Shown piece by piece: positions 1 to 64,000 of a stretch of 64,000 nt of DNA. The notes under the pieces are model-generated. The model worked only from the letters and a program-made list of their open reading frames with translations. It did no database searches and had not been told where the DNA came from. A program made the position numbers and the translations under genes. The DNA comes from Halorussus litoreus. Its GTDB lineage: Archaea > Halobacteriota > Halobacteria > Halobacteriales > Haladaptataceae. The number at the start of each line of letters is the position of its first letter. The first letter of the stretch is position 1. The stretch covers positions 62,001 to 126,000 of the forward strand of contig NZ_KZ859506.1 of NCBI RefSeq assembly GCF_003382685.1, read 5' to 3'.

Positions 1-59
1 TCTTCCTCCCACTCCTCGCGCGCCTCGCGTATCTCTTCGAGGTCCTCGGCGTCGAACAT
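1..59 (-). CDS. Methylmalonyl-CoA mutase, large subunit, N-terminal fragment (runs off the window)
   Basis: Only the first 19 codons are present, reading leftward from an ATG at 59 and continuing past base 1. The peptide MFDAEDLEEIREAREEW matches the usual opening of haloarchaeal methylmalonyl-CoA mutase large subunits, which begin MFDxxDLxEIRxxxxEWEEE. The enzyme interconverts (R)-methylmalonyl-CoA and succinyl-CoA using adenosylcobalamin in propionate and odd-chain metabolism. The call rests on this short stretch alone, so it is a family-level guess. The adjacent acetyltransferase gene lies downstream of a separate start on the same strand. Confidence 0.55.
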   Translation of the reverse strand, partial: MFDAEDLEEIREAREEWEE

Positions 60-133
60 TGTGTGGACCAACGGCTGGGGCGGTCTTAACAATTGGCGGA
101 TTCGAGCGCGGAATCGGCGTCGAGGGGGCTGGC

Positions 134-715
134 TCAGCTCCCGGTGTCGTACTTGTAGGTCGCACTCTCGGTGTCGATGCCGAAGTCCTCGGCCGACTCG
201 TCGGGTTCGGGCTCGGGCTCCTGGGCCCGGGCGTGCTTGAAACGCTCGCGGAGCCGGTCGGGCATCGAGAACGCGTCGACGCCGACGGTCATCCCGACCG
301 CCTCGGGGTCGATGTTCTCGCGCTTGGCGTCGAGGCGTTCCCGAAGCTTCTCGGGCAGGTCGTCAGTGGTGACCCCGCGGAAGCCGAACTGCGAGAGGTA
401 GTCGGCAGCGCTGGTCAGCGCGTACACCGTCTCGAACCCCTGATCGCCCGCCTTCTCGACCAGTCGCTCGACCACGTGCCCACCGACGCCCTGTCGACGC
501 CACGGCTCTAGCACGCCGATGCTGGTCAGCTCGCAGCGATCGCTCTCCTCGGTCTTGTGGATGCGGATGCGGCCGAACCCCGCCTTCTCGCTCGACGCCT
601 CGTCGACGGCGACGACGTAGTCGCGGGAACGGAACGCGGTTTCGTCGAGACCCATCGCCTCGATGTGGTCGAGCAGCCACACCTCCTCCCTGTTTTTCGC
701 GTCCCGGACGTACAT
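134..715 (-). CDS. GNAT family N-acetyltransferase
   Basis: This 193-residue protein has the GNAT fold signature. A central strand (TSIGVLEPWRRQGVGGHVVE, about residues 64-83) carries the acetyl-CoA loop R-R-Q-G-V-G-G, followed by a helix and a strand ending FGFRGVTTDDLP. The family transfers acetyl groups from acetyl-CoA to amines; the acceptor cannot be read from the sequence. The C-terminal 50 residues are an acidic, low-complexity tail typical of haloarchaea. The ATG at 715 is the first start, with no better one downstream. It reads toward the methylmalonyl-CoA mutase gene and could share a transcript with it. pyrF is divergent on the other side. Confidence 0.8.
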   Translation of the reverse strand: MYVRDAKNREEVWLLDHIEAMGLDETAFRSRDYVVAVDEASSEKAGFGRIRIHKTEESDRCELTSIGVLEPWRRQGVGGHVVERLVEKAGDQGFETVYALTSAADYLSQFGFRGVTTDDLPEKLRERLDAKRENIDPEAVGMTVGVDAFSMPDRLRERFKHARAQEPEPEPDESAEDFGIDTESATYKYDTGS

Positions 716-835
716 GACCGAGAGTTGGAGGGCTGCGGGTAAAAAGCTGTGGCGCGACGCAGGAACAGCACCGACCCCGTTTGCCCCGGAAGTAACAACC
801 TTTGTATCGCCGCCGGGGGAAGGGTCGACCAGTCA

Positions 836-1645
836 ATGACCGCGTTCTTCGACCGCCTCGCCGACCGCATCGCCGAGACCGACAGCATCGTCTCGGTCGG
901 CCTCGACCCCGACCCGGACCGACTCCCCGACGCAGTCCGGGACGCCGACCTGCCGCGCTGGGAGTTCAACCGCCGCATCGTCGACGCCACGGCCGACCAC
1001 GCCGCCGCGTTCAAGCCCAACGCCGCGTTCTACGAGGACCCGGACGGCTGGCGGGCGCTGGAGAAGACCGCCGAATACGCCAGCGACGCCGGCGTGCCGG
1101 TGCTGCTCGACGCCAAGCGCGCCGACATCGGCAACACCTCGCGGCAGTACGCCAGCGTTCTGGACTCGGTCGACGCCATCACGCTCAACCCGTTCCTCGG
1201 TCGGGACGCGCTCGCGCCGTTCCTCGACCGCGAGGACGCGGGCTGCTTCCTGCTCTGTCGAACCTCGAACCCCGGCGGCGCGGACGTGCAGGACCTCGAA
1301 CTCGCGGACGGCGACCTCGTGTACGAGCGCGTGGCCGACCTCGCCAGCGAGTGGAGCGACGAGGGGCACGGCAACGTCGGGCTCGTGGTCGGCGCGACCA
1401 CGCCGGACGAACTCCGCGCGGTCCGCGAGCGCGTGCCGGACCTCCCGTTCCTCGTGCCGGGCGTGGGTGCGCAGGGCGGCGACGCGGAGGCCGCGGCGAC
1501 CTGCGCGACCGCGGCGAACGGCGCGGGACTGGTCAACTCCACGCGGGGCATCATCTTCGCGGGCGAAGACGAGGATCGGCCGTTCGACGAGGCCGCGGGC
1601 GAGGCGGCTCGGGACCTGAAAGAGCGACTCGACGAGTATCGCTGA
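836..1645 (+). CDS. pyrF: Orotidine 5'-phosphate decarboxylase (type 2)
   Basis: This 269-residue enzyme decarboxylates OMP to UMP, the last step of de novo pyrimidine synthesis. The start is the ATG at 836, which gives MTAFFDRLADRI, the usual N terminus. The catalytic D-x-K-x-x-D motif is present as LLDAKRADIGNTSRQYA near residue 95. SVGLDPDPDRLP near the N terminus and PGVGAQGGD near residue 210 form the nucleotide and phosphate-binding parts. The length and the GNTSRQYA segment fit the subfamily-2 (long) enzymes rather than the short bacterial type. No other pyrimidine gene is nearby. Confidence 0.95.
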   Translation: MTAFFDRLADRIAETDSIVSVGLDPDPDRLPDAVRDADLPRWEFNRRIVDATADHAAAFKPNAAFYEDPDGWRALEKTAEYASDAGVPVLLDAKRADIGNTSRQYASVLDSVDAITLNPFLGRDALAPFLDREDAGCFLLCRTSNPGGADVQDLELADGDLVYERVADLASEWSDEGHGNVGLVVGATTPDELRAVRERVPDLPFLVPGVGAQGGDAEAAATCATAANGAGLVNSTRGIIFAGEDEDRPFDEAAGEAARDLKERLDEYR

Positions 1646-1689
1646 CCGGCTTCGAAATCGGGGACGCGATTTCTGGCCTTCTGAGGGCG

Positions 1690-1860
1690 TGCGCTCGGTG
1701 GATCATCTGCCGGAATGCGCTCGGTGGATCATCTGCCGGAATGCGCTCGGTGGATCATCTGCCGGAATGCGCTCGGTGGATCATCTGCCGGAATGCGCTC
1801 GGTGGAACCTTCACTGGAAGCGCCCGGGAACCTTCTGCCAGAATGCGCCCGGTGAACCAT
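1690..1860. repeat. 26-bp tandem repeat, four perfect copies plus degenerate copies
   Basis: Four identical 26-bp units run back to back at 1690-1715, 1716-1741, 1742-1767 and 1768-1793. Each starts TGCGCTCGGTGG and ends ATCTGCCGGAA. They are followed by three decayed units to about 1860, of similar length and still showing GCGC-C/T-CGG(T/G)G..CC. The array fills the 392-bp gap between pyrF and the next gene. The unit length is not a multiple of three and there is no ribosome binding site, so it is not a coding repeat. There are no spacers, so it is not CRISPR. I see no promoter or RNA gene in the rest of this gap. Confidence 0.9.
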
Positions 1861-2037
1861 TCACGGTCTGGGCGGACGGGCTTTCTGGACGTTCCTCGAC
1901 CGGATCACTGCTGTCCAGCGGTGCCCTTCAGAGTGGGTCCGAAGAAACAACTACTCACAGGGGACCGACTCGGAACTCAACGTGCTTCCCGAGTTCTATC
2001 GACAGTCCTAATCACGACGAAGCCCAACACAAAAGTA

Positions 2038-2307
2038 GTGAGTACCGACGGAACCATCTCCGGACGGCCGATCTTCGCGGCTGGTGCCGTGATCGTCGTC
2101 TTCCTCGCCGCCGGCCTCGGCGCGATAGTCGGCGCGTCCGGGCAGGAGCGAGACGTCGCGCTCGACCTGTTCGGCGTTGTCTCGTTCGGGATGACGCCGG
2201 TCTCGATGGCGGCGTTCGGCGTGCTGTTTGCCGGCGGGACGCTGGCGCTGCTGTTCGGACTCGTCAGCGTCGCGTCGCGGCACGACGAGCCGAGTACCAG
2301 CCGGTAG
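2038..2307 (+). CDS. Small two-helix membrane protein, haloarchaeal type
   Basis: This 89-residue protein starts with GTG at 2038 (GTG AGT ACC GAC). It has two hydrophobic segments (about residues 11-32 and 52-74) joined by a short loop, and a charged C terminus, so both ends probably face the cytoplasm. The pattern resembles the short haloarchaeal membrane proteins sometimes annotated as cox-cluster proteins, but I cannot show homology. The upstream reading frame is open because of composition, so the start is chosen from where G/C-rich coding with hydrophobic content begins. No function is assigned. The neighbour downstream is an APC permease on the same strand. Confidence 0.6.
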   Translation: MSTDGTISGRPIFAAGAVIVVFLAAGLGAIVGASGQERDVALDLFGVVSFGMTPVSMAAFGVLFAGGTLALLFGLVSVASRHDEPSTSR

Positions 2308-2470
2308 ACCTGTTCGCCGATCGCGAGCCGGATCGCGGGAACGGGCGAGCCCGAAGCGAGACCCGAGCCGCGCGAAGTCCGCGACCGCTGTGAGACCCCG
2401 CGCCGGGCGACCAGCCGTGGCTCCCACGTTACCGTCAAGCTTCAAGCGTGTCAGAACCGACGGTGAGAAC

Positions 2471-3778
2471 GTGCCCGAGCAACTCGGACTCAGGGAATCG
2501 ATCTCGATAGCGCTCGGCGGGATGATCGGCGGCGGCATCTACGCCGTTCTGGGGGTCGTCGTACAGGTGAGCGGCGCGCTGGCGTGGCTCGCCTTCGCGC
2601 TCGCCGGCGTGGTTGCGGCGTGCGCGGGCTACTCGTACGTGAAGCTCAACGAACTCAGCGACGACGACGGCGGGTCGCCGACGTACATCGAGACGTTCGC
2701 GGACAGTTCGACGCTCGCAGGGATGGCCGGCTGGACGCTGTTGTTCGGCTACGTCGGCTCGATGGCGATGTACGCGTTCGCGTTTGGGAGTTACTTCACC
2801 GACATCGCCGGGGTCTCGCAGGTCGGCGGGCTCCCCCTCCGACCGGTGGTCTCCGTGTTCGCCATCGCGGGGTTCGTCGGTCTCAACGCGGTCGGCGTCG
2901 AGGAGACCGGCACCGTCGAGGTCGTGCTCGTCGTCGCCAAGGTCGCCATCCTGGCGGGGTTCGTCGTCCTCGGCCTCTACGCAGGGTTTCGCCGGGGGCA
3001 GCTCCGGACCGGCGTCTCCGGGTTGGGCGTCGGCCCGGTCATGGCGGCGGCCGTGTCGTTCGTCGCCTTCCAGGGCTGGCAGTTGCTGATGTACGATCAG
3101 GCCACCATCCGGAACTCCGCCGCAACCATCCGACGGTCGATCTACGTCGCGATACCGACCGCAGTCGCGATCTACGTCGGCGTGGCGGTCGTTACGACGA
3201 GCCTGGTGAACGTCGGGTTCGTCTCGGCGCACCCCGAGACCGCGCTCGCGGTCGCCGCGCGGCGGTTCGGTGGCCACCTCGGCTATCTCGTCGTCTCGCT
3301 GTCGGCGCTGTTCTCGACCGCGAGCGCGATCAACGCCACGCTGTTCAGCACCGCCCAGTTCTCCGAGGGGATGATCTCAGACGGACTCCTGCCCGACCGG
3401 TTCGAGACCGGCGACGGTGAGACCCCGACGAGAATCGTGTTCGTCCTCGGCGGACTGACCGCCGCGTTCACGGCGTACGGTAGCCTCCAGGGTATCACCT
3501 CGTTCGCGTCGCTCTCGTTCATCCTCGTGTTCGGCGGGATGAGCTATCTGGCGTTCCGGCAGCGCGATCACGAGGCGGTCCATCCGGCCGTTCCGGCGGT
3601 CGGCTTCGTCGGGACCGCCCTGTTCCTGCCACTGATGCTGTGGCACCTCTACACCGCCGAGCGCGGCGTGCTCTACTCGGTGCTGACGGTCGCCGTCGCA
3701 GTGCTGGCTGTCGAACTGCTGTACTTCGAGCGCGAGACCGTCGAGGAGGGCATCCGGACGGTCGGGAAGCGGGTGTAA
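2471..3778 (+). CDS. APC superfamily amino acid permease
   Basis: This 435-residue polytopic membrane protein has about 12 predicted helices. The first helix carries the APC signature G-G-M-I-G-G-G-I-Y (about residues 16-24), the unwound substrate and sodium/proton site of the LeuT fold. The likely role is secondary uptake or exchange of amino acids or similar solutes across the cytoplasmic membrane. I chose the GTG at 2471 because it places the first helix about 12 residues from the N terminus. A GTG at 2417 is the alternative and would add 18 hydrophilic residues. It converges with the TRIC channel gene, whose stop lies 1 bp beyond its own. Confidence 0.85.
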   Translation: MPEQLGLRESISIALGGMIGGGIYAVLGVVVQVSGALAWLAFALAGVVAACAGYSYVKLNELSDDDGGSPTYIETFADSSTLAGMAGWTLLFGYVGSMAMYAFAFGSYFTDIAGVSQVGGLPLRPVVSVFAIAGFVGLNAVGVEETGTVEVVLVVAKVAILAGFVVLGLYAGFRRGQLRTGVSGLGVGPVMAAAVSFVAFQGWQLLMYDQATIRNSAATIRRSIYVAIPTAVAIYVGVAVVTTSLVNVGFVSAHPETALAVAARRFGGHLGYLVVSLSALFSTASAINATLFSTAQFSEGMISDGLLPDRFETGDGETPTRIVFVLGGLTAAFTAYGSLQGITSFASLSFILVFGGMSYLAFRQRDHEAVHPAVPAVGFVGTALFLPLMLWHLYTAERGVLYSVLTVAVAVLAVELLYFERETVEEGIRTVGKRV

Positions 3779-3779
3779 G

Positions 3780-4388
3780 TCAGACCGTCGGGAGTTCCCA
3801 GTCGTACCGGATGGCGGCCAATCGGAGGCCGAACACCGCGGCCGCGCACACCGACGCGCTCACCCCGGCGTCGAGGCCGGCAGTCGTCGCCAGCCAGAAG
3901 ACGACGCCCCCGACCACCGCACACGTGGCGTAGAAGTCCTCGACGAGAACGAACGGGACCTTCCGCAGGAGTACGTCGCTGATGAGCCCGCCGCCGACGC
4001 CGGTGACGGTGGCGAGTACCACGACGCCGAACGCCGAGAGTCCGGCGTCGACGGCGACGAGCGCGCCGGTGGTGGCGAACGCCGACAGTCCGACCGCGTC
4101 CGAGACTTGCACGAACGAGTGGTCGGTCACGTCGCCGAGGACGCGTCCGATTGCGAGTCCCACGACGACGCCCAGCAGCGCGACGCTCACGTCGGTCGTC
4201 GTCCGGAGCGCGACCGGCACGCTGTTGACCAGCAGGTCGCGGGTGACGCCGCCACCGAGCGCGGTCATCACGCCGAGGACGCTCACGCCGAGCAGGTCGA
4301 GGTCGGCGTCGACCCCGCGGAGCGAACCGACGACCGCGAACGCCAGCAGGCCGACGACGTTCATCACGCCGAAAGCGTCGAGCGCCAC
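3780..4388 (-). CDS. Trimeric intracellular cation channel (TRIC) family protein
   Basis: This 202-residue, seven-helix membrane protein has the internal duplication typical of the prokaryotic TRIC family (formerly UPF0126, YadS-like). The two halves each carry a glycine-rich motif: ALGGGVTRDLLVNSVP near residue 43 and GVGGGLISDVLLRKVP near residue 128. Family members form homotrimeric monovalent cation channels; the ion carried here is not determined. The start is GTG at 4388, one base beyond the stop of the SAM hydrolase gene upstream, so the two are almost certainly co-transcribed and translationally coupled. Confidence 0.9.
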   Translation of the reverse strand: MALDAFGVMNVVGLLAFAVVGSLRGVDADLDLLGVSVLGVMTALGGGVTRDLLVNSVPVALRTTTDVSVALLGVVVGLAIGRVLGDVTDHSFVQVSDAVGLSAFATTGALVAVDAGLSAFGVVVLATVTGVGGGLISDVLLRKVPFVLVEDFYATCAVVGGVVFWLATTAGLDAGVSASVCAAAVFGLRLAAIRYDWELPTV

Positions 4389-4389
4389 G

Positions 4390-5151
4390 CTACGCCACCC
4401 GGACCTCGTCGCCGACCGCGAGGCCGAACGCCTCGTCGCCGCGGCCGCGATTCACCGCGAGTTCGACGTTACCGTGGCTCCCGACCGTGACGAGGCGCTC
4501 GCCCGGCGCGACTTCGGCGTAGGCTCGCGCGACGGGTGCCTGCGCGTCGTTCACCTGCACCGACTCGCGGCCGTCGAGCAGGTTGCCGGGCAGATTCGTT
4601 ACTGCGTTGCCGAAGTCGTCGACCACGAGGATTTCGCCGACGGCGGTGTTTTCTCGGAGTTCCGGCTCCGGGAAGTGGAGGTCCTCGTACTCGTCGGTCG
4701 CCACCACGTCGTCGCGCTCGTGAAAGTTCTCGACCCCCTCCTCGTGGATCTCCGCGGCGGCGGGCGCGAACACGTCCCGGCCGTGGAAGGTCGAGCTTTC
4801 GGGGTCGGCGTACTCGACCTCGAAGACCTCGATCTCCGTGGCGTCGTCTCGCTCCGCCAGCTCGCGCGCCGCGGGGAGCAGGACGCCGTTGTCTGGCCCG
4901 ACGAGCGCGTGGTCGCCCGCGCGGACGGCCAGCGCCGCGCGCTCGGTGCCGACGCCGGGATCGACCACCACGAGGTGGACCGCGGGCGGGACGTACGGCA
5001 GGACCTCGCGGAGCCAGAACGCGGCGGTCCGCACGTCCTGGCGCGGGAAGTCGTGGGCCACGTCGACCAGTCGCGCGTCGGTGCGCTGGAGCATGACGCC
5101 CTTCATCGCGGCTGGGTAGGGCGTGCCGAAGTCCGAGCTGAGGGTTATCAT
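4390..5151 (-). CDS. S-adenosyl-L-methionine hydrolase (adenosine-forming), DUF62 family
   Basis: This 253-residue protein belongs to the SAM hydroxide adenosyltransferase/halogenase family. It starts at the ATG at 5151, giving MITLSSDFGTPYPAAMKG, which contains the conserved (T)SDFG adenosine-binding motif. VVVDPGVGTERAALA (near 67) and VGPDNGVLLPAA (near 87) are the other signatures. The characterised family members in archaea use water to split SAM into adenosine and L-methionine; the halide-using branch is rare. The gene overlaps nothing upstream and runs directly into the TRIC gene. nadM lies 156 bp upstream on the same strand. Confidence 0.88.
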   Translation of the reverse strand: MITLSSDFGTPYPAAMKGVMLQRTDARLVDVAHDFPRQDVRTAAFWLREVLPYVPPAVHLVVVDPGVGTERAALAVRAGDHALVGPDNGVLLPAARELAERDDATEIEVFEVEYADPESSTFHGRDVFAPAAAEIHEEGVENFHERDDVVATDEYEDLHFPEPELRENTAVGEILVVDDFGNAVTNLPGNLLDGRESVQVNDAQAPVARAYAEVAPGERLVTVGSHGNVELAVNRGRGDEAFGLAVGDEVRVA

Positions 5152-5307
5152 GGGCAAACCGTGGTGCTCGGTTCGTGTAAAGTGTTGAGGTCGGGGAAAA
5201 CGTTCGATTTCCGGGGCCTCAGATTGCGCTCGATTACCCCATCCACCCGGCGATGCATGGTTTCACAGACCTCGCGCGCCTGAGTGGAAAATAGACCAAA
5301 ACCCGTT

Positions 5308-5826
5308 CTACACGCCGTTCGAGTCCGAGTCGCTGACCCGCTGGATGCGCTCGATGCCGTCGATCTCGTCGAGCACTTCGGCCACTGCGTCCGGAACCAG
5401 CTTCTCCCAGTTCTCGCCCTCGATCATGCGCTCGCGGACCTCGGTCCCCTCCAGCACCTCGCGGTTGTACATCGGCGACTGGCGCACATCGACGCCCGCC
5501 TCCGTGAAGAGTTGTATCACGAGCGGGTTGTTCGAGTACGCCACCTCGAAGTCCGGGCTCATGCTCTGTACGTGGCTGACCCACACCGAGTTCCGGTCGA
5601 GGTCCTCGATAGGCACCGCGTAGGTCACCAGATCGAGGTCGACCAGCGACTTGGTGATCATCATGATGCGCTCGCCCGCCGTGAAGGGGTCGTGCTGGGA
5701 GTGCGAATCCCCTGCGCTCCCGATGCCGAGGACGAGTTCGTCGACTTCCTCGGCGATGCTCTGGACCACGTTGTGGTGGCCGTTGTGGTACGGCTGGAAG
5801 CGACCGATGTAGAACCCGCGGGTCAT
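5308..5826 (-). CDS. nadM: Nicotinamide-nucleotide adenylyltransferase (archaeal type)
   Basis: This 172-residue enzyme joins NMN (or nicotinate mononucleotide) to ATP to give NAD+. The N terminus MTRGFYIGRFQPYHNGHH holds the GRFxPxHxGH nucleotidyltransferase motif, and the C-terminal signature is seen as REVLEGTEVRERM near residue 122, related to the family's S-G-T-x-I-R motif. The length matches other archaeal enzymes. The two genes downstream on this strand (SAM hydrolase, TRIC) may be in the same operon. lonB is divergent, separated by 170 bp. The SAM hydrolase/nadM/lonB order is one I associate with haloarchaea. Confidence 0.95.
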   Translation of the reverse strand: MTRGFYIGRFQPYHNGHHNVVQSIAEEVDELVLGIGSAGDSHSQHDPFTAGERIMMITKSLVDLDLVTYAVPIEDLDRNSVWVSHVQSMSPDFEVAYSNNPLVIQLFTEAGVDVRQSPMYNREVLEGTEVRERMIEGENWEKLVPDAVAEVLDEIDGIERIQRVSDSDSNGV

Positions 5827-5944
5827 ACCTATCGTTCCGCCGTGAGGTTTTATAAGGGTGGCGAGTCGCCCCTTCCGGCCGAAACGCCCATTTCAAGCCC
5901 TCTCTGCGGGGGTTGGCCGCGACGACCGCTGGCGATTCGAGGGA

Positions 5945-5953
5945 GAAAGTATA
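5945..5953 (+). promoter_or_regulatory. Candidate TATA box of lonB
   Basis: AAAGTATATCAG lies about 45-50 bp before the lonB ATG at 5997. An archaeal TATA box here would start transcription about 20 nt before the ATG, giving a short leader. This is inferred from sequence and spacing only. Confidence 0.4.
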
Positions 5954-5996
5954 TCAGTTCTCCAGCCCTCCATTCGTACACGTAAAGGACAGTTCT

Positions 5997-8081
5997 ATGA
6001 GTAAGGACACCGACAACGAGGCTCCACCGTCAAAGCAGACTCGCGAGCGAGCGGACGACGTCCGTGAGCGCGCGAACGAGCCCAGCGAGCAGGCCCGTGA
6101 GACCGGCGAAGCGGCCGGGGAAGACGGGTCGCCGTTCGAGGATCTCGGGAGCGACGTCGAGCCCGACCTCGAGGACGAGGAGGCGCTCGCGGCCGACCTG
6201 CTCGGCGGGTTGGACATAGAGACGACCGACGACATCGAGATCCCCGACCGGCTGGTCGATCAGGTCATCGGGCAGGACCACGCGCGGGACGTGGTCCAGA
6301 AGGCGGCCAAGCAGCGCCGCCACGTGATGATGATCGGCACGCCCGGTACCGGGAAGTCGATGCTGGCGAAGGCGATGAGCGAACTCCTCCCGAAGGAGGA
6401 CCTCCAGGACGTGCTGGTCTACCACAACCCCGATGACGGCAACGAACCCAAGGTTCGGACCGTCCCCGCGGGGAAGGGCGAGCAGATCATCGACGCCCAC
6501 AAGGAGGAAGCCCGCAAGCGCAACCAGATGCGGTCGTTCCTGATGTGGGTCATCATCGCCATCGTGGCGGGCTACGCGCTCCTCATCGCGGGTCGCCCGC
6601 TGTTGGGCATCCTCGCGGCCGGCGTCATCTACCTCGCGTTCCGCTACGGCTCGCGGGGCAGCGACGCGGTGATCCCGAACCTGCTGGTCAACCACGCCGA
6701 CCAGACCACCGCGCCGTTCGAGGACGCCACGGGCGCCCACGCCGGCGCGCTGCTGGGCGACGTGCGCCACGACCCGTTCCAGTCCGGCGGGATGGAGACC
6801 CCGAGCCACGACCGCGTCGAACCCGGGGCCATCCACAAGGCGAACAAGGGCGTGCTGTTCGTCGACGAGATCAACACGCTCGACATCCGGTCCCAGCAGA
6901 AGCTGATGACCGCGATCCAGGAGGGCGAGTTCTCCATCACCGGCCAGAGCGAACGCTCGTCCGGTGCGATGGTCCAGACCGAACCCGTCCCCTGTGACTT
7001 CATCATGATCGCAGCGGGGAACATGGACGCGATGGAGAACATGCACCCCGCCCTGCGCTCGCGCATCAAGGGGTACGGTTACGAGGTGTACATGGACGAC
7101 ACCATCGACGACACCCCGGAGATGCGCCGGAAGTACACCCGGTTCATCGCTCAGGAGGTCGAGAAGGACGGCCGGCTGCCCCACTTCAACGAGGAGGCTG
7201 TCGAGGAGATCATCCTCGAAGCCCAGCGTCGCTCCGGCCGGAAGGACCACCTCACGCTCAAGCTGCGTGACCTCGGCGGGCTCGTCCGTGTCGCGGGCGA
7301 CATCGCTCGCGCCGCGAACAAGGACCAGACCGAGCGCGAGGACGTGCTGCAGGCCAAGCGCCGCTCGCGGTCCATCGAGCAGCAGGTCGCCGACGACTAC
7401 ATCGAGCGCCGGAAGGACTACGAGCTCACCGTCAACCAGGGCGACGTGGTCGGCCGGGTCAACGGTCTCGCCGTGATGGGCGAGGACAGCGGCATCGTCC
7501 TCCCGGTGATGGCCGAGGTCACGCCGTCGCAGGGGCCCGGCAACGTCATCGCCACGGGACAGCTCAAGGAGATGGCCGAGGAGTCCGTCCAGAACGTCTC
7601 TGCCATCATCAAGAAGTTCTCCGACGAGGACATCTCCCAGAAGGACGTTCACATTCAGTTCGTGCAGGCGGGCCAGCAGGGCGTCGACGGCGACTCGGCC
7701 TCCATCACGGTCGCGACCGCCGTGATAAGCGCGCTGGAGGACATGCCGGTCGGACAGGACCTGGCGATGACCGGCTCGCTGTCGGTCCGGGGCGACGTGC
7801 TCCCGGTCGGCGGCGTCACGCACAAGATCGAGGCCGCCGCGAAGGCGGGAGTGGGCCGGGTCATCATCCCGGCCGCCAACGAGGACGACGTGATGATCGA
7901 GGAGGAGTACAAGGACCAGATCGAGATCATCCCAGTCAGCCACATCAGCGAAGTGCTGGAGGTCGCGCTGACGGGCGAGGCCGAGAAGGACAGCCTCGTC
8001 GACCGGCTGAAGAACATCACCGGGTCGGCGCTTGACCGGCAGGTCGGCCACTCGGGCACCGGTAGTCCGAGCCCGCAGTAG
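5997..8081 (+). CDS. lonB: Membrane-bound ATP-dependent protease LonB
   Basis: This 694-residue archaeal Lon has an acidic N-terminal region (1-75), an AAA+ ATPase module with Walker A GTPGTGKS at 114-121, a two-helix membrane anchor inserted at about 180-217, Walker B VLFVDE at 286-291, and a C-terminal Lon protease domain. The catalytic dyad is visible: Ser567 in GDSAS and Lys610 in THKIEA. The 43-residue gap between them is the family's usual spacing. It degrades unfolded and regulatory proteins at the inner face of the membrane; in haloarchaea it is known to be essential and to act on phytoene synthase. The ATG at 5997 starts MSKDTDNE. It is monocistronic and divergent from nadM. Confidence 0.97.
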   Translation: MSKDTDNEAPPSKQTRERADDVRERANEPSEQARETGEAAGEDGSPFEDLGSDVEPDLEDEEALAADLLGGLDIETTDDIEIPDRLVDQVIGQDHARDVVQKAAKQRRHVMMIGTPGTGKSMLAKAMSELLPKEDLQDVLVYHNPDDGNEPKVRTVPAGKGEQIIDAHKEEARKRNQMRSFLMWVIIAIVAGYALLIAGRPLLGILAAGVIYLAFRYGSRGSDAVIPNLLVNHADQTTAPFEDATGAHAGALLGDVRHDPFQSGGMETPSHDRVEPGAIHKANKGVLFVDEINTLDIRSQQKLMTAIQEGEFSITGQSERSSGAMVQTEPVPCDFIMIAAGNMDAMENMHPALRSRIKGYGYEVYMDDTIDDTPEMRRKYTRFIAQEVEKDGRLPHFNEEAVEEIILEAQRRSGRKDHLTLKLRDLGGLVRVAGDIARAANKDQTEREDVLQAKRRSRSIEQQVADDYIERRKDYELTVNQGDVVGRVNGLAVMGEDSGIVLPVMAEVTPSQGPGNVIATGQLKEMAEESVQNVSAIIKKFSDEDISQKDVHIQFVQAGQQGVDGDSASITVATAVISALEDMPVGQDLAMTGSLSVRGDVLPVGGVTHKIEAAAKAGVGRVIIPAANEDDVMIEEEYKDQIEIIPVSHISEVLEVALTGEAEKDSLVDRLKNITGSALDRQVGHSGTGSPSPQ

Positions 8082-8198
8082 CGCAATCGCGCGGTCCCGT
8101 TCTCCGAATTTTCGAGTCTCGTTTTCCGCACTTTCCGATCCCAATTCGCTGCCCGAAGCGATAGACATATCTTCTCCGCGACCTGTCCTTCGAACGTT

Positions 8199-8399
8199 AT
8201 GGCACTCAAAAAGTCACTCCTGAAGGGACTGCTCGCGTTCGCCGTCGCAACGCTGGTCGCGCGCAAACTGAGCGGGGACCGCCTCGCCACCCGCATCGGC
8301 CTGCTGACCGGCGGTTCCGTCGCCGTGAGCACGTGGCTGTCCGGCGACGACGTCGAAGCGGACATCGAGTTCGAGGACGAAGCCAGCGTCGCCGAGTAG
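8199..8399 (+). CDS. Conserved small protein with a hydrophobic segment
   Basis: This 66-residue protein begins MALKKSLLKGLLAFAVATLV. It has a basic N terminus, a hydrophobic helix at about residues 7-20, a second weaker one at 33-46, and a very acidic tail. It has the look of small haloarchaeal membrane-associated proteins of unknown function. The gene lies 117 bp after lonB on the same strand, with its own ATG and no obvious ribosome binding site. No function can be assigned. Confidence 0.65.
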   Translation: MALKKSLLKGLLAFAVATLVARKLSGDRLATRIGLLTGGSVAVSTWLSGDDVEADIEFEDEASVAE

Positions 8400-8421
8400 C
8401 GAACCGACCGCTCTCCCCTTC

Positions 8422-8729
8422 TCAGACCCTCCGCGACCGCGTCGCTCCGAGCATCGCGTAGCCGAGCCCCATCGCGAACCGGTAGAGCATGCGAACTCGA
8501 ACATGACGACGACCACGCCGCCGAGTAGATAGACGGTCCTGATGTGGCCTTCGAGGCCGAGCGTGGCGAGGAGCCAGAAGATGGACGCTCCGGTCGCGAC
8601 CAGCACCGGAACCGTGACGACTACGCAGATGGCGGCGTAGATGGCGACGAGGACCAACTCCCGGGCGTAGGCGACCGACCGGTCGAATGACTGGCGTGCG
8701 AGTCTCGCAACTGTCCTCGAAACCTTCAT
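8422..8729 (-). pseudogene. Small membrane protein gene with an apparent frameshift near its 3' end
   Basis: Reading from the ATG at 8729, about 79 codons give a membrane protein with two helices (MKVSRTVARLARQSF... ending VYLLGGVVVVMFEF). Around 8490-8495 the G/C-rich codon pattern moves to another frame, which opens with ATG at 8490 and reads MLYRFAMGLGYAMLGATRSR before a TGA at 8422. The original frame instead runs on with poor codon choice, antisense to the small gene at 8199-8399. A one-base indel (mutation or sequencing error) best explains this. A short overlapping second gene is the alternative. A TATA-like TTTATACTT about 25-30 bp upstream of 8729 suggests a leaderless transcript. 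Confidence 0.6.
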
Positions 8730-8750
8730 TTCTTGGAAAAATCTATCCAA

Positions 8751-8762
8751 CAAGTATAAAAG
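8751..8762. promoter_or_regulatory. Bidirectional TATA-like element
   Basis: AAGTATAAAAG reads as a TATA box on both strands. On the minus strand it sits about 25-30 bp before the ATG at 8729, the distance for a leaderless mRNA. On the plus strand it is about 100 bp before the ATG at 8857. It is an AT island in GC-rich DNA. Confidence 0.45.
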
Positions 8763-8856
8763 TTTGAGAAAAAGATCAGATAAATACTCGCCGTTCGACT
8801 TCGGACCGCTCTCCCGAACCGACGGCTCTTTTCCAGCGCCGGTCCAACCGCCGGAC

Positions 8857-9675
8857 ATGGACGCGCTCGGCGACCTCGTCACCCGCGAACGGCGCTCGGA
8901 CCACCCCACGCTGGTCGCCTCCGGCGCGGGCCGGCGCTACGACTACCGGCGGTTCTGCACCACCGCGTGGAAGACGGGCAACTTCTGGCGGCGCATCGGT
9001 GTCCACGCCGACGCCACCGTGGCGGTCGCCGCCGACCGACAGCCGGAGGCCGTCTTCTCCTTTCTCGGGGCGGCCCTCCTCGGCGCGCGGACCCGGTTCG
9101 AACCCCCGGGCGCTCGCGCCGCGGCGCGAGCGCCCGGCCGTGACTCCGACTCCGATTCCGACCCCGGCCCCGACGCCCGCGTCGTGGTCGCGCACTGCGA
9201 CGAGATCGACCAGTACGAGGTCGCGCCCGGGAGCAAGCGGGTCGCCTACGGCGGGCCGCCCGGCGACCCGAGCGTCGCCCACTTCGAGCGCGACGTGTGG
9301 AGCGAGAACCCGGCGTTTCCCGACACCCCGGTCGATCCCGGCGCAGTCGCGCTCGTCGCACGCGCGTGCGACGAGCGCGACCGCGCCGACAGCGGGACTG
9401 GCAATTCCCCACGCCAGTTCTCGCACGCCGACCTCCTGACGGCCGCCCGCAGGCTCGCCGACGACTGGGACCTCGGCCCGGGCGACGAGGTGGCGGTCCA
9501 CGCCTCGCTCGCGCGCCCGGGTGCGGTCGTCGCGGGCGTGCTCGCACCCCTGCTCGCGGGCGCGGCGATCCTGTTCCCGGATGGGGACGCGACCGGCGAT
9601 TTCGCTGTCGTAGCGGGGCACGATGGGGACTCCGCCCCCGAGTCCCGGAGTCTGGCGGCGTCGAGCGTCCTGTAA
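8857..9675 (+). CDS. Short AMP-dependent synthetase/ligase-like protein lacking the catalytic core
   Basis: This 272-residue protein resembles only the N-terminal part of ANL-superfamily acyl-CoA synthetases (DYRRFCTTAWKTGNFWRRIGV, then a Rossmann-like AVAADRQPEAVFSFLGAALLGA). It lacks the ATP-binding (S/T)SGTTGxPKG loop and the C-terminal lid. A second segment, FSHADLLTAARRLADDWDLG, then VAVHASLARPGAVVAGVLAP, again resembles the N-terminal half of an ANL fold. I recall similar short proteins in haloarchaea, so this is probably a genuine degenerate family rather than a recent truncation. It is unlikely to be an active ligase. The ATG at 8857 is preferred over an in-frame start at 8764 because it begins the conserved MDALGDLVTRE. 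Confidence 0.6.
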   Translation: MDALGDLVTRERRSDHPTLVASGAGRRYDYRRFCTTAWKTGNFWRRIGVHADATVAVAADRQPEAVFSFLGAALLGARTRFEPPGARAAARAPGRDSDSDSDPGPDARVVVAHCDEIDQYEVAPGSKRVAYGGPPGDPSVAHFERDVWSENPAFPDTPVDPGAVALVARACDERDRADSGTGNSPRQFSHADLLTAARRLADDWDLGPGDEVAVHASLARPGAVVAGVLAPLLAGAAILFPDGDATGDFAVVAGHDGDSAPESRSLAASSVL

Positions 9676-9751
9676 CTGGCCGACCGGGTGGAACTGTAAC
9701 CGAACGAACTGGATGGAAACTGGTTTAGGCCGGTCGGCCGTTCCCGGAGGC

Positions 9752-10330
9752 ATGCCCGGCGTCACTTTCGCGCGCGGCGAGCGCGTCACCCTCCACACGG
9801 CCGAACGCGACGACGCGGCGTTCTACCAGCGCGGCCGCAACCACCCCGAACTCCGTGATCCGATGGGACTGGCCGACCCGACGAACGTCGCACAGGTCGA
9901 GGAGTCCATCGAGGACGGGGTCGAGCGCGACGACACCGCGAATCTGCTCGTCTGCCTTCCCCCGGACGCCTCGGACGAGAGCAGGGACGCGGGTCCGGAG
10001 AGCGATGACGCCGCCCCGACTCCCATCGGTGCCGTGAACGCGTGGGACCTCGGCCGGCCGCGCGGTCAGGTCTCCTACTGGCTGCTCCAGGAGTACCACG
10101 GCGAGGGGTACGCCACCGAGGCGATGGGGCTGTTTCTCGACCACCTGTTCGACGCCCGCGAGACCCGCGGCGTGGAGGCGCGGGTGTTCTCGCACAACGA
10201 CGCCTCGCAGGCCCTGTTCGACCGGCTCGGATTCGAGCGCGAGGGTAAACTCCGCGAGGCCAACTTCGTGGAGGGCGCGTACCGCGACGAGTACGTGTAC
10301 GGCCTGCTCCGCGAGGAGTGGGTCGGGTGA
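9752..10330 (+). CDS. GNAT family N-acetyltransferase, RimJ/RimL type
   Basis: This 192-residue protein shows the RimJ-like layout. The N terminus is GERVTLHTAERDDAAFYQRG, the acetyl-CoA loop is YHGEGYATEAMGLFLDHLFD (about residues 112-131), and the C-terminal FSHNDASQALFDRLGFEREG is the N-x-x-S-x-x-L-x-x-x-x-G-F motif. It probably acetylates a protein N terminus, an aminoglycoside-like amine or a small metabolite; the target is unknown. The ATG at 9752 begins MPGVTFARGERV. An insert at about 72-90, rich in Asp, Ser and Pro, is a likely surface loop. The next gene starts 18 bp downstream. Confidence 0.85.
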   Translation: MPGVTFARGERVTLHTAERDDAAFYQRGRNHPELRDPMGLADPTNVAQVEESIEDGVERDDTANLLVCLPPDASDESRDAGPESDDAAPTPIGAVNAWDLGRPRGQVSYWLLQEYHGEGYATEAMGLFLDHLFDARETRGVEARVFSHNDASQALFDRLGFEREGKLREANFVEGAYRDEYVYGLLREEWVG

Positions 10331-10348
10331 GATATCCGGTGAGAACTG

Positions 10349-10762
10349 ATGACTGACTCGGCGTTCCTCCGCGGACTCTTGCTGTGGTTCGGCGGATTCG
10401 CGGTCCTCGCGGCTCTCGTCGGCGGCGTGGTCGCGTTCGGCTTCCTCGGCGTCGGACAGTCTCCGCCGTCGATGGACAGCCTCCACCTCCACAACGCGGA
10501 CGGCGCGAACCACTCCGTCCGACTCGAACTCGTCGCGGCGAACGAGTCGACGGCCGCCCTCTCGGCGCGTCTCGACCTCGGCCCGGACGAACGCCGGTCG
10601 TTCGACGCGGCGACCGAGCGCGGTCGGGCGTACCGTCTCGTCGTGACAGTCGACGACAGCGACCGGCGGTCGTTCGACGTGGAGGGTCCCGACGACCTGT
10701 GTACCATAGAAGTCCGAATCGACGCGAACGCGACCGTCGAGACGGGAACCAGTTGTGCCTGA
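10349..10762 (+). CDS. Membrane-anchored hypothetical protein
   Basis: This 137-residue protein has one N-terminal helix (about residues 8-34, LLLWFGGFAVLAALVGGVVA) followed by an extracellular-looking beta-rich domain with several N-glycosylation sequons and a Cys pair (residues 113 and 136). I do not recognise the family. The position just after the acetyltransferase gene, with an 18-bp gap, suggests one transcript. Confidence 0.6.
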   Translation: MTDSAFLRGLLLWFGGFAVLAALVGGVVAFGFLGVGQSPPSMDSLHLHNADGANHSVRLELVAANESTAALSARLDLGPDERRSFDAATERGRAYRLVVTVDDSDRRSFDVEGPDDLCTIEVRIDANATVETGTSCA

Positions 10763-10791
10763 ATCGATGGGTTCTGGTCCGAATCACTCCG

Positions 10792-12807
10792 TTACTTCGC
10801 GTCTTCCAGTTCGTCCAGCGCCTCGGGATTCTCGATGCTGCTCATGTCGCCCAGATCCTCGCCGGTGTAGGTCGCCTCGATGGCCCGCCGGATGATCTTC
10901 CCGCTCTGGGTCTTGGGGAACTCGTCGACGAACAGCACCTCGCGGGGCCGGAACGGCTTGCCGAGCTCCTCGCCGACCTGTCCGCGGAGTTCCTCGCGCA
11001 GGTCGTCGCTCGCGTCGTAGCCGTCTTCGAGGATGACGTACGCGACCACGGCCTGTCCGGTGGTGTCGTCCGGAACCCCGACAGCTGCGGCCTGATTCGC
11101 CGCGTCGTGGTCGATGAGCGCGCCCTCGACCTCGGCGGGGCCGACCTTCCGGCCGGCCACGTTGATGGCGTCGTCGGCGCGGCCGTGAAGGAACCAGAAG
11201 CCGTCCTCGTCCTTCTGGGCCCAGTCGCCGTGGTCCCACATCGGCGGGTCGCGGAACGTCGACCAGTACTCGTCGAGGTAGCGCTCGTCGCCCGACCAGA
11301 GGCTCTTGGTCATCGACGGACAGGAGTCGCGCGCCACGAGGAAGCCCCGCTCGTGGGTGTCGGCGATGGACTCGCCCTGCGAGTCCACGATGTCGATGTC
11401 CATTCCGAGCCCCGGCCCGCCGAGCGTGCAGGGCTTGAGCGACTGGATGGGCATCGGCATCAGGAAACAGCCCATGATCTCCGTGCCGCCCGAGATGTTG
11501 ATGATGGGCGCGTCGCCCCCGCCGACCTTCTCGTGGAACCACCGCCAGCTCTCGGGGTCCCACGGCTCGCCGGTCGAACCCAGCAGGCGGAGCGTCGAGA
11601 GGTCGTGGCCCTCCAGCCACTCGTCGCCGTACTTCCGGAGCGCCCGAATCGCGGTCGGCGAGATGCCGAACACCGACAGCTTGTGACGGTCGATCATCTC
11701 CCAGAAGCGGTCGGGGTCGGGGTGGTCGGGCGCGCCCTCGTACATGAACACCGTGCCGCCGAACGCGTGGTTGCCGATGAGCGTCCACGGCCCCATCATC
11801 CAGCCGATGTCGCTCACCCAGAAGAACCGGTCGCTGGGCTCGTGGTCGAACCCGAAGTAGATCTCCTTGGCGGCCTGCATCAGGGCCCCGGCGTGGGTGT
11901 GGACGATGCCCTTCGGCTTGCCCGTGGTGCCCGAGGAGTACAGCAGCATCGACTCGTCCGACGAGTCGAGCGATGCGGTGTCGTACTCGTCGGACTGGGT
12001 CTCGACCGCGTCGGCCCACCACTCGTCGCGGTCGTCGTTCCACGGGATCTCGGCGTTGTTCTCACTGTCGCTGGATCCTAATCTGTCGTAGACGATGGTG
12101 TGCTCGACGTGACCCGCCTGCTCGATGGCCTCGTCGGCGGTCCCTTTGAGGAACACCTCGTCGCCCCGCCGGTAGAAGCCGTCGCCGGTGAACAGCACCG
12201 AACACTCCGGGTCCTCGATGCGGGTCGCGGTGGCGTCGACGCCGAAGCCCGAGAAGATGGGTACCGCGATGGCCCCGACCTTGAACGCGCCGTAGAGGAT
12301 GGAGACGACTTCGGGGACCATCGGCATGTACAGCCCGACAGCGTCGCCTTTTCCGATTCCGCGCTCTTCGAGCGCGTTCGCGACCTTGTTCGACTGGCGA
12401 GCGAGTTCGTGGTAGGTGATCTCCCGGACCTCGCCGTCCTCGCCCTCCCAGATGGTGGCGACCTTGTTGCGCGTCTCGCTGTCGGGCCGCGCGTGGCGGT
12501 CGACCACGTTGTGCGCGACGTTCAACTTCCCGCCGGGGTACCACTCGGAAAACTGCGGCCCCTCGCTGTCGTCTCGGACCGCGTCGTACGCCTCGTAGAA
12601 GTCGATGTCGAGGTAGTCGACGAGTTCGTCCCAGAACCACTCGACGCCCGACGCCTCCTCGCTCGGCACCGCCGAGGTGGTGCGCTCGACGAGCTCCTCG
12701 TAGTCGTCGATGCCGTACTCCTGCATGAACTGGTAGACGTTCGTCGACTCCACGAACTCCTCGCTCGGCTCGTGGACGATCTCGTCGACGTCCTGTAGTG
12801 TATCCAT
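10792..12807 (-). CDS. AMP-forming acyl-CoA/acetyl-CoA synthetase
   Basis: This 671-residue ANL enzyme activates a carboxylic acid with ATP and CoA, probably acetate or a short-chain acid. The ATP loop YSSGTTGKPKGIVHTHAG is near residue 250, the hinge region GRADDAINVAGRKVGPAEVE near 545, and the catalytic lysine is in KTQSGKIIRR near 640. The start is ATG at 12807 (MDTLQDVDEI), preceded by AGGAGGAG, a strong Shine-Dalgarno site and unusual in a window where most genes look leaderless. The length is that of acetyl-CoA synthetases, but I cannot separate acetate from propionate or longer acids. Its 3' end converges on the gene ending at 10762. Confidence 0.88.
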   Translation of the reverse strand: MDTLQDVDEIVHEPSEEFVESTNVYQFMQEYGIDDYEELVERTTSAVPSEEASGVEWFWDELVDYLDIDFYEAYDAVRDDSEGPQFSEWYPGGKLNVAHNVVDRHARPDSETRNKVATIWEGEDGEVREITYHELARQSNKVANALEERGIGKGDAVGLYMPMVPEVVSILYGAFKVGAIAVPIFSGFGVDATATRIEDPECSVLFTGDGFYRRGDEVFLKGTADEAIEQAGHVEHTIVYDRLGSSDSENNAEIPWNDDRDEWWADAVETQSDEYDTASLDSSDESMLLYSSGTTGKPKGIVHTHAGALMQAAKEIYFGFDHEPSDRFFWVSDIGWMMGPWTLIGNHAFGGTVFMYEGAPDHPDPDRFWEMIDRHKLSVFGISPTAIRALRKYGDEWLEGHDLSTLRLLGSTGEPWDPESWRWFHEKVGGGDAPIINISGGTEIMGCFLMPMPIQSLKPCTLGGPGLGMDIDIVDSQGESIADTHERGFLVARDSCPSMTKSLWSGDERYLDEYWSTFRDPPMWDHGDWAQKDEDGFWFLHGRADDAINVAGRKVGPAEVEGALIDHDAANQAAAVGVPDDTTGQAVVAYVILEDGYDASDDLREELRGQVGEELGKPFRPREVLFVDEFPKTQSGKIIRRAIEATYTGEDLGDMSSIENPEALDELEDAK

Positions 12808-12884
12808 CTGCTGAACTCCTCCTTGCGGCAAGAATTGTCCACCAGTACAAAGTAATTTACCGAACGTCCCTCGGATTCGCCGTC

Positions 12885-13754
12885 CTATCTCCGCGGCAGG
12901 ACTCGTCCGAGCGCAGCCGCAACCGCGTCGGGGTCCTCGACCTCCTCGGGGTCGCGGCGCACGTCCCGAAGCCCCCACGGCGACCAGCCCGCCCGACGGA
13001 CGACCACCGCGTCGTCGGTCATCGCGTAGCTCTCGAACGCCGACCACGGCCGGACGCGCTTCGAGACCGGATTGCCGACCAGCAGTCCGGCGTCAGTCAC
13101 CGCGACGGTGCGCTCGGCGGTCGCGCCCATCAGCCCGGCCCCGGCCGCGATGGCGAGGTTGAACAGCCACTGGGACGATTCGAGCCGGCCGACGACCAGC
13201 GTCGCGAGGAAGCCGACCGCGCCCGCGCCCATCAAGAGCGCGACGCTCCACGTCACCAGCCGGCGGTCGCGCTCCGGCCCGCGCGCCGTGAACCGGGCGT
13301 ACTCCTCGGCGGTCGCCAGCACCGCCTTCGCGTGGCGATTGCGGGCGGCGACCGCCAGCCCCAGACCCGCGAACGCGCCCGCGAGCATCCCCAGCATCGA
13401 GACGCCCACGACCGCGCCGGAGACGCTGTCGCTCGCCGCGCCGAGGACGAATCCCCCGGCGTAGCCGAAGGGGACGACCGGGGCGAGCCAGACCCACCGG
13501 GTTCCGCCGAGGCGAACCGCGAGGCGCTCGGAGCGCGCGAGGTAGCCCACGGCCGCCACGACCGCGACGACGGTCGCGAGCAGGCTGACGTACAGCGTTC
13601 CCCCGTCGGTCGTCACTCGGAGCGCGAGCGCGGTGACGACCGCGGGCGCGACCAGCACCGCGGCGTACAGCCCCGCGAGGAACCCGAAGAAGCCGTCGGT
13701 GCCGTCGAGCGAGGCGGCGTCGGCGACTCGCTCGCGGTCGGTTTCGAGTGACAT
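12885..13754 (-). CDS. Multi-pass membrane protein with a C-terminal PH-like domain
   Basis: This 289-residue protein has several hydrophobic helices in the first 210 residues, then a soluble tail (TERTVAVTDAGLLVGNPV through AALGRVLPRR). The tail has the strand pattern of bacterial PH-like (bPH2/YdbT-type) domains. I do not recognise a specific family. The ATG at 13754 starts MSLETDRERVADA. An upstream in-frame extension to 13829 is Arg-rich and unlikely to be coding. The acyl-CoA synthetase gene follows 77 bp downstream on the same strand. Confidence 0.6.
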   Translation of the reverse strand: MSLETDRERVADAASLDGTDGFFGFLAGLYAAVLVAPAVVTALALRVTTDGGTLYVSLLATVVAVVAAVGYLARSERLAVRLGGTRWVWLAPVVPFGYAGGFVLGAASDSVSGAVVGVSMLGMLAGAFAGLGLAVAARNRHAKAVLATAEEYARFTARGPERDRRLVTWSVALLMGAGAVGFLATLVVGRLESSQWLFNLAIAAGAGLMGATAERTVAVTDAGLLVGNPVSKRVRPWSAFESYAMTDDAVVVRRAGWSPWGLRDVRRDPEEVEDPDAVAAALGRVLPRR

Positions 13755-13863
13755 CCTACGTACTGTTCGACCGCGACGGCGCAAAAACGTTCGCCTAATA
13801 TCCCGCGGTGTTCCGACTGGCGTGACCAACCACGGATTGGGGTTAGTGAGTCAACCTCCGGTC

Positions 13864-13995
13864 CTGGTGGACTGAAAGTGCGAGGCGGGCTCGCGGGCCG
13901 GAGGCCCGTGGTCGTCTCAGCGACCACTATCCGAGCGAGCGAAGCGAGCGAGGATATGTCGCTGAACGACCGCGAGCGCGCCGAGGGCTTTCGAG
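13864..13995. repeat. Dispersed repeat family 1, copy A
   Basis: This intergenic copy begins CTGGTGGACTGAAAG and ends CCGAGGGCTTTCGA. Its interior (GTCTCAGCGACCACTATCC, then AGCGAGGATATGTCGCTGA) is the reverse complement of the interior of copy B at 39682-39807. The rest of the 13755-14030 gap holds no gene. The sequence is GC-rich with several short hairpins and no open frame with haloarchaeal codon use. Confidence 0.8.
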
Positions 13996-14030
13996 GTCCC
14001 GTTTCCATTTTTTGCGCAACCTGTTTCATC

Positions 14031-15032
14031 TCACACCCACTCGATACCGAACTCCTCGTGGATCACGAACTCCAGCGCGTTGACAACGTAGTGGGCGACG
14101 ACCACGACCAGCAGGCTCCCGGAGACGACGAACGCCGCGGCCAGCGCGAACCCCAGTACCCCGGTCACGGCGACGCCGCCCGGTCCCTGCGCGCCGTGGC
14201 CCGCCGCGAACGCCAGCGTCGAGAGCACGGCGAGCAGCCACGGCGAGAGGCCGAAGCCGGCCGAGAACGCGCCGATCAGCGCCGCGCGAAAGAGCAGTTC
14301 CTCGAAGCCCGCGATGACCGGGAGTACGACCCCGAGCAGGACTGCCCAGCCGGTGGGCGAGTCTGGCGCGAGCGACTCGCGCACGCCCTCGGTGTACTCG
14401 ACGCCCGCGGCGTCGGCGACTGCCGCGGCGAGTTCGTTGGCGACGTACAGCGCGACGCCGACAGCCACGCCGAGCGCGACCGCCGGCACGCCGAGGTTCC
14501 ACGGGTCGGCCGGGACGATTCCGAGCGCATCGGGTGGGAGGTCAGCGAGCCACGCCGCGCCGACCAGCGCCGCGCCGAACACGCCCTGACTGAATGCCAC
14601 GTTCACCAGCAGCGCGCCTGTCGTGAACTCGATCTGGTCGGGCCTCCGGACGCGCTCTTCCGATTTGGGGGCGCGGTCCTCGGCCGGATTCTCGCCCCAC
14701 GGGCTCTCGGCGTTCTCGTCGGGTGTCTCCCCGCCAGAGTCGCGTTGCCAGGGGGTCGAGTTATCGTCGTCAGCTTCCCCTTCCTCCAGAACCTCGCGCT
14801 CGATTCGTTCGGCCCGGGTCAGTCCGGTGTCGGCGTGGCGCTCGATGCGGGCTGCACCGGTCGCGGGAATACCGGCGTCGGCGCTCTCGCCCGCGTCTCC
14901 ATCTCCCGCACGCTCGTCGTCGTCCCCGCGGTCGTCGAACATGGCCTGCGAGGCCCGCGCGAGGAGGATGAGAAGTCCGAGGACGAGCAGGGTCACTCCG
15001 GCGAACGACGGGTACATCGGCGCGGGCGACAT
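14031..15032 (-). CDS. CPBP family intramembrane metalloprotease
   Basis: This 333-residue membrane protein has one N-terminal helix, a long acidic cytoplasmic linker (about 32-135), and a C-terminal core with the CPBP/Abi motifs. These are FEELLFRAALIGA (E-E-x-x-x-R, near 243), AFAAGHGAQG (F-x-x-x-H, near 273) and VVAHYVVNALEF (H-x-x-x-N, near 313). The family includes CAAX prenyl endopeptidase Rce1 and bacteriocin self-immunity proteins; the substrate here is unknown. ATG 15032 gives MSPAPMYPSF; the ATG five codons in is an alternative. The separate N-terminal helix and charged linker are unusual relative to minimal CPBP proteins. Confidence 0.85.
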   Translation of the reverse strand: MSPAPMYPSFAGVTLLVLGLLILLARASQAMFDDRGDDDERAGDGDAGESADAGIPATGAARIERHADTGLTRAERIEREVLEEGEADDDNSTPWQRDSGGETPDENAESPWGENPAEDRAPKSEERVRRPDQIEFTTGALLVNVAFSQGVFGAALVGAAWLADLPPDALGIVPADPWNLGVPAVALGVAVGVALYVANELAAAVADAAGVEYTEGVRESLAPDSPTGWAVLLGVVLPVIAGFEELLFRAALIGAFSAGFGLSPWLLAVLSTLAFAAGHGAQGPGGVAVTGVLGFALAAAFVVSGSLLVVVVAHYVVNALEFVIHEEFGIEWV

Positions 15033-15337
15033 CGGTCACGAGTAGGGAGTCCGGGGACAAAAATCGGTGGTTCCGCGAGCCGTGACCCGATGACCCTGCA
15101 AACGACTACTCGACCTACAATTCACAGCGAGCGAACGCGCGAAGCGAGTGAGCGAGCGCACCAGCAACTGTACCGCGAGCGAGGAGCGCAAGCGACGAGC
15201 GAGCGGCCCAAGGAACCCTCGAAGGCTCGCGCCCAGGCGCGAGCCTAGGGGGTGACGCCGTGGTTTTGGTCGAGCTTTTGCCAGGGAGCCGGGCGCGCGT
15301 CTCGTCGCGCGCCCCGCGACCGCAGCAAAAGGTCGTT
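15033..15337. other. Intergenic region with two hairpins between CPBP gene and dnaJ
   Basis: No gene is evident in these 305 bp. A perfect hairpin lies at 15223-15246 (11-bp arms AGGCTCGCGCC/GGCGCGAGCCT with a 2-nt loop). A second lies at 15291-15314 (GGGCGCGCG and CGCGCGCCC), 24 bp after the dnaJ stop on the dnaJ strand, where it could aid termination although no T-run follows. The 15117-15200 part is rich in GAGCGA/GCGAGC motifs. Confidence 0.55.
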
Positions 15338-16507
15338 TCAGAATGAGTTCTTGATCTTCTCGAAGAACCCTTTCTCGACCTCGACCTCCTCGCCGCCGGC
15401 CTCGGCGAACCGTTCGAGGGCTTCCTGCTGTTCTTCGTTGAGGTCGCTGGGCGTGACGACCTGCACCTGCACGTAGAGGTCGCCCTGTCCGCGTCGCCGC
15501 AGGCGGGGCATCCCCTTGCCCTGCAGGCGGAACGTCTCGCCGCTCTGGGTGCCGGCCGGCACGTCCATCTCGACCGTCCCGTCGAGGGTGGGAATCTCGA
15601 CCGTGTCGCCGAAGGTGGCCTGCGGGACCGAGATGGCGTGCTGGTGTCGGAGGTCGTCGCCGTCGCGCTCGAAGTCCGGGTGGTCCTCGACCTCGACCTC
15701 GATGAGCAGGTCGCCCTTTGGCCCGCCGTTGGGGCCGGGCGCGCCCTCGCGTTCCATCTGGAGGGTCTGGCCCGACTGGATGCCGGCCGGCACTTCGACC
15801 GAGAGGGTGGCCTCGCGCCGGACCGTTCCGTCGCCGCCGCAGTCCGAGCAGGTCTCGTCGTAGATCTCGCCCTCGCCGCCGCAGCGACGGCAGGTCTGGG
15901 TCTGCTGGACCCGGCCCAGCGGTGTCTGCTGGACCTGCGTGACCTGCCCGCGACCGTCGCACTCCCGACAGGTCCGCGAATCGGTGCCCGGCGGGTGGCC
16001 CTCGCCGTCGCAGGTGTCACAGCGCTCGGGCCGGCGGACGCTGACCTGCTTCTGGACGCCCTCGTAGGCGTCTTCGAGGTCGATGGTCAGCCGAGTGCGG
16101 AGGTCCTGGCCCTTCTGCGGACGAGACGACTGGCGGCCGCCGCCGCCGAAGAACTGCTCGAAAATGTCGCCCATGCCGCCGCCACCGCCGCCGCCGAAGG
16201 GGCCACCACCGCCGCCGCCGAACGGACCGCCGCCCATGCCGCCGGCTCCGCCAGCGCCGCCGTCGAAGCCGCCGCGCTTCTCGGCCTGCTCGAACCGGTC
16301 GTGGCCCAACTGGTCGTACGCTTGGCGCTTCTCCTCGTCGGTCAGCACCTCCTTGGCCTTCTGGAGCTTCTTGAACTTCTCCTCGGCGTCGGGGTCGTCG
16401 CTCACGTCGGGGTGGTACTCGGTCGCCTTGTCGCGATAGGCCGATTTGATCTCGTCCTCGTCGGCGTCCCTGCTCACGCCGAGTACGTCGTAGAAGTCCT
16501 CGCTCAT
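15338..16507 (-). CDS. dnaJ: Chaperone protein DnaJ (Hsp40)
   Basis: This 389-residue type I DnaJ has a J domain (1-70) with the H-P-D motif in ATEYHPDVSDD near residue 33, a Gly/Phe-rich linker (78-125), four C-x-x-C-x-G-x-G zinc repeats (about 150-215) and the two beta-sandwich substrate domains. It delivers unfolded protein to DnaK and stimulates its ATPase. It lies 62 bp downstream of dnaK on the same strand, as expected for an operon. ATG 16507 starts MSEDFYDVLGV. The Gly-rich linker is long stretches of GGC/GGT codons, which makes a low-complexity DNA tract at 16140-16270. Confidence 0.97.
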   Translation of the reverse strand: MSEDFYDVLGVSRDADEDEIKSAYRDKATEYHPDVSDDPDAEEKFKKLQKAKEVLTDEEKRQAYDQLGHDRFEQAEKRGGFDGGAGGAGGMGGGPFGGGGGGPFGGGGGGGMGDIFEQFFGGGGRQSSRPQKGQDLRTRLTIDLEDAYEGVQKQVSVRRPERCDTCDGEGHPPGTDSRTCRECDGRGQVTQVQQTPLGRVQQTQTCRRCGGEGEIYDETCSDCGGDGTVRREATLSVEVPAGIQSGQTLQMEREGAPGPNGGPKGDLLIEVEVEDHPDFERDGDDLRHQHAISVPQATFGDTVEIPTLDGTVEMDVPAGTQSGETFRLQGKGMPRLRRRGQGDLYVQVQVVTPSDLNEEQQEALERFAEAGGEEVEVEKGFFEKIKNSF

Positions 16508-16569
16508 TCGTTGTCAGTCGATAAATGACGGAGTTACTTCAAGGGTCCGTTGCGGCGACGGTCGGGCGC

Positions 16570-18507
16570 TTACGATTCGCTGTCTTCCTCGTCGTCGACG
16601 TCCTCGAAGTCGGCGTCGACGTACTCGTCGTCGCCGGGCTCCGCGCCGCCCGCACCGCCGGGACCGGCCTGTCCGCCCATCCCGCCGGGGCCGCCAGCCG
16701 CGCCGCCGGGACCGCCTGCTGCGCCGCCCGGCCCCGCGCCAGCGCCGCCGGCACCGGCCTGGGCCTGCTGCTGGTACATCTGCTTGCCGATCTCCTGGAG
16801 TTCCTCGCTCAGGCTCTCGGTTGCCTCCTCGATCTCCTCCTTGGAGGCGTCCTCGTCTTCGAGGACCTCCTCGACCGACTCGATCTCCGACTCGATCTCC
16901 TCACGGAGGTCGTCGTCGACGTTCTCCTCGTTCTCGTCGAGCAGGGTGTGGGCGCGCTGGACCGCACTCTCGGCCGCGTTGCGGGCCTCGATGCGCTCGC
17001 GGCGCTTCTCGTCCTCCTCGGCGTGCTCCTCGGCTTCGTCCTGCATCTGCTCGATCTCCTCGTCCGAGAGGCCGGCACCGCCCTCGATGGTGATCTCCTC
17101 GGAGTTGCCCGAGCCCTGATCCTCCGCCGAGACGTTGACGATGCCGTTCTCGTCGATGTTGAACGCCACCTCGATCTGGGGCGTTCCGGCGGGCGCGGGC
17201 GGGATGCCCGTCAGCTGGAACTCGCCAAGCAGTTCGTTCTCCTCGGCGATCTCGCGCTCACCTTGGAACACGCGGACCTGCACCGACGTCTGGTTGTCCG
17301 CCGCGGTGGTGAACACTTTACTCTCCTCGGTCGGAATCGTGGTGTTCTTGTCGATGAGTCGCTCGAACAGGCCGCCCTTGACCTCGATGCCGAGCGAGAG
17401 CGGCGTCACGTCGAGCAGCACGATGTCGTCCACGTCGCCCGAGAGGACGCCCCCCTGGATGGCTGCACCCAGCCCGACCGCCTCGTCGGGGTTGACGTTC
17501 TTTTGGGGCTCCTGACCGGTCATCTCTTCGACCTTCTCCTGGACCTGCGGCATCCGGGTCGAACCGCCCACGAGGATGACCTCGTCGATGTCGCTCTTCT
17601 TCTTGTCGGCGTCCTGGAGGGCCTGCTCGGTCGGGCCGACCGTCCGCTCGATGAGGTCGCTGGTCAGACTCTCGAACTTCGCGCGAGTGATGCTGTCCTC
17701 GAGGTGGACCGGCCCCTCGTCGGTCGCCGTGATGAACGGGAGGTTGACGTCGGCCTCCTTGCGCGAGGAGAGTTCGATCTTGGCCTCCTCGGCCGCGTCC
17801 TTCAGGCGCTGGAGGGCCTGGCGGTCCTCGCGGAGGTCGATGTTGTGGTCGTTCTCGAACTCGTCGGCGAGGTAGTCGATGATGGCCTCGTCCCAGTCGT
17901 CGCCGCCGAGGTCGTTGTCGCCGTTCGTCGCGACGACCTCGTAGACGCCGCCGCCCAGATCGAGGATGGAGACGTCGAAGGTGCCTCCGCCGAGGTCGTA
18001 GACGAGGACGGTCTGGTCCGATTCGTCGTCGAGGCCGTACGCCATCGACGCCGCGGTCGGCTCGTTGACGATGCGCTCGACCTCGAAGCCGGCGATCTCG
18101 CCGGCGTCCTTCGTGGCCTGGCGCTGCTTGTCGTTGAAGTACGCGGGGACGGTGATGACCGCCTTCTCCACGTCGTCGCCGAGGTACTCCTCGGCGTCGC
18201 GCTTGATCTTCTGGAGGATCATCGCCGAGATCTGCTCGGGGGTGTACTCCTCGCCGTCGATCTCGACGGTGTAGTCGTCTTCGCCCATGTGGCGCTTGAT
18301 CGATTGGATCGTGCGCTCTGGGTTCTGGACCGCCTGATTCTTCGCCGGTTTGCCGACGAGGCGCTCCCCGTCGTCGAACGCGACGACCGAGGGCGTCGTG
18401 CGGTCGCCCTCGCCGTTGACGATGATCTCCGGGTCGCCACCCTCCATCACCGCGAACGCGCTGTTCGTGGTACCGAGGTCGATGCCCAGAATCTTGTTGC
18501 TCGCCAT
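16570..18507 (-). CDS. dnaK: Chaperone protein DnaK (Hsp70)
   Basis: This 645-residue Hsp70 starts at the ATG at 18507 ([20 protein letters not shown], containing phosphate loop 1). The actin-like ATPase domain (1-365) carries [17 protein letters not shown], the linker region includes [12 protein letters not shown], the substrate-binding beta domain follows, and a helical lid ends in a Gly/Ala/Pro-rich tail and an acidic terminus. Hsp70 in archaea is typical of lineages that gained it from bacteria. grpE is not next to dnaK here: the upstream neighbour at 18772 is on the other strand. TTAAAAGTC about 30 bp before the ATG could serve as promoter. Confidence 0.98.
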
Positions 18508-18771
18508 CTTGGTCGTTATTTGCGCGTTCTGACTTTTAAGCCTTGCTAGTCTCGGCGTACACCGACTGCGAGCCATCGTACTGCCCGCGTGCGGTTTTCG
18601 GAATCTCCGTGTCCCTCGATGGCATACTTATATATCCGACCGCATTTCTACCGGTCGCTGACTCGGGAAGCGAGCCGGGAGGAACTCCAGTCCGAACGCC
18701 GATTCGCCGTCCGTGTCGGCGTCGCCTTCCGTGCCAACGATTAATACGCGGCTGGCCCTACCCGTTCCCGA

Positions 18772-20397
18772 ATGGAGACTCCGCGAGAGGGCACGCTGTC
18801 CCGCGTGACCAAGCCCGAGTTGGCGGTGTTCGTCTCGGGCGTGGCGAGCATGGGACTCGAGATACTCGCCGGGCGCATCGTCGCGCCGCAGTACGGCAGC
18901 AGCATCTACACGTGGGGCAGCATCATCGCCGTCTTCCTCGCGGCGCTCAGCCTCGGCTACTACCTCGGCGGCAAGCGGGCGTCCGCGCGGGCGACCAACC
19001 ACCTCGTGATCAAGCTGCTGCTCGCCACTGCGGCGTACGTCGCGGTGCTCATCTTCGCGGGCGACCTGCTGCTGACCGCGGCGGCCGCGTTCCCGCTCCC
19101 GCCACGGTTCGCCTCGCTGCCGGCGGTGATACTGCTGTTCGGGCCGCCGACGTATCTGCTCGGATTCATCAGCCCGTACGCCGCGGAACTCTCGGGCACG
19201 GAGGGCGTCGGCGAGGCGTCCGGGCGGGTGTACGCCGTGGGGACCGTCGGCAGCATCGTCGGCGCGTTCGGGACGACGTTCTTCCTCGTGCCCGAACTGG
19301 GCATCCAGCAGATCGAACTCGCCTTCGGCCTGCTGCTGGTCGCGACCGCACTCGCGCTGTCCGCGCCCACGTTCCGTCGACGACAGGTGGTCGCCTCGGT
19401 CGTGGTCGCGCTGCTGCTGACGGCGGCGGTCTCCAGTAGTTCGCTCGGCGTCTCGACCGGCGGGGAGGTCGTCTACCACACCCAGACGCCGTACCAAGAG
19501 CTGGAGGTCGCGGATCTCGGGGACACCCGGACGCTGTACCTCGACGGCCAGCGCCACAGCGCGATGGACACGTCCGACCCCGACCGCCACGTGTTCGACT
19601 ACACGCGTTACTTCCACCTGCCGTACCTGTTCGCCGGCGATTCCGACGAGATCGACCGCGTGCTGTTCGTCGGCGGCGGCGGGTTCACCGGCCCGAAGCA
19701 GTTCGTCTCGGAGTACGAGAACGTGACCGTCGACGTGGCCGAGATCGACCCGGAGGTCATCGACGCCGCGAAGCGCTACTTCGGCGTCGAGGAGTCGCCC
19801 CGGTTGAACGTCCACAACGAGGACGGCCGACGATTCCTCCGCGAGACCGACCACGAGTACGACCTCATCGTACTCGACGCCTACAAGCGCGACAAGGTGC
19901 CGTTCCAGTTGACCACCGTGGAGTTCATGCAACTCGCCAGCAATCGGCTCTCGGCGGACGGCGTGGTCGTCTCGAACCTCATCTCCGCGCCGCAGGGTCC
20001 GGCTTCGAAGTTCTACCGCGCCGAGTACAAGACCATGCAGCAGGTGTTCCCGCAGGTGTACGCGTTCCCGACCGCGGGCGGCGGCGTGGTCCAGAACATC
20101 GAGGTCGTGGCGACCAAGAACTCGGAGCCGATTTCGCAGGCCAAACTCCAGCGCCGGAACGAGGCGCGCGACGTCGGTATCGACCTGTCCGAGGAGATCG
20201 AGTCCTATCGGCGCGACGAGAATACGCGCGGCGTTCCGGTGCTCCGGGACGACGACGCTCCCGTGGACGCGCTGCTAGAACCCATGCTCGGCCAGCGGTA
20301 CGTGATTCAGGAGTCCGAGGAGGGGAACGAAACGACGCTTGAGAGTCGGGTGGGTCTGGAGATGGTGAACCCCGGTATTGCTGTTAACGAAGGGTAG
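18772..20397 (+). CDS. Membrane protein with C-terminal spermidine synthase-like domain
   Basis: This 541-residue fusion has an N-terminal half with about seven helices (GVASMGLEILAGRIVAPQYG is the conserved first helix, near residues 19-38). The C-terminal half has a spermidine-synthase-type Rossmann domain: VLFVGGGGFTGP near 300, VDVAEIDPEVIDAA near 322, and DLIVLDAYKRDKVPFQLTT near 364. The fused form is widespread in archaea and bacteria; whether it makes polyamines or methylates or transfers something at the membrane is unknown, since the GGG(D/E)G and D-A loops are only partly kept. ATG 18772 is chosen. The 264-bp gap upstream has a TATA-like ACTTATATATCC near 18626 and no gene. Confidence 0.82.
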   Translation: METPREGTLSRVTKPELAVFVSGVASMGLEILAGRIVAPQYGSSIYTWGSIIAVFLAALSLGYYLGGKRASARATNHLVIKLLLATAAYVAVLIFAGDLLLTAAAAFPLPPRFASLPAVILLFGPPTYLLGFISPYAAELSGTEGVGEASGRVYAVGTVGSIVGAFGTTFFLVPELGIQQIELAFGLLLVATALALSAPTFRRRQVVASVVVALLLTAAVSSSSLGVSTGGEVVYHTQTPYQELEVADLGDTRTLYLDGQRHSAMDTSDPDRHVFDYTRYFHLPYLFAGDSDEIDRVLFVGGGGFTGPKQFVSEYENVTVDVAEIDPEVIDAAKRYFGVEESPRLNVHNEDGRRFLRETDHEYDLIVLDAYKRDKVPFQLTTVEFMQLASNRLSADGVVVSNLISAPQGPASKFYRAEYKTMQQVFPQVYAFPTAGGGVVQNIEVVATKNSEPISQAKLQRRNEARDVGIDLSEEIESYRRDENTRGVPVLRDDDAPVDALLEPMLGQRYVIQESEEGNETTLESRVGLEMVNPGIAVNEG

Positions 20398-20427
20398 TCC
20401 ACCCCGAGAAAATAACAATATAATTAG

Positions 20428-20531
20428 TAGTCCCGGGCGGATTCGAACCGCCGTCATAGGCTCTCTTTCGTAACGGCTCGTAACCCGTCACGTCCAAAGG
20501 CCCATATGATTGGCCACTACACCACGGGACT
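20428..20531 (-). tRNA. tRNA-Gln (UUG) with a 31-nt intron
   Basis: The 5' end AGTCCCG at 20531-20525 pairs with CGGGACT at 20435-20429, with discriminator A at 20428; CCA is not encoded. The T arm reads GGCGGTTCGAATCCGCC. The anticodon stem TGGGC/GCCTA (20505-20501... with 20461-20457) holds a loop with anticodon TTG at 20497-20495. An intron fills 20493-20463, between positions 37 and 38, exactly 31 nt, the length I recall for the tRNA-Gln intron of Haloferax volcanii. It would be removed by the archaeal splicing endonuclease at a bulge-helix-bulge. The gene follows the HNH nuclease gene by 44 bp on the same strand. Confidence 0.95.
20463..20493 (-). other. tRNA intron
   Basis: These 31 nt interrupt the anticodon loop one base after the anticodon. 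The internal CGGGTTACGAGCCG can form the short hairpin expected in a bulge-helix-bulge substrate. The exon boundaries were placed by requiring a 7-nt anticodon loop and a paired anticodon stem. Confidence 0.85.
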
Positions 20532-20575
20532 GTGATGGAACGCATCAGGGCATAGCCGTTCCTCGTACAATAGTG

Positions 20576-21325
20576 TTACTTTTCGGCCGATGGGACAGCG
20601 ACTTCGATGTTCCCTGCTTCCGCGTTCCGATGACAGCTCCGACAGAGCGCAATCACGTTTTTCAGTGCATGTGCCTCCTGCGGACGGTCGAAGTCTCGAA
20701 CGCGCTCGAGGTGGTGAACGTCGGGATTACGCCCGATTTCATCCGCAGTTTTACCGCAGTTCTGACAGGCGTAGTTATCGCGCTCGAGGGCTTCCCGCCG
20801 AACTTGCCACCACTTCCGCCCGTAGTCCAGCGTACCGCCTTCCCACTGGTGATGGGTTTCGCCGACGACGTTCTCCGAGAGCCATGCGCCGTAGCACTCC
20901 AGATCGCAGAAAACGCCACGTTTTCGATCCTTCGTCCGCGATGGACACGCTTCTATCTCGGAACCACAATGCAAACAGTCTGTTACAATCCGTTCACGAA
21001 TAGCTGGATTCTCCGGTAGTAAGCCAGAGGCCGAGTCGACACACTCCGGACAGTAGATGCCGTCTTTGTCCGAGGGATAGTAGGAGAACTCTGACTCGCA
21101 GAGTTTACACTCCGACTTCTCCTTTGCTCCTTTCCAATTCCCGTTGTTCTCTCCCGAATTCGGGTCACACTCGTCGCAGAACTCCAGTCTCGACTTCGGA
21201 TCGTAGAACTCCGCTTCGCATCCCTTGCAGGTCCGATTCGGTAGCCTCTCGCTGTGTTTATGACTGTGGTGGATCCGCATCCCCTGTTCGGAGTCGAACG
21301 ACTCTCCGCACGTCGGGCAGTCCAT
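20576..21325 (-). CDS. HNH endonuclease with multiple zinc ribbons
   Basis: This 249-residue protein starts with a C2H2-like finger (CPTCGESF...HHSHKH, 3-24), has further Cys pairs at 33/36, 50/53, 73/76, 92/95, 117/120 and 140/144, and ends in an HNH domain. In that domain C187/C190 and C228/C231 bind the structural zinc, DVHHLERV (H204-H205) is the catalytic part and N223 completes H-N-H. The NxxxNWKGA (57-66) and HHQWEGG segments resemble DNA-binding spacers of phage and homing HNH proteins. By eye the gene is AT-richer than its neighbours, which suggests transfer. TTTAAACT about 25 bp upstream is a likely TATA box for a leaderless mRNA. Confidence 0.85.
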   Translation of the reverse strand: MDCPTCGESFDSEQGMRIHHSHKHSERLPNRTCKGCEAEFYDPKSRLEFCDECDPNSGENNGNWKGAKEKSECKLCESEFSYYPSDKDGIYCPECVDSASGLLPENPAIRERIVTDCLHCGSEIEACPSRTKDRKRGVFCDLECYGAWLSENVVGETHHQWEGGTLDYGRKWWQVRREALERDNYACQNCGKTADEIGRNPDVHHLERVRDFDRPQEAHALKNVIALCRSCHRNAEAGNIEVAVPSAEK

Positions 21326-21425
21326 GGAGGTTATTGTGACTATATCAGTTTAAATTCTGGCACTCAACGATGGTGCTATCGGGACAGCGACGGGGATTCA
21401 GACGAATATCGGAAGTCAGCCTATC

Positions 21426-21854
21426 TCAGTCCGCCTCGCCCTCGGAGACTAGCTCGGCGCACATGTCCGCCTCGGCGTCGAAGCAGTCCGGGCACTGCGG
21501 TTCGCGCTCGATGATGGTGTCCAGTCGCTCCGCGACCGTCTCGTCGATGACGCTCTCCAAGGCTTTCGCTTCGCTCGGGAACTCCTCGACCTCCAGGACG
21601 TTGTGGAGGAAGCGCTCGATGATGCAGTACGTCTGGAGCGCCTCGCGGGCCTGCTCGATGCCCTCGTCGGTGAGGCTGACTCCCTTGTACTTCTCGTGGT
21701 CGGCCAGCCCGCGGTCCTGAAGCTTGCCGATCATCTCGTTGACGCTGGCGGGGCTCACGTCGAGTCGCTCGGCCAGCGCGCCTGTCGAAGCTGGGCCGTT
21801 CTCCATCTTCTGCACGAGGTAGATCGCCTTCAGGTACTGGTCTGCCGTGTTCAT
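21426..21854 (-). CDS. DtxR/SirR-type metal-dependent transcriptional regulator
   Basis: This 142-residue protein has the DtxR winged helix (MNTADQYLKAIYLVQKMENG, recognition helix VSPASVNEMIGKL) and the dimerisation/metal domain (CIIERFLHNVLEVEEF with C, E and H ligands near 77-84). It ends in a Cys motif CPDCFDAEADMC and lacks the SH3-like domain of long DtxR proteins. Such regulators bind TTAGG-type palindromes when loaded with Fe(II) or Mn(II). The start overlaps the stop of the ferritin-like gene by 4 bp (ATGA), so it is translated from the same message. The nearby suf genes and the operator-like site at 26126 make iron or Fe-S control plausible. Confidence 0.88.
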   Translation of the reverse strand: MNTADQYLKAIYLVQKMENGPASTGALAERLDVSPASVNEMIGKLQDRGLADHEKYKGVSLTDEGIEQAREALQTYCIIERFLHNVLEVEEFPSEAKALESVIDETVAERLDTIIEREPQCPDCFDAEADMCAELVSEGEAD

Positions 21855-22342
21855 TCTCGGGCCTCCATGATCGCGGTCACTTCCTCCACGCCCTCGGCCT
21901 CCTCGTCGCGGATCTCCGTCAACGTCGTCAGCAAGCGCTCGCGGTCGAGCGCGAACGCGGCGTCGCTGGCCTCGACGGCCTCGATCAGGTCGTCGTAGAA
22001 CTTGTAAGCGGTCTCCTCGCCGTGGAGCTGGTCGTACAGCACGCCGTCGAAGCTCTCCGGCCCGGTCTGGGCGTAGGTGGACTCGACCAGCGCCTCGATC
22101 TCGTCGAGGGGGACCGCCTCGGCGTCGAGCTCCTCGATGAGCGATTCGAGGCGCTCGCGATGGTCGGCCGACTCCTCGCGGGCCTCTTCGAGCAGCGCCT
22201 CGATCTCGGCGTCGCGCTCGTCGGGCGACAGCGTGTCGTAGTGGCGGGCCGCCCGGACCTCCACGACCTCCTCCAGGACGATCCCGATCTGGAGCAAGCG
22301 GGCGAGCTGGTGGTCGGTCGAGACGCGGTGGCCGACGCTCAC
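21851..22342 (-). CDS. Ferritin-like domain protein
   Basis: This 163-residue all-helical protein starts with GTG at 22342 (MSVGHRVSTDHQLARLLQIG). Helices carry E-x-x-x-E and H ligands such as IVLEEVVEVRAARHYD and HGEETAYKFYDDL, fitting a di-iron four-helix bundle of the ferritin/rubrerythrin kind, although the exact ligand set is not certain. In haloarchaea I recall this protein next to a SirR-like gene. It likely stores or detoxifies iron, or senses it together with the regulator encoded by the overlapping gene. The nearest in-frame ATG-type starts are absent, so GTG is favoured. The 52-bp palindrome lies 67 bp upstream. Confidence 0.72.
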   Translation of the reverse strand: MSVGHRVSTDHQLARLLQIGIVLEEVVEVRAARHYDTLSPDERDAEIEALLEEAREESADHRERLESLIEELDAEAVPLDEIEALVESTYAQTGPESFDGVLYDQLHGEETAYKFYDDLIEAVEASDAAFALDRERLLTTLTEIRDEEAEGVEEVTAIMEARE

Positions 22343-22408
22343 GCCGACCACCTGCGCTCGTGGCGCGAGACGACTGTCATTGGAAGTACGTCGGGGGGTC
22401 GGGAACTT

Positions 22409-22460
22409 AACAGGTGTGGTTGGCCAGCGGACCGCGGTCCGCTGGCCAACCACACCTGTT
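22409..22460. repeat. 52-bp perfect palindrome
   Basis: The sequence is its own reverse complement over 52 bp. Each arm starts AACAGGTGTGGTTGG and the centre is GGACCGCGGTCC. It lies between the sufD stop (22570) and the ferritin-like start (22342), both on the minus strand. As RNA it would form a 26-bp hairpin with almost no loop. It could be a terminator for the suf operon, an operator, or the remnant of an insertion. The rest of 22343-22569 has no gene. Confidence 0.95.
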
Positions 22461-22569
22461 CCGTAGCCGCGAAACATCTGTTCCGGAATCGCGAGACGCC
22501 CGTTCCAACACTGCGGAAAACGAGAAATACGAGACGGGAAGCACGAAACGAGAAGAACGCCGGGAGTGG

Positions 22570-23781
22570 CTACTGCAGCCGTTCCCGGACGCGAGCCGCG
22601 AGGTCGTCGCGGAGTTCCTCGACCTCGATCTCCTCGAGGACCGGGACGAAGAAGCCCTCGACCAGCATGTTGCGCGCGGTCTCGTCGCCGAGCGCGCGGG
22701 AAGTCATGTAGAACATGTCCTCCTCGTCGATCTGGCCGACCGTGGCGGAGTGGCTCGCCTCGGTGTCGTGGTTGTTGATGATGAGCTTCGGGGAGGCGTC
22801 GGCCTCGCTCTCGTCGCTCAGCATCAGGGTGTTCTCGCGCTGGTAGGAGTTGGTGTCCCACGCCTCGCGGCCGACGTCCTGGACGCCCTCGTACACCGAG
22901 CGCGCCTCGTCGTCGAGCACGCCGCGGGTCACGAGGTCCGCCGTGGTGTGGGCGGTGTTGTGCCACACGCGCGCCGCGATGTCGAAGTGCTGGTCGTCGT
23001 GACCGAAGAAGGCCCCGACCGTCTTGGTCTCGGAGCCCTCGCCGTCGAGGTTCGTCTCGACCGAGGACTTCGTGAGTCGCGAGCCGAGGTTGCCGTCGAC
23101 CCAGTTGACCGTGGCGTAATCGGCCGCGTCACCGCGCTTCAAGGCGTAGTTGTACGTCTCCTCGTCGAGGTCCTGCAGCGAGCCGTACTGGACGTGGCTG
23201 TTCTCGCCGGCGGCGATCTCGACGACGCCGCTGTAGTAGCGCTCGCCGTCGACCGATTCGCCGGTGTCCTGTCGTTCGAGGATGGTGACCGAGGAGGACT
23301 GCTCGGTGACGACCAGCGTGTAGTTGAACAGCGACCGAGAGTTCTGCGTGGTCCGGATGGTCACGTCCTCTGCGTCGACGTTCTCCGGGACGTAGACGAC
23401 CGTTCCGGTGCTGAACAGCGCGGTCGACAGAGCGACGAGGTAGTTCTCCTCCGGGTCGATTACGGACCCGAACTGCTCGCGCAGGAGGTCCTCGCGCTCG
23501 GCGACGGCCTCGGCGAACGGCAGAACCTCGACCTCGTCCGGGCCGATCTGATCCTTGTCCTCGGCGGCGTTCAGCGGGTCGACGAACTCCTCGAAGTCGA
23601 GCGCGTGGAGGTTGGTCCAGTCGCGGCCCGGCGTGCGGATCACGTCGGGCATCTCGAGGTCGTCCAACGCCGCGAGCGCGTCGAGGCGGGTCTCGAGCAG
23701 CCAGTCGGGCTCGTCGAGTTCGTCGGATATCTGGCGGACGGTCTCCTCCGAGATGGTCTCGTGGACTTGTGCCGCGGTCAT
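22570..23781 (-). CDS. sufD: Fe-S cluster assembly protein SufD
   Basis: This 403-residue protein has the SufB/SufD beta-helix core. It includes VVYVPENVDAEDVTIRTTQN near 130 and, toward the C terminus, TSRALGDETARNMLVEGFF, the SufBD signature region (the family's R-G-x-x-x-x-x-A segment). It forms the SufBC2D scaffold on which [Fe-S] clusters are built. It overlaps sufB by 4 bp (ATGA at 23778-23781), which implies coupled translation. It is more divergent than SufB, as usual for SufD. It closes the sufC-sufB-sufD operon. Confidence 0.93.
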   Translation of the reverse strand: MTAAQVHETISEETVRQISDELDEPDWLLETRLDALAALDDLEMPDVIRTPGRDWTNLHALDFEEFVDPLNAAEDKDQIGPDEVEVLPFAEAVAEREDLLREQFGSVIDPEENYLVALSTALFSTGTVVYVPENVDAEDVTIRTTQNSRSLFNYTLVVTEQSSSVTILERQDTGESVDGERYYSGVVEIAAGENSHVQYGSLQDLDEETYNYALKRGDAADYATVNWVDGNLGSRLTKSSVETNLDGEGSETKTVGAFFGHDDQHFDIAARVWHNTAHTTADLVTRGVLDDEARSVYEGVQDVGREAWDTNSYQRENTLMLSDESEADASPKLIINNHDTEASHSATVGQIDEEDMFYMTSRALGDETARNMLVEGFFVPVLEEIEVEELRDDLAARVRERLQ

Positions 23782-25208
23782 CCGAGGCTCCCCTCCATTT
23801 CGAGTTCGATGAGTCGATTGAGTTCGACGGCGTACTCGATGGGTAGCTCCTCCGTAATCGGCTCGATGAAGCCCGAGACGATCATCTGCTTGGCGTCGTC
23901 GTCGTCGAGGCCACGGGACTGGAGGTAGAAGACGTCCTCGTCGCCGATCTTGCCGACGGTCGCCTCGTGGGCGACGTCGACTTTGCTCTCGTCGATCTCC
24001 ATGTACGGCATGGTGTCCGACGTGGACTCGTTGTCGAACATCAGCGCGTCACACTCCACGCTCGTACTGGAGTTCTCGGCGCCTTCGGAGATGTGGACGA
24101 GGCCGCGGTAGTTGGTGCGGCCGCCGTCCTTCGAGATGGATTTGGACTCGATAGTGGATTTGGTGTTGGGCGCGTTGTGGTACACTTTCGCGCCGGTGTC
24201 GATGTTCTGGCCCTCGCCAGCGAACGCAATGGTGATGTTGTTCGCGGACGCTTCCCGGCCCTTCAGGATGGAGCAGGGGTAGAGCATGGTGGCTTTCGAG
24301 CCCATGCTGCCGGAGATCCACTCCATGCGGCCACCCTTCTCGACGATGGCGCGTTTGGTGTTGAGGTTGAACGTGTTCTTCGACCAGTTCTGGACCGTGC
24401 TGTACTGAACGTGGGCGTCCTCGCCCACGAACACCTCGACGCCGCCCGAGTGCAGGTTGTGGGTGCCGTACTTGGGCGCGCTGCAACCCTCGATGTAGTG
24501 AACCTCGCTGCCGGGTTCCGCGATGATGAGGGTGTGCTCGAACTGGCCCATGCCCTCGGAGTTCATGCGGAAGTACGCCTGAACTGGCATGTTGACCGTC
24601 ACGTCTTCGGGGACGTAGACGAAGCTGCCGCCCGACCAGACCGCGCCGTGGAGCGCAGCGAACTTGTTGTCGCTCGGCGGCACGCACGACGTCATGAAGT
24701 GTTCCTTCACGAGGTCGGGGTGCTCCTGGACGGCCTTGTCCATGTTCATGAAGACGACGCCCTTCTCCTCCCAGCGCTCCTGCATATTCTGGTAGACGAC
24801 TTCGGACTCGTACTGGGCACCGACGCCCGACAGCGCCTCGCGCTCGGCGTCCGGGATGCCCAGTTTCTCGAAGGTGTCCTGGATCTCGTCCGGGAGATCC
24901 TCCCAGCTGTCCGCCCCGGAGCGCTTGTCGACGTCCGGCCGGATGTACGGCACGATCTCCTCGACGTTCAGCTCGGTCAGGTCGGGCTGGCCGGGCCAGT
25001 CGGTCGGCATCGGCATCTCCTGCCAGTGTTCGAGTGCCCGAAGACGCCGGTCGAGCATCCAGTCGGGCTCGTCCTTGTCGTCGCTGATGAGGCGGACGAC
25101 CTCCTCGGTCAGCCCCTTGTCGGACCTGACCGCCGAGCGCTCTTCCTTCTTGAACTCGAAGCGCTCCTCGGTGTTCGTCTGCTTCAGTTGATCTTGTTCC
25201 GAACTCAT
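23778..25208 (-). CDS. sufB: Fe-S cluster assembly protein SufB
   Basis: This 476-residue scaffold protein carries the SufB signatures: FMTSCVPPSDNKFAALHGAV near residue 170, YIEGCSAPKYGTHNLHSGGV near 245 (with the conserved E-G-C), and YRGLVHISEGAENSSTSVEC near 365. SufB with SufC and SufD accepts sulfur from SufS/SufE or an alternative donor and assembles clusters. No sufS gene is present nearby. The ATG at 25208 is 9 bp after the sufC stop. The Cys in EGC and the Cys in SVECD are positioned as in bacterial SufB. Confidence 0.97.
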   Translation of the reverse strand: MSSEQDQLKQTNTEERFEFKKEERSAVRSDKGLTEEVVRLISDDKDEPDWMLDRRLRALEHWQEMPMPTDWPGQPDLTELNVEEIVPYIRPDVDKRSGADSWEDLPDEIQDTFEKLGIPDAEREALSGVGAQYESEVVYQNMQERWEEKGVVFMNMDKAVQEHPDLVKEHFMTSCVPPSDNKFAALHGAVWSGGSFVYVPEDVTVNMPVQAYFRMNSEGMGQFEHTLIIAEPGSEVHYIEGCSAPKYGTHNLHSGGVEVFVGEDAHVQYSTVQNWSKNTFNLNTKRAIVEKGGRMEWISGSMGSKATMLYPCSILKGREASANNITIAFAGEGQNIDTGAKVYHNAPNTKSTIESKSISKDGGRTNYRGLVHISEGAENSSTSVECDALMFDNESTSDTMPYMEIDESKVDVAHEATVGKIGDEDVFYLQSRGLDDDDAKQMIVSGFIEPITEELPIEYAVELNRLIELEMEGSLG

Positions 25209-25217
25209 TGTATCACC

Positions 25218-26123
25218 TTACGCGGCCTCGTACGCTTCGTCGCGGACCCAGTCGTACCCCTCGTCCTCCAGCTTCTCGGCAAGTTCCGGACCGCCGCTCT
25301 TGGCGATCTGGCCGTCGAGCATCACGTGCACGTGGTCGGGCTCGACGTAGTCGAGGATGCGCTGGTAGTGTGTGATCTGGAGGATGCCCGTTCCCTGCTC
25401 GTCGCGGAGGGCGTTGATGCCGTCCGAGACGTCCTGCAGGCGGTCGATGTCCAGCCCGGAGTCGATCTCGTCGAGCACCGCGATGGACGGTTCGAGGATG
25501 GCGGCCTGCAGCACCTCGTTCTGCTTCTTCTCGCCGCCCGAGAAGCCGGCGTTGAGGTACCGCTGGGCGAACTCCTCGTCGATGTCGAGGAGTTCCATCT
25601 TCTCGCTCAGGATCTGCTGGAACTCGGCGACGTCGACCTCGCCCTCGTCGGCGGGGCCCTCCATCGGGCTGGTCTCGTAGCCGGCGTCGTCGTCTTCGTC
25701 CTCCGCGGCGTCAGCCTCGTCCTCGAAGAGTTCTTCGCGCTCCTCGAGCTTGGCGTTGAGCGCCTGTCGGAGGAAGTTCACCATCGTGACGCCCTCGATC
25801 TCGGCGGGGTACTGGAAGCCGAGGAAGACGCCGAGCGCGGCGCGCTCGTTGGGTTCGAGGTCGAGCAGGTTCCACGTCAGCTTCTCCTCGGGTAGCTCCT
25901 CGCCCCACTCCTCGTCGTCGAGTTCGAGCAGTACTTCGCCCTCGGTCACTTCGTAGGCCGGGTGGCCCGCGATGACCTTCGCCGTGGTGGACTTCCCGCT
26001 CCCGTTGGGGCCCATCAGGGCGTGGATCTCGCCGGACTCGACCGTCAGATCGACGCCGTCGAGGATCTTCTCGTCGGCCTCGACGACCTCAGCGTGTAGG
26101 TTGTTGAGTTGTAGCGTTGCCAT
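25218..26123 (-). CDS. sufC: Fe-S cluster assembly ATPase SufC
   Basis: This 301-residue ABC-type ATPase powers the SufBCD scaffold. Walker A GPNGSGKST is at 38-46, the signature FSGGEKKQNE near 204, Walker B VLDEIDSGLD near 226, and the H-switch QITHYQRIL near 258. An acidic insert of about 45 residues (near 130-175, rich in E and D) between Q-loop and signature is longer than in bacterial SufC and typical of halophilic adaptation. The ATG at 26123 starts MATLQLNNLH; an upstream in-frame start at 26135 would cover the operator-like site. It is first in the suf operon. Confidence 0.97.
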   Translation of the reverse strand: MATLQLNNLHAEVVEADEKILDGVDLTVESGEIHALMGPNGSGKSTTAKVIAGHPAYEVTEGEVLLELDDEEWGEELPEEKLTWNLLDLEPNERAALGVFLGFQYPAEIEGVTMVNFLRQALNAKLEEREELFEDEADAAEDEDDDAGYETSPMEGPADEGEVDVAEFQQILSEKMELLDIDEEFAQRYLNAGFSGGEKKQNEVLQAAILEPSIAVLDEIDSGLDIDRLQDVSDGINALRDEQGTGILQITHYQRILDYVEPDHVHVMLDGQIAKSGGPELAEKLEDEGYDWVRDEAYEAA

Positions 26124-26125
26124 TG

Positions 26126-26140
26126 TTAGGTTCACCTAGG
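26126..26140 (-). promoter_or_regulatory. Candidate DtxR/Idr-type metal-regulator operator upstream of sufC
   Basis: TTAGGTTCACCTAGG lies 2 bp before the sufC ATG. It contains the inverted repeat TAGGT/ACCTA with a 2-nt spacer, like the TTAGG...CCTAA sites bound by DtxR-family iron regulators in haloarchaea. Placed over a probable short leader, it would block transcription when metal is ample. A TATA-like CATTATGG sits about 45 bp upstream of the ATG. Confidence 0.5.
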
Positions 26141-26273
26141 TCGTTCGGAGAAAGGGGTGACCGACCCATAATGCTTTCGCATTCCCACGAAGTTGGTTTT
26201 CTAATGCGGAAAATAACTTTCGCGAATGGGAAAACGTGGCACGCCCTCCGACGGGCGGGAAGTACCGCGTTCG

Positions 26274-26906
26274 TTAGACGAAACTGCCGAGTCCGGTCTG
26301 CTCCTGGCCGGTCTTGACCTCCTCCCACGACACGTCGAGGGCTTCGAGGATGCGCTCGATGGGTCCCTTGAGGGTCTTGTCGAGCATCCGGTCCCAGTCG
26401 ACGTCGAACTCCTCGGGGATCTGGTCGGCGAACTCGAAGCAGATCACGTCCGGTTCGCGCTTGAACTCGCAGTAGAGTCGGTCCTCCTTCGAATTGCCGC
26501 TCGGGTCGAAGCCGCGCTCGTTCTCCATCCGCTGCCAGAAGTCCGGGTGGACCCCGTCGAGGTAGAGGCGCTTTGGCTTGCTCCCGCGCTGGAAGTTGGT
26601 CCCCAGCAGGAGGTTGGCGTACTTCGCGCCACGGACCTGCGCGGTGTCGGTGTCGTAGTTGTCGAGGCGCTTGCCGATGCCGCCGGGGATGCCCACGTCG
26701 TCGAGGTTCACGTTCCCGCGCTGGTAGTCTTCGATGACTTCGTGGACGTACTGCTCGACGTCCGCCAACTCCTCGCCGTGGACGATCATCTCGATGACGC
26801 GCTTCTGGACCTCCTTGGTGATGGGCGCAATGTCCGAGCGCTTGTACTCGAACCCGGTGATGTCGACTTCCGGCGGGCGCAGTATCGTTCCTGGTAGTTC
26901 ATTCAT
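26274..26906 (-). CDS. DNA polymerase family B, C-terminal (thumb) part, separate frame
   Basis: This 210-residue protein equals the C-terminal end of haloarchaeal replicative polymerase B. From DITGFEYKRSDIAPITKEV it follows the family continuously (GNVNLDDVGIPGGIGKRLDN, GAKYANLLLGTNFQRGSK) to the terminal QTGLGSFV. That tail resembles a PCNA-interacting Q-x-x-L-x-x-F box. The first 14 residues (MNELPGTILRPPEV) replace the family's usual HIVW(K)xGxDVDxI segment. It carries no catalytic residues. The ATG at 26906 overlaps the stop of the homing-endonuclease gene by 8 bp, so it is probably translated by coupling. It presumably pairs with the 738-residue part encoded at 27770-29986. Confidence 0.9.
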   Translation of the reverse strand: MNELPGTILRPPEVDITGFEYKRSDIAPITKEVQKRVIEMIVHGEELADVEQYVHEVIEDYQRGNVNLDDVGIPGGIGKRLDNYDTDTAQVRGAKYANLLLGTNFQRGSKPKRLYLDGVHPDFWQRMENERGFDPSGNSKEDRLYCEFKREPDVICFEFADQIPEEFDVDWDRMLDKTLKGPIERILEALDVSWEEVKTGQEQTGLGSFV

Positions 26907-27768
26907 CGTCTATCAACTCCAGTAGTTCATCTCGTCGGTCCCACGGAATGTGGATATCACAGGGAATCTTTTCTCCAACCACGATGTACGTGTACGACGG
27001 GAATTCACTTGTGAAACGCTCTGCTTTTCGAATAGAACGTTCGTTCGACCAGCCCTTAACTTCGATGATACATGTCTCAACGACAAAATCAGGGTAATAA
27101 GAGCCTATGGATAGTTCGAACTCCAGTTCGTAGTCGTATTGAATGCCCTGTTGTACTAACAGCCGACCGATTTCCTCTTCCCAACTTGATCTCACCTTGT
27201 GGGACAACTCGTCGACTTCGTAAGGCGATGGATACGTCGGTTCTCTTCCTTTCAAACTTTCTGATAGAGCTTGACTATACATGTCTGTCTGCATATAGGA
27301 CCGGTCCATGTTAGAGGACGACTCTGAAATCGCTTTCCGGTGGTCTTTACTTATTTCGTTCCCAGTATTCTTTATCGATATTTTCCGCTTCGCTTCTTCG
27401 CTCATCGTACGACCAGTGTTTGCCTGACGAATTTTCTCCCGAACGGCTTGTCGTTTTGCTGGATTGGTTTCGCCAGCAAACTGGTCGGCGACCTCGTGGC
27501 GTTTCATCGGATTGTTCTCGCCGGTAACGGACTCACGGTGTGTCCGAGTGTCGACAATTTCGTCCACCATGTCTGACGACAGCCACTCGTACTCCTCTGC
27601 GATGGCATAACATCCCCAGCCATACGTGTATTTGTCTTGGATTTCCGAGCTATATTGTTGCTCGACCCACTCGACGGGATCGCAATCGTGGCTCGCTCGA
27701 AAGTGCATCACCTGTAGCTTCGATAGCACTTTGCCACAACCTTCGACAGGACACTGAAATTTGGTCAT
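26899..27768 (-). CDS. NUMOD3 / PD-(D/E)xK-type homing endonuclease inserted in the polymerase gene
   Basis: This 289-residue protein has a possible zinc finger (C6, C11, H22, H27) and NUMOD3-like DNA-binding repeats at about 83-155 (ENNPMKRHEVADQFAGETNP, SEEAKRKIS, SKDHRKAIS). A C-terminal Vsr/PD-(D/E)xK nuclease core follows: SSWEEEIGRLL with E197, YYPDFVV with D227 and IEVKGW with E236 and K238. Such proteins cut an allele lacking the insertion and are copied in by repair. By my count a sample stretch (27301-27360) is 47% GC, well below flanking genes. The ATG at 27768 is 1 bp after the polymerase stop codon, and the end overlaps the thumb gene. Confidence 0.85.
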   Translation of the reverse strand: MTKFQCPVEGCGKVLSKLQVMHFRASHDCDPVEWVEQQYSSEIQDKYTYGWGCYAIAEEYEWLSSDMVDEIVDTRTHRESVTGENNPMKRHEVADQFAGETNPAKRQAVREKIRQANTGRTMSEEAKRKISIKNTGNEISKDHRKAISESSSNMDRSYMQTDMYSQALSESLKGREPTYPSPYEVDELSHKVRSSWEEEIGRLLVQQGIQYDYELEFELSIGSYYPDFVVETCIIEVKGWSNERSIRKAERFTSEFPSYTYIVVGEKIPCDIHIPWDRRDELLELIDDE

Positions 27769-27769
27769 T

Positions 27770-29986
27770 TTATCTAATCCAGCTTTTCAGTCCTGCGTAA
27801 CGCTTTTTCGTGCCCGCTTGGAAGAAGCGTCGATAGAGTTTCTCGAACTCGATCTCAAAGCGATGTTCAGTTGCATTCAACCGCTCTTCCGCAAAGGCGT
27901 CGTACGACTCGTTGATCTGTTTCTCTAATTCGAACCCTTTGTTGATACTTGCCACGATGGTTTTTAACTCCTCGGGGTCCATCTCTGGGTAGTTCTCTTC
28001 CAATTCATTTGTCAAACCGGCGTTATCCTCCACGTCCTCTGGGCCTATTTGACCGAATTCTAACATGACGGAGTCGGTGTCGCCATATATCACGTCGTAG
28101 CCGAAATCGGTGACCGTCTCCTCCGTGTAGTTGATGACCTCCCGGCCGGTCGCCGTGACGGCCGCCGCGTTGTCCTTGTCGTAGAGTCGGAAGCGATCCC
28201 ATCCCGACACCCCATATAAAGAATTCATCACGACTTTGACAGAAGCTTGCTGGTTGTCGTAGCGGTCGTACGGCTCCGTTCCGGGTTCGTGCTGGTCGCG
28301 CAGGGTCTTCTTCTCCTCGCGCTCGGTCAACAGCTCGTCGATCATCTCCCGCATCATCCCCGCAGGCTCCGTCTTGAAGTGCTGGCCCGTCGGGGTGCGG
28401 TAGGTCTCGCCGTCGTACTCGTCGGGGTCGACCTTGGTCTCGGGAGAGGCGTTGACCGTCCACATGCACATCGGGTAGAGCGACTTCAGGTCGAGCACCG
28501 AGACGTTCTCGCGGACGCCCGTGATGGGTTCGAAGACCGCGCCGCCCTCGAACTCCTCGCCGGACTCGACGGTCCCCTTCGAGGGGAGCGCGAACTCGCC
28601 GTAGGCCTTGTGGAGCACGTACATGTCGACCGCGTCGCCCGCGGTCGGGGCGTCTTCGAGCTTGCAGCCGACGAACGACGCCACCTCCTCGAAGAAGGCG
28701 ACGATGTCCTGCTTGCGGTCGAGTTCGACGCACAGCTCCACGTCCCGGAGGTTGTACTCCAGCAGGCGCTCGGGGTCGTCCTCCCAGAGGTCGCCGATGT
28801 CGCCGCTGTAGCGTTCCTTGCCCACGCCGAGTTCGACCTCGCCGACCGCGTCGAGCCTGTAGGACTCCAGTTCGGTGCGCTGGGTGCTCTTGTACGCCCG
28901 TAGCAGGTCGAAGACGACGCGGCCCTTGACGTCGGGGCCGTTCCAGTCCGAGCGCCAGACCTCGTTCACGCGCGACAGCTTGTCGATGTCCAGATCGTAG
29001 TCGTGGTGAGGTCCCTGAAGCTCCTCCATCCGGTCGAGGAGGTAGGGGGCGTCGAAGTCCGCGAAGTTCCAGCCCGTGAGGATGTCCGGGTCAGTCTCTC
29101 GGATGTACTCCACGAACGATTCGAGCATCTCCTCCTCGGACTCGAACACCCGGAGGTCGGCCTCGAAGTCGTCCTCGATGGGGTCGTAGCGCTCCAGCGC
29201 CGCGGGACCGTCGACGCCGTCTGGCGACTGGTAGAGCCAGTTGACGTACTCGTCGCGGTACGAGTCGTGGGAGGTGAGACAGACGATTTTCTCCTCGCCG
29301 TCCTCGGGGAACCCCTGCCGGTCGTCGACCTCGATGTCGAAGGTGTTGACTCGCGGCGTGACGTTCGACTCGACCGGTTCGATCTCCTCGTGGGGAACGT
29401 GGATGTCGCCGTCGTCGGCGCGGCGCTCGGGCACCCGGACGCCACTCTTGATGTCCTTGTCGATGAGGAGCCGGTTCGGGAACAGGATGTCGGCCTCGTA
29501 GTGGTCGAACTCGTCGCGGACCTGCCCGACGTCGCGGGGCGTCCGACCGATGATCTTGACCAGTCGCTCGCCACGGATGGACTCGAAGGGCTCGCCGTTC
29601 TCGTCGGTCTCGCGGTAGTCGATCAGCCCGTCGTACTGGGCGATGCGCTCGTCGTCCACGGTCCCGACGGGCGCGTAGAAGTACGGCTCGAACCCGTGGA
29701 CGTGGACGTGTTCGAGTTCTTGGTCCTCGGTGCGCCCGAACACGTGGACGACGGGCTCCTCGTCGTCGCCCGATCCCTCGACGGTGTAGTCGACCTGCAC
29801 CACCGACAGCTCCACCTCGCCGTCGGCGTCTGGCAGCCAGTCGGCGGCGTCGACCACGGAAGCGGCGGGCTGGTTGTCGCCGCCGGCGACGGCCTGGGCC
29901 TCGGCTTCGACGTCGCGGTCGGCGTCCCCGCCCTCCGAAAAGTCGGAGAGGTCGAACTGGCGCTCCTCGGACCCCGAATTGCTCAT
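27770..29986 (-). CDS. DNA polymerase family B, N-terminal exonuclease/palm part, split gene
   Basis: This 738-residue protein is the replicative polymerase up to the palm-thumb junction. The proofreading motifs are NTFDIE (D217, E219), WNFADFD near 306 and YNLRDVE (Y411, D415). The polymerase motifs are DLKSLYP (D499), KVVMNSLYG (K585-G592) and YGDTDS (634-639), then KKRY at 727-730. It stops with the unrelated LKSWIR after RYAG, where intact homologues continue for about 220 residues; that remainder is encoded at 26274-26906. The last 500 bp are patchily AT-richer (27/60 GC at 27961-28020, 36/60 at 28321-28380). The start at 29986 has TTTTATCC 25-30 bp upstream, fitting a leaderless mRNA. 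Confidence 0.95.
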   Translation of the reverse strand: MSNSGSEERQFDLSDFSEGGDADRDVEAEAQAVAGGDNQPAASVVDAADWLPDADGEVELSVVQVDYTVEGSGDDEEPVVHVFGRTEDQELEHVHVHGFEPYFYAPVGTVDDERIAQYDGLIDYRETDENGEPFESIRGERLVKIIGRTPRDVGQVRDEFDHYEADILFPNRLLIDKDIKSGVRVPERRADDGDIHVPHEEIEPVESNVTPRVNTFDIEVDDRQGFPEDGEEKIVCLTSHDSYRDEYVNWLYQSPDGVDGPAALERYDPIEDDFEADLRVFESEEEMLESFVEYIRETDPDILTGWNFADFDAPYLLDRMEELQGPHHDYDLDIDKLSRVNEVWRSDWNGPDVKGRVVFDLLRAYKSTQRTELESYRLDAVGEVELGVGKERYSGDIGDLWEDDPERLLEYNLRDVELCVELDRKQDIVAFFEEVASFVGCKLEDAPTAGDAVDMYVLHKAYGEFALPSKGTVESGEEFEGGAVFEPITGVRENVSVLDLKSLYPMCMWTVNASPETKVDPDEYDGETYRTPTGQHFKTEPAGMMREMIDELLTEREEKKTLRDQHEPGTEPYDRYDNQQASVKVVMNSLYGVSGWDRFRLYDKDNAAAVTATGREVINYTEETVTDFGYDVIYGDTDSVMLEFGQIGPEDVEDNAGLTNELEENYPEMDPEELKTIVASINKGFELEKQINESYDAFAEERLNATEHRFEIEFEKLYRRFFQAGTKKRYAGLKSWIR

Positions 29987-30010
29987 GTGTGGCGATTTGG
30001 TGCGTTCGGG

Positions 30011-30018
30011 ATAAAACC
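30011..30018 (-). promoter_or_regulatory. Probable TATA box of polymerase B gene
   Basis: GGTTTTATCCC on the minus strand is 25-32 bp before the ATG at 29986, the spacing for a leaderless archaeal transcript. Confidence 0.5.
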
Positions 30019-30171
30019 CCTTCTTTTCCCGGGGTTCGAGGGGTCGTCGGTTCGACCGGAACGCAGCCGTCTCGACCGACGACGGGGCGGTCGAGCGGCT
30101 TCAGAGTCGATTTCGGATGGAGCTATCCCGCTCCCCTCGTCGGGTTCCGGAAATCCTTGCCGGAGGGAAAG

Positions 30172-30190
30172 ACATATAATGTGTTAACAC
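30172..30190 (+). promoter_or_regulatory. TATA box followed by a 10-bp palindrome
   Basis: ACATATAAT at 30172-30180 is a strong TATA-like box in GC-rich DNA. It is followed directly by GTGTTAACAC (30181-30190), a perfect palindrome covering the expected gap between TATA box and transcription start of the gene at 30215. A repressor bound there would block initiation. GAGGTGA at 30203-30209 is a ribosome binding site 5 bp before the ATG, so this mRNA has a leader. Confidence 0.55.
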
Positions 30191-30214
30191 TTACCACATC
30201 CCGAGGTGACGCCA

Positions 30215-30400
30215 ATGTCCGACCACGCCAACTCAGGTGACGAGCTGGACCGTGCGGAAGCGGCGCTTCCCGAAACCGACGAGTCGGAAGCCGCCATCGA
30301 GTCCTACGACACGGAGGACGGCATCGTATTTTACGACGCGGAGAATCCACTGGCGTGGTTGAAGGCCGGCGAGCCGCTCGCGCTCAGCGAGCAGCTCTGA
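30215..30400 (+). CDS. Conserved short acidic haloarchaeal protein
   Basis: This 61-residue, strongly acidic protein ends IVFYDAENPLAWLKAGEPLA. I recognise the (V/F)YDAENPxAW segment from short haloarchaeal proteins of unknown function (a DUF7331-like family, from memory). There is no membrane segment or signal peptide. The ATG at 30215 is chosen over the GTG at 30206 because the latter overlaps the Shine-Dalgarno sequence GAGGTGA. Its own promoter and leader suggest regulated expression. Confidence 0.7.
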   Translation: MSDHANSGDELDRAEAALPETDESEAAIESYDTEDGIVFYDAENPLAWLKAGEPLALSEQL

Positions 30401-30539
30401 ACGGGGTCGGCCCGCTCCGGACTGCCCGATCCGCGCCGAACTGCACCGAATCGCTCAAATTACTCCGGAGTGCACCGAGCCGCCCAGACCCGCACCGCGG
30501 ACGAAGCCCTTTTGCTGGTTCCCTCTCGACTGTCGGGTA

Positions 30540-30911
30540 GTGGCTGGTGACGATCCGATAGACGACCCGATTCCCGACGGCGCGGACGAGGCGGAGGCCG
30601 AGCTTCGGCCCGACGACCCCTCGGAGGACCTCGCCCCCGACGCGCCCACCGTGACCGACCCTTCGGAGGGACTCGGACCGGAGGTTCCGGGGGTACCCGA
30701 CCCCGACGAGATCGACGCGGACCCGGAGCTCCGGCGGCAGTTCTGGTCGCTCGTCCTGCTGTTCAACGTCGCGCTGTTCGGGATGGCGCTCGGCGTGATG
30801 CTGGTCGGCTTCGAGGGGCGCTGGCGAGTCGGTGGCGCGCTGTTCGCGGTCGGGACCGTCGCGTTCGTCCGCGGCTGGCGCGGGTACAAGCGCGCGGCCC
30901 CGGATGAATGA
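30540..30911 (+). CDS. Two-helix membrane protein with acidic N-terminal tail
   Basis: This 123-residue protein starts with GTG at 30540 and has an N-terminal acidic, proline-rich tail of about 60 residues. Two helices follow (RRQFWSLVLLFNVALFGMAL, then VGGALFAVGTVAFVRGW) and a short basic end. The helical hairpin is conserved in short haloarchaeal membrane proteins of unknown function, to my recollection. No catalytic motif is present. The GTG start has no ribosome binding site and may be leaderless. Confidence 0.65.
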   Translation: MAGDDPIDDPIPDGADEAEAELRPDDPSEDLAPDAPTVTDPSEGLGPEVPGVPDPDEIDADPELRRQFWSLVLLFNVALFGMALGVMLVGFEGRWRVGGALFAVGTVAFVRGWRGYKRAAPDE

Positions 30912-31040
30912 TTCGCGGTGGCGGGTGCGGTCGCGGTGGCGGTTCTCATAGGCTCACGCAGAATCGCTGAGATGTCGCGGTGGCCGTCGCTGTCGCCGTA
31001 GCGGCGGCGGTTGCTGTCGCGGTAGCGGTTGGAGAACCCT
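30908..31040 (+). repeat. Low-complexity GCGGT-type repeat, remnant of dispersed family 2
   Basis: Tandem TCGCGGTGGC/GTCGCGGTAGCGG-like units occupy the gap between two small genes, with a middle ATAGGCTCACGCAG that resembles the end segment (ATAGGCTCAAGCAG type) of the family 2 repeats found after 38 kb. The AGTAGCTAGCT end is missing, so this is a degenerate piece. Confidence 0.5.
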
Positions 31041-31084
31041 CAGCATCCGGAACTGCTAACCACCGCCCGTCCCAACGACCTCGC

Positions 31085-31507
31085 ATGCGAACCGTCCGGG
31101 ACGAGGCCGGCGACACGTTCGTGCTTCTCAAGGAGTCAAGCGACTCGTGCAAGCTCCGGGACCCCGAAACCGGCGAGGAGACCTACCGGGACGCCGCCGC
31201 ACTCGAACCGGTCGCGGGCGAGTCGCCGCTGACAACCACAGCACAGGCAGTCCCAGAACCGGTCCGGCGAGTCCTCACCGCGACTCCGGACGAGCGCGCG
31301 CTCGGCCTGCTCGTGGACCTTCGCGAGCGCGGGCCCCACTCTGTCCGGTACCTGCTCGACGCCACCGACCTCTGCGAGAGCGACCTGCTCGGAATCCTGA
31401 CGGAGTTCCGCGCCGCGGGACTCGTCGAGGAAGCCACGGTCGCTGGCGAGCGCGGCTATGGGACGACAGAACTCGCCGAAGACGGACTCGCTAGTCTGCT
31501 CGACTGA
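31085..31507 (+). CDS. Haloarchaeal protein with a winged-helix-like C-terminal half
   Basis: This 140-residue protein begins MRTVRDEAGDTFVLLKESSD, a small beta domain (SSDSCKLRDPETGEETY). It continues with a helical domain (ERALGLLVDLRERGPHSVRYLLDATDLCESDLLGIL then AAGLVEEATVAGERGYGTTE) whose pattern is that of a winged helix. It matches a conserved haloarchaeal family of unknown function, possibly DUF7346, from memory. It may be a DNA-binding regulator. The ATG at 31085 follows the repeat tract; the upstream in-frame open sequence is Val/Ala repeat and not coding. Confidence 0.7.
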   Translation: MRTVRDEAGDTFVLLKESSDSCKLRDPETGEETYRDAAALEPVAGESPLTTTAQAVPEPVRRVLTATPDERALGLLVDLRERGPHSVRYLLDATDLCESDLLGILTEFRAAGLVEEATVAGERGYGTTELAEDGLASLLD

Positions 31508-31564
31508 CGACCGGCGGGGATACACGGCTGACGACCGGTGAGTAGGAGGGCGGAATCCGAAACG

Positions 31565-34033
31565 CTAGCGCAGACGCCGCTTGAGCAGGCCGACCGCGAG
31601 CACAGCCAGCATGGCTCCAGCCAACACCGGGACCGGTATCGAGCGAACCGATTCGATTACGAGCGTCACCGGGCCTTCGCTCCCCCGAAACGTAACCGAC
31701 TCGTGGGCGGTCGCCCCGAACTCGTCACGGACGACGGCGGTGACGTTCTGCGTGCCGTCGACGTACTCGTACTCGTAGGTCGTCCCGGTTCCGACCCGTT
31801 CGCCGTCGACCAGCCAGCGGATCTCGTACTCGCCGTAGTCCTTGTCCACGTCGGCTTCGAGTGTCTCGGTCTCGCCGATTCGGCCGGTCTCCTGCCCGAA
31901 TACGTCGACTTCCGGTTCGGCGGTGAACAACACGAGCCAGTCGCGCTGGACGACCCCACCGTTCTCCAAGGCCACCCTGACGGTCACGTTCCTGTATCCC
32001 TGATACGGGTCGATCAGGTCGTACGTTACGTTCGCCTCGGAAGCCGCGTAGTAGTTCCCCCCGCGAACCTGGACCTCCGAGCCGTTGACCAACACCTTGA
32101 CGTAATCCACGCTGTAGTTGGTGTAGTCGAACGTCGGAGAGACGTTGAAGTCCTGCTTCGCCGGATAGACCGGAACCGTCCCGTTCGCACCCGTGGTCGC
32201 AAGCTGCGAGGTGGCGTCGAACTGGACGCCGACGGTCGACGCCGGCGGGAGGGATTCAGGCTCGGCCGACTCTTCGGATTCCTCGGACTCGCCCTGGAAC
32301 GTTTGCTCCACGACCTCGATTGTCCCCGCGAACGCTCCCTGCGTGCCAGAGAGGTCGCGGGCCGTGACCTCGTAGTCGTACTCGCCCAGCGAGGCGTTCT
32401 CCGGCACGACCAAGTAGAGCCGGACGGTCTTCGTCTCGCCCGGAGGAACCTGGAAGTAGCCCGCTTCGGCCCCGTCGACCGCCTGGAAGTCGACGTACTG
32501 GCCGCCGGCGAAGAACGTCCAGTTGCCGGGCCGGGGTGACTCGAACCCGAGGGCCACGCTCGCGTCCGTGCCGTGGTTCGTCACCTCGACCGGTATCGAC
32601 AGCCGACCGCCGGGATGCATCTCGAGGCTCCCGTTCGCGTCGGCCGGTTCGACCGAGAGGTCCGAGTCGATGCCCGAGTCGGTGTACAGGTACGGATTCT
32701 CGGGCGGTTTCGGCGGCACGGCATCGGTCGTCACGTACCGCTCCACCCTGGGTTCGAGGTCGGAGCCGCCCACCTCGGCCACGATGTCGACGAACTCCTC
32801 GTGGGTGAGTTCTCCGGAGTGGTCGTTCATCCGTCGCAACACGTCGTCGTAGCTGCGTTCACCGTCGGTCGCGTTCCGGATGGCGGCGTCGAGCCACGCG
32901 GTCACGAGCCCGCCCTTGCGGTAGTTCGAGAGCGAGATGGGGTCGCCCTTCCACGTGTCGGGTTCGGAGAGTCGGACGTTCCGGTGTCGGTCCAGAATGT
33001 CCCACTCGCGCCTGAACTGGTCGAACGTCATCTCGCCCTGGTGCCACGAAATTAGGGATGGGTAGTACTCGGCGTTCCCCTCGACGGTCCACTCCGCAGA
33101 GGCGTCGGTCTCGTAGGACTGCTTGCGCTGGTGGACCGCCTCGTGCCTCCACGTGAAGGACCGTGAGCCGGTGGCGCTGTTGTGGACGATGACGTCGCTG
33201 GCCCACTCCTCGGAGTCGACCGCTTTGGAGTAGGTAATCCCGACTACCTCACCGATGTCGTGGCCCACCGCGAGGAAGGTGGCGTTCGGATCGAGCGAGA
33301 CACCGGCGTCGATGCCTGCATCGGTCTCCCGGATGGCCTCCACAACCTCGGTCCGGTTCACGTCAAACCGCACGTGGTCGGGGACGACCAGCCTGACCGC
33401 GCCCTCCTCGACCTCCGCGACGTACTCGTCGTACGGCCCGAGAACCGCGAAGGTCTCGCCCGCGGTGCCCTGCCCCTCGACTGCGATCTCGCCCGTCCAC
33501 TCGTTCGCGTCAGAGCGAAGGCCGTCGTACGTCGCGCCGACGACGGCGTAGCCGTCGCCGCGCGCCGCGCGCTGGGGGCCCACGTACTCGTTGCCCGGCC
33601 TGCCGAGGTGTTCGGCGTCGGCGACGTACTCGATGCGGGCGACGCCGCCGCTCCCGGTCCAGCGGAACGTTGTCTCGGACCCGCCCCCGCTCTGGCTCAT
33701 GCGGGATGTCGAAACGTCCTGAATCGGGTGGTGTACGGTCTTCGTGAGGTGGTCGACGCCGCTCCCGACGTGATACTCTTTTATCACCCGGATCTGGTCG
33801 GGACCGGTGTCGCGGAGCGAGAAGGTCGTTCGAACGAACAGTTCGCCCGGCGCGGCCTGCGACCGGACGACCGTCGAGTTGCCTTCGCTCTCCGCGGGGA
33901 CGACGGTGTCGGTGATTCCCGCGTGCTCGACATTGTCAGTGCTGCCGGTGGACGCGACGACACCGGCGCTCCCCGCCGTCGCGACGAGCGAACTGACGAG
34001 AAGGAGAATAATCGCCGCCGAGACTGGTCGCAT
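31565..34033 (-). CDS. Cell-surface gluzincin-type metalloprotease
   Basis: This 822-residue protein has a signal peptide (1-25), a catalytic domain with zinc motif HEAVH (297-301) and a downstream Glu in VEGNAEYY (E318), the H-E-x-x-H...E-G pattern of M1/M61-like aminopeptidases. Later come a CARDB/NPCBM-like domain (near 505-600), an acidic Ser/Glu/Pro linker, PKD-like beta domains, and a C-terminal helix (PVPVLAGAMLAVLAVGLLKR) as anchor. The spacing HExxH-x16-E is two residues shorter than in classic M1. It likely trims extracellular peptides. ATG 34033 gives the signal peptide MRPVSAAIILLLVSSLV. It is followed on its strand by no partner gene. Confidence 0.75.
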   Translation of the reverse strand: MRPVSAAIILLLVSSLVATAGSAGVVASTGSTDNVEHAGITDTVVPAESEGNSTVVRSQAAPGELFVRTTFSLRDTGPDQIRVIKEYHVGSGVDHLTKTVHHPIQDVSTSRMSQSGGGSETTFRWTGSGGVARIEYVADAEHLGRPGNEYVGPQRAARGDGYAVVGATYDGLRSDANEWTGEIAVEGQGTAGETFAVLGPYDEYVAEVEEGAVRLVVPDHVRFDVNRTEVVEAIRETDAGIDAGVSLDPNATFLAVGHDIGEVVGITYSKAVDSEEWASDVIVHNSATGSRSFTWRHEAVHQRKQSYETDASAEWTVEGNAEYYPSLISWHQGEMTFDQFRREWDILDRHRNVRLSEPDTWKGDPISLSNYRKGGLVTAWLDAAIRNATDGERSYDDVLRRMNDHSGELTHEEFVDIVAEVGGSDLEPRVERYVTTDAVPPKPPENPYLYTDSGIDSDLSVEPADANGSLEMHPGGRLSIPVEVTNHGTDASVALGFESPRPGNWTFFAGGQYVDFQAVDGAEAGYFQVPPGETKTVRLYLVVPENASLGEYDYEVTARDLSGTQGAFAGTIEVVEQTFQGESEESEESAEPESLPPASTVGVQFDATSQLATTGANGTVPVYPAKQDFNVSPTFDYTNYSVDYVKVLVNGSEVQVRGGNYYAASEANVTYDLIDPYQGYRNVTVRVALENGGVVQRDWLVLFTAEPEVDVFGQETGRIGETETLEADVDKDYGEYEIRWLVDGERVGTGTTYEYEYVDGTQNVTAVVRDEFGATAHESVTFRGSEGPVTLVIESVRSIPVPVLAGAMLAVLAVGLLKRRLR

Positions 34034-34160
34034 ACCCGATAGGGGCTGTCTCCGGTACAAAAGAATTGCCGTGTACAGGCAATCTGTGCTGAAAATTGAT
34101 AGCTCTGTGAGCTGTAGAGCGACGAACTGTTCTCCGTAGTACGAGGACGACCGAACGTGC

Positions 34161-36827
34161 TCAGTCCGCGGCTTCCAGCAGCCGCTCGCGCCGTTCGACC
34201 GTCGAGCGGTTCGACACCGCGTCCTTCTCGACGTAGACCACGTCGTCGGCGGCCGCGACCAGTTCGTCGTCGTGGCTCACGACCACGATCTGCTCGACGC
34301 CGAGCTCCCGCATCGACTCGATGAGCTCCGCGAGTTGGGATACGTGGCCCGAGTCGAGGAAGACGGTCGGCTCGTCGAGGATGAGGGTCGGCATCGGCGC
34401 GCCGCCCTCGATGCCCTCCGAGAGCAGTCGGTAGATGGCACACCGCAGGCTGAGGTTGAACAGCGCGCGCTCGCCGCCCGACAGCTGCTGTGGGTCGAGC
34501 GGTTCGCCGTCCTTCTGGTACACCGTGAGTTCGTACTCGCCGTCGAGTTCGATGCGCGCGTACGAGTCGTTCTGGTAGACGAGATCGAACACCTCGTTGA
34601 GCATCCCCTCCAGCTGGTCGACGTTGCGCTGGCGGAGTTCGGCTCGGAGGTCGCCGTACAGCTGCTGGAGCTGTGCGGCTTCGTCGCGGAGCGACTCCAG
34701 CGCTTCGACGCGCTCGGCGAGTTCCTCCCGGCGGTCCCGAAGGTTCTCCAGCTCCTCGATCTCGTTCTCGACGCCGCCGATCGCGTTCTGGAGGTTGTTC
34801 CGCCGGTCTTCGAGTTCTTCCAACTTCACCTCTACCTTCTCCAGATACGCATCGGCCTCCTTCCTGTCCTCGCGTGCCGACTCGACCTTCCCCTCGTCGT
34901 AGCTCTCTCGGAGGTCGCGCCGACGCTCGCGCTTGTCTTCCAGGCGGTCGCGGCGCAGGTCGTTCTGCTGTTCGAGGCTCTCGCGTTGCTGGCGGTGATT
35001 TTCGACGTCGTCCTCGGCGTCCTCGACCTCGCTCTGGAGCGACTGAATCTCCGCCAGTCGGTCCTGCCTGGCCGCGATCTCCTCGCGCTCGGCTTCGAGT
35101 TCTTCGACCGTCTCGCGCCGGTCGTCGGCCTTCTCGCGGAGGTTTCGGGCGTCCTCGCGCTTGTCCACAGCGTCGGCTTCGAGCTCGTCGGCCTCCTCGC
35201 GGAGCGTCTCGGCCTCCTCGCGCTTCTCCTCGACGGTCTCCTCGCGGTCGGCTACCGACTCCTCGGCCAGCTCGCGGTTCTCCCGGAGATTCCGGACCTC
35301 ACGCTCGGCCGCCACGAGGGTTTCGGCGCGCTCGACCGCTCGCTCGACTTCCTCGCGTTCCTCGCGCAGGTCGGCCAGCTCGTCCGCCAACTCGGCTACG
35401 CGCTGGCGGTCATTTGCCAGCGTATCGACGTGCGGGGAGTCCTCGACCGGCTGCCCGCACTCGGGACACTTGCCCGCTTCGAGCAGTTCCTCGGCCTCGG
35501 CCACGCTGTCGCGGGCGCTCTGGAGGTCGGCCTTCGCGTCTTCGATCCGGCTCCGAAGGTCGGCCGTCTCCTCGCGGCGGTCGTCGAGGACCGATTCGGC
35601 CTGACCGAACTCGACGGGGGCGTCCTCGAACTTCCCGCGCTCGGTCTCGATCTGGTCGTCTAACTCCGCCACGCGTTCGCGGCGGGCTTCGAGGTCGGCC
35701 TCGGCCTCGTCGGCCTCGGCCTCGCGGTCGTCGGCCGCCTCGCGCTTGTCGCTCGCGTCGGATTCCAACTCGTCGGCCCGCTCGGCTAGATTCTCGGCCT
35801 GATTGCCGAACATCTGGGCCTCCGTCTTCGCCTCGTTCAACTCCTCGGCCACCTCGTCGTCCTCGGCGTCGAGTTCGTCGAGTCGCGCCTCGATGGCGTC
35901 CTCGTCGGCCGAGTCGAGGTCGGTCTTGGCCAGTAGCTCTTCGACCGCCGCCTCGCGGTCCTCGACTCGCTCGCGTAGCTCCCCGATTCGCTCGCGGTGG
36001 TCGGTCCGGACCTGTTCGGTCTCGCTGATCTCGGTCTCAAGCTGCTCGATGTCCTCGTTCAGCGACTCCAGCTCCTCGCGCTTCTCCTCGTAGCTCTCCA
36101 GCACCTCGACGGCCTGCTCGCGGGTCTTCTCGGCGGTCTCCCGGTTGTCCTCGAAGCGGTCGATCTCGCCCGCGGTCTCCTTGCGCTTCGACTCGAGGTT
36201 GTTCAGGCGCTCGTGGAGGTTCTTCTCCTCCTTCTGCTCGACCTGTTCTTCGATGCCCGAGAGCTTCCCGCGCTTGTCGTCGAGCACGCTCTTCACCCCG
36301 AGTCGGGCGTCGCTGGCGCGCTCGCGGTACTCCTCCAGCTTGCCGAGCTGGAGCAGGTCGTCGATCATGTCCTGTCGCTGGCCCGGCGTGGCGTTGATGA
36401 GCTTGTTGACCTCGCCCTGCCGGACGTACGCGCAGTTGACGAACGCCTCCGAGTCCATGCGGAACAGCTTCGTAACGGTCTCGCGAACGTCGCGCGCGCC
36501 CTCGACCGTGTCGTCGGGCGTCTCCAGCACGCACTCGGCGGTCTTGGCGCGCTCGCCGGTCGCCCGGATGCGCCTGCGGACGTGGTACTCCCCGCCGTCG
36601 TGAGTGAACCAAAGTTCGACGATGGCCTCCTCCTCGCCGATGGTCACCACGTCGTCGAGCGTGCGGTCGAGCGCCGTCGCGCCGTACAGCCCGAAGAAGC
36701 AGGCCTCCAGTAACGAGGACTTCCCGCTCCCGTTCAGTCCGTGAATGACGGTCACGCCGGCGTCGAGTTCGAGGTCTGCGCCGGCGTAGCACTTGAAGTT
36801 CCGGAGGCGGACGCGGTCGAACTTCAC
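34161..36827 (-). CDS. rad50: DNA double-strand break repair ATPase Rad50
   Basis: This 888-residue SMC-like protein has Walker A GLNGSGKS (30-37), a Q-loop region, two long coiled coils, a zinc hook CPECGQ near residue 453, the ABC signature [17 protein letters not shown], Walker [12 protein letters not shown] near 815 and the H-loop VVSHDDEL. It dimerises through hooks and works with Mre11 to tether and process DNA ends. The start overlaps mre11 by 4 bp, so the two are translated together. The coiled coils are extremely rich in Glu, Asp and Arg, giving long open frames in other phases that are not genes. Confidence 0.97.
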
Positions 36828-38284
36828 AGGTACTCCTCCAGGGTCTTGTCGCTGCTGTCGGTAGTTTCGGTCGTTTCGGTTGATCCGTCAGCGGTTGCGT
36901 CGTCGGCCGCTGCCTCGGCGGCGGTTGCGTCGTCAGCGGCGGCGTCGTTGCCGGTGGCGTCGTCAGCGGTCGCAGCATCGGCCACAGCCTCGGTGGTCGC
37001 GGTCGACTCCGTCGCTTCGGAATCGGCAGTCGACTCGGCGGCGTCGTCGGTGGCCGCGTCGCCGGACATTTCGCCGTCGGCGGTTGCGTCGTCGGACGTT
37101 CCGCTGTCGGCGGTCGCGCCGTCTGCGGTCGCGTCGTCCACGTGCAGGGGTTCCGCGTCGTCCGGCGCGGGCTCGAACGCCGATCTGTCGCCGTCCTCGA
37201 TCAGGTCGCTCACGCGGCCCTGAACCGACTCTCGGACGTTCGCGTCCGCGATCTTGCTCTCGCGGACGGTCCCGTCGATGCCCCGCGCGGCCTCGCTCAG
37301 GCCGAGGTCGCGGACGCGCTCGCGCACGGCCTCGTCCGGGTCGGCGAACGACACGTCCACGTCCTCCTCCTCGTCGTCGGCCTCGCGGCGGTCCTTCACG
37401 CGGGCGACCAGCGCGCCCTGCTCCAGCGCGAACTCCTCGACGCGGGCGGGCGTGACCTGCTCGCCCTCGCCGGTTATCTCGACGATGGCGACCTCGTCGT
37501 CGAGGTCGTGCTCGCGGAGCGCCTCGCGCACGCGGTCGATTCCCTCGCCCTCGCCGAGGTCCGCCTCCACGAACGCGAACTCGCGGGTGGCGTCGAGACC
37601 ACGGCGGCTGATGGCGACCTCGCCGTCGAACTCCACGATGTTGTAGCCGCGATCCTCTCGCTCGTCCGAGCTACAGCGCTCGGTCGACCCGCAGTAGGTG
37701 ACCCACGCGTCGGCGACGCGCTTCTTCCCCGGCTTGTGGTTGTCGCCGAGCAACATTGCGTCGAAGTCGCGGTTCGACTCGGTCAGCACCTCCTCTGCGT
37801 CCCAGTCGCCGAGGTCGAACGGCTGGAACAGGCCGTGGCTCACCAGCGCCGCGTGGTCGGCGTCGTGTGGCGCGAACTCGTAGTCCAGATCCCCGCGCTT
37901 GGACTTGGCAACGTGGTCGAGCCCGTAGAACGCAGTTTCGCCGACGCGCACGGGGTCGTCGCCGAGGCGCGTGGCCAGGCCGAGCATCTCGAACAGGTCG
38001 AGCCACTGCCTGCCTCGCGTGCCCTCGTGATTGCCGACGATGGCGAGAAACGGGACGTCGGCGTCCCGGAGTTTGCTCAAGATGGAGATGGTGCCGTGGA
38101 GAGCGTCGAGGTCGGGGCGACGGTCGTGGAACAGGTCGCCGGCGTGGATTACGGCGTCGACGTCCGCCGCGATGGCGTCGTCGACGACCTGCTCGAACGC
38201 CCGGCGGAAGTCCGCCCGTCGCTCGGGGGAGTGGTACTGGCGGTACCCGAGGTGGGTGTCCCCCGTGTGTATCACCCGTGTCAT
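36824..38284 (-). CDS. mre11: DNA double-strand break repair nuclease Mre11
   Basis: This 486-residue calcineurin-like phosphoesterase has the metal motifs GDTHLGY (8-14), [11 protein letters not shown] near 46, VGNHEGTRG near 84 and VSHGLFQPF. It is a Mn-dependent 3'-5' exonuclease and endonuclease that works with Rad50 in break repair. A disordered tail from about residue 385 to 475 consists of degenerate D-A-T/A-D-G repeats, before a short conserved end KTLEEYL, possibly the Rad50-binding or other contact segment. ATG 38284 starts [11 protein letters not shown]. In haloarchaea Mre11-Rad50 is known to restrain homologous recombination after damage. Confidence 0.96.
36860..37140 (-). repeat. 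Low-complexity GCGTCGTC-type tract within mre11
   Basis: This coding tract encodes the Ala/Asp/Thr-rich tail of Mre11 with imperfect 12-30-bp units such as GCGTCGTCAGCGG and GTCGGCGGT. It is likely prone to length changes by slippage. Confidence 0.7.
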
Positions 38285-38460
38285 CGGTTCGTGGTTGGCG
38301 TGCGGCGCCTAAAGGCGTTCCGCGACGCCGTCTGTGTGGCGTCTGCTGGCTCCCGATTCGGCATGGTCGGGACTGGCGCGCTATCTGCCTTAAAATTGTG
38401 GTTCGGGGACCGTCGCGGACCGAGCGGCCCGTCTACGCGTCGGGGCCGACCACCCGGCCG

Positions 38461-38634
38461 TTATCCGCCGCCGCCCGCGACGCCGCTGCCGATGGCCGCG
38501 CCGCAATCGTTGCAGGCGACCACGTAGAATCGCTTCGAGGACCGGAACAGTCCCGCCATCTTCGCGTCGAGGTCGAGGAACTCCACGTCGGACTCCTCGG
38601 CTATCTCGCCGTCGCATTCAGGGCAGTGTACCAT
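38461..38634 (-). CDS. Small zinc-ribbon protein
   Basis: This 57-residue protein has two Cys pairs, VHCPECDGEIAEE and VVACNDCGAAIGSG, forming a likely zinc ribbon, and a Gly-rich end. The middle DLDAKMAGLFRSSKRFY is helical and amphipathic. It starts at ATG 38634. Small CPxCG zinc proteins like this are abundant in haloarchaea and several affect growth and motility there, but no specific role can be given here. Confidence 0.75.
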   Translation of the reverse strand: MVHCPECDGEIAEESDVEFLDLDAKMAGLFRSSKRFYVVACNDCGAAIGSGVAGGGG

Positions 38635-38714
38635 GCCGCCGGAAGTTCCGGGAGCCGCGGTAAGTGTTTTCTGCCCGAGCGGTCGGCGTTCGACGGTTTC
38701 CGCGATGATCTCCA

Positions 38715-38911
38715 CATTCCACCCGGTGCGTGCTGCGCGGCGCTCTCGTGCGCCGCGCAAAGCGCGCGAGGGACGAGAAGCGCAGCGGAGCGAAGCGCAG
38801 CGAGCATCGCAGGAGGCTGGGGAGGCCCGAGGCCCGCGGTCGCGGTGCGGTGCAGTGCGGTGCTATGCGGTCGCGGTGCGGTCACGCCGATGCCTCGGCA
38901 GTAGCTAGCTT
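38715..38911 (+). repeat. Dispersed repeat family 2, copy 1
   Basis: This copy has all parts: start ACCCGGTGCGTGC, an 8-bp hairpin GCGCGGCG/CGCCGCGC, then GCGCGAGGGACGAG, a GGAGCGAAGC block, GCAGGAGGCTGGGGAGG, a GCGGTCGCGGTGCGGTG variable part, and the end CTCGGCAGTAGCTAGCTT. It fills the gap between the zinc protein and NUDIX genes, where there is no gene. Confidence 0.85.
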
Positions 38912-38962
38912 CGTCTCACCGTTCACCGTCGTAGCTCCTTCTCACCGCTCACCGTCTCGTTC

Positions 38963-39565
38963 TCAGTTCTGTCGAACGTCCGCGTCCGGGTCCACCACGC
39001 GGTCGACTCGCTCGGGGACCTCCCAGCCGGTCGTCAGTTCGAGGAACTGGACCAGAATCCGGCCGGTCGCGCCCCACACGGTGTAGCCGCCGACATGGAA
39101 GAAGTGGACCACGGCCTCGCCGTACTGGGGATGCTCGCGGCGCTCGCTCTCGTAGTTGTCGGGATTCAAAAACTCCGATAGCGGCAGTATCGCGATCTCG
39201 GCCACCTCGCGCTCGTCCGGGACGTACTCCCGGTCGGGCACCCGCGCGACGTACGGCGTGATCGAGTACTGACTCGTCGTCCGGATGTCGTCGAGCCGAC
39301 CCACCACCTCGGCCTCCTCGGGGCGAAGGCCGATCTCCTCGTTGGCCTCGCGGAGCGCGGTCGCGCGCAGGTCCTCGTCGCCGGGTTCGCGACCGCCGCC
39401 GGGGTAGCTCATCTGGCCGGCGTGCTCTCCGAGGTGGTCGGCCCGCTTGGTGAACAGCAAGTGGTCCTCCCCGTCCCGCTCGACCACCGCCGCCAGCACC
39501 GCCGCGTCGTGTTCCTCGTCGGTGATCTCCCGCGGGACGTGGTTGGCCACGCGCCCGAGTTCCAT
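38963..39565 (-). CDS. NUDIX hydrolase, CoA pyrophosphatase type
   Basis: This 200-residue protein has the NUDIX box within GGGREPGDEDLRATALREAN and EEIGL (G-x5-E-x7-R-E-x-x-E-E-x-G). The preceding segment MSYPGGGREPGD fits the NudL/CoA diphosphatase subgroup (L-x-x-H-x-G-Q-x-x-(F/Y)-P-G-G). It probably splits CoA or acyl-CoA to 4'-phosphopantetheine and 3',5'-ADP. The ATG at 39565 starts MELGRVANHVPREI. The C terminus carries the VHFFHVGGYTVWGATGRIL motif also seen in this subgroup. Confidence 0.9.
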   Translation of the reverse strand: MELGRVANHVPREITDEEHDAAVLAAVVERDGEDHLLFTKRADHLGEHAGQMSYPGGGREPGDEDLRATALREANEEIGLRPEEAEVVGRLDDIRTTSQYSITPYVARVPDREYVPDEREVAEIAILPLSEFLNPDNYESERREHPQYGEAVVHFFHVGGYTVWGATGRILVQFLELTTGWEVPERVDRVVDPDADVRQN

Positions 39566-39681
39566 ACCGCTATCGTCGTCCCCCGCGACCTTAATTTTCT
39601 CGACTACGGAAACGCGATGCGGGGATTCGTCGGTGGAAGACAATAGACGTGTGCGACCACACAGCAACCGTAACTGTGGTC

Positions 39682-39807
39682 TTGAAAGCCCTCGGCGGCT
39701 CGCGGTCGCTCAGCGACATATCCTCGCTCGCTGCCGCTCGCTCGGATAGCGGTCGCTGAGACGACCAAGCGTTGCGCGAGCCGCCTCGCCCTTTCAGTCC
39801 ACCAGGA
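39682..39807. repeat. Dispersed repeat family 1, copy B
   Basis: It starts TTGAAAGCCCTCGG and ends GCCTCGCCCTTTCAGTCCAC plus CAGG, opposite in orientation to copy A. Its middle (GTCGCTCAGCGACATATCC and GGTCGCTGAGACGACC) matches copy A. The rest of the 39566-39907 gap has no gene. Confidence 0.85.
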
Positions 39808-39907
39808 AGTAGCTATTTGGCCGAGCAGTACCCCAGAAAGTCGAGCCTCCCCACGCATTTCCGGTCGTCCGACCACGTGTGCTCACCCGTGCGACAAATC
39901 CCGTCGC

Positions 39908-40402
39908 TCACTCGAACGCCCGGTCGAGCGTCTCGCGCACGTCGTCGGTATCGACGGGAGCCCACGCTTCGAGGTCGTAGCTCACGTCGAGCAGTTCCTG
40001 CGCGCGCTCGGCGTCGCCCGCCGCGGCGACGGTGCGGGCGTCATCACGCAGTCGCTCGGCGACCGCCTCGCCCATCCCCTCGCGGTCGATCTTCCGGTCC
40101 GGCGCGTCCAGGATGTGCGGCAGGTCCTCGCCGTTCTCCGGGACCGTGGGGAACGCCGCGGGACCGGCGACGAGGACTGATTCCGTGTCGTCCGCGGCGG
40201 TATCGGCCCGCTCGGACTCGACCTCTGTCTCCACGAGATAGTAGTCCTCGACCGCGCGCTCGATTTCGGCCGCGAACGCGTCGCGGTCGACGTCCTTGCC
40301 CTGCTTGAACGCGAGTTCGACCAGCGCCTGTTCGAGTTCCGCGCGGGTGAGCCCCCCGAAGAGGTCGACCACCCCGGCGAGTTCGTCTGTCGTGTCGGCC
40401 AT
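39908..40402 (-). CDS. Conserved acidic haloarchaeal protein
   Basis: This 164-residue, mainly helical acidic protein begins MADTTDELAGVVDLFGGLTR. The segment LTRAELEQALVELAFKQGKDVD followed by AVEDYYLVE is a pattern I recall from a haloarchaea-only family of unknown function (possibly DUF7109). There is no signal peptide or membrane segment. It has no obvious operon partner; the repeat element at 40457 lies just upstream of the start and may contribute promoter sequence. Confidence 0.7.
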   Translation of the reverse strand: MADTTDELAGVVDLFGGLTRAELEQALVELAFKQGKDVDRDAFAAEIERAVEDYYLVETEVESERADTAADDTESVLVAGPAAFPTVPENGEDLPHILDAPDRKIDREGMGEAVAERLRDDARTVAAAGDAERAQELLDVSYDLEAWAPVDTDDVRETLDRAFE

Positions 40403-40456
40403 TCGTTACGGGATAGGGGTCGCGGCCGGGGCTTAGTTGTTCGGGACATTGACTGA

Positions 40457-40673
40457 GTCGTGTTCAGATACGCCAGTCGGACCACCAGGGGGTCTTCGAA
40501 AGCCCTCGGCCGGTTCCGGTCCCGCGGCTCGCTGCGCGCCTCGCTCCCTGCGGTCGCTGCAGTGCTTACGTCGCCGGGGTTCCCGGAACCGGCCTCGCCC
40601 TTTCAGTCCACCAGGGATGTGGATTGATCCACCGAGGAACGTCGCAAACTGGTCACGCGTATCTGAACACGAC
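40457..40673. mobile_element. MITE-like element: family 1 repeat (copy C) within 17-bp terminal inverted repeats
   Basis: GTCGTGTTCAGATACGC at 40457-40473 is the exact reverse complement of 40657-40673. Between them lies family 1 copy C (40495-40617), from CTTCGAAAGCCCTCGG to CCTCGCCCTTTCAGTCCACC. The 217-bp unit encodes no protein. No clear target-site duplication is seen next to the inverted repeats. It fills most of the 40403-40707 gap. Confidence 0.75.
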
Positions 40674-40707
40674 CACAGATGCGACTCGCTCGAAGCAGAG
40701 ACTGAAT

Positions 40708-41808
40708 TCAGCCGAAGTAGTCGGCGAGCCTGTCGGCGGCCTCCTCGACGTGCGGGCTCACCAGCGCGAAGCGGAGCCAGTCGCTCCGGGACTCGCCGAA
40801 CGCCTCGCCGGGCATCCCCGCGACGCCGGCCTCGTCGACGAGTCGCTCGACGTTCTCAAGCGTGCCCGGGAAGTCGGGGAAGCGGGCCATCACGTAGAAG
40901 CCGCCGTCCGGGCTGGTGTAGTCCGCGCCCGCGGCGTCGAGCGCGCCGGTGAACGTCTCGATGCGCTCGCGGAGGAGTTCGCGGTTGGCCTCGTAGTAGG
41001 CGGGGTCGGTGTTCCGGAGCGCGTGGAGCACCGCGTACTGGCCGGGCCGGGTCGTCGCGACGTTGGTCAGCATGTGGCGCGTCTTGGCCACGTCGACCAG
41101 CGATTCCGGGAAGATAGCGTACCCCACGCGAAAGCCCGTGATGGCGAACGTCTTCGAGTACGAGTCGGTGACCACGCGGTTGTCGGCGTCGAACGACAGC
41201 GCGGAGGTGAACTTGCCGGAGAAGTCGAAGTGGTCGTACACCTCGTCGCTGATCAGCAGCGCGTCGTTGTCCTCGGCGACCGCGAGGAGCTCGCGCATCG
41301 TCTCCTCGTCGTACACCGCGCCGGTGGGGTTGTTCGGCGAGTTGACGAGGATGGCGGCGGTCTCCTCGCTCGCGGCTTCGCGCACGTCCGCGGGGTCGAG
41401 CGAGCCGTCGTCCGCGGCGGGGACGTACCGCGCGCTCGCGCCGAGCATCGTCGTCTTCCCGGGGTAGTACGGATAGACCGGGTCGGTGAGGACGAACTCC
41501 GAGCCCTCCTCGCGCTCTAGCGCGCGGGCCATCGCGAGGTAGTTGGCCTCTCCGCCGCCGTTGGTCACGATGACCTGCGATGGGTCGACGTTCCGGCGCT
41601 CGGCGATCTCCTCGCGGAGCTCCCGCAGGCCCTCGCTTGGCGGGTACTGGAAGTCCGCGCCGCCGAGGTCGGCGTACTCGTGCAGGCCCTCGCTGATGGC
41701 GTCGGGCGCACCCCAGTCGGGGTTGCCGCTCACCATGTCGACGACGTCTCGGTCGGCATCGGCCGCGTACTGCATCACGTGGAAGAACAGCGGCGTGTCG
41801 TAGTCCAT
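40708..41808 (-). CDS. Pyridoxal-phosphate aminotransferase, class I/II
   Basis: This 366-residue fold-type I aminotransferase has NSPNNPTGAVYDEE (the conserved N-P-N-P-T-G loop) near 150, SDEVYDHF near 178 (PLP-ring Asp and Tyr), and the Schiff-base lysine in DSYSKTFAITGFRVGY near 215. It moves an amino group between an amino acid and a 2-oxo acid; substrate preference (aspartate, aromatic or branched) is not clear. The ATG at 41808 gives MDYDTPLFFHVMQYA. Upstream in-frame sequence is repeat DNA and is excluded. No biosynthetic partner is adjacent. Confidence 0.9.
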   Translation of the reverse strand: MDYDTPLFFHVMQYAADADRDVVDMVSGNPDWGAPDAISEGLHEYADLGGADFQYPPSEGLRELREEIAERRNVDPSQVIVTNGGGEANYLAMARALEREEGSEFVLTDPVYPYYPGKTTMLGASARYVPAADDGSLDPADVREAASEETAAILVNSPNNPTGAVYDEETMRELLAVAEDNDALLISDEVYDHFDFSGKFTSALSFDADNRVVTDSYSKTFAITGFRVGYAIFPESLVDVAKTRHMLTNVATTRPGQYAVLHALRNTDPAYYEANRELLRERIETFTGALDAAGADYTSPDGGFYVMARFPDFPGTLENVERLVDEAGVAGMPGEAFGESRSDWLRFALVSPHVEEAADRLADYFG

Positions 41809-41971
41809 GCCCGGACGGTTGCGCCGCGAACAGGTCTTTCTTTCGCACCACGGCGACTGTTGCCCCCAAATCGGCTCGATTTCGGACTCGTTTCGGTCAC
41901 TCTCGTCTGCGATAGCCGCCGAGTCGATGGTGTTGGATTCCAAGTGCGAACTCGAAATGTAGATTACAGAT

Positions 41972-42122
41972 ATTCGACCCGGCGCGCGCGAGCAACGCGT
42001 GCGAGGGACGAGTAGCGCAGGCCGAAGGCCGAGCAACGCAGGAGGTTGGGGAGGTCTGAGGCTCGCTGTCGCGGTTGCGGATGCAGTGCGGCTTCTCCGA
42101 TACCTCGGCAATGGTTAGCTTC
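41972..42122 (+). repeat. Dispersed repeat family 2, copy 2 (diverged)
   Basis: It has CCCGGCGCGCGCGAGCAACG, GCGAGGGACGAGTAGCGCAG, GCAGGAGGTTGGGGAGG and a decayed end CTCGGCAATGGTTAGCTTC in which the usual AGTAGCTAGCTT is mutated. The 41809-42226 gap holds no gene apart from this element. Confidence 0.75.
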
Positions 42123-42226
42123 CCTCGTCAAAAACCGCGTGACAAACGGAAAAATGACTGTTATTTCACATCGTAACGACTGTCACCGTCAAAACAAACT
42201 ACACCCTCGACCACGTTGACGAGCGC

Positions 42227-42583
42227 ATGGGAACCGCAGATCCACGACGCGTTCGCGACTACTACGAGTACATCGACGCCGAGGACTACGACGCAGTATT
42301 TGAACTCTTCGCCGACGACGTGACCTACGAGCGTCCGGGGCAGTCGAGCCTCTCGGGGATGGCCGAGTTCCGCGAGTTCTACCTCGAAAATCGACCGCTC
42401 GAAGACGGAAGCCACGAGGTCCACGACGTGGTCGCTGAGGGCGACACCGTCGCGGTCCGCGGGGAGTTCTCCGGCGTGCAGGACGGCGAGGAAGTCTCGT
42501 TCGGCTTCGCGGACTTCCACCGGTTCGACGACGAGGGCGAGATCGTCGCCCGCTGGACGTACACCGACCGCGACGAGGTGTAG
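42227..42583 (+). CDS. NTF2-like (SnoaL-fold) protein
   Basis: This 118-residue protein has the cone-shaped alpha+beta NTF2-like layout: helix VRDYYEYIDAEDYDAVFELF, strand DVTYERPGQ, helix GMAEFREFYLENRP, and strands HDVVAEGDTVAVRGEFSGV and ADFHRFDDEGEIVARWTY. Members include ketosteroid isomerase-like enzymes and polyketide cyclases, but most are uncharacterised. Possible acid/base residues are Asp and His in the cavity; none can be singled out. ATG 42227 is the first start. Confidence 0.8.
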   Translation: MGTADPRRVRDYYEYIDAEDYDAVFELFADDVTYERPGQSSLSGMAEFREFYLENRPLEDGSHEVHDVVAEGDTVAVRGEFSGVQDGEEVSFGFADFHRFDDEGEIVARWTYTDRDEV

Positions 42584-42635
42584 CACCGACGGAGAGTACA
42601 GTGAAGTGAAGAACACTTGCGTTGATCACTGGGTG

Positions 42636-42842
42636 ACGTTCAGAACGCAACTGAAATTGACGAGACGTTTCCGAAAGCCCTCGGTCGCTCGACTCCCGCG
42701 ACTCGCTGCGCGCTTCGCTCCCTCCGGTCGCTGTAGTGCTTGCCTCGTCGGGGTTCGTCGAGCGACCTCGCCCTTTCAGTCCGCCAGGGCATGGTTGTTC
42801 CACCGAGCGAAGCTGGGGACTAGTTGCGCTTATTTGAACACC
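42636..42842. mobile_element. MITE-like element: family 1 repeat (copy D) with imperfect terminal inverted repeats
   Basis: The core 42669-42790 runs from TTCCGAAAGCCCTCGG to CCTCGCCCTTTCAGTCCGCC plus AGG. It is flanked by GTTCAGAACGCAACT on the left and AGTTGCGCTTATTTGAAC on the right, an imperfect inverted repeat related to the perfect one around copy C. Right-flank bases (TTCCACCGAG, then GAACACCACC) also match copy C. The element ends about 50 bp before the SDR gene at 42893. Confidence 0.65.
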
Positions 42843-42892
42843 ACCTTCGCCGCCGTCGCGGGAGTTATCCGCCCCCGAGCCAATCACCGAGT

Positions 42893-43846
42893 ATGGACGT
42901 GGCGATACTCGGCTGTGGATACGTCGGACTGGAACTCGGCCGCCAGTTGACCGAGCGGGGCCACTCGGTGGTGGGCGTCCGGCGCTCGGACGCCGGCCTC
43001 GACGCCATCAGGGACGCCGGCTTCGACGCGGTCCGGGCCGACGTGACCGACGCGGACTCGCTGGACGCCGTACCGGACGCGGACGCGGTCGTCTTCGCGG
43101 CGAGCTCGGGCGGTCGAGATGCGGCGGCCGCACGCGAGGTGTACGTCGAGGGGCTTCGGAGCGCGGTCGACCACTTCGCGGCGCGCGAGTCGCCTCCCGA
43201 GCGACTGGTCTACACCTCCAGCACGGGCGTCTACGGCGACCACGGCGGCGACTGGGTCGACGAGGAGACGCCGCTCGACCCCGCGACGGAGAAGGCCGCG
43301 GTGCTGGCGGAAGCCGAGCGCGTGGCGCTCGAAGATGCTCCGGAGCGGGGCATCGACGGCACCGTCGCGCGATTCGCTGGCCTCTACGGTCCGGGCCGGA
43401 CCCGACTGGAGCGCTATCTGGCGGGGCCGGTCACCGAGGGGTATCTCAACATGGTCCACCGCGACGACGCCGCCGGCGCGATCCGGTTCCTGCTCGACGA
43501 GGACCTCGCTCGCGGGACTACTGCGGGCGGAGAGGTCGTCTTGGTCGTCGACGACGAACCCGTCTCGAAGCACGCGTTCGCCGACTGGCTGGCCGACCAG
43601 TGCGGAGTCGAGCACCCGCCCAAGCAGACCGTCGCGGAGCGGCTGGAGGACGCGGCCGATGCCGATGCGGCCTCGGACTCTGACTCGGACTCGGACTCTG
43701 CTTCCGAGCGAGTCACGCGGCGACTTCTGACGAGCAAGCGATGCTCGAACGACAAACTGCGGGACCTCGGCTACGAGTTCGCCTACCCGACGTTTCGAGA
43801 GGGGTACCGGAGCGCCATCGAGGCGTATCTCGGCGAGCGGGACTGA
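42893..43846 (+). CDS. NAD(P)-dependent epimerase/dehydratase-like SDR
   Basis: This 317-residue extended/atypical SDR starts MDVAILGCGYVGLELGRQL with the G-x-G-x-x-G dinucleotide site. It continues to VVFAASSGGRD and LVYTSSTGVYGDHGG, where the Y-x-x-x-K pair is replaced (Y without the usual K), as in the atypical YeeZ-like group. A Ser/Asp repeat (near 265-277) is a flexible insert. The substrate is unknown. ATG 42893 is chosen because it begins the Rossmann strand. The repeat copy D supplies the upstream region. Confidence 0.82.
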   Translation: MDVAILGCGYVGLELGRQLTERGHSVVGVRRSDAGLDAIRDAGFDAVRADVTDADSLDAVPDADAVVFAASSGGRDAAAAREVYVEGLRSAVDHFAARESPPERLVYTSSTGVYGDHGGDWVDEETPLDPATEKAAVLAEAERVALEDAPERGIDGTVARFAGLYGPGRTRLERYLAGPVTEGYLNMVHRDDAAGAIRFLLDEDLARGTTAGGEVVLVVDDEPVSKHAFADWLADQCGVEHPPKQTVAERLEDAADADAASDSDSDSDSASERVTRRLLTSKRCSNDKLRDLGYEFAYPTFREGYRSAIEAYLGERD

Positions 43847-43938
43847 GGACTCGCAGGGTTCGTCGCCTCGTTCAGTCCGTCCCCATCACGGTTCGTATCG
43901 GGAAAATTTCTTGTTCGTGCGGGTAGTCATAGGAAATC

Positions 43939-45135
43939 ATGCAACTCCCGGTCCTCCCGGAACTGCAGGTTCGGGACCTGCTACAGTCGGCCGAAGCGTA
44001 CGGCCTCGACTCGCCCGAACTCGCGGGAGCCCTCCTCCTCGGTGCGCTCGCGCTGGTCGCGTCGCTGTGGCTGGTCGTCCGGTGGATCCGGCGACCGATG
44101 GGCGCCCGACTCAGGCGCGCGCTCGCCAAGCGCGACGAGATCGCCATCCTGATGCACCCCAATCCGGACCCCGACGCCATGGCGTGCGCTATCGGGGTCG
44201 CGCATCTTGCCGGCGAGGTCGACACCGACTCCACGCTCCAGTTCCCCGGCCAGATCCGCCATCAGGAGAACCGGGCGTTCCGCGCGGTGCTCGACCTCGA
44301 CCTCGGGAAGATCGAGCACGTCGACGAGGTGGCGGCCGACGACGTGGTGCTGGTCGACCACAACACGCCGCGGGGGTTCGAGGGGGCCGAGCGACTCGAA
44401 CCCTACGCGGTCGTCGACCACCACCCGGGCAACGGCACCGGCGAGCGCTTCACCGACCAGCGGACCGACTACGGAGCCTGCGCGACCATCATCGCCGAGT
44501 ACCTCGACGACGTGGGCGGGACCCCGGTCGGCCCGGAGGACTCGGACGCACAGGCGGAGACCGACGGCCTCGTCGTGCCCTCGGAGATCGCCACCGGACT
44601 CCTCTACGGCATCCAATCGGACACCAAGCACCTTACCAGCGGCTGCACCGCGGCCGAGTTCGAGGCCGCGTCGTACCTCTACGGCGGCATCGACGAGGAT
44701 CAGCTCGACCGAATCGCCAACCCGCAGATGAGCGCCGAGGTCCTGGAGGTCAAGTCGAAGGCCATCTCCAACCGGGACGTCCGGGGCTCGTTCGCGGTCA
44801 GCGACGTGGGCCGGATCGGCAACGCCGACGCCATCCCGCAGGCCGCCGACGAACTCCTCCAGTTGGAGGGGGTGACCGCGGTGGTAGTGTACGGCCGCCG
44901 CGAGGACACGGTCCACCTCTCGGGCCGGTCGCGCGACGACCGGGTCCACATGGGCAAGGCGCTCGAAACCGCGGTCGACGAGATTCCGGGTGCCAGCGCG
45001 GGAGGTCACGCTCGGATGGGCGGCGGGCAGGTGCCGGTCGACGGCGCGGCCTACGCCAGCGGCGGCGAGGCCGCGATGTGGTCGCAAGCCGAACTCACCG
45101 ACGACGTGTTCGCGGCGCTCACGGGTGACGTGTGA
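43939..45135 (+). CDS. Membrane-anchored DHH/DHHA1 family phosphoesterase
   Basis: This 398-residue protein has one N-terminal helix (about 27-48, LAGALLLGALALVASLWLVV) and then a DHH domain: HPNPDPDAMACAIG near 72, VVLVDHN near 137 and VVDHHPGNG near 155. A DHHA1 domain follows, with the terminal SAGGHARMGGGQVPVDGAAY near 355 in the usual G-G-H-x-x-x-x-G pattern. The family covers RecJ nucleases, nanoRNases and cyclic-dinucleotide phosphodiesterases. The membrane anchor and lack of a RecJ-specific region argue against a pure DNA-repair role. The substrate is open; c-di-AMP or short RNA are candidates. Confidence 0.85.
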   Translation: MQLPVLPELQVRDLLQSAEAYGLDSPELAGALLLGALALVASLWLVVRWIRRPMGARLRRALAKRDEIAILMHPNPDPDAMACAIGVAHLAGEVDTDSTLQFPGQIRHQENRAFRAVLDLDLGKIEHVDEVAADDVVLVDHNTPRGFEGAERLEPYAVVDHHPGNGTGERFTDQRTDYGACATIIAEYLDDVGGTPVGPEDSDAQAETDGLVVPSEIATGLLYGIQSDTKHLTSGCTAAEFEAASYLYGGIDEDQLDRIANPQMSAEVLEVKSKAISNRDVRGSFAVSDVGRIGNADAIPQAADELLQLEGVTAVVVYGRREDTVHLSGRSRDDRVHMGKALETAVDEIPGASAGGHARMGGGQVPVDGAAYASGGEAAMWSQAELTDDVFAALTGDV

Positions 45136-45194
45136 CACTAGTCGTTAGAGAAACCCTGTCTTCGATTCGTTGGAGAAATCTAATTTTAGAACGT

Positions 45195-45333
45195 TGGCGC
45201 GCGCGAGCAACGCGCGCGAGGGACGAGTAACGCAACGGAGCGAAGCGGAGTGAGTAACGCAGGAGGCTGGGGAGGTTCGAGGATGCGGTGCTGTGCGGTT
45301 GCGGTGTCTCCTAGGCTCAAGCAGTAGCTAGCT
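45195..45333 (+). repeat. Dispersed repeat family 2, copy 3 (plus orientation)
   Basis: Parts seen are GCGCGCGAGGGACGAGTAACG, GGAGCGAAGCGGAGTGAG, GCAGGAGGCTGGGGAGG, a GCGGTTGCGGTG part and the end CTCAAGCAGTAGCTAGCT. It stands tail to tail with the next copy, sharing a 21-bp perfect inverted repeat at the tails (45313-45333 and 45370-45390) with a 36-nt loop. Confidence 0.85.
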
Positions 45334-45369
45334 CGAATGTTCTCAGAGCCAACGGAGTTGCAGCGACGA

Positions 45370-45585
45370 AGCTAGCTACTGCTTGAGCCTCGGCGTGACC
45401 GCACCGCACCGCGACCGCGGGCCTCAGACCTCCCCAGCCTCTTGCGGTCCTCGGCCAGAGGCCTGCGGTCCTCAGCCACCGGCGGACAAACCGCGTCCTC
45501 CGAGCCTTCGGTCGCTTCGCTCTCGAAGACCTCGCGCGATTTGGCGCGAGATAAACTCGCGCCAGCACGCGCCAGTGTGGAAAGT
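45370..45585 (-). repeat. Dispersed repeat family 2, copy 4 (minus orientation)
   Basis: Read on the minus strand it ends in AGTAGCTAGCTTCG and contains CTGGGGAGGTCTGAGG; the outer part ends near GCACGCGCCAGTGTGGAAAG (45565-45584). The GAGGGACGAG block has been replaced by CGAAGCGACCGAAGGCTCGG-like sequence, so it is mosaic. With copy 3 it fills the 45136-45740 gap, where there is no gene. Confidence 0.75.
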
Positions 45586-45740
45586 AAAGCGAGTACGAGC
45601 AGAGTGGAGAGTCGAGCCAATTCACGCAGGATAGAACACCAGTCCAGTGCGTGCAGAATCGTTCGACTCAGCATTTTCATCACTCGCCCGATACACCCGA
45701 ATCCCGCGACCTTATCCCGACGCCAGACCAATTTTCGCGC

Positions 45741-46829
45741 ATGGCCACCGACGAGGGCACCTACGAGTACAAGCTTCAGCACGGCGACGACTTCGGTCGG
45801 ACCTACTTCCGGCGGTTCGACGGGCTCGCGGTCTCCTCCCTCGGTCTCGGCAGCTACCTCGGCGACCCCACCGACGCGGTCGACGCGCGGTACCGCGACG
45901 CCGTTGCCACCGCGCTCGAAAGCGGCGTCAACGTCGTGGACACGGCCATCAACTACCGCAACCAGCGCAGCGAGCGCGCGGTCGGGAAGGCCATCGATGA
46001 CGCCGACGTGGACCGCGACGCGGTGTTCGTCGCGACCAAGGGCGGGTTCGTTCCGTTCGACGGCGAGCGCCCCGAAAATCCCGGCGAGTACGTCACGCGC
46101 GAGTTCGTGGATTCGGGGCTCGTCGCGCGCGAGGACCTCGCTCGCGGCCAGCACGCCATCGCACCGGACTTCCTCGACGACCAGTTGGACAGGTCGCTCG
46201 ACAACCTCGCTGTCGACCAGATCGACCTTTATTACGTCCACAACCCCGAGACGCAGCTCCACGCCCGCTCGCGCGAGGACGTGTACGACCAACTCGAAGC
46301 CGCGTTCACCCGGCTCGAAGAGCGCGTCGCCGACGGCGACGTCGGAGCCTACGGCGTCGCGACGTGGAACGCGTTCCGCGTCGCGGAGGGAGCCGACGAC
46401 TACCTCGCGCTCCCGGAGGTCGCCTCGCGCGCCCGCAAGGCCGCCAAGGCCGCCGGCAACACCGCGACGCATCTCCGGGCGATCCAGTTGCCGTTCAACG
46501 TCTTCATGGCCGACGCGTTCACCGCCGAAGTCCACGAGGGGCCAGACGGACCACAGAGCGCGCTCTGGTTCGCCCGCGAGGCGGGCCTGAACGTGTTCAC
46601 CAGCGCCAGCATCGCGCAGGGCGACCTCACCGGTGAGATTCCGGCCGACGTGAGCGACCAGCTACAGGGCGACTCGCCGGTCCAGCGCGCCATCAACTTC
46701 GCACGGAGCGCGCCCGGCGTCACGAGCGCGCTGGTGGGGATGAGCCGGCCCGAACACGTCGAAGAGAACGTCGCGGCCGGTCGGTTCGATCCGCTCGGCG
46801 CGGACGCCTTCGACGCGGTGTTCGAGTAG
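45741..46829 (+). CDS. Aldo/keto reductase family oxidoreductase
   Basis: This 362-residue TIM-barrel protein has GLAVSSLGLGSYLGD near 30, GVNVVDTAINYRNQRSERAV near 62 (catalytic D and Y region), FVATKGGFVPF near 96 (K), and DQIDLYYVHNPETQLHAR near 152 (H). These give the AKR tetrad D, Y, K, H. It would reduce an aldehyde or ketone with NAD(P)H; the substrate is unknown. An insert of about 30 residues between strands 3 and 4 lengthens it relative to typical 280-320-residue members. ATG 45741 starts MATDEGTYEYKL. Confidence 0.88.
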   Translation: MATDEGTYEYKLQHGDDFGRTYFRRFDGLAVSSLGLGSYLGDPTDAVDARYRDAVATALESGVNVVDTAINYRNQRSERAVGKAIDDADVDRDAVFVATKGGFVPFDGERPENPGEYVTREFVDSGLVAREDLARGQHAIAPDFLDDQLDRSLDNLAVDQIDLYYVHNPETQLHARSREDVYDQLEAAFTRLEERVADGDVGAYGVATWNAFRVAEGADDYLALPEVASRARKAAKAAGNTATHLRAIQLPFNVFMADAFTAEVHEGPDGPQSALWFAREAGLNVFTSASIAQGDLTGEIPADVSDQLQGDSPVQRAINFARSAPGVTSALVGMSRPEHVEENVAAGRFDPLGADAFDAVFE

Positions 46830-46941
46830 CGAGGGTCGCCCTCAGCTCTGTTCCGAAAGGTCACTTAGATCGAAAGTGGGCCACAGGTTCCATTCCGCCG
46901 GTTTCGGAAGGTTTGACTGTACCCCCAGAGTAGCCCCGCTC

Positions 46942-48138
46942 GTGTCACGTGGCCGGCTCCTCGCGTCGTTGAGCTCGATGGTGTTTCTGGTGAACCTCGC
47001 CAGAATCGTGTTCGCGCCGCTTTTGGACCCGCTGTCGGCCGCGTTCGCCATCGACGAGGGGACCATCGGACTCGTCGCGACGTTGGCGTGGCTGGGCAGC
47101 GCCCTGCCGCGGATCCCGGTCGGCTACCTGCTGACCCGGCTCGCGCGCCACCGGGTCGTCCTCGGGACCGGCGCGGTGCTGACCGGCGCGGCGACGTTCA
47201 CCGCGTTCGCCGACTCCGTGGTGATGCTCGGCGCGGGCGCGTTCCTGATGGGGACCGCCAGCGGCGCGTACTTCATCGCCGCGAACCCGCTCGTCACCGA
47301 GTTGTACCCCGAGCGCGTCGGGCGGGCCATCGGCATCCACGGCGCGGCGAGCCAGTTGGCCTCCGTGGTCGCGCCGCTGTTCGTGGGCGCGGTACTGTTC
47401 ACGTCCTCGTGGCGCTCGGTGTTCGTGATCGTCGCGCTCGTCGCGGCCGTCACGACCGCGCTGTTCTACCGGACCGCGCGCCGGACCGAACTCCCCGACG
47501 CGGGGAGCGAGGACCGCGACTTCGTCGCGGCGGCGCGCCGCCAGTGGCCCATCATCCTGAGCGGCGTCGCTATCCTCGGCGCGACGGGGTTCGTCTGGAA
47601 CGGCCTGTTCAACTTCTACGTCAACTACGTGACCGCGACGAAGGGGCTCGACCCCGCGACCGGTCGGAACCTCCTGACGGTGATCTTCGCGGCCGGGATG
47701 CCCGCGTTCTGGCTCACCGGCCGACTCGCCGACCGGGTCCCCCACGTCCCGCTCCTGCTGGCCATCCTGCTGGGATTCGTGATATCGCTGTTCGCGCTGA
47801 CCGCCGCGCAGGGACTGCTCGTCGTCGCTGTCGTCAGCGCGATCTTGGGCTACGTCGTCCACAGCATCTTCCCCGCCATCGACACCTACCTGCTCGACTC
47901 GCTCCCGGACGAGAACCGCGCGAGCGCCTACGCGCTGTACAGCGGCGTGGTGATGATCGTGCAGGCGCTGGGCAGCGTGGTCCTCGGCGAACTGGTCGCG
48001 GCCGACTACGCGTACGACGCGGTGTTCCGGACGTTCGGTGTCGGTCTGGTGGTCATCCTCGGCGTGCTGGTGATGCTCTGGCTGGCCGACCTGCTGCCGG
48101 AGGGCGGCCGGGACCCGAGCGTAGTCCGCGGGGACTGA
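46942..48138 (+). CDS. Major facilitator superfamily transporter
   Basis: This 398-residue protein has 12 predicted helices. The motif GYLLTRLARHRVVLGTGAVL between helices 2 and 3 corresponds to MFS motif A (G-x-x-x-D/T-R-x-x-R-R/H), and the second half repeats it as FWLTGRLADRVPHVP. Substrate and coupling ion cannot be told. I placed the start at GTG 46942 (MSRGRLLASLSS), which puts helix 1 about 10 residues in; an ATG at 46981 would cut into helix 1. The gene follows the aldo/keto reductase by about 110 bp with its own promoter likely. Confidence 0.85.
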   Translation: MSRGRLLASLSSMVFLVNLARIVFAPLLDPLSAAFAIDEGTIGLVATLAWLGSALPRIPVGYLLTRLARHRVVLGTGAVLTGAATFTAFADSVVMLGAGAFLMGTASGAYFIAANPLVTELYPERVGRAIGIHGAASQLASVVAPLFVGAVLFTSSWRSVFVIVALVAAVTTALFYRTARRTELPDAGSEDRDFVAAARRQWPIILSGVAILGATGFVWNGLFNFYVNYVTATKGLDPATGRNLLTVIFAAGMPAFWLTGRLADRVPHVPLLLAILLGFVISLFALTAAQGLLVVAVVSAILGYVVHSIFPAIDTYLLDSLPDENRASAYALYSGVVMIVQALGSVVLGELVAADYAYDAVFRTFGVGLVVILGVLVMLWLADLLPEGGRDPSVVRGD

Positions 48139-48208
48139 ACTCCGGAGCACGACGCTCCATTCGTCCAAATGTTGAAATGCGAGGACGGGACGAAAGAGTC
48201 CCGAAGGC

Positions 48209-48628
48209 ATGGTCGACACCTCGCTCGCGGCGTTTCGGCTGCTCGAACTCATCGCGCTCCTGTTCCCGGTGGTGGCGCTGTTGCTCCAGCTACAGCACCG
48301 GGCGGTGGACGCCGAGGAGTTAGCACTGCAGGGGCTGGTCACCGGAATGGGGCTCTTGATGCTGCTGTCAGTCTCGTTCGTTCTCGTAGCGGTGTACTTG
48401 ATCGACGCGAACTCGATGCCGCTGTTGCTGGCAATGGCGCTGGGAACGATCACGCTACTCGGCGTTCAGCTACCGGTGATGATCGTTCTCGCGTCGCGAA
48501 ATCTGCTGAAGCCTGCGAGAGGCCTCTTGGCGTCTCTTGTCGGCGTTGCGGCCAGTGCAACTGTCGAGATTCGCGAACGATTTCGCCACGGGTCCGACGC
48601 GTCGGACGAAACGGAGGAACAGAACTAA
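48209..48628 (+). CDS. Membrane protein of unknown function (four helices)
   Basis: This 139-residue hydrophobic protein has helices at about 8-27, 42-63, 69-92 and a weaker one at 104-117, ending in an acidic/polar tail. I recognise no family. The ATG at 48209 begins MVDTSLAAFRLLELIALLFP. It is 49 bp before the similar small membrane gene at 48677, so both may be on one transcript. Confidence 0.6.
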   Translation: MVDTSLAAFRLLELIALLFPVVALLLQLQHRAVDAEELALQGLVTGMGLLMLLSVSFVLVAVYLIDANSMPLLLAMALGTITLLGVQLPVMIVLASRNLLKPARGLLASLVGVAASATVEIRERFRHGSDASDETEEQN

Positions 48629-48676
48629 CATGATGGGAATATTACCACGAGTCAGACGAAGAGAGGTCGAACAGAC

Positions 48677-48928
48677 ATGAGCAACGTAGAGGCGTCCCAG
48701 GAGGCCGGTGCTCGGCACGTAGCCCGCCTCATGGGGTCGACGTTCGTTCTTGCGGACCTGATGTTGCTTGGAGGGCTGGGTTTCGGGTACGTCCTTCCGA
48801 GACTGCTCGCGTTTCCGGATCTGTCACTCGTGGAGTTGGGGAGTGCAGCCATCATCGTCGTGCTACTCGGCGTGGTGCAGGTGTTCCTCCTTCCGATAAT
48901 CGCCATCTTGTTCGGATTCAGGCCCTGA
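48677..48928 (+). CDS. Small membrane protein of unknown function (two helices)
   Basis: This 83-residue protein has two hydrophobic segments (about 18-42 and 54-78) and a short polar N terminus beginning MSNVEASQEAGARH. There is no recognisable motif. It lies between another small membrane gene and the glycosyltransferase-like gene on the same strand. Confidence 0.55.
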   Translation: MSNVEASQEAGARHVARLMGSTFVLADLMLLGGLGFGYVLPRLLAFPDLSLVELGSAAIIVVLLGVVQVFLLPIIAILFGFRP

Positions 48929-48995
48929 CCTCGACGGCTCCCTTGCAGTGGCACTTCCGCGTCCTTTTCAATCTCGCGCTCCCAACCCCGAGTCG

Positions 48996-50102
48996 ATGGA
49001 GTACGGACAGGAGCGAATCGCCACCCTCCACGACCTGGCGGGTCACGTGCCCGACGCGCCGACCGACCGCGCGGCCGTGGTGGTTCCGATGACCGAGCGC
49101 GAGTACGCCGGGCTCGCAGCCGAGCGCGTCCTCTCGGCACTGGAGACGCTCGCACCCGGGGAAGTGGTGGTTCCGCTGCGCGCGCCCGCCGGGAAGGTCG
49201 GCGACTTCCGCGAGTGGCTCTCCGGATTCGACCTTCCGCTGTCGGTCGTCTGGTGCAACGGCCCGGGGGTGTCCGACCTGCTCGACGGCCACGGCCTGAA
49301 CGGCGACGCGGGGAAGGGCCGGGACGTCTGGCTCGCGCTCGGGGTCGCCGCGGCGCGACGCGAGTACGTGGTCGTCCACGACGCCGACGCCGAGACGTAC
49401 GAGTCGGCCGACGTGGCGCGACTCCTCTCGCCGCTCGCGGGCGACTACGAGTTCACGAAGGGCTACTACGCCCGGGTCGAGAACGGCCGGCTGTACGGTC
49501 GGCTGTGTCGGCTGTTCTACGCCCCGCTCGTGCGCGCGCTGGCGGACGCCCACCCGGACGCGGCGGTGCTGGACTACCTCGCGGCGTTCCGGTACGCGCT
49601 CGCGGGGGAGTTCGGGCTGACCGCCGACCTCGCGCGCTCGCTCCGCGTCGAGCGCAACTGGGGGCTGGAGGTCGGCACGCTCGGCGAGGCGTTCGGCCAC
49701 GCCGGGTTCGAGAAGACGGCGCAGGTCGATCTCGGTCGGTACGAGCACGACCACCGCGCCGTGTCGGGCCCGACCGGCCTCTCGGACATGAGCCGCCACG
49801 TCGGCCGCGCGCTCCTGCGAGCGGTCGAGTCCCACGGCGTCGCCCCCGACTACGACAGCCTGCCGGGCCGCTACCGCGAGGCCGCGGACGCCTTCGTCGA
49901 GCAGTACGCCGCCGACGCCGCGTTCAACGGCCTCGACTACGACCGCGGCGACGAGCGCGCGCAGGTCGACACCTACGCCGAGGCCATCCGGCCGCCGGGG
50001 GAGGACCGGCGGCTCCCGGCGTGGCGCGACGCAGACCTCTCGCCCGACGAGGTGCTGGCGGCCTCCCGCGAGGACGTTGCGGCGGTCCGGGACGGGCGAT
50101 AG
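48996..50102 (+). CDS. Glucosyl/mannosyl-3-phosphoglycerate synthase-like glycosyltransferase
   Basis: This 368-residue GT-A fold protein has AAVVVPMTEREYAG (nucleotide-sugar start), KGRDVWLALGVAAARREYVV, the D-x-D site VVHDADAETY near 142, and NWGLEVGTLGEAF near 225, the G-(V/L)-E-(I/V)-G motif of GpgS/MpgS enzymes. It may transfer glucose or mannose from a sugar nucleotide to 3-phosphoglycerate, the first step to glucosyl- or mannosylglycerate compatible solutes. The matching phosphatase gene is not nearby. The ATG at 48996 starts MEYGQERIATLHDL. Specificity is uncertain. Confidence 0.7.
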   Translation: MEYGQERIATLHDLAGHVPDAPTDRAAVVVPMTEREYAGLAAERVLSALETLAPGEVVVPLRAPAGKVGDFREWLSGFDLPLSVVWCNGPGVSDLLDGHGLNGDAGKGRDVWLALGVAAARREYVVVHDADAETYESADVARLLSPLAGDYEFTKGYYARVENGRLYGRLCRLFYAPLVRALADAHPDAAVLDYLAAFRYALAGEFGLTADLARSLRVERNWGLEVGTLGEAFGHAGFEKTAQVDLGRYEHDHRAVSGPTGLSDMSRHVGRALLRAVESHGVAPDYDSLPGRYREAADAFVEQYAADAAFNGLDYDRGDERAQVDTYAEAIRPPGEDRRLPAWRDADLSPDEVLAASREDVAAVRDGR

Positions 50103-50447
50103 CGATTTGGCGCTGACGCAGTCTCGCACTGGGCTACTGGCTTCCGAGCGTGCGCTCTCTGATCCGTTTCCCAGCGCGCGCTGGCTCGTCCTTCCGGCCC
50201 GACGCGCGCTGCGCGGCGTCGTCGGGAGCGTCGCGACCGAAGTCCTCGAAAATCGACGATTTTCGGGATTCGGACAGCGAGCGACGGTCGTGCGTTCGGT
50301 CCGGGTCGGGCGCTCCCGGTTCCACGTCGCCGATGGCGACTCTCTCCGTGGTTGCAGGGTCGCTCGCGCCCGTCACAAATCCCGCTCTGCTCCGAGGTCG
50401 GCTGTAGTATCAGGCGACCTCACCCGAACGTGACCGACACGCGCGAG
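50103..50447. other. Intergenic region with a 19-bp hairpin
   Basis: No gene is supported in these 345 bp. CGAAAATCG/CGATTTTCG at 50247-50265 is a 9-bp-arm hairpin with one unpaired base. GGCCCGACGCGCGCTGCGCGGCG near 50197-50219 resembles the outer end of dispersed family 2, so an eroded copy may be present. Confidence 0.5.
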
Positions 50448-50771
50448 TCACGCCGCACTGTCCGGCGCGTACGTGTGGAGTCGATAGATGAGTCGCCCGA
50501 CGGCGAGGAGGACGGCGACTTCGAACACGGTAGCGAGATACGACGGCGGGTCGGCGAGCGTGAACGCGACGCCGAGGCCGACGGCCGCGAGTCCGATCCG
50601 CAGGATGGTGTTCCCCGCCACGTCGGCGACAAAGTCGTCGGGGACCGGCGAGGTCTGGTCGTAGCCCGCGAGCAGGAACGTCCACTGTCGGAACTTGATG
50701 AGCGCGCCAAGCGCCACGAGCAGTGCACCCACGGCGAACCATTCGACGGCTACTGAGGCGAAATCTACCAT
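50448..50771 (-). CDS. DUF3784-like membrane protein
   Basis: This 107-residue protein has three helices (about 5-22, 50-69 and 77-97). The segment GALIKFRQWTFLLAGYDQTS plus PVPDD is the conserved (I/L)-K-x-x-x-W-T-x-L-(I/L)-A-G-Y motif of DUF3784-type proteins. The function is unknown. The ATG at 50771 is followed upstream by a 100-bp region shared with the divergent regulator gene. Confidence 0.75.
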   Translation of the reverse strand: MVDFASVAVEWFAVGALLVALGALIKFRQWTFLLAGYDQTSPVPDDFVADVAGNTILRIGLAAVGLGVAFTLADPPSYLATVFEVAVLLAVGRLIYRLHTYAPDSAA

Positions 50772-50838
50772 ATATCGGCGTTCACACGGGGGAGCAATAA
50801 GCCGACTGCACTGTCTCAGCGCGTGAGACACTGGGTGG

Positions 50839-50847
50839 TTTTATATT
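50839..50847 (+). promoter_or_regulatory. TATA box for the helix-turn-helix gene
   Basis: TTTTATATTTT at 50839-50849 is a strong TATA box. The GTG at 50871 is about 25 bp after it, which is the leaderless spacing and decides the start of the downstream gene. Confidence 0.65.
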
Positions 50848-50870
50848 TTGGTCCGGACAAAAGCGTCGTC

Positions 50871-51221
50871 GTGGGGCAGTCGAACCGCCTTGACGCAATC
50901 ACGCAACTACTCGAAGACGACTGCGTTCAAACCATCCTCAGACAGACGCTCGAAGAACCCATGTCGGCACCCGAACTGACCGAGGCGTGCGACGCCTCCA
51001 GAGCGACCGTCTATCGCCGGCTCGACGAGTTGGCCGACCGCGGTCTCGTGACCGAGCGGACGGCTCCAGATCCCGACGGTCACCAGCCGACTGTCTACGC
51101 CGCGTCGCTGGACCGCGTCGTCATCGATCTCACCGACGACGGCTTCGAGGTCACCGTGTCGAAGCGCCAGCGCGCGGCCGACCGGTTCACGAACTTCGTC
51201 GAGGGGTGGTACGATGGGTGA
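50871..51221 (+). CDS. Winged helix-turn-helix transcriptional regulator
   Basis: This 116-residue ArsR-like protein has helices CVQTILRQTLEEPMSAPELT and the recognition helix ASRATVYRRLDELADRGLV, then a wing TERTAPDPDGHQPTVYAAS. I chose GTG 50871 because the TATA box lies inside the longer open frame, which would otherwise start at 50823. It overlaps the next gene by 8 bp. In haloarchaea I recall this regulator type paired with a small membrane protein of the kind encoded downstream. This suggests a two-gene unit in which the membrane protein senses something and the HTH protein responds. Confidence 0.82.
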   Translation: MGQSNRLDAITQLLEDDCVQTILRQTLEEPMSAPELTEACDASRATVYRRLDELADRGLVTERTAPDPDGHQPTVYAASLDRVVIDLTDDGFEVTVSKRQRAADRFTNFVEGWYDG

Positions 51222-51528
51222 GCCGTTCGCCGTGGCGCTGCAACTGTCCACAGTCGACCTCGTCTTTCTGCTCTCGGACTACGTCACGATCCTCGTGAGC
51301 CTCGCCATCGCGTACATCGCGTGCCGGGGGTACAGCCGCAACGACAGTCGGCCCATGCTGTACATCGCCGCCGGGTTCGTCCTCGCGTTCGGCGGGCCCG
51401 GAGGTATCTTCCTCGTCTCGCTGGTCGTCCCGCTCCCGTCGGTCGTGGTCGGTGGCATCACCCAGTTCACCGAAGTCGTCGGCATGCTCGCCATCCTCTA
51501 CGGCTTCCTCAAGCCCGTCAGGACCTGA
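51214..51528 (+). CDS. Small three-helix membrane protein paired with the HTH regulator
   Basis: This 104-residue protein has helices at about 13-36, 47-69 and 74-98, with the conserved-looking IACRGYSRNDSRPMLYIAAGF loop and EVVGMLAILYGFLKP end. It resembles the haloarchaeal DUF7521-type family, from memory. The ATG at 51214 lies inside the end of the regulator gene (8-bp overlap), so translation is coupled. Confidence 0.75.
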   Translation: MGEPFAVALQLSTVDLVFLLSDYVTILVSLAIAYIACRGYSRNDSRPMLYIAAGFVLAFGGPGGIFLVSLVVPLPSVVVGGITQFTEVVGMLAILYGFLKPVRT

Positions 51529-51611
51529 CGACTCGCCGGGCGACCGCTTCGCCGCGTCACTCCACTACAGAGACCGACGAGTACACAAGTCCCGCCTTCC
51601 TACCCCCGGCA

Positions 51612-52805
51612 ATGAGCGAACTCGACGTGGAGCCGGTCGAGCGAATCGACGAGGCCGACCTGCCCGCGGGCGTGGACGCGCCGGAGTACGTCCTCTACGG
51701 CGGCAAGGGTGGCGTCGGTAAGACCACGATGGCGGCCGCGACCGGGCTGGCGAGCGCGAAGGGCGGCACCGCGACGCTGGTGGTCTCGACCGACCCGGCC
51801 CACTCGCTGTCGGATACCTTCGAGACCGACATCCCTGCGAGGCCCGAGCGCATCCGAGAGGACGTGCCCCTCTACGCGGCCGAGATCGATCCCGAGGCCG
51901 CGATGGAGGAGGGCCACGCGCTGTTCGGCGGCGCGGGCGGCGCGGGCGGTGGGGGTGCCGCAACCGGAGGGGCCACCGGATCGAATGCCACCGATTCGGG
52001 CAACCCAGACGACCCGTTCGCTACCGGAGCCGACGCGGGTGGCGCAGGCAATGCGAGCGGTGTGAGCGACGCCGGCTCGGGGTCGGGGCCGCTCGGCGGT
52101 CTCGGCGACCTGATGGGCGGCGAGAACCCGATGGACACGCTGCTCGGCGGGCCGATGCCCGGCGCGGACGAGACCGCGGCGATGCAGAAGCTGCTGGAGT
52201 ACATGGACGACGAGCGGTTCGACCGCGTGATCGTCGACACCGCACCGACCGGCCACACCCTGCGACTGCTCGAACTGCCGGAACTCATGGACAGCATGGT
52301 CGGGCGCATCATGAAGCTCAAGCAGCGGTTCGGCCAGATGCTGGAGGGGATGAAGGGGATGTTCGGCGGGGAAGGGGCCGATCCGGAGGAGAGTCTCGGC
52401 GACCTCGAAGAACTCGCCGACCGCATCGAGCAACTGCGGGCGACCCTGCGGGACCCGAGCAAGACCGACTTCCGGGTCGTGATGGTGCCCGAGGAGATGA
52501 GCGTGTTCGAGTCCCAGCGGCTGCTCGCCCAGCTCCGGGAGTTCGAGGTGCCGGTCGGCACCGTGGTCGTCAACAAGGTGATGGAGGATCTGGCGGACGT
52601 GACCAGCGCGGTCGACGCCGAGGCGTTCGTCTCGCCGGATCTGGAGGACTGCGAGTTCTGCCAGCGCCGGTGGCAGGTCCAGCAGGACGCGCTCGCGGAA
52701 GCGCAGAACGTGTTCCGCGGCCACGACGTCAAGCGGGTGCCCCTGCTGGCCGACGAGGTTCGCGGTGAGAAGGCGCTGGCGCTGGTGGCGTCCTGTCTGG
52801 AGTAG
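51612..52805 (+). CDS. ArsA/GET3-family ATPase with a glycine-rich insert
   Basis: This 397-residue protein has the deviant Walker A GGKGGVGKTT (30-39), switch I region VVSTDPAHSLSDTF, and RVIVDTAPTGHTLRLLELP (switch II) near 212. A C-terminal CEFCQRRW holds a Cys pair at the position of the GET3 zinc motif. It may be a tail-anchored-protein targeting factor of the GET3 type, since no arsenite transporter gene is nearby. An unusual insert from about 104 to 175, rich in Gly, Ala, Asn, Asp and Ser, sits before the switch II helix. ATG 51612 starts MSELDVEPVERI. Confidence 0.88.
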   Translation: MSELDVEPVERIDEADLPAGVDAPEYVLYGGKGGVGKTTMAAATGLASAKGGTATLVVSTDPAHSLSDTFETDIPARPERIREDVPLYAAEIDPEAAMEEGHALFGGAGGAGGGGAATGGATGSNATDSGNPDDPFATGADAGGAGNASGVSDAGSGSGPLGGLGDLMGGENPMDTLLGGPMPGADETAAMQKLLEYMDDERFDRVIVDTAPTGHTLRLLELPELMDSMVGRIMKLKQRFGQMLEGMKGMFGGEGADPEESLGDLEELADRIEQLRATLRDPSKTDFRVVMVPEEMSVFESQRLLAQLREFEVPVGTVVVNKVMEDLADVTSAVDAEAFVSPDLEDCEFCQRRWQVQQDALAEAQNVFRGHDVKRVPLLADEVRGEKALALVASCLE

Positions 52806-52860
52806 CGTCGGATAGAGCGTCGAATCCTTCTCGGAGAACTCGGCGAATCTTCCTCCCGTT

Positions 52861-53694
52861 TCACCGGACCTTCGACAGTAGCGACAGCCCGAGCCGATAG
52901 AGCCGGTCGCGCAGCGACGCGGGGACGAACCGCGCGAGCATCCCCACCTTGGCGACCTGTCCGACCGGGTAGCGCGGGGCCGGGTCGGTCAGGTTCGCGG
53001 CGTCGAGGACGGACTCGGCCACGCGGCGGGGCGGAATCGCGCCGGGACCGCCGCCGCCGATGGCTTTGGTATCGTCGAGGATGGAGTAGATGGCCTCGTA
53101 GGCGTCCGAGCGTTCGATACCCTCGACCTCGCTCCCGGCGCGCTCGGCGAACGCCGTCTCGACCGGACCGGGTTCGACCAGCACCACGTCGATGCCGTGT
53201 TCGGAGACCTCGGGCCGGAGCGCGTCGCTGATGCCCTCCATCGCGAACTTCGAGCCGTTGTAGATACCCATCCCCGGCGTGGCGATGCGCCCGCTGACGC
53301 TGGAGACGTTGACGATGGTGCCGGTCCGGCGCTCGCGCATGTGCGGCAGAACCGCGCGAGCGAGCCGATGCGGGCCGAACACGTTCACCTCGAACTGGTC
53401 CTCGACGCGCTCGACCGGCACGTCCTCGACCGGCCCGAGCTGGGCGTAGCCCGCGTTGTTGACGAGGCAGTCGATGCGCCCGTGCTCGTCGACGATCCGG
53501 TCGACGACGCGCTCGACGTCGTCCTCGTCGGTCACGTCGAGCGAGGCGATGTTCGCTCCCGCCTCGCCCAGCGCCTGCACGTCGGCGGGGTTGCGCGCGG
53601 TGGCGTACACCTCCCACCCGTCCTGGAGGAATACTCGCGCCGTCTCGCGGCCGATACCCGACGAACATCCCGTGATGAGGACAGTTTCGGTCAC
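52861..53694 (-). CDS. Short-chain dehydrogenase/reductase (classical SDR)
   Basis: This 277-residue protein has the cofactor motif TGCSSGIG (8-15), NNAGYAQLG near 84 and the catalytic S...Y-x-x-x-K in VSSVSGRIATPGMGIYNGSK near 135-154. YATARNP after strand 2 suggests NADP(H) preference through the Arg. It oxidises or reduces an alcohol/carbonyl group of unknown identity. The C-terminal region (VGMLARFVPASLRDRLYRLG) may be membrane-associated, as in lipid-acting SDRs. It converges with arsA. ATG 53694 is the only good start. Confidence 0.88.
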   Translation of the reverse strand: MTETVLITGCSSGIGRETARVFLQDGWEVYATARNPADVQALGEAGANIASLDVTDEDDVERVVDRIVDEHGRIDCLVNNAGYAQLGPVEDVPVERVEDQFEVNVFGPHRLARAVLPHMRERRTGTIVNVSSVSGRIATPGMGIYNGSKFAMEGISDALRPEVSEHGIDVVLVEPGPVETAFAERAGSEVEGIERSDAYEAIYSILDDTKAIGGGGPGAIPPRRVAESVLDAANLTDPAPRYPVGQVAKVGMLARFVPASLRDRLYRLGLSLLSKVR

Positions 53695-53874
53695 GCTTGC
53701 ATCGTCGCCCCCCGGACAGTTAAATTTCGTCGCTTCGCGGGTCGAGGGCCGGAATCGGGCGTCGCCGCTTCCGCAGCTTATTTTCCAATCAAATTAACAT
53801 TGTCTGGTCGTGTTACTCGGTGGGCGCTGGCTCGGCTTTCTATGAGGCTTGTGCTGGTTCATCCTTCCGCCCAA

Positions 53875-54112
53875 CGTGCGCGGGTTCATCTCTCCTGGTC
53901 GGCGCGTGCGGGCGCGACCCCCGTGTCGCGCCAACCCGCGCGAGGGACGAGGACCGCAACGGAGCGAAGCGGAGTGAGGACCGCAGGCGGCTGGGGAGGT
54001 TCGAGGCTCGCGGTCGCGGATGCGGTGCTGTGCGGTGCGGTTGCAGTGCCGTGCGGTGCGGTTGCAGTGCCGTGCGGTGCGGTCACGCCGAGGCGCAAGC
54101 AGTAGCTAGCTT
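53875..54112 (+). repeat. Dispersed repeat family 2, copy 5 (plus orientation)
   Basis: It is complete, with GCGCGAGGGACGAGGACCG, GGAGCGAAGCGGAGTGAGG, GCAGGCGGCTGGGGAGG, then a 21-bp repeat (TGCGGTGCGGTTGCAGTGCCG, about two and a half copies, 54032-54085) and the end CAAGCAGTAGCTAGCTTC. It lies 130 bp before the gene at 54244; copy 6 faces it on the other side of that gene. The rest of 53695-54243 has no gene. Confidence 0.85.
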
Positions 54113-54243
54113 CATTCCGCTAACCATTTTCACCGCGAATCCCGACCGTCGAGGACTGTCCCCGAAACTACCATTCAACTCCCCTCACATCGATTCCATC
54201 GCGAAGTGAAACCCCTTTTAGCCGCCGTACCCACAGGTCGGCT

Positions 54244-54678
54244 ATGCTCTACGACGAGGTCGAGGACCCCGCGGAGACGTCGCCCGACCAGCTCTCAGAG
54301 GAGTACGTGGCGGAACTGGCCGCGGTCGTCGACTCGCAGGGGGTCGACAGGGTCGCCGACGAGAGCGGCGTCGACCGCGAGACGGTGGCTGCCATCGCGG
54401 CGGGCGACGCCGACGGAACGGCTATCCAGCTATCGGACGCGGCGGCGATTCTGGCGGTCGACCCCGACGCGCCCGCGGCGGAGGACGTGCTGCTGGAGAC
54501 CCGCGACCACCTCCTCATGGGGATGACCACCGCGGTCCTCGACGTGGACACCATGGCGGCCGAGATCGACGCCGACCTCGACGCCAAGCAGATCCAGCAG
54601 AAGATCGAGGGTCGGTCGCCGATGACCCTCGGCGAGTACGCCATGCTCCAGCACTTCATCGCGAGTCGACAGCGGTAG
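54244..54678 (+). CDS. DUF5791-like conserved haloarchaeal protein
   Basis: This 144-residue acidic helical protein begins MLYDEVEDPAETSPDQLS. Its middle (VDRVADESGVDRETVAAIAAG) has a helix-turn-helix look and is followed by LLMGMTTAVLDVDTMAAEID and KIEGRSPMTLGEYAMLQHFI, which I associate with the haloarchaeal DUF5791 family. The function is unknown. The gene is framed by two family 2 repeats in opposite orientation (53875-54112 and 54776-55012). Confidence 0.78.
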   Translation: MLYDEVEDPAETSPDQLSEEYVAELAAVVDSQGVDRVADESGVDRETVAAIAAGDADGTAIQLSDAAAILAVDPDAPAAEDVLLETRDHLLMGMTTAVLDVDTMAAEIDADLDAKQIQQKIEGRSPMTLGEYAMLQHFIASRQR

Positions 54679-54775
54679 ACGGTGTATTCATTCGTATGAG
54701 CTTCTATACGCTTGGCTCCCCCGAGCTGACCGGGACTACGGTTACCCCGATGCTCGAATATTGAACGATTGACCG

Positions 54776-55012
54776 AGCTAGCTACTGCCGAGGCATTTGA
54801 GTCACCGCAGCCGCACCGCACGGCACCGCAACCGCACGGCACCTGCACAGCACCGCAACCGCACGGCACAGCAACCGCACCGCGACCGCGAGCCTCGAAC
54901 CTCCCCAGCCGCCTGCGGTCCTCACTCCGCTTCGCTCCGTTGCGGTCCTCGTCCCTCGCGCGGGTTGGCGCGACACGGCGGTCGCGCCCGCACGCGCCGG
55001 GCTACAAAAACG
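54776..55012 (-). repeat. Dispersed repeat family 2, copy 6 (minus orientation)
   Basis: Read on the minus strand it runs from CGGCGCGTGC through GCGCGAGGGACGAGGACCG and GCAGGCGGCTGGGGAGG, with a longer GTGCCGTGCGGTTGCGG-type variable part than copy 5, to GCAGTAGCTAGCTCGG. It shares the block GGACCGCAACGGAGCGAAGC with copy 5. It fills the 54679-55057 gap with no gene. Confidence 0.85.
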
Positions 55013-55057
55013 GACAAGCGCACGCTAGCTGGAGAGCGCAACCAGTCCAAGCCACGC

Positions 55058-58000
55058 TCACTCCGACGACCATCCCGAGGACTCCTCCTCGCGGGTCCCG
55101 TCGCGGTCGCCGACGCCGGGCGGCCCCGGCGGCACCACCACGGCGACGACGGTCTCGGTCTCGAACGCGACCGGCGCGGTGCGCCCGACGACCTCGCGCT
55201 CGCCGTCGCCGTCCCAGTCGAGTCGAACGACGCCTGACTCCCGGACGTAGGTTACCGATTTGTTGGGCGGCCCGTCCGGCGCGCGCACCGCGAACCGGGC
55301 GTACTGCCCCTCGACGCCGACAGTCCAGACGTTGACCGTCGCGTACCAGTAGCCCGGCACCGGCGCGACCGGCAGGCCGGCCGGGACCGCGCCGAGCGCC
55401 TCGCCGAGGAGCGTTTCGCCCGCCGTCTCGGTCGCGTTGCTGAGGCCGTCCGAGACCGCGTCTTTCAGCGCCTGGCGGGCAATCTTCCGGGCGTCCGTGG
55501 TGGTCCGGTTCACCAGCGACTCGGGCGCTCCCGCGACCTCGCGCCGGGCCGCTTCGAGCGCCAGTTCGACTCGCAGTTCGAGCCAGTCGCGGCGGTCGTC
55601 GCGCCGAAGCGCGGGCCGACTGCGGACGACCGCGTCGGCGATGGCGCGCGCCGCGGAGCCGTTCGCCACGGCGAGCACTCGCGCGTGGGTCGCGTTCCAG
55701 CGCGCGAGCCCCGTCTGGACTGCCGTCCGCCGCTCGGCTCGTGTGAGGTCGAACCGCGACCCGCCGAGCGCCGTCACGAGCCGCCGACGAATCTGCTTCA
55801 TCGACCCCGCGAGCGACCGTCGAAGCCGGCCGCGCTTCCGTGCCAGCGACCGATTCTCCACCTCTGCCAAGGTGCGATTAGCGGCCCGAAGCGCGAGTGC
55901 CCCAGTCCTGAGATCGACGCTGTCGCTCTCGCCGTCCCCGGCGACGGCCGACGCCACCGCGTCCGCGGCGTCGTCGTAGGGCACGGCGAACACGTTGCGA
56001 TTCCGCGCCGCGAGCGGGTGTCGCTCCTCGCTCTCGGGAATCGCCGCGACTTGCTCGTGGTCGAGCGCGGCCAGCGTGAGGTACGGCGGCGCGCCGGTCA
56101 CGCTCAGATTCGTCGCCCGGCCGGGGCCGTCGGCGGGCAGCGGTCGCGACGGCGGGACGTCCGGGACGGTCCGCTCGCGGAGTATTCGACGCACCCTGTC
56201 GAGCGACGCGCCGGCCTCAGCCAGCGCGCCGTCGATGCCTTCCCGGGTCGCTTTCGTCCGGTCGGCTCGCGCGTCGAGCCGCGCGATTACCCTGTCGAGG
56301 TAGGTGGCCCGCGCCGCCACCCGGACCCGGTCGGCGACGCCGTCGTACCGTTGCGGCGCGTCGAGAAGCGCACGTTTCCGGTCACGAAGCTCCGCAGCTA
56401 GCTCTCCGGCGGCTGAAGACCCGCCGAGCGTCTCGCTGGCCGCGACCGTCACCGAGACGTTGCGGACGCGCTCGCGCAACGACGCGACGTCGCGGTACAC
56501 CCACGGTCGCAGGTCGGCGGGTCGCCGGCCCGCGATCTCTCGGGAGCGGGTGTCGAGCGTCCCCGCCACCGCGCGCTCGGCGAGCGCGTCGAAGCCGCCC
56601 CGGTCGGCGACCAGCGTCCCGGTCGCGCGGTCCGGCACGCCTTCGAGGTTCGCCCCGCCGAGCGCGCCTCCGCGCTCGTGGACGCCCGCGACCGGACGCG
56701 ACGGAGCGACCTTCACCGCACCGCTCGCGCCGTGATCGCCCGCGAGTCCGAGGTGGACCTCGAACGTCTCGGACCACCGCTGGACGGTCCGGCGGGCTTG
56801 GCGGGTCCCATTGCCGACTTCGCGCCCCCGCGTCCAGTTGGCGATAAGCCTGTGCGTCTGGATCACGCGCCGCGTTTCGGACGCGAGGAGATGCCAGCCG
56901 ATTGGGGTGCTCGGGGGTCCCCCGGTCGCGTCCGCGACCCGTATCGTCGTCCGGACCTCGGTTCCGGCGAGGCTCCAGTTCGCGCTGGGTGGTGAGGGTT
57001 CGGGGCGAGCGTCGGCCTCGACGGTCCGGACTTCCGTGACGATGCGAGCGTCCACGGCGTAGCCCGACCGCAGAATCTCGCCGAGCCCCGTCCCGTTCTC
57101 GCCCGTCACGAGATCGGCGAACGCCCGGTCGGCGGTCCGGTTCACGCCGATCTGGAGAGTTCGCTCGCGCTCACCAGTTCTTTCATCCGCCGACACGCCG
57201 CCTGGAAGCGGGTTCTCCTCGCGGTACCGGTCTGCGGCCGCGAGGAGCTGCTTCGACCACTCCGAGCCGTAGTGAACGTCTGCGGCCGAGAGCAGGTCGG
57301 TCGCGCCCACGCGAGCGGTGGCCCACCGAACCGCTCGTCGACTCGCCGGGTCGCTTCCCCCGAAGGCGCTGCGCTGTTCGCGCAGAATCGCGCCGTTGGT
57401 CGCCAGCGCGACGTGACGGTTCGCCACCACGTTCTCTATCGGCGCGCCGCCGTACTGGGCGTAGCCGCGCGCCCACGCCACGGCGTACAGTCGCCCCGTG
57501 AGCCGCCGACCGAGGCCGGGCACTAGCGGTCCCCGGTTCAGCCGCGACTCGAACCGCTCGACCCGCTCGTGGAGCGCGAGCGCAGGCGTCGCCACGGTCA
57601 GCGTCGGCGAGACGGCCTCGTACGTGACCGTCCGACCGTCCCTCGTCGCCGCGACCGTCACGTTCTCGATACCGACGCGCAGCCCGGCGTTTGTCGCGTT
57701 TCCTGCCGACTCGATCTCGACCCGTCGCTTGGCGGCCCGCAGCGCGGTCGCGTTCGCCGTGGCGGGGAGCGATGCCGACCCCCGCACGTCGCGGACTCGA
57801 ACCTCGACCGAATCGAGCGCCTTCCGAGCCGCGAGGTAGATCCGAATCCGGAGGTAATCGCGATACGGCGTCGAGTCGTTCAGGACGCGGCTCGCGTTGG
57901 CACTCGCGGAGGTGCCATTCGCCCCGCTGGCGTTCACTATCTCTGTGACTGGCGCGCGTGCTGCTTCGCGTCCGGCGCGCGCGACCGCCTCTCGGAGCGC

Positions 58001-58168
58001 GGTGTTGGTCGCGGCGGTCGTCCGATCTACCGCCACGCCGACCGACTCGTCGGTCCGCGGAGTCGGCCCGCCAGCGAGCGTGGCGCTGAGGCCTGCGCTC
58101 CCCACGAGCAGGACCACGCCGACGAGCGCGAACGGGACTCTGGCGCGGCGGTCCTCGGCGAACCTCAC
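55058..58168 (-). CDS. Large membrane-anchored extracellular protein of the secretion/pilus locus
   Basis: This 1036-residue protein has one N-terminal helix (about 15-38, ARVPFALVGVVLLVGSAGLS), many N-glycosylation sequons, long helical stretches rich in Arg and Ala, and a C-terminal beta region (VPGYWYATVNVWTVGVEGQY). It is the kind of long haloarchaeal protein found with T4P-like ATPase/membrane genes (a DUF7286-like family, from memory). It may be a structural or adhesive part of the exported machine. The start is GTG 58168, overlapping the upstream stop (GTGA). The absence of any known enzyme motif and the high Arg content are odd for a halophile surface protein. Confidence 0.72.
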   Translation of the reverse strand: MRFAEDRRARVPFALVGVVLLVGSAGLSATLAGGPTPRTDESVGVAVDRTTAATNTALREAVARAGREAARAPVTEIVNASGANGTSASANASRVLNDSTPYRDYLRIRIYLAARKALDSVEVRVRDVRGSASLPATANATALRAAKRRVEIESAGNATNAGLRVGIENVTVAATRDGRTVTYEAVSPTLTVATPALALHERVERFESRLNRGPLVPGLGRRLTGRLYAVAWARGYAQYGGAPIENVVANRHVALATNGAILREQRSAFGGSDPASRRAVRWATARVGATDLLSAADVHYGSEWSKQLLAAADRYREENPLPGGVSADERTGERERTLQIGVNRTADRAFADLVTGENGTGLGEILRSGYAVDARIVTEVRTVEADARPEPSPPSANWSLAGTEVRTTIRVADATGGPPSTPIGWHLLASETRRVIQTHRLIANWTRGREVGNGTRQARRTVQRWSETFEVHLGLAGDHGASGAVKVAPSRPVAGVHERGGALGGANLEGVPDRATGTLVADRGGFDALAERAVAGTLDTRSREIAGRRPADLRPWVYRDVASLRERVRNVSVTVAASETLGGSSAAGELAAELRDRKRALLDAPQRYDGVADRVRVAARATYLDRVIARLDARADRTKATREGIDGALAEAGASLDRVRRILRERTVPDVPPSRPLPADGPGRATNLSVTGAPPYLTLAALDHEQVAAIPESEERHPLAARNRNVFAVPYDDAADAVASAVAGDGESDSVDLRTGALALRAANRTLAEVENRSLARKRGRLRRSLAGSMKQIRRRLVTALGGSRFDLTRAERRTAVQTGLARWNATHARVLAVANGSAARAIADAVVRSRPALRRDDRRDWLELRVELALEAARREVAGAPESLVNRTTTDARKIARQALKDAVSDGLSNATETAGETLLGEALGAVPAGLPVAPVPGYWYATVNVWTVGVEGQYARFAVRAPDGPPNKSVTYVRESGVVRLDWDGDGEREVVGRTAPVAFETETVVAVVVPPGPPGVGDRDGTREEESSGWSSE

Positions 58169-58740
58169 GCTGACCACCCCTGCGAACCTGTCCGGAACCT
58201 CGATTCGGTCGCCTCGCGCTGTCTCGTCGCCGACCACGTCCGCACAGTGAATCGGACCTCTCGCGCGACGAATCCGGCCGCGTGAACGGCCGCGTCCCGC
58301 GGTGGTCGGTCGCCGACCACGATTCCGCTCTCGGTGGTGGCGTTCCGGCCGACTGGCCAGCGAGCGACGACTTCCACGCTGGCCTCCGTTCGCCGGAGCG
58401 TGCGGTTCAGTCGCTGGGCGACGGCCTCGACGAAGGTGGAGTTCGCGGTGGTGGGTTCGCCGGGAGCAGCGGCTCGAACGTCCGTCCGGACCGCGCTGGC
58501 GAGCAGTCCGGCCAACGTGTCGTGGGCCGTCCGGGTTCGGTCCCCAGCCGAGTAGGTGACCCGCGCGGTGCTGGTCGTCAACAGTTCCGCGGTCTGGTCG
58601 GCCGACTCGGCGTCGAGTTCCTGTTCCGATTCGCTTTCGTGCAGCGCGCTCGCGAGCGTCATCGCGCTCGCCGAGACCAACAGCAGGCAGAGCGTCGCGT
58701 CGAGGAGGGTGCTGACGCCTCGCGCGCTGTTCTCTCTCAC
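58165..58740 (-). CDS. Pilin-like membrane-anchored protein
   Basis: This 191-residue protein starts with GTG 58740 (MRENSARGVSTLLDATLCLL). A charged N terminus is followed directly by a hydrophobic helix (about 8-30), as in TadE/pseudopilin-like subunits. An extracytoplasmic domain with NST and NRT sequons follows. It resembles a family always near the secretion ATPase in haloarchaea (DUF7284-like, from memory). Its start overlaps the upstream stop (GTGA), as does its end with the next gene, so four genes form a tightly coupled operon. Confidence 0.7.
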   Translation of the reverse strand: MRENSARGVSTLLDATLCLLLVSASAMTLASALHESESEQELDAESADQTAELLTTSTARVTYSAGDRTRTAHDTLAGLLASAVRTDVRAAAPGEPTTANSTFVEAVAQRLNRTLRRTEASVEVVARWPVGRNATTESGIVVGDRPPRDAAVHAAGFVAREVRFTVRTWSATRQREATESRFRTGSQGWSA

Positions 58741-59177
58741 GTCCACACCTCCGCGCGGAGCGTCCCGGGTCGAATCTTTCCGGGCGCGATTCGGACGCTC
58801 ACAGCGAGTTCGGCGGTGTGAGTGGGATTGTCGGCCCGCGACGGCGGCGTCGGCCCGGCGTGCCACGATTGTCCCGCCGCTGCGAGCGTGAGGTTCAGCC
58901 GGTAGTCGTCGGGCCCGGCGCGCAGGCCCGCCCGAAGTTCGTCGGGGTCCACGACGCCCGTCTCGGCGACCGCGCGCTCGGCCCGCTCGACGGTCGGGTC
59001 CGCGAGATTTCGGTCGGCGCTCGGGAGCGCGGCATCGAGCACGCCGGCGTAGGCCGACAGCGCGATCCCGACAGCGAAGACGGCGGTCAGCGCCGCGAGC
59101 GGTTCGACCTGCGCTCGCGCCGACTCGGGGTGTCTATCTCCCAGCCCGCCGGCGGACTCATCCGACCAGTGTGACAT
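58737..59177 (-). CDS. Pilin-like membrane-anchored protein
   Basis: This 146-residue protein has the segment SARAQVEPLAALTAVFAVGI (about 19-38), a Tad-like pilin-type hydrophobic stretch after a polar start, then an extracellular domain (LNLTLAAAGQSWHAGP). It may be a minor pilin (DUF7285-like, from memory). The ATG at 59177 lies inside the end of the upstream gene (20-bp overlap). A PilD/EppA-type cleavage site is not certain. Confidence 0.68.
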   Translation of the reverse strand: MSHWSDESAGGLGDRHPESARAQVEPLAALTAVFAVGIALSAYAGVLDAALPSADRNLADPTVERAERAVAETGVVDPDELRAGLRAGPDDYRLNLTLAAAGQSWHAGPTPPSRADNPTHTAELAVSVRIAPGKIRPGTLRAEVWT

Positions 59178-59634
59178 TCACGCCCTCCCACGAGACGCGT
59201 CGGACGGTCAGTTCGTCGCGACTCCGCCACTCCGGCGTCCGGTCGCGCGCGCTGGCGGCGGCCCGCCGGAAGCTCCCCGTCGAGCCGAACACCGCCTCTG
59301 GCGGTGCGCCCCGGAGCACGTCCCGGAGCGCGGTGCCTCTCTGGACGGGTGTCATGGGTCCGTAGGCGAACGTCGCGTGGCCGGTCGCGCTGCCAACCGG
59401 GCCGTCCTCACGCAGCCAGATTCGGTAGGGGCCAATCCGCACGGCGTCGACCGAGAGGGGATGGACGCCGGTCGCGGCGTGCCCGCTGGCGGCCACGACG
59501 TCGACCGTGTGAGCCGCGCCGGTGGCGTCCGGCGGAGGCGTTCGGGGGAGCGTGACGGCGACGCCGAGCGCGGCGGTACTCGCCACCGCGAGGCCGATCC
59601 AGAGATACCACGTCTCGACTGGTGCGTCGAACAT
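59158..59634 (-). CDS. Membrane-anchored protein, first gene of the pilin-like operon
   Basis: This 158-residue protein has an N-terminal helix (WYLWIGLAVASTAALGVAVTL, about 9-29 with W9) and an extracytoplasmic beta-rich domain (DAVRIGPYRIWLREDGPVGS, TFAYGPMTPVQRGTALRDVL). It appears related to a haloarchaeal family seen beside T4P-like ATPases (DUF7283-like, from memory). The ATG at 59634 follows a promoter nearly identical to that of the secretion ATPase gene. It is translated first, with three overlapping genes behind it. Confidence 0.68.
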   Translation of the reverse strand: MFDAPVETWYLWIGLAVASTAALGVAVTLPRTPPPDATGAAHTVDVVAASGHAATGVHPLSVDAVRIGPYRIWLREDGPVGSATGHATFAYGPMTPVQRGTALRDVLRGAPPEAVFGSTGSFRRAAASARDRTPEWRSRDELTVRRVSWEGVNVTLVG

Positions 59635-59668
59635 GGGCCGGTTTCGTCCCGCCCTCGTATTTAAAAAT
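59635..59668 (-). promoter_or_regulatory. Promoter of the pilin-like operon (shared sequence 1)
   Basis: From the ATG outward, the plus-strand text from 59632 to 59666 is identical to 63855-63889 in 33 of 35 positions, including the TATA-like TTTAAA about 26-32 bp before the start codon. The transcript is therefore probably leaderless. The identity argues for co-regulation of both operons. Confidence 0.7.
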
Positions 59669-59702
59669 TCAGGTGGGCTGCAGTTGTAATCGCGTTACCA
59701 GT

Positions 59703-59756
59703 GTCAGGTCGGGTTGCGGTGCGGTGGCGGTTCTCAGATGCCTCGGGAGTAGCTAG
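59703..59756 (+). repeat. Dispersed repeat family 2, partial copy 7 (tail only)
   Basis: Only the variable GGTTGCGGTGCGGTGGCGG part and the end GCCTCGGGAGTAGCTAGCTT are present. It is tail to tail with copy 8 about 40 bp away. Confidence 0.75.
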
Positions 59757-59793
59757 CTTCCTGCTGTCGTTCGCTCTGTCGGAAAACTCGTTC

Positions 59794-60050
59794 GAGCTAG
59801 CTACCTCCGAGACACATGACTTGAAGCCCTCGCTCGTCGCTACGCTCCTCGCTCGCCCTTCATCCGCCAGGCCCGCACCGCGACCGCGGGCCTCGGACCT
59901 CCCCAGCCTCCTGCGTTGTCTGCGAACTGCGTTCGCAGATCAGCGAGACGCCGCAGGCGTCTCGCAAGCCTCGGCCTCCGTTTCACTCCGACCTGCGCTA
60001 CTCGTCCCTCGCGCGGTTTAGCGCGGCATACAGCCGCGCCGCACGCGCCG
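59794..60050 (-). repeat. Dispersed repeat family 2, copy 8, with a short family 1 piece inside
   Basis: On the minus strand it has GCGCGAGGGACGAGTAGCG, GCAGGAGGCTGGGGAGG and the tail GGTAGCTAGCTCG. A short family 1 unit (TTGAAGCCCTCGC to GCCCTTCATCCGCCAGG, 59820-59871) sits between the tail and the GCGGTCGCGGTGCGG part. An extra ACTGCGTTCGCAGA hairpin occurs near 59926-59940. No gene is seen in the 59635-60141 gap. Confidence 0.75.
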
Positions 60051-60141
60051 GGTGGAAAATAAAGCTAGCGCGCCGAGTCGAATATCGAGCCAGCGCGCCG
60101 AGTGGAACGTCAAGCTAGCGCGCCGAGTCGAAAGTCCACCG
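60046..60141. repeat. 25-bp tandem repeat, about four imperfect copies
   Basis: Units at 60046-60070, 60071-60095, 60096-60120 and 60121-60141 begin CGCCG(A/G)GT(C/G)GAA and mostly end AAGCTAGCG or GCCAGCG. The array links repeat copy 8 to the 3' end of the PilC-like gene. Confidence 0.8.
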
Positions 60142-61899
60142 TCACGCAGCCAGCCCCGCGCCGACGAACCCCGCGAGGAACGACCCGACCGCGGCGAGTA
60201 GCGCCAGCCCGACCCGATAGCCCACGAGCGCGCGGTCGAACCCGCGCTCCAGCCCGGTCGCAATGGCCGCGAGGATGATCGCAAGCACGAGTACGTACGC
60301 GCCGACCGCGAGACCGAGCGCGGCGGTCGGGAGCGGATCGCCGAGCGTCCCCGAGGCCATCCCGTCCGCGAGCGCGACCGTGGCACCGCCGACGAGCGGG
60401 CCGAAGATTCCCGCCGTGTTCCGCAGGGTGCCGGTCACGCTGGCGAGTTCGCGGCGGGCCTCGCGCTCGACGCGCTGGAGGTCGTCGACGTGGTCGGCCA
60501 TCGAGACGATGGCTCGCCCGGCCGGTCGCCCCTCGCGGGCGGCCAGCGCCAGCAGGGACGCCACGGTCTGGGCCTGCGGACTCGGCACGTCCGCGAGCGC
60601 GCCGTGCTCGCCCAGGAACGCCTCGCGGACGCCGACCCGGAGCCGTCGCTGGACGCCCGCAGCCTCCGCGAGTGCGTCGCCCGTCCGACCCGCGACCTCC
60701 GGCGCGGCGTCCGCGATGGCCGACTCGACCGCCGCGCCGTCGCTCACCCGCCTGCCGACCAGATACAGCGCGTCGGCCAGATTTTCCTCCACGGCGCGTG
60801 CGTCGTCCCGGACCCGCTTGACCGGCCGGAACCACCAGACGAGCGCCGCACCGACCGAACTCCCGACGACTGCGGGCCAGCGCGTCCACGCCGGAAGCGG
60901 AACGGTCGCGCCAATAGCGACCAACCCCGCGACTGCTGCGACCAAGATCGCCGGCCAGCGCCGGTTCGGAACCGCAGGATGCGCCCGCGAGACTGCGGGC
61001 GGCGGGAACGCCGCGGGCCTGCGGACCAGCAGCCACGCGCCCGCGACGAGCAGGACGGCGGGCAGGAGTAGATCGTAGATTGCGACCAGGACGGGTACCG
61101 AAACGGGGACCCCCGCGACGCTCGCGGCGGGGAGGACCGCCACGAGCGCGAGTGGAAGGAGGACGCCGAAGGCGTACAGCGCGGTCGTCGGCCCGCGGAC
61201 GCGCTCGGCGAACGCCGCCATCCGGTCGCGGGTACCGTCGAGCATCGCGTCCATCGCGCGGTCGAGCGACCTGTCGCGCTCGCCTGCCGGGGCGTCCGCG
61301 GCGGCCTCCACGAGCAGGACGGCCCGCCGGAGCGGCGGGTTCCAGTCGGACCACGCCGCGCCGAAGGCGGCGAGCCCCGAGCGCGGGGTCCCGGCGGCTC
61401 GCCGGACGTGGGCGGCGAGGCTGTCGGCCAGCGGTCCCTCGCCACTGGCCGCGAACGCCGCCGCGCGCTCGCTCGCGGGTTCGACGCGAGTCCGCAGCAC
61501 TGCTCGCGCGACGAGCGCAGGCGCGGCCCCGAGCGCGGCGGTCCGCCGCGCGGTCGCCAGCCAGACGGGCCCACGGCGCGCGAGGAAGGCGACGCCGAGA
61601 GCGAGCGCGATGACGGCGGCGAACCCCGCAGCGAAGTACGAAGCGGGAACCGGCAACGCGGCCGAGACGAGCGCGAGCACGCCGAGGCCGCCGGACGCGA
61701 GCGTCACGGCCGCGCCGTCTCCTGCGCGGACGACGGCTTCGGCCTCGGAATCGACCTCGACCTCGGGGTCGGCCTCGACCTCGCGACCGATCTCGAAATC
61801 GACGCCGAGGTAGGCCAGCGCGCGCTCCAGATCGTCGTCGGCCTCGGTCGAGAACGGGGCGAGTCGCGCCAGTGCGGACAGAATCGACGACAGCTCCAT
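60142..61899 (-). CDS. Type II/IV secretion system F (PilC/TadC-like) membrane protein
   Basis: This 585-residue protein has an acidic N-terminal part, helices near 60-90 and 230-270, and two T2SSF-type cytoplasmic helical domains. The first lies near 110-225 (LADSLAAHVRRAAGTPRSGL). The second lies near 370-480 (LADALYLVGRRVSDGAAVES, TVASLLALAAREGRPAGRAI), followed by C-terminal helices. It would anchor the secretion ATPase to the membrane and drive pilin assembly. The ATG at 61899 overlaps the ATPase stop by one base (TGATG); a GTG three bases earlier is an alternative. Two T2SSF domains in one chain is usual for archaeal members. Confidence 0.85.
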   Translation of the reverse strand: MELSSILSALARLAPFSTEADDDLERALAYLGVDFEIGREVEADPEVEVDSEAEAVVRAGDGAAVTLASGGLGVLALVSAALPVPASYFAAGFAAVIALALGVAFLARRGPVWLATARRTAALGAAPALVARAVLRTRVEPASERAAAFAASGEGPLADSLAAHVRRAAGTPRSGLAAFGAAWSDWNPPLRRAVLLVEAAADAPAGERDRSLDRAMDAMLDGTRDRMAAFAERVRGPTTALYAFGVLLPLALVAVLPAASVAGVPVSVPVLVAIYDLLLPAVLLVAGAWLLVRRPAAFPPPAVSRAHPAVPNRRWPAILVAAVAGLVAIGATVPLPAWTRWPAVVGSSVGAALVWWFRPVKRVRDDARAVEENLADALYLVGRRVSDGAAVESAIADAAPEVAGRTGDALAEAAGVQRRLRVGVREAFLGEHGALADVPSPQAQTVASLLALAAREGRPAGRAIVSMADHVDDLQRVEREARRELASVTGTLRNTAGIFGPLVGGATVALADGMASGTLGDPLPTAALGLAVGAYVLVLAIILAAIATGLERGFDRALVGYRVGLALLAAVGSFLAGFVGAGLAA

Positions 61900-63857
61900 C
61901 ACGGCTCCCTCCGGTCGGCGTAGGCCGCCACCACGTCCTCGGGACCGGTGCGGTCCTCCCGGACGAGTTGTGCGAGCAGGGCCCCTCTGTCGGCCAGCGC
62001 CGCGCGCACGTCGGCGTACGACTCGTCCGAGCGCGCGAGCGACGCCGCGAGAACGCTGTTCCCCCGGTCGATTCGCCCGGTCGCTTCCAGTGCGTCGTCT
62101 CGGATCTCGAACAGCGTCTCGAACCGGTCCTCGCTCACGACCTCCTCGACGGTCTTCACCCGGCGACGAGTACCGGATTTGGCGGTCTGGCAGTTGTCGC
62201 CTGACTCGCTGGGCACTGCTTCGAGCGTGACGACGAGATCCGTCGTCGCGAACGACGACGCGGGGACGCCGAGGTCCGAGACCACGCGCTCGCGGACGCC
62301 CTCGCCGCCGTCGCCGTGGATGGTCCCCAGCACGGCGTCGCCGCTCGCGCCGACGCGCATCGCCTCGTAGAGGACTGCGGCCTCCTCGCCGCGGACCTCA
62401 CCGACGACCAGCGCGCCCTCGCCGAGTCGGAGCGCGGTGCGGAGGGCGTCCGGCGGTTCGAGCCCCGGCCCGTCGCCGGTCGCGGTCCGGAGCGGCTGCA
62501 CGTCTCGGCCCCGCTGTTGGAGCGACCGGATCGGGAGTTCGGGCGTGTCCTCGATGACGACGGTCCGGGTCGCCGCGGGGAGCTCCCAGCAGAGCGCGCC
62601 GAGCAGGGTGGTCTTGCCCGCACCGCGGGGACCGGCAACGAGTCCGGCCGCCGCGCGTTCTGCCGCGAGAGAGAGGAGCGCCGCCGCGTCCGCCGGGAGG
62701 GTTCCGTTGGCCACGAGCGCGGGCAGGGTCCACGGCGTGGCGTCGTGCGCGCGGAAAGCGAACCCCGGCCCGTCGCTCGCGGGGTCGGTGACGCCCGCGA
62801 CCCGGACGGTGCCAGTGCTGTGCTCCCCAGTCTCGCCGATTCCGGTGCCAGTTTCGGCCGTGGCGTCGAGCGTTGGGGCCGCCCGAGAGAACGCTCGACC
62901 GCTCTCGCGGCGGAATCGAGAGGCGAGCGTCTCCGCACCCGAGGCCGTCAAGCGAACGTTCGTGTGCATGCGCTCGCCGTCGACGGTGACCCGGAGCGGG
63001 TTCTCGCCGACCGGGGCGGTGGCGAACACGTCCGACACGCGGGAGTCGGCGAAACAGTCCGCGAGCACGCCGTACCCGCGGGTGTGCTTGCGCAGGACGG
63101 CCGCGAGTGCAGCCACCGGGTCGTCGGAGTCGGCGACCTGCCGGACTGCTCGCCCCGGCGCGCGCTCTCCGGCGGAGAGTCCACTCTCGCTTTCGGTACC
63201 GTCTACTGCTCCGTCGGCGAGCAGGCCGTAGGCGTCGGCCAGCGTCGCCAGCGCGGACTCGTCGAACGCGTGCTCGACGGGTTCGAGGTGATAGGTCCGG
63301 AGCGCGCGGTCGTCCTCGTAGATGCGGACGGTCGCGCCGGTCGGAAGGTCTCGCGTGTCGGCCAGCGCGGCGTCCGGCGGCGGGCGCGCGGCGACCCGGG
63401 CCTTCGCTATTCTCGGACCGACGAAGGCTCGGAGCGCGTCGTCGTACCCCTCGGCGCGGCGGGCGCACGCCGCGAGTCCGGTCTCGGCGACGATCTCGCC
63501 CGGCGGTCCCGCGCGTCCGAGCCCCGCGCGGGCCGCGCCGAGCGGGTCCCGGCCCGCGCGCTCGGCCAGCGACTCGTCGTAGAACGCCACGCGTTCGGCG
63601 AACCGCCCTGCGGCGACCAGCAGGGCCGCGGTTTCGTCCTCGTACGCGCGTTCGAGGTGGTCGGTCCGGGCCACCACGGTGTCGGCCTCGCGGTCGGCGA
63701 GCGCTCCGACCGCGGTCGCGCGACAGGCCGGTTCGGCGGCGAGGTCGCCCGCGCCGGGGCAGTCGCTCGCGTCGAGCAGGAGTCGGTCACGCTCGAAGGT
63801 CGGTTCGCAGGCGCACGCGGGGTCGTCGTCCTCGAATCTGGCGAGCAGGCTTCGCAT
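61899..63857 (-). CDS. Type II/IV secretion system ATPase (PilB/TadA-like)
   Basis: This 652-residue AAA-type ATPase has an N-terminal Cys motif (CACEP near 15-19, with later Cys at 33 and 45) and Walker A GPRGAGKTT near 410. The Asp box is VVIEDTPELP, Walker B is ALVVGEVRGEEA near 485, and the His box is VLGTIHGDGGEG. It powers pilus-like filament assembly or secretion with the PilC-like protein encoded next. The two pilin-like operons around it give likely cargo. ATG 63857 begins MRSLLARFEDDDP. Long Ala/Gly/Ser inserts (near 205-240 and 325-350) are unusual compared with PilB. Confidence 0.9.
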   Translation of the reverse strand: MRSLLARFEDDDPACACEPTFERDRLLLDASDCPGAGDLAAEPACRATAVGALADREADTVVARTDHLERAYEDETAALLVAAGRFAERVAFYDESLAERAGRDPLGAARAGLGRAGPPGEIVAETGLAACARRAEGYDDALRAFVGPRIAKARVAARPPPDAALADTRDLPTGATVRIYEDDRALRTYHLEPVEHAFDESALATLADAYGLLADGAVDGTESESGLSAGERAPGRAVRQVADSDDPVAALAAVLRKHTRGYGVLADCFADSRVSDVFATAPVGENPLRVTVDGERMHTNVRLTASGAETLASRFRRESGRAFSRAAPTLDATAETGTGIGETGEHSTGTVRVAGVTDPASDGPGFAFRAHDATPWTLPALVANGTLPADAAALLSLAAERAAAGLVAGPRGAGKTTLLGALCWELPAATRTVVIEDTPELPIRSLQQRGRDVQPLRTATGDGPGLEPPDALRTALRLGEGALVVGEVRGEEAAVLYEAMRVGASGDAVLGTIHGDGGEGVRERVVSDLGVPASSFATTDLVVTLEAVPSESGDNCQTAKSGTRRRVKTVEEVVSEDRFETLFEIRDDALEATGRIDRGNSVLAASLARSDESYADVRAALADRGALLAQLVREDRTGPEDVVAAYADRREP

Positions 63858-63892
63858 GGGCCGGTTTCGTCCCGCCTTCGGATTTAAAAGTC
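63858..63892 (-). promoter_or_regulatory. Promoter of the secretion ATPase operon (shared sequence 2)
   Basis: It carries the same block as upstream of 59634: 33 of 35 bases identical from the ATG to TTTAAAA (63855-63889). The TATA-like element is 26-32 bp before the ATG, indicating a leaderless mRNA. Confidence 0.7.
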
Positions 63893-63929
63893 AGGGCGAG
63901 ACGTGGTTCACGGTCGCGTGGAAGACATT

Positions 63930-64000
63930 CGAATTCTCTCCCAGCGTGCGCTGGGGAGTTTTCCCAACCGGCGCGTGCTGCGCGGCGCGTTTATGCGCCG
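63930..64000 (+). repeat. Dispersed repeat family 2, copy 9, start only (cut by the window end)
   Basis: CCCAACCGGCGCGTGCTGCG is followed by GCGGCGCGTTTATGCGCCG, the start of the outer hairpin seen in copy 1 at 38720. A CCCAGCG/CGCTGGG hairpin (63944-63959) precedes it. The rest of the element lies beyond the window. Confidence 0.65.

Follow-up and report, generated by a model that had tools for sequence, protein, structure and literature searches.

A polB3 gene in three coupled frames

The window, i.e. the whole 64,000-nucleotide stretch of Halorussus litoreus DNA analysed here, carries a single PolB3-type gene, which is laid out as three coupled frames: a palm piece, an endonuclease gene and a thumb piece (table 1). 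Pfam and NCBIfam models assign exonuclease and palm to the first frame and the C-terminal PolB segment to the thumb frame. With its exonuclease and polymerase motifs including YGDTDS, its thumb and its native locus, the gene meets the criteria for the replicative PolB3, the haloarchaeal PolB; a sufC-type gene lies downstream of polB here as well as in two other genomes with the split, G386 and Salinibaculum sp. KK48. The first piece ends in KKRYAG-LKSWIR followed by TAA. Those intact family members that were read out have the junction KKRYAGHIVWKEGKDVDDIDITGF with minor variants, and some 12–13 of its conserved residues are replaced in the split gene. The hinge position was set by sequence alignment to solved archaeal PolBs; an AlphaFold model of the palm (mean pLDDT 51.3) is too poor for use and gives no structure for the LKSWIR tail.

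Table 1. Features of the split polB3 locus (positions in the window).
Feature	Position	Strand	Details
polB3 piece 1: N-terminal, exonuclease, palm and fingers, 738 aa	27770..29986	(-)	DNA_pol_B E 1.6e-35, exo1 E 4.7e-25
Imported tract, last ~103 codons of palm piece	27770..28081	(-)	GC3 0.61 vs 0.92 upstream; long-form loop after YGDTDS
New C-terminal tail LKSWIR, replacing strand HIVWKEG	27773..27790	(-)	[LS]K[IS]W[ILM][RQG] kept in 6 split alleles
Free-standing endonuclease gene, 289 aa, GC 48%	26899..27768	(-)	ATG at 27768, 1 nt past palm stop
N-terminal C2H2-like zinc-finger-type motif	27688..27753	(-)	C6, C11, H22, H27 invariant in 4 full-length copies; motif reading, no Pfam match above cut-off
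NUMOD3 motif, best stretch	27358..27414	(-)	20.3 bits (cut-off 20.4)
PD-(D/E)xK-type catalytic motif PDFVVETCIIEVKG	27052..27093	(-)	D227, E236, K238 invariant; motif reading
Shine–Dalgarno-like GGAG, within last endonuclease codons, upstream of thumb ATG	26917..26920	(-)	
Overlap of endonuclease stop and thumb start, 8 nt	26899..26906	(-)	thumb ATG at 26906
polB3 piece 2: thumb and C-terminus, 210 aa	26274..26906	(-)	82–88% identity to thumb of nearly all same-genus intact PolBs
New thumb head MNELPGTILRPP	26871..26906	(-)	kept in 6 alleles; host-type sequence again from about codon 15

The endonuclease matches NUMOD3 in two stretches (E 5e-4), just below the curated cut-off, and its D...E-x-K motif reads YYPDFVVETCIIEVKG; the D-x8-E-x-K pattern is invariant across the four full-length copies found in split alleles, of which the other three are 60–63% identical to that of the window. 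The criterion for a free-standing homing endonuclease, i.e. a nuclease motif together with a NUMOD3 DNA-binding motif, is met with NUMOD3 only just under its cut-off. The catalytic class rests on the motif, without any domain match above cut-off, and confidence in an AlphaFold model (mean pLDDT 46.9) is too low to check the fold. In all pairs except one, dS of the endonuclease is saturated. The protein resembles free-standing copies elsewhere, and a related endonuclease domain sits in an RFC intein. Viral contigs, plasmids and phages yielded only distant relatives and no close ones, so that no vector was identified, nor was the split thumb head found in viral DNA. Two further ideas were rejected: the C-terminal HIPWDRRDEL of the endonuclease is not a leftover of the host hinge HIVWKEG, as similar sequence occurs elsewhere in the nuclease family, and the RNR adjoining related endonucleases is not likewise split, appearing intact (1037 and 1036 aa) in two of three cases.

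The same split in six haloarchaeal alleles

An identical split residue is found in six alleles: G000 (the window), G400, KK48 (G468), G454, G414 and G386. The KK48 allele lies on the complete chromosome of an isolate and the G454 assembly consists of two contigs at 99% completeness; G386, G400 and G414 are fragmented assemblies, the latter two being MAGs. The insertion site is identical in the four genera with full-length copies, and empty sites, i.e. the uninterrupted allele for which the original prediction had proposed a search in relatives, are present in same-genus genomes. In all six alleles the stop of the palm and the start of the thumb are retained, the bridging frame starts at most 7 nt from the former and overlaps the latter by 8–11 nt, and tails and thumb heads are conserved as protein. 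The split and its new tails stand as direct observations. Where the window has GGAG, the other five alleles have GGAGGT. The palm-to-thumb distances are 863, 864, 80, 246, 866 and 867 nt (2, 0, 2, 0, 2 and 0 modulo 3).

With respect to the locus, the original prediction of a polB gene split by an intervening endonuclease held, with coordinates, frames and overlaps exact, including an endonuclease start 1 bp after the palm frame and an 8 bp overlap with the thumb; so did the loss of about 13 conserved junction residues and the absence of intein splicing motifs. Its assignment of a NUMOD3/PD-(D/E)xK endonuclease held within the limits given above, whereas its view of LKSWIR as ‘alien’ failed, since this is a conserved new C-terminus.

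Selection on both halves and other polymerases

Among split pairs dN/dS is 0.12–0.32 for the palm and 0.10–0.34 for the thumb, both inside the range of unsplit genes; for the thumb of the G400/G414 pair it is 0.06. The unsplit G415 was dropped as partner of G400, its assembly being fragmented and its thumb frameshifted, with a ratio inflated by misaligned codons. Purifying selection on both halves, as required of a gene in pieces, is directly seen.

In neither the window genome nor G454 was an intact PolB3 found besides the split one. The original prediction had also proposed a search for a second polB: the window genome has other PolBs of PolB2 type only, which read HGIVDS at motif C and have no intact motif C, and G454 has no PolB other than the split one. 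KK48 also has an intact PolB on a 560-kb plasmid, and the split gene might therefore be expendable in this strain. The large subunit of PolD is also encoded. In Halobacterium NRC-1 PolB is essential, and it can be deleted in some euryarchaea, being dispensable in Thermococcus and Methanococcus (PMC7776575).

Imported tracts and decayed endonucleases

A stretch of about 103 codons preceding the endonuclease is foreign to the genus of the window genome: against G026 of the same genus, amino acid identity falls from mostly 85–100% to about 60–75%. Similarly, G414 and its unsplit sister G415 share 93–100% nucleotide identity outside the region, 51–84% in the last ~230 palm codons and 96% from thumb nucleotide 40 onwards, with the caveat that inteins at other polB sites could have added to this divergence. 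Foreign tracts thus adjoin the insertion in two lineages, which meets the criterion for co-conversion. The tracts themselves are observed and point to a spread of the split by homing; homing activity is inferred, in the absence of cleavage data.

In two genomes the endonuclease is dead, shortened in frame to 83 (G414) or 27 codons (G386), and the split is retained. The G414 remnant results from an exact in-frame deletion of 618 nt. The C-terminal half of the G386 frame matches the endonuclease C-terminus (reached in at most 1 of 5000 shuffles) and its N-terminal half the N-terminus (6 of 5000 shuffles against KK48; 0 of 2000 at the DNA level). Both remnants begin directly past the palm stop and still overlap the thumb ATG. 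These decay states are plain in the sequences; two in-frame events have a chance of 1/9, which alone is weak evidence of selection on the bridge. As both alleles without a full endonuclease retain its remnants, all six must once have carried it.

Discussion

An important question is how such a gene could arise and still serve the cell. The explanation that we consider likely as a whole, in the absence of protein, RNA or activity data, is that a homing endonuclease fissioned polB, giving a heterodimer with a reinitiated thumb. In this scenario, a free-standing endonuclease gene of NUMOD3/PD-(D/E)xK type would have inserted at the palm/thumb hinge of a haloarchaeal polB3, replacing the hinge hairpin and leaving the palm with a stop and the thumb with a start of their own. 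The endonuclease would then cut the intact hinge in other genera and repair would copy in both its gene and flanking polB, such that the split version has probably spread between genera. Palm and thumb would be made as two polypeptides assembling into a working heterodimeric polymerase, and the thumb would be translated by termination–reinitiation, with ribosomes passing from the palm stop via the bridging frame to the thumb start. If so, when the endonuclease decays, the deletions to survive would be those that keep both of its ends in frame, and a short relay frame would remain. Where two genes overlap in Haloferax, the second is strictly coupled to the first, and coupling is lost with gaps of about 20 nt (PMC6728339, PMC10666635). 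Homing, heterodimer and translational coupling are all inferred from sequence alone, without biochemical evidence. The two-subunit PolB that the original prediction had put forward is strongly supported by comparison, i.e. by six genomes, tails, selection, endonuclease loss and the lack of another intact PolB3 in the window genome and G454; we do not favour its alternative of a takeover by another polymerase, as the remaining PolBs are of PolB2 type, though PolD is present.

Could the pieces nevertheless be rejoined, by an RNA intron, a split intein or ribosomal bypass or frameshifting, into one full-length polymerase? Mobile endonucleases in polB mostly sit in inteins, as does the related domain in RFC. 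However, the locus has no Rfam intron match up to E 5, which leaves the criterion for group I or II introns unmet, and the intein criterion fails as well, with neither splicing blocks nor a continuous frame, stops at both junctions and a zinc-finger-like N-terminus. Moreover, no sequence between the pieces encodes the hinge residues HIVWKEGKDVDD, the palm-to-thumb distances share no common frame relation, and each of the six alleles retains stop and start, with protein-level conservation that runs up to the former in the tail and begins at the latter in the thumb head. We therefore regard rejoining as very unlikely. Instead, two host frames flank an endonuclease without intron or intein, which is the criterion for a gene in pieces of the Aeh1 NrdA type. 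An assembly artefact might be suspected with several genomes being draft or MAG assemblies, but for the set of alleles it is refuted by a complete isolate chromosome and a two-contig genome that share this architecture, with endonucleases about 37–40% diverged; this explanation is all but excluded.

Equally improbable as rejoining is a dying pseudogene, with replication left to PolD and other PolBs as in Thermococcus and Methanococcus. PolD, the tolerance of some euryarchaea to PolB deletion (PMC7776575) and the plasmid PolB of KK48 speak for it; against it stand dN/dS values of both pieces as low as in intact genes, frames open across genera, conserved new tails, G454 without any other PolB, and the essential role of PolB in the haloarchaeon tested (PMC7776575). 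Less readily dismissed, yet still unlikely, is that the split arose without an endonuclease, e.g. by faulty intein loss, and was invaded later. This order has been considered for gp43 of phage 25 versus 44RR (PMC2988022), and intein loss has been proposed for Methanobacteriales (PMC4104785); however, remnants persist in both alleles without a full endonuclease, no intein occupies the split site among the intact genes examined, and the endonuclease resembles free-standing copies.

Fission of polB by a homing endonuclease can also be read more boldly, as a one-way ratchet in which the frame of the dead endonuclease is retained as a relay, with ribosomes getting to the thumb only by translating it, the parasite remnant of 27 or 83 codons becomes an obligate expression part of an essential polymerase, and the polB split is contagious between genera through homing. 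Taken jointly, these three claims could as well prove wrong as right.

The original prediction had regarded a selfish gene that fissions a polymerase as new, which failed in part, since T4-like phages are known to have genes fissioned by endonucleases, a B-type polymerase gene among them. In NrdA of Aeromonas phage Aeh1 (Friedrich et al. 2007, cited in PMC2988022), insertion of the free-standing mobE split an essential gene into two frames forming an active enzyme; unlike polB, this is a phage gene with an HNH endonuclease, and we know of no succession of decayed endonucleases there in which a relay frame persists. The two polypeptides of gp43, also a B-family polymerase, co-purify and polymerize (2010 study cited in PMC2988022), and the halves are separated by a seg-type endonuclease in phage 25 but not in 44RR; gp43, however, is viral, its endonuclease is unrelated and perhaps invaded an existing split. 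The large-subunit gene of T4 topoisomerase, split by mobA (PMC2988022), is likewise an endonuclease-associated fission with a replication protein kept as separate subunits, but in a phage and with an HNH-family enzyme. The PolB3 of Methanothermobacter is cellular and archaeal and naturally consists of two polypeptides (Kelman et al. 1999, cited in PMC7776575, PMC4104785), a separate evolutionary event put down to faulty intein excision (PMC4104785), for which the literature searched describes no endonuclease between the halves. Finally, haloarchaeal polB inteins are homing-endonuclease parasites of the same gene, yet they splice and restore the host protein, whereas the split-polB element has no splicing domain and the protein stays in two. 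What looks new is that such fission has struck a replicative polymerase of cells, and that splits persist, together with a relay frame, after the endonuclease itself is gone.

The origins of multi-subunit proteins are usually argued after the fact. Here all stages are extant, i.e. the intact gene, the split with a live endonuclease, the split with a dead one and the split that retains a scar of 27 codons; whether a two-subunit replicative polymerase arose by constructive neutral evolution can therefore be tested directly, with the sequenced isolate Salinibaculum sp. KK48 at hand. A free-standing endonuclease is tolerated inside a chromosomal replication gene without splicing, and the cell apparently relies on a polymerase in two pieces, a likely reading that still lacks protein, RNA or activity data. 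The locus also offers a natural test of termination–reinitiation in haloarchaea, and its naturally functional split points could be of use for building split polymerases.

Split alleles of polB and their conserved new ends

The split of polB is real and recurrent. Profile searches of the window assign exonuclease and polymerase domains to the first frame (the palm piece) and the C-terminal segment of the polymerase to the third (the thumb piece). Between them lies an endonuclease frame, of NUMOD3, PD-(D/E)xK type as judged from its motifs; the endonuclease ATG lies 1 nt past the palm stop, and its stop overlaps the thumb ATG by 8 nt. The original prediction, which had proposed these coordinates, frames and overlaps, was exact to the base. 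A thumb match was present in all other 27 family genomes searched, and since the intact genes read out have KKRYAGHIVWKEGKDVDDIDITGF or a close variant at the junction, the part missing from the split gene is the hinge hairpin, which alignments to solved archaeal PolBs show as a short segment linking the last palm strand (KKKYA in KOD) to the thumb.

In a class-wide search, genomes G400 and G386 proved to carry the thumb in a frame of its own, ~208 codons long, with matches beginning at residue 2 rather than 13; G400 also had the endonuclease. Salinibaculum sp. KK48 (NZ_CP129992.1, a complete chromosome; we take this strain to be G468), G454 and G414 joined the set through later searches. Searches of roughly 500 haloarchaeal genomes for endonuclease or thumb have thus yielded at least six split alleles; splits without an endonuclease may be missing from this count. 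The architecture is identical in all six, with new palm ends and thumb heads in place of the HIVWKEGKDVDDI of intact genes. The other full-length endonucleases are only 60–63% identical to the window copy, yet these ends are kept, and they thus represent a conserved new C- and N-terminus, which we presume, without activity data, to be functional. The palm tail, originally predicted to be 'alien', looks so only when a single genome is read on its own.

Split polB alleles, further PolB genes and endonuclease relatives
Feature	Genome or locus	Position	Strand	Size, sequence or context
Palm-side PolB frame	window (G000)	27770–29986	minus	738 aa, ending KKRYAGLKSWIR and stop
Endonuclease frame	window (G000)	26899–27768	minus	289 aa
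Thumb frame	window (G000)	26274–26906	minus	210 aa
Palm end; thumb head	window (G000)			LKSWIR; MNELPGTILRPPEVDITGF
Palm end; thumb head	G400			LKIWLQ; MSKELPGTFLNPPEVDITGF
Palm end; thumb head	G414			LKIWLQ; MSKELPGTFLNPPEIDITGF
Palm end; thumb head	KK48			SKIWMR; MNDEIPGTFLSPPEIDITGF
Palm end; thumb head	G454			SKIWMG; MTEQLRGTFLSPPEIDITGF
Palm end; thumb head	G386			SKIWMR; M(M)GDEFPGVFLSPPEIDITGF
PolB2-type ORFs	L002, L003, L004 (G000)	contigs C17, C7, C2		714–749 aa
Intact plasmid PolB	L116 (KK48)	NZ_CP129994.1:188643–191672		560-kb plasmid
Free-standing endonuclease relatives	L134–L136 (G276, G131, G323)			directly 3' of class II ribonucleotide reductase gene; three genera
Related nuclease domain in RFC small-subunit intein	L006 (G015)	733–3204		NUMOD3/PD-(D/E)xK-type

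Nei–Gojobori dN/dS between split alleles was 0.12–0.32 for the palm piece and 0.10–0.34 for the thumb (0.055 for the G400/G414 thumbs), inside the 0.05–0.35 of intact pairs. These ratios are rough because many dS values are high; within this limit neither piece shows signs of relaxed constraint.

Decay of the endonuclease and retention of a bridging frame

The endonuclease is full length in the window, G400, KK48 and G454, with an invariant D, E and K in its nuclease motif. G414, otherwise almost identical to G400 at this locus (thumb 98%), has lost most of the nuclease through an exact 618-nt in-frame deletion joining residues 1–28 to about 235–289. In G386 only a 27-codon remnant is left (MLVFPVSGYKKEL-WNQRQKFLEVLNDG); its second half resembles the endonuclease C-terminus (at most 1 in 5000 shuffles as good), its first half the N-terminus (6 in 5000 against KK48; DNA, 0 in 2000). 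The bridging frame, whether endonuclease or remnant, starts no more than 7 nt from the palm stop in all six alleles, G454 having an alternative start within the palm. In every case the stop of this frame overlaps the thumb start by 8–11 nt; G386 has two adjacent ATGs there, the second of which gives back the 8-nt overlap. GGAGGT (GGAG in the window) lies ~8 nt before the thumb ATG, within the endonuclease LEV codons.

In overlapping gene pairs of Haloferax volcanii, downstream translation depends strictly on the upstream gene, and SD motifs work in reinitiation, not in de novo initiation (PMC6728339); an intergenic distance of 22–23 nt abolishes coupling, and subunits of heteromeric complexes are over-represented among such gene pairs (PMC10666635). 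Since 80 nt separate palm stop and thumb start in G386, coupling would be lost there without the 27-codon frame. We infer that the bridging frame is under selection: two in-frame deletions have a chance of 1/9, and selection gains weight because both ends and the overlaps were retained as well. Translational coupling via the endonuclease frame or its remnant, which would hold the two PolB pieces together, is likely, though inferred.

Spread between genera

The window palm is mostly 80–100% identical in amino acids to that of the same-genus genome G026 down to about YGDTDS. Over its last ~103 codons, identity falls to ~60–75% (90% in the final, most conserved stretch) and GC3 from 0.92 to 0.61; these codons include a long-form loop common to all split alleles and also found in some intact genes. 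The thumb is host-type from about codon 15. Likewise, G414 and its unsplit sister G415 share 93–100% nucleotide identity over palm codons 371–495; the figure drops to 51–84% on approach to the insertion and recovers to 96% from thumb nt 40. Both tracts end downstream where intact sequence resumes (DITGF). Such a footprint would be left if an intact hinge were broken and a split allele served as the repair template, and the diverged tracts in two lineages fit homing, an activity inferred from sequence alone; part of the divergence between G415 and G414 may stem from inteins that G415 carries elsewhere in polB. No vehicle between genera was found in searches of viral, plasmid and phage DNA for close endonuclease relatives or of viral DNA for the split thumb head.

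Several minor observations concern inteins and assemblies. G400 (L071) has an intein at the polB motif A site and near-identical G414 (L106) none; intein and endonuclease states thus differ among close relatives. A second, smaller GC3 dip in the window palm (~28187–28306, codons 561–600) surrounds NSLYG, an intein site in other haloarchaeal polB genes, and may mark where an intein was lost. The thumb frameshift (~1397–1833) in the otherwise intact polB of G415 (L107), a fragmented assembly, is probably a sequencing error. In G022 (L077, around 7517 and 8434–8535), of the window's genus, the thumb is more diverged (67%) and the final 33 residues of PolB occur again ~900 bp downstream; this 3' end looks rearranged.

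A probable two-subunit polymerase made by a selfish gene

Could another polymerase do the work? The original prediction had allowed for this, and a search of the window genome for a second polB found only PolB2-type ORFs besides the split gene: three, all with HGIVDS replacing YGDTDS as motif C, which from sequence alone would be the pattern of inactivated archaeal PolB2. The thumb query found no second locus in this genome. One PolB2-type ORF (L004) adjoins an Orc1/Cdc6-like ATPase gene. In G454 (2 contigs, 99% complete), the split PolB is the only PolB; KK48 also has an intact PolB on a plasmid, a caveat for the reading of its chromosomal split gene. The window genome has PolD as well. PolB is essential in Halobacterium NRC-1, reported to be so for H. 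volcanii and dispensable in some other euryarchaea (PMC7776575). Overall, the split PolB is very likely functional, although activity data are lacking, and very likely a two-subunit enzyme made by a selfish gene, the heterodimer being an inference.

Endonuclease-driven gene fission is already known from phages: NrdA of Aeh1 is likewise split by an endonuclease and active in two pieces, as is gp43 of phage 25, where the order of events is uncertain (PMC2988022). Methanothermobacter PolB also consists of two polypeptides, there attributed to faulty intein excision (PMC4104785). In the open-licence articles searched, no report described a cellular replicative polymerase split by an endonuclease gene. 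What looks new, and worth an experiment, is an essential cellular polymerase as target, spread between genera and a split that outlives its endonuclease.

The endonuclease in polB is of the free-standing type: its relatives (36–38% identity over the aligned part) lie immediately 3' of the class II ribonucleotide reductase gene in other haloarchaea. It lacks a splicing domain; its activity is inferred. A related nuclease domain sits inside an RFC intein, and similar domains occur in ~760–960 aa frames of many haloarchaea.
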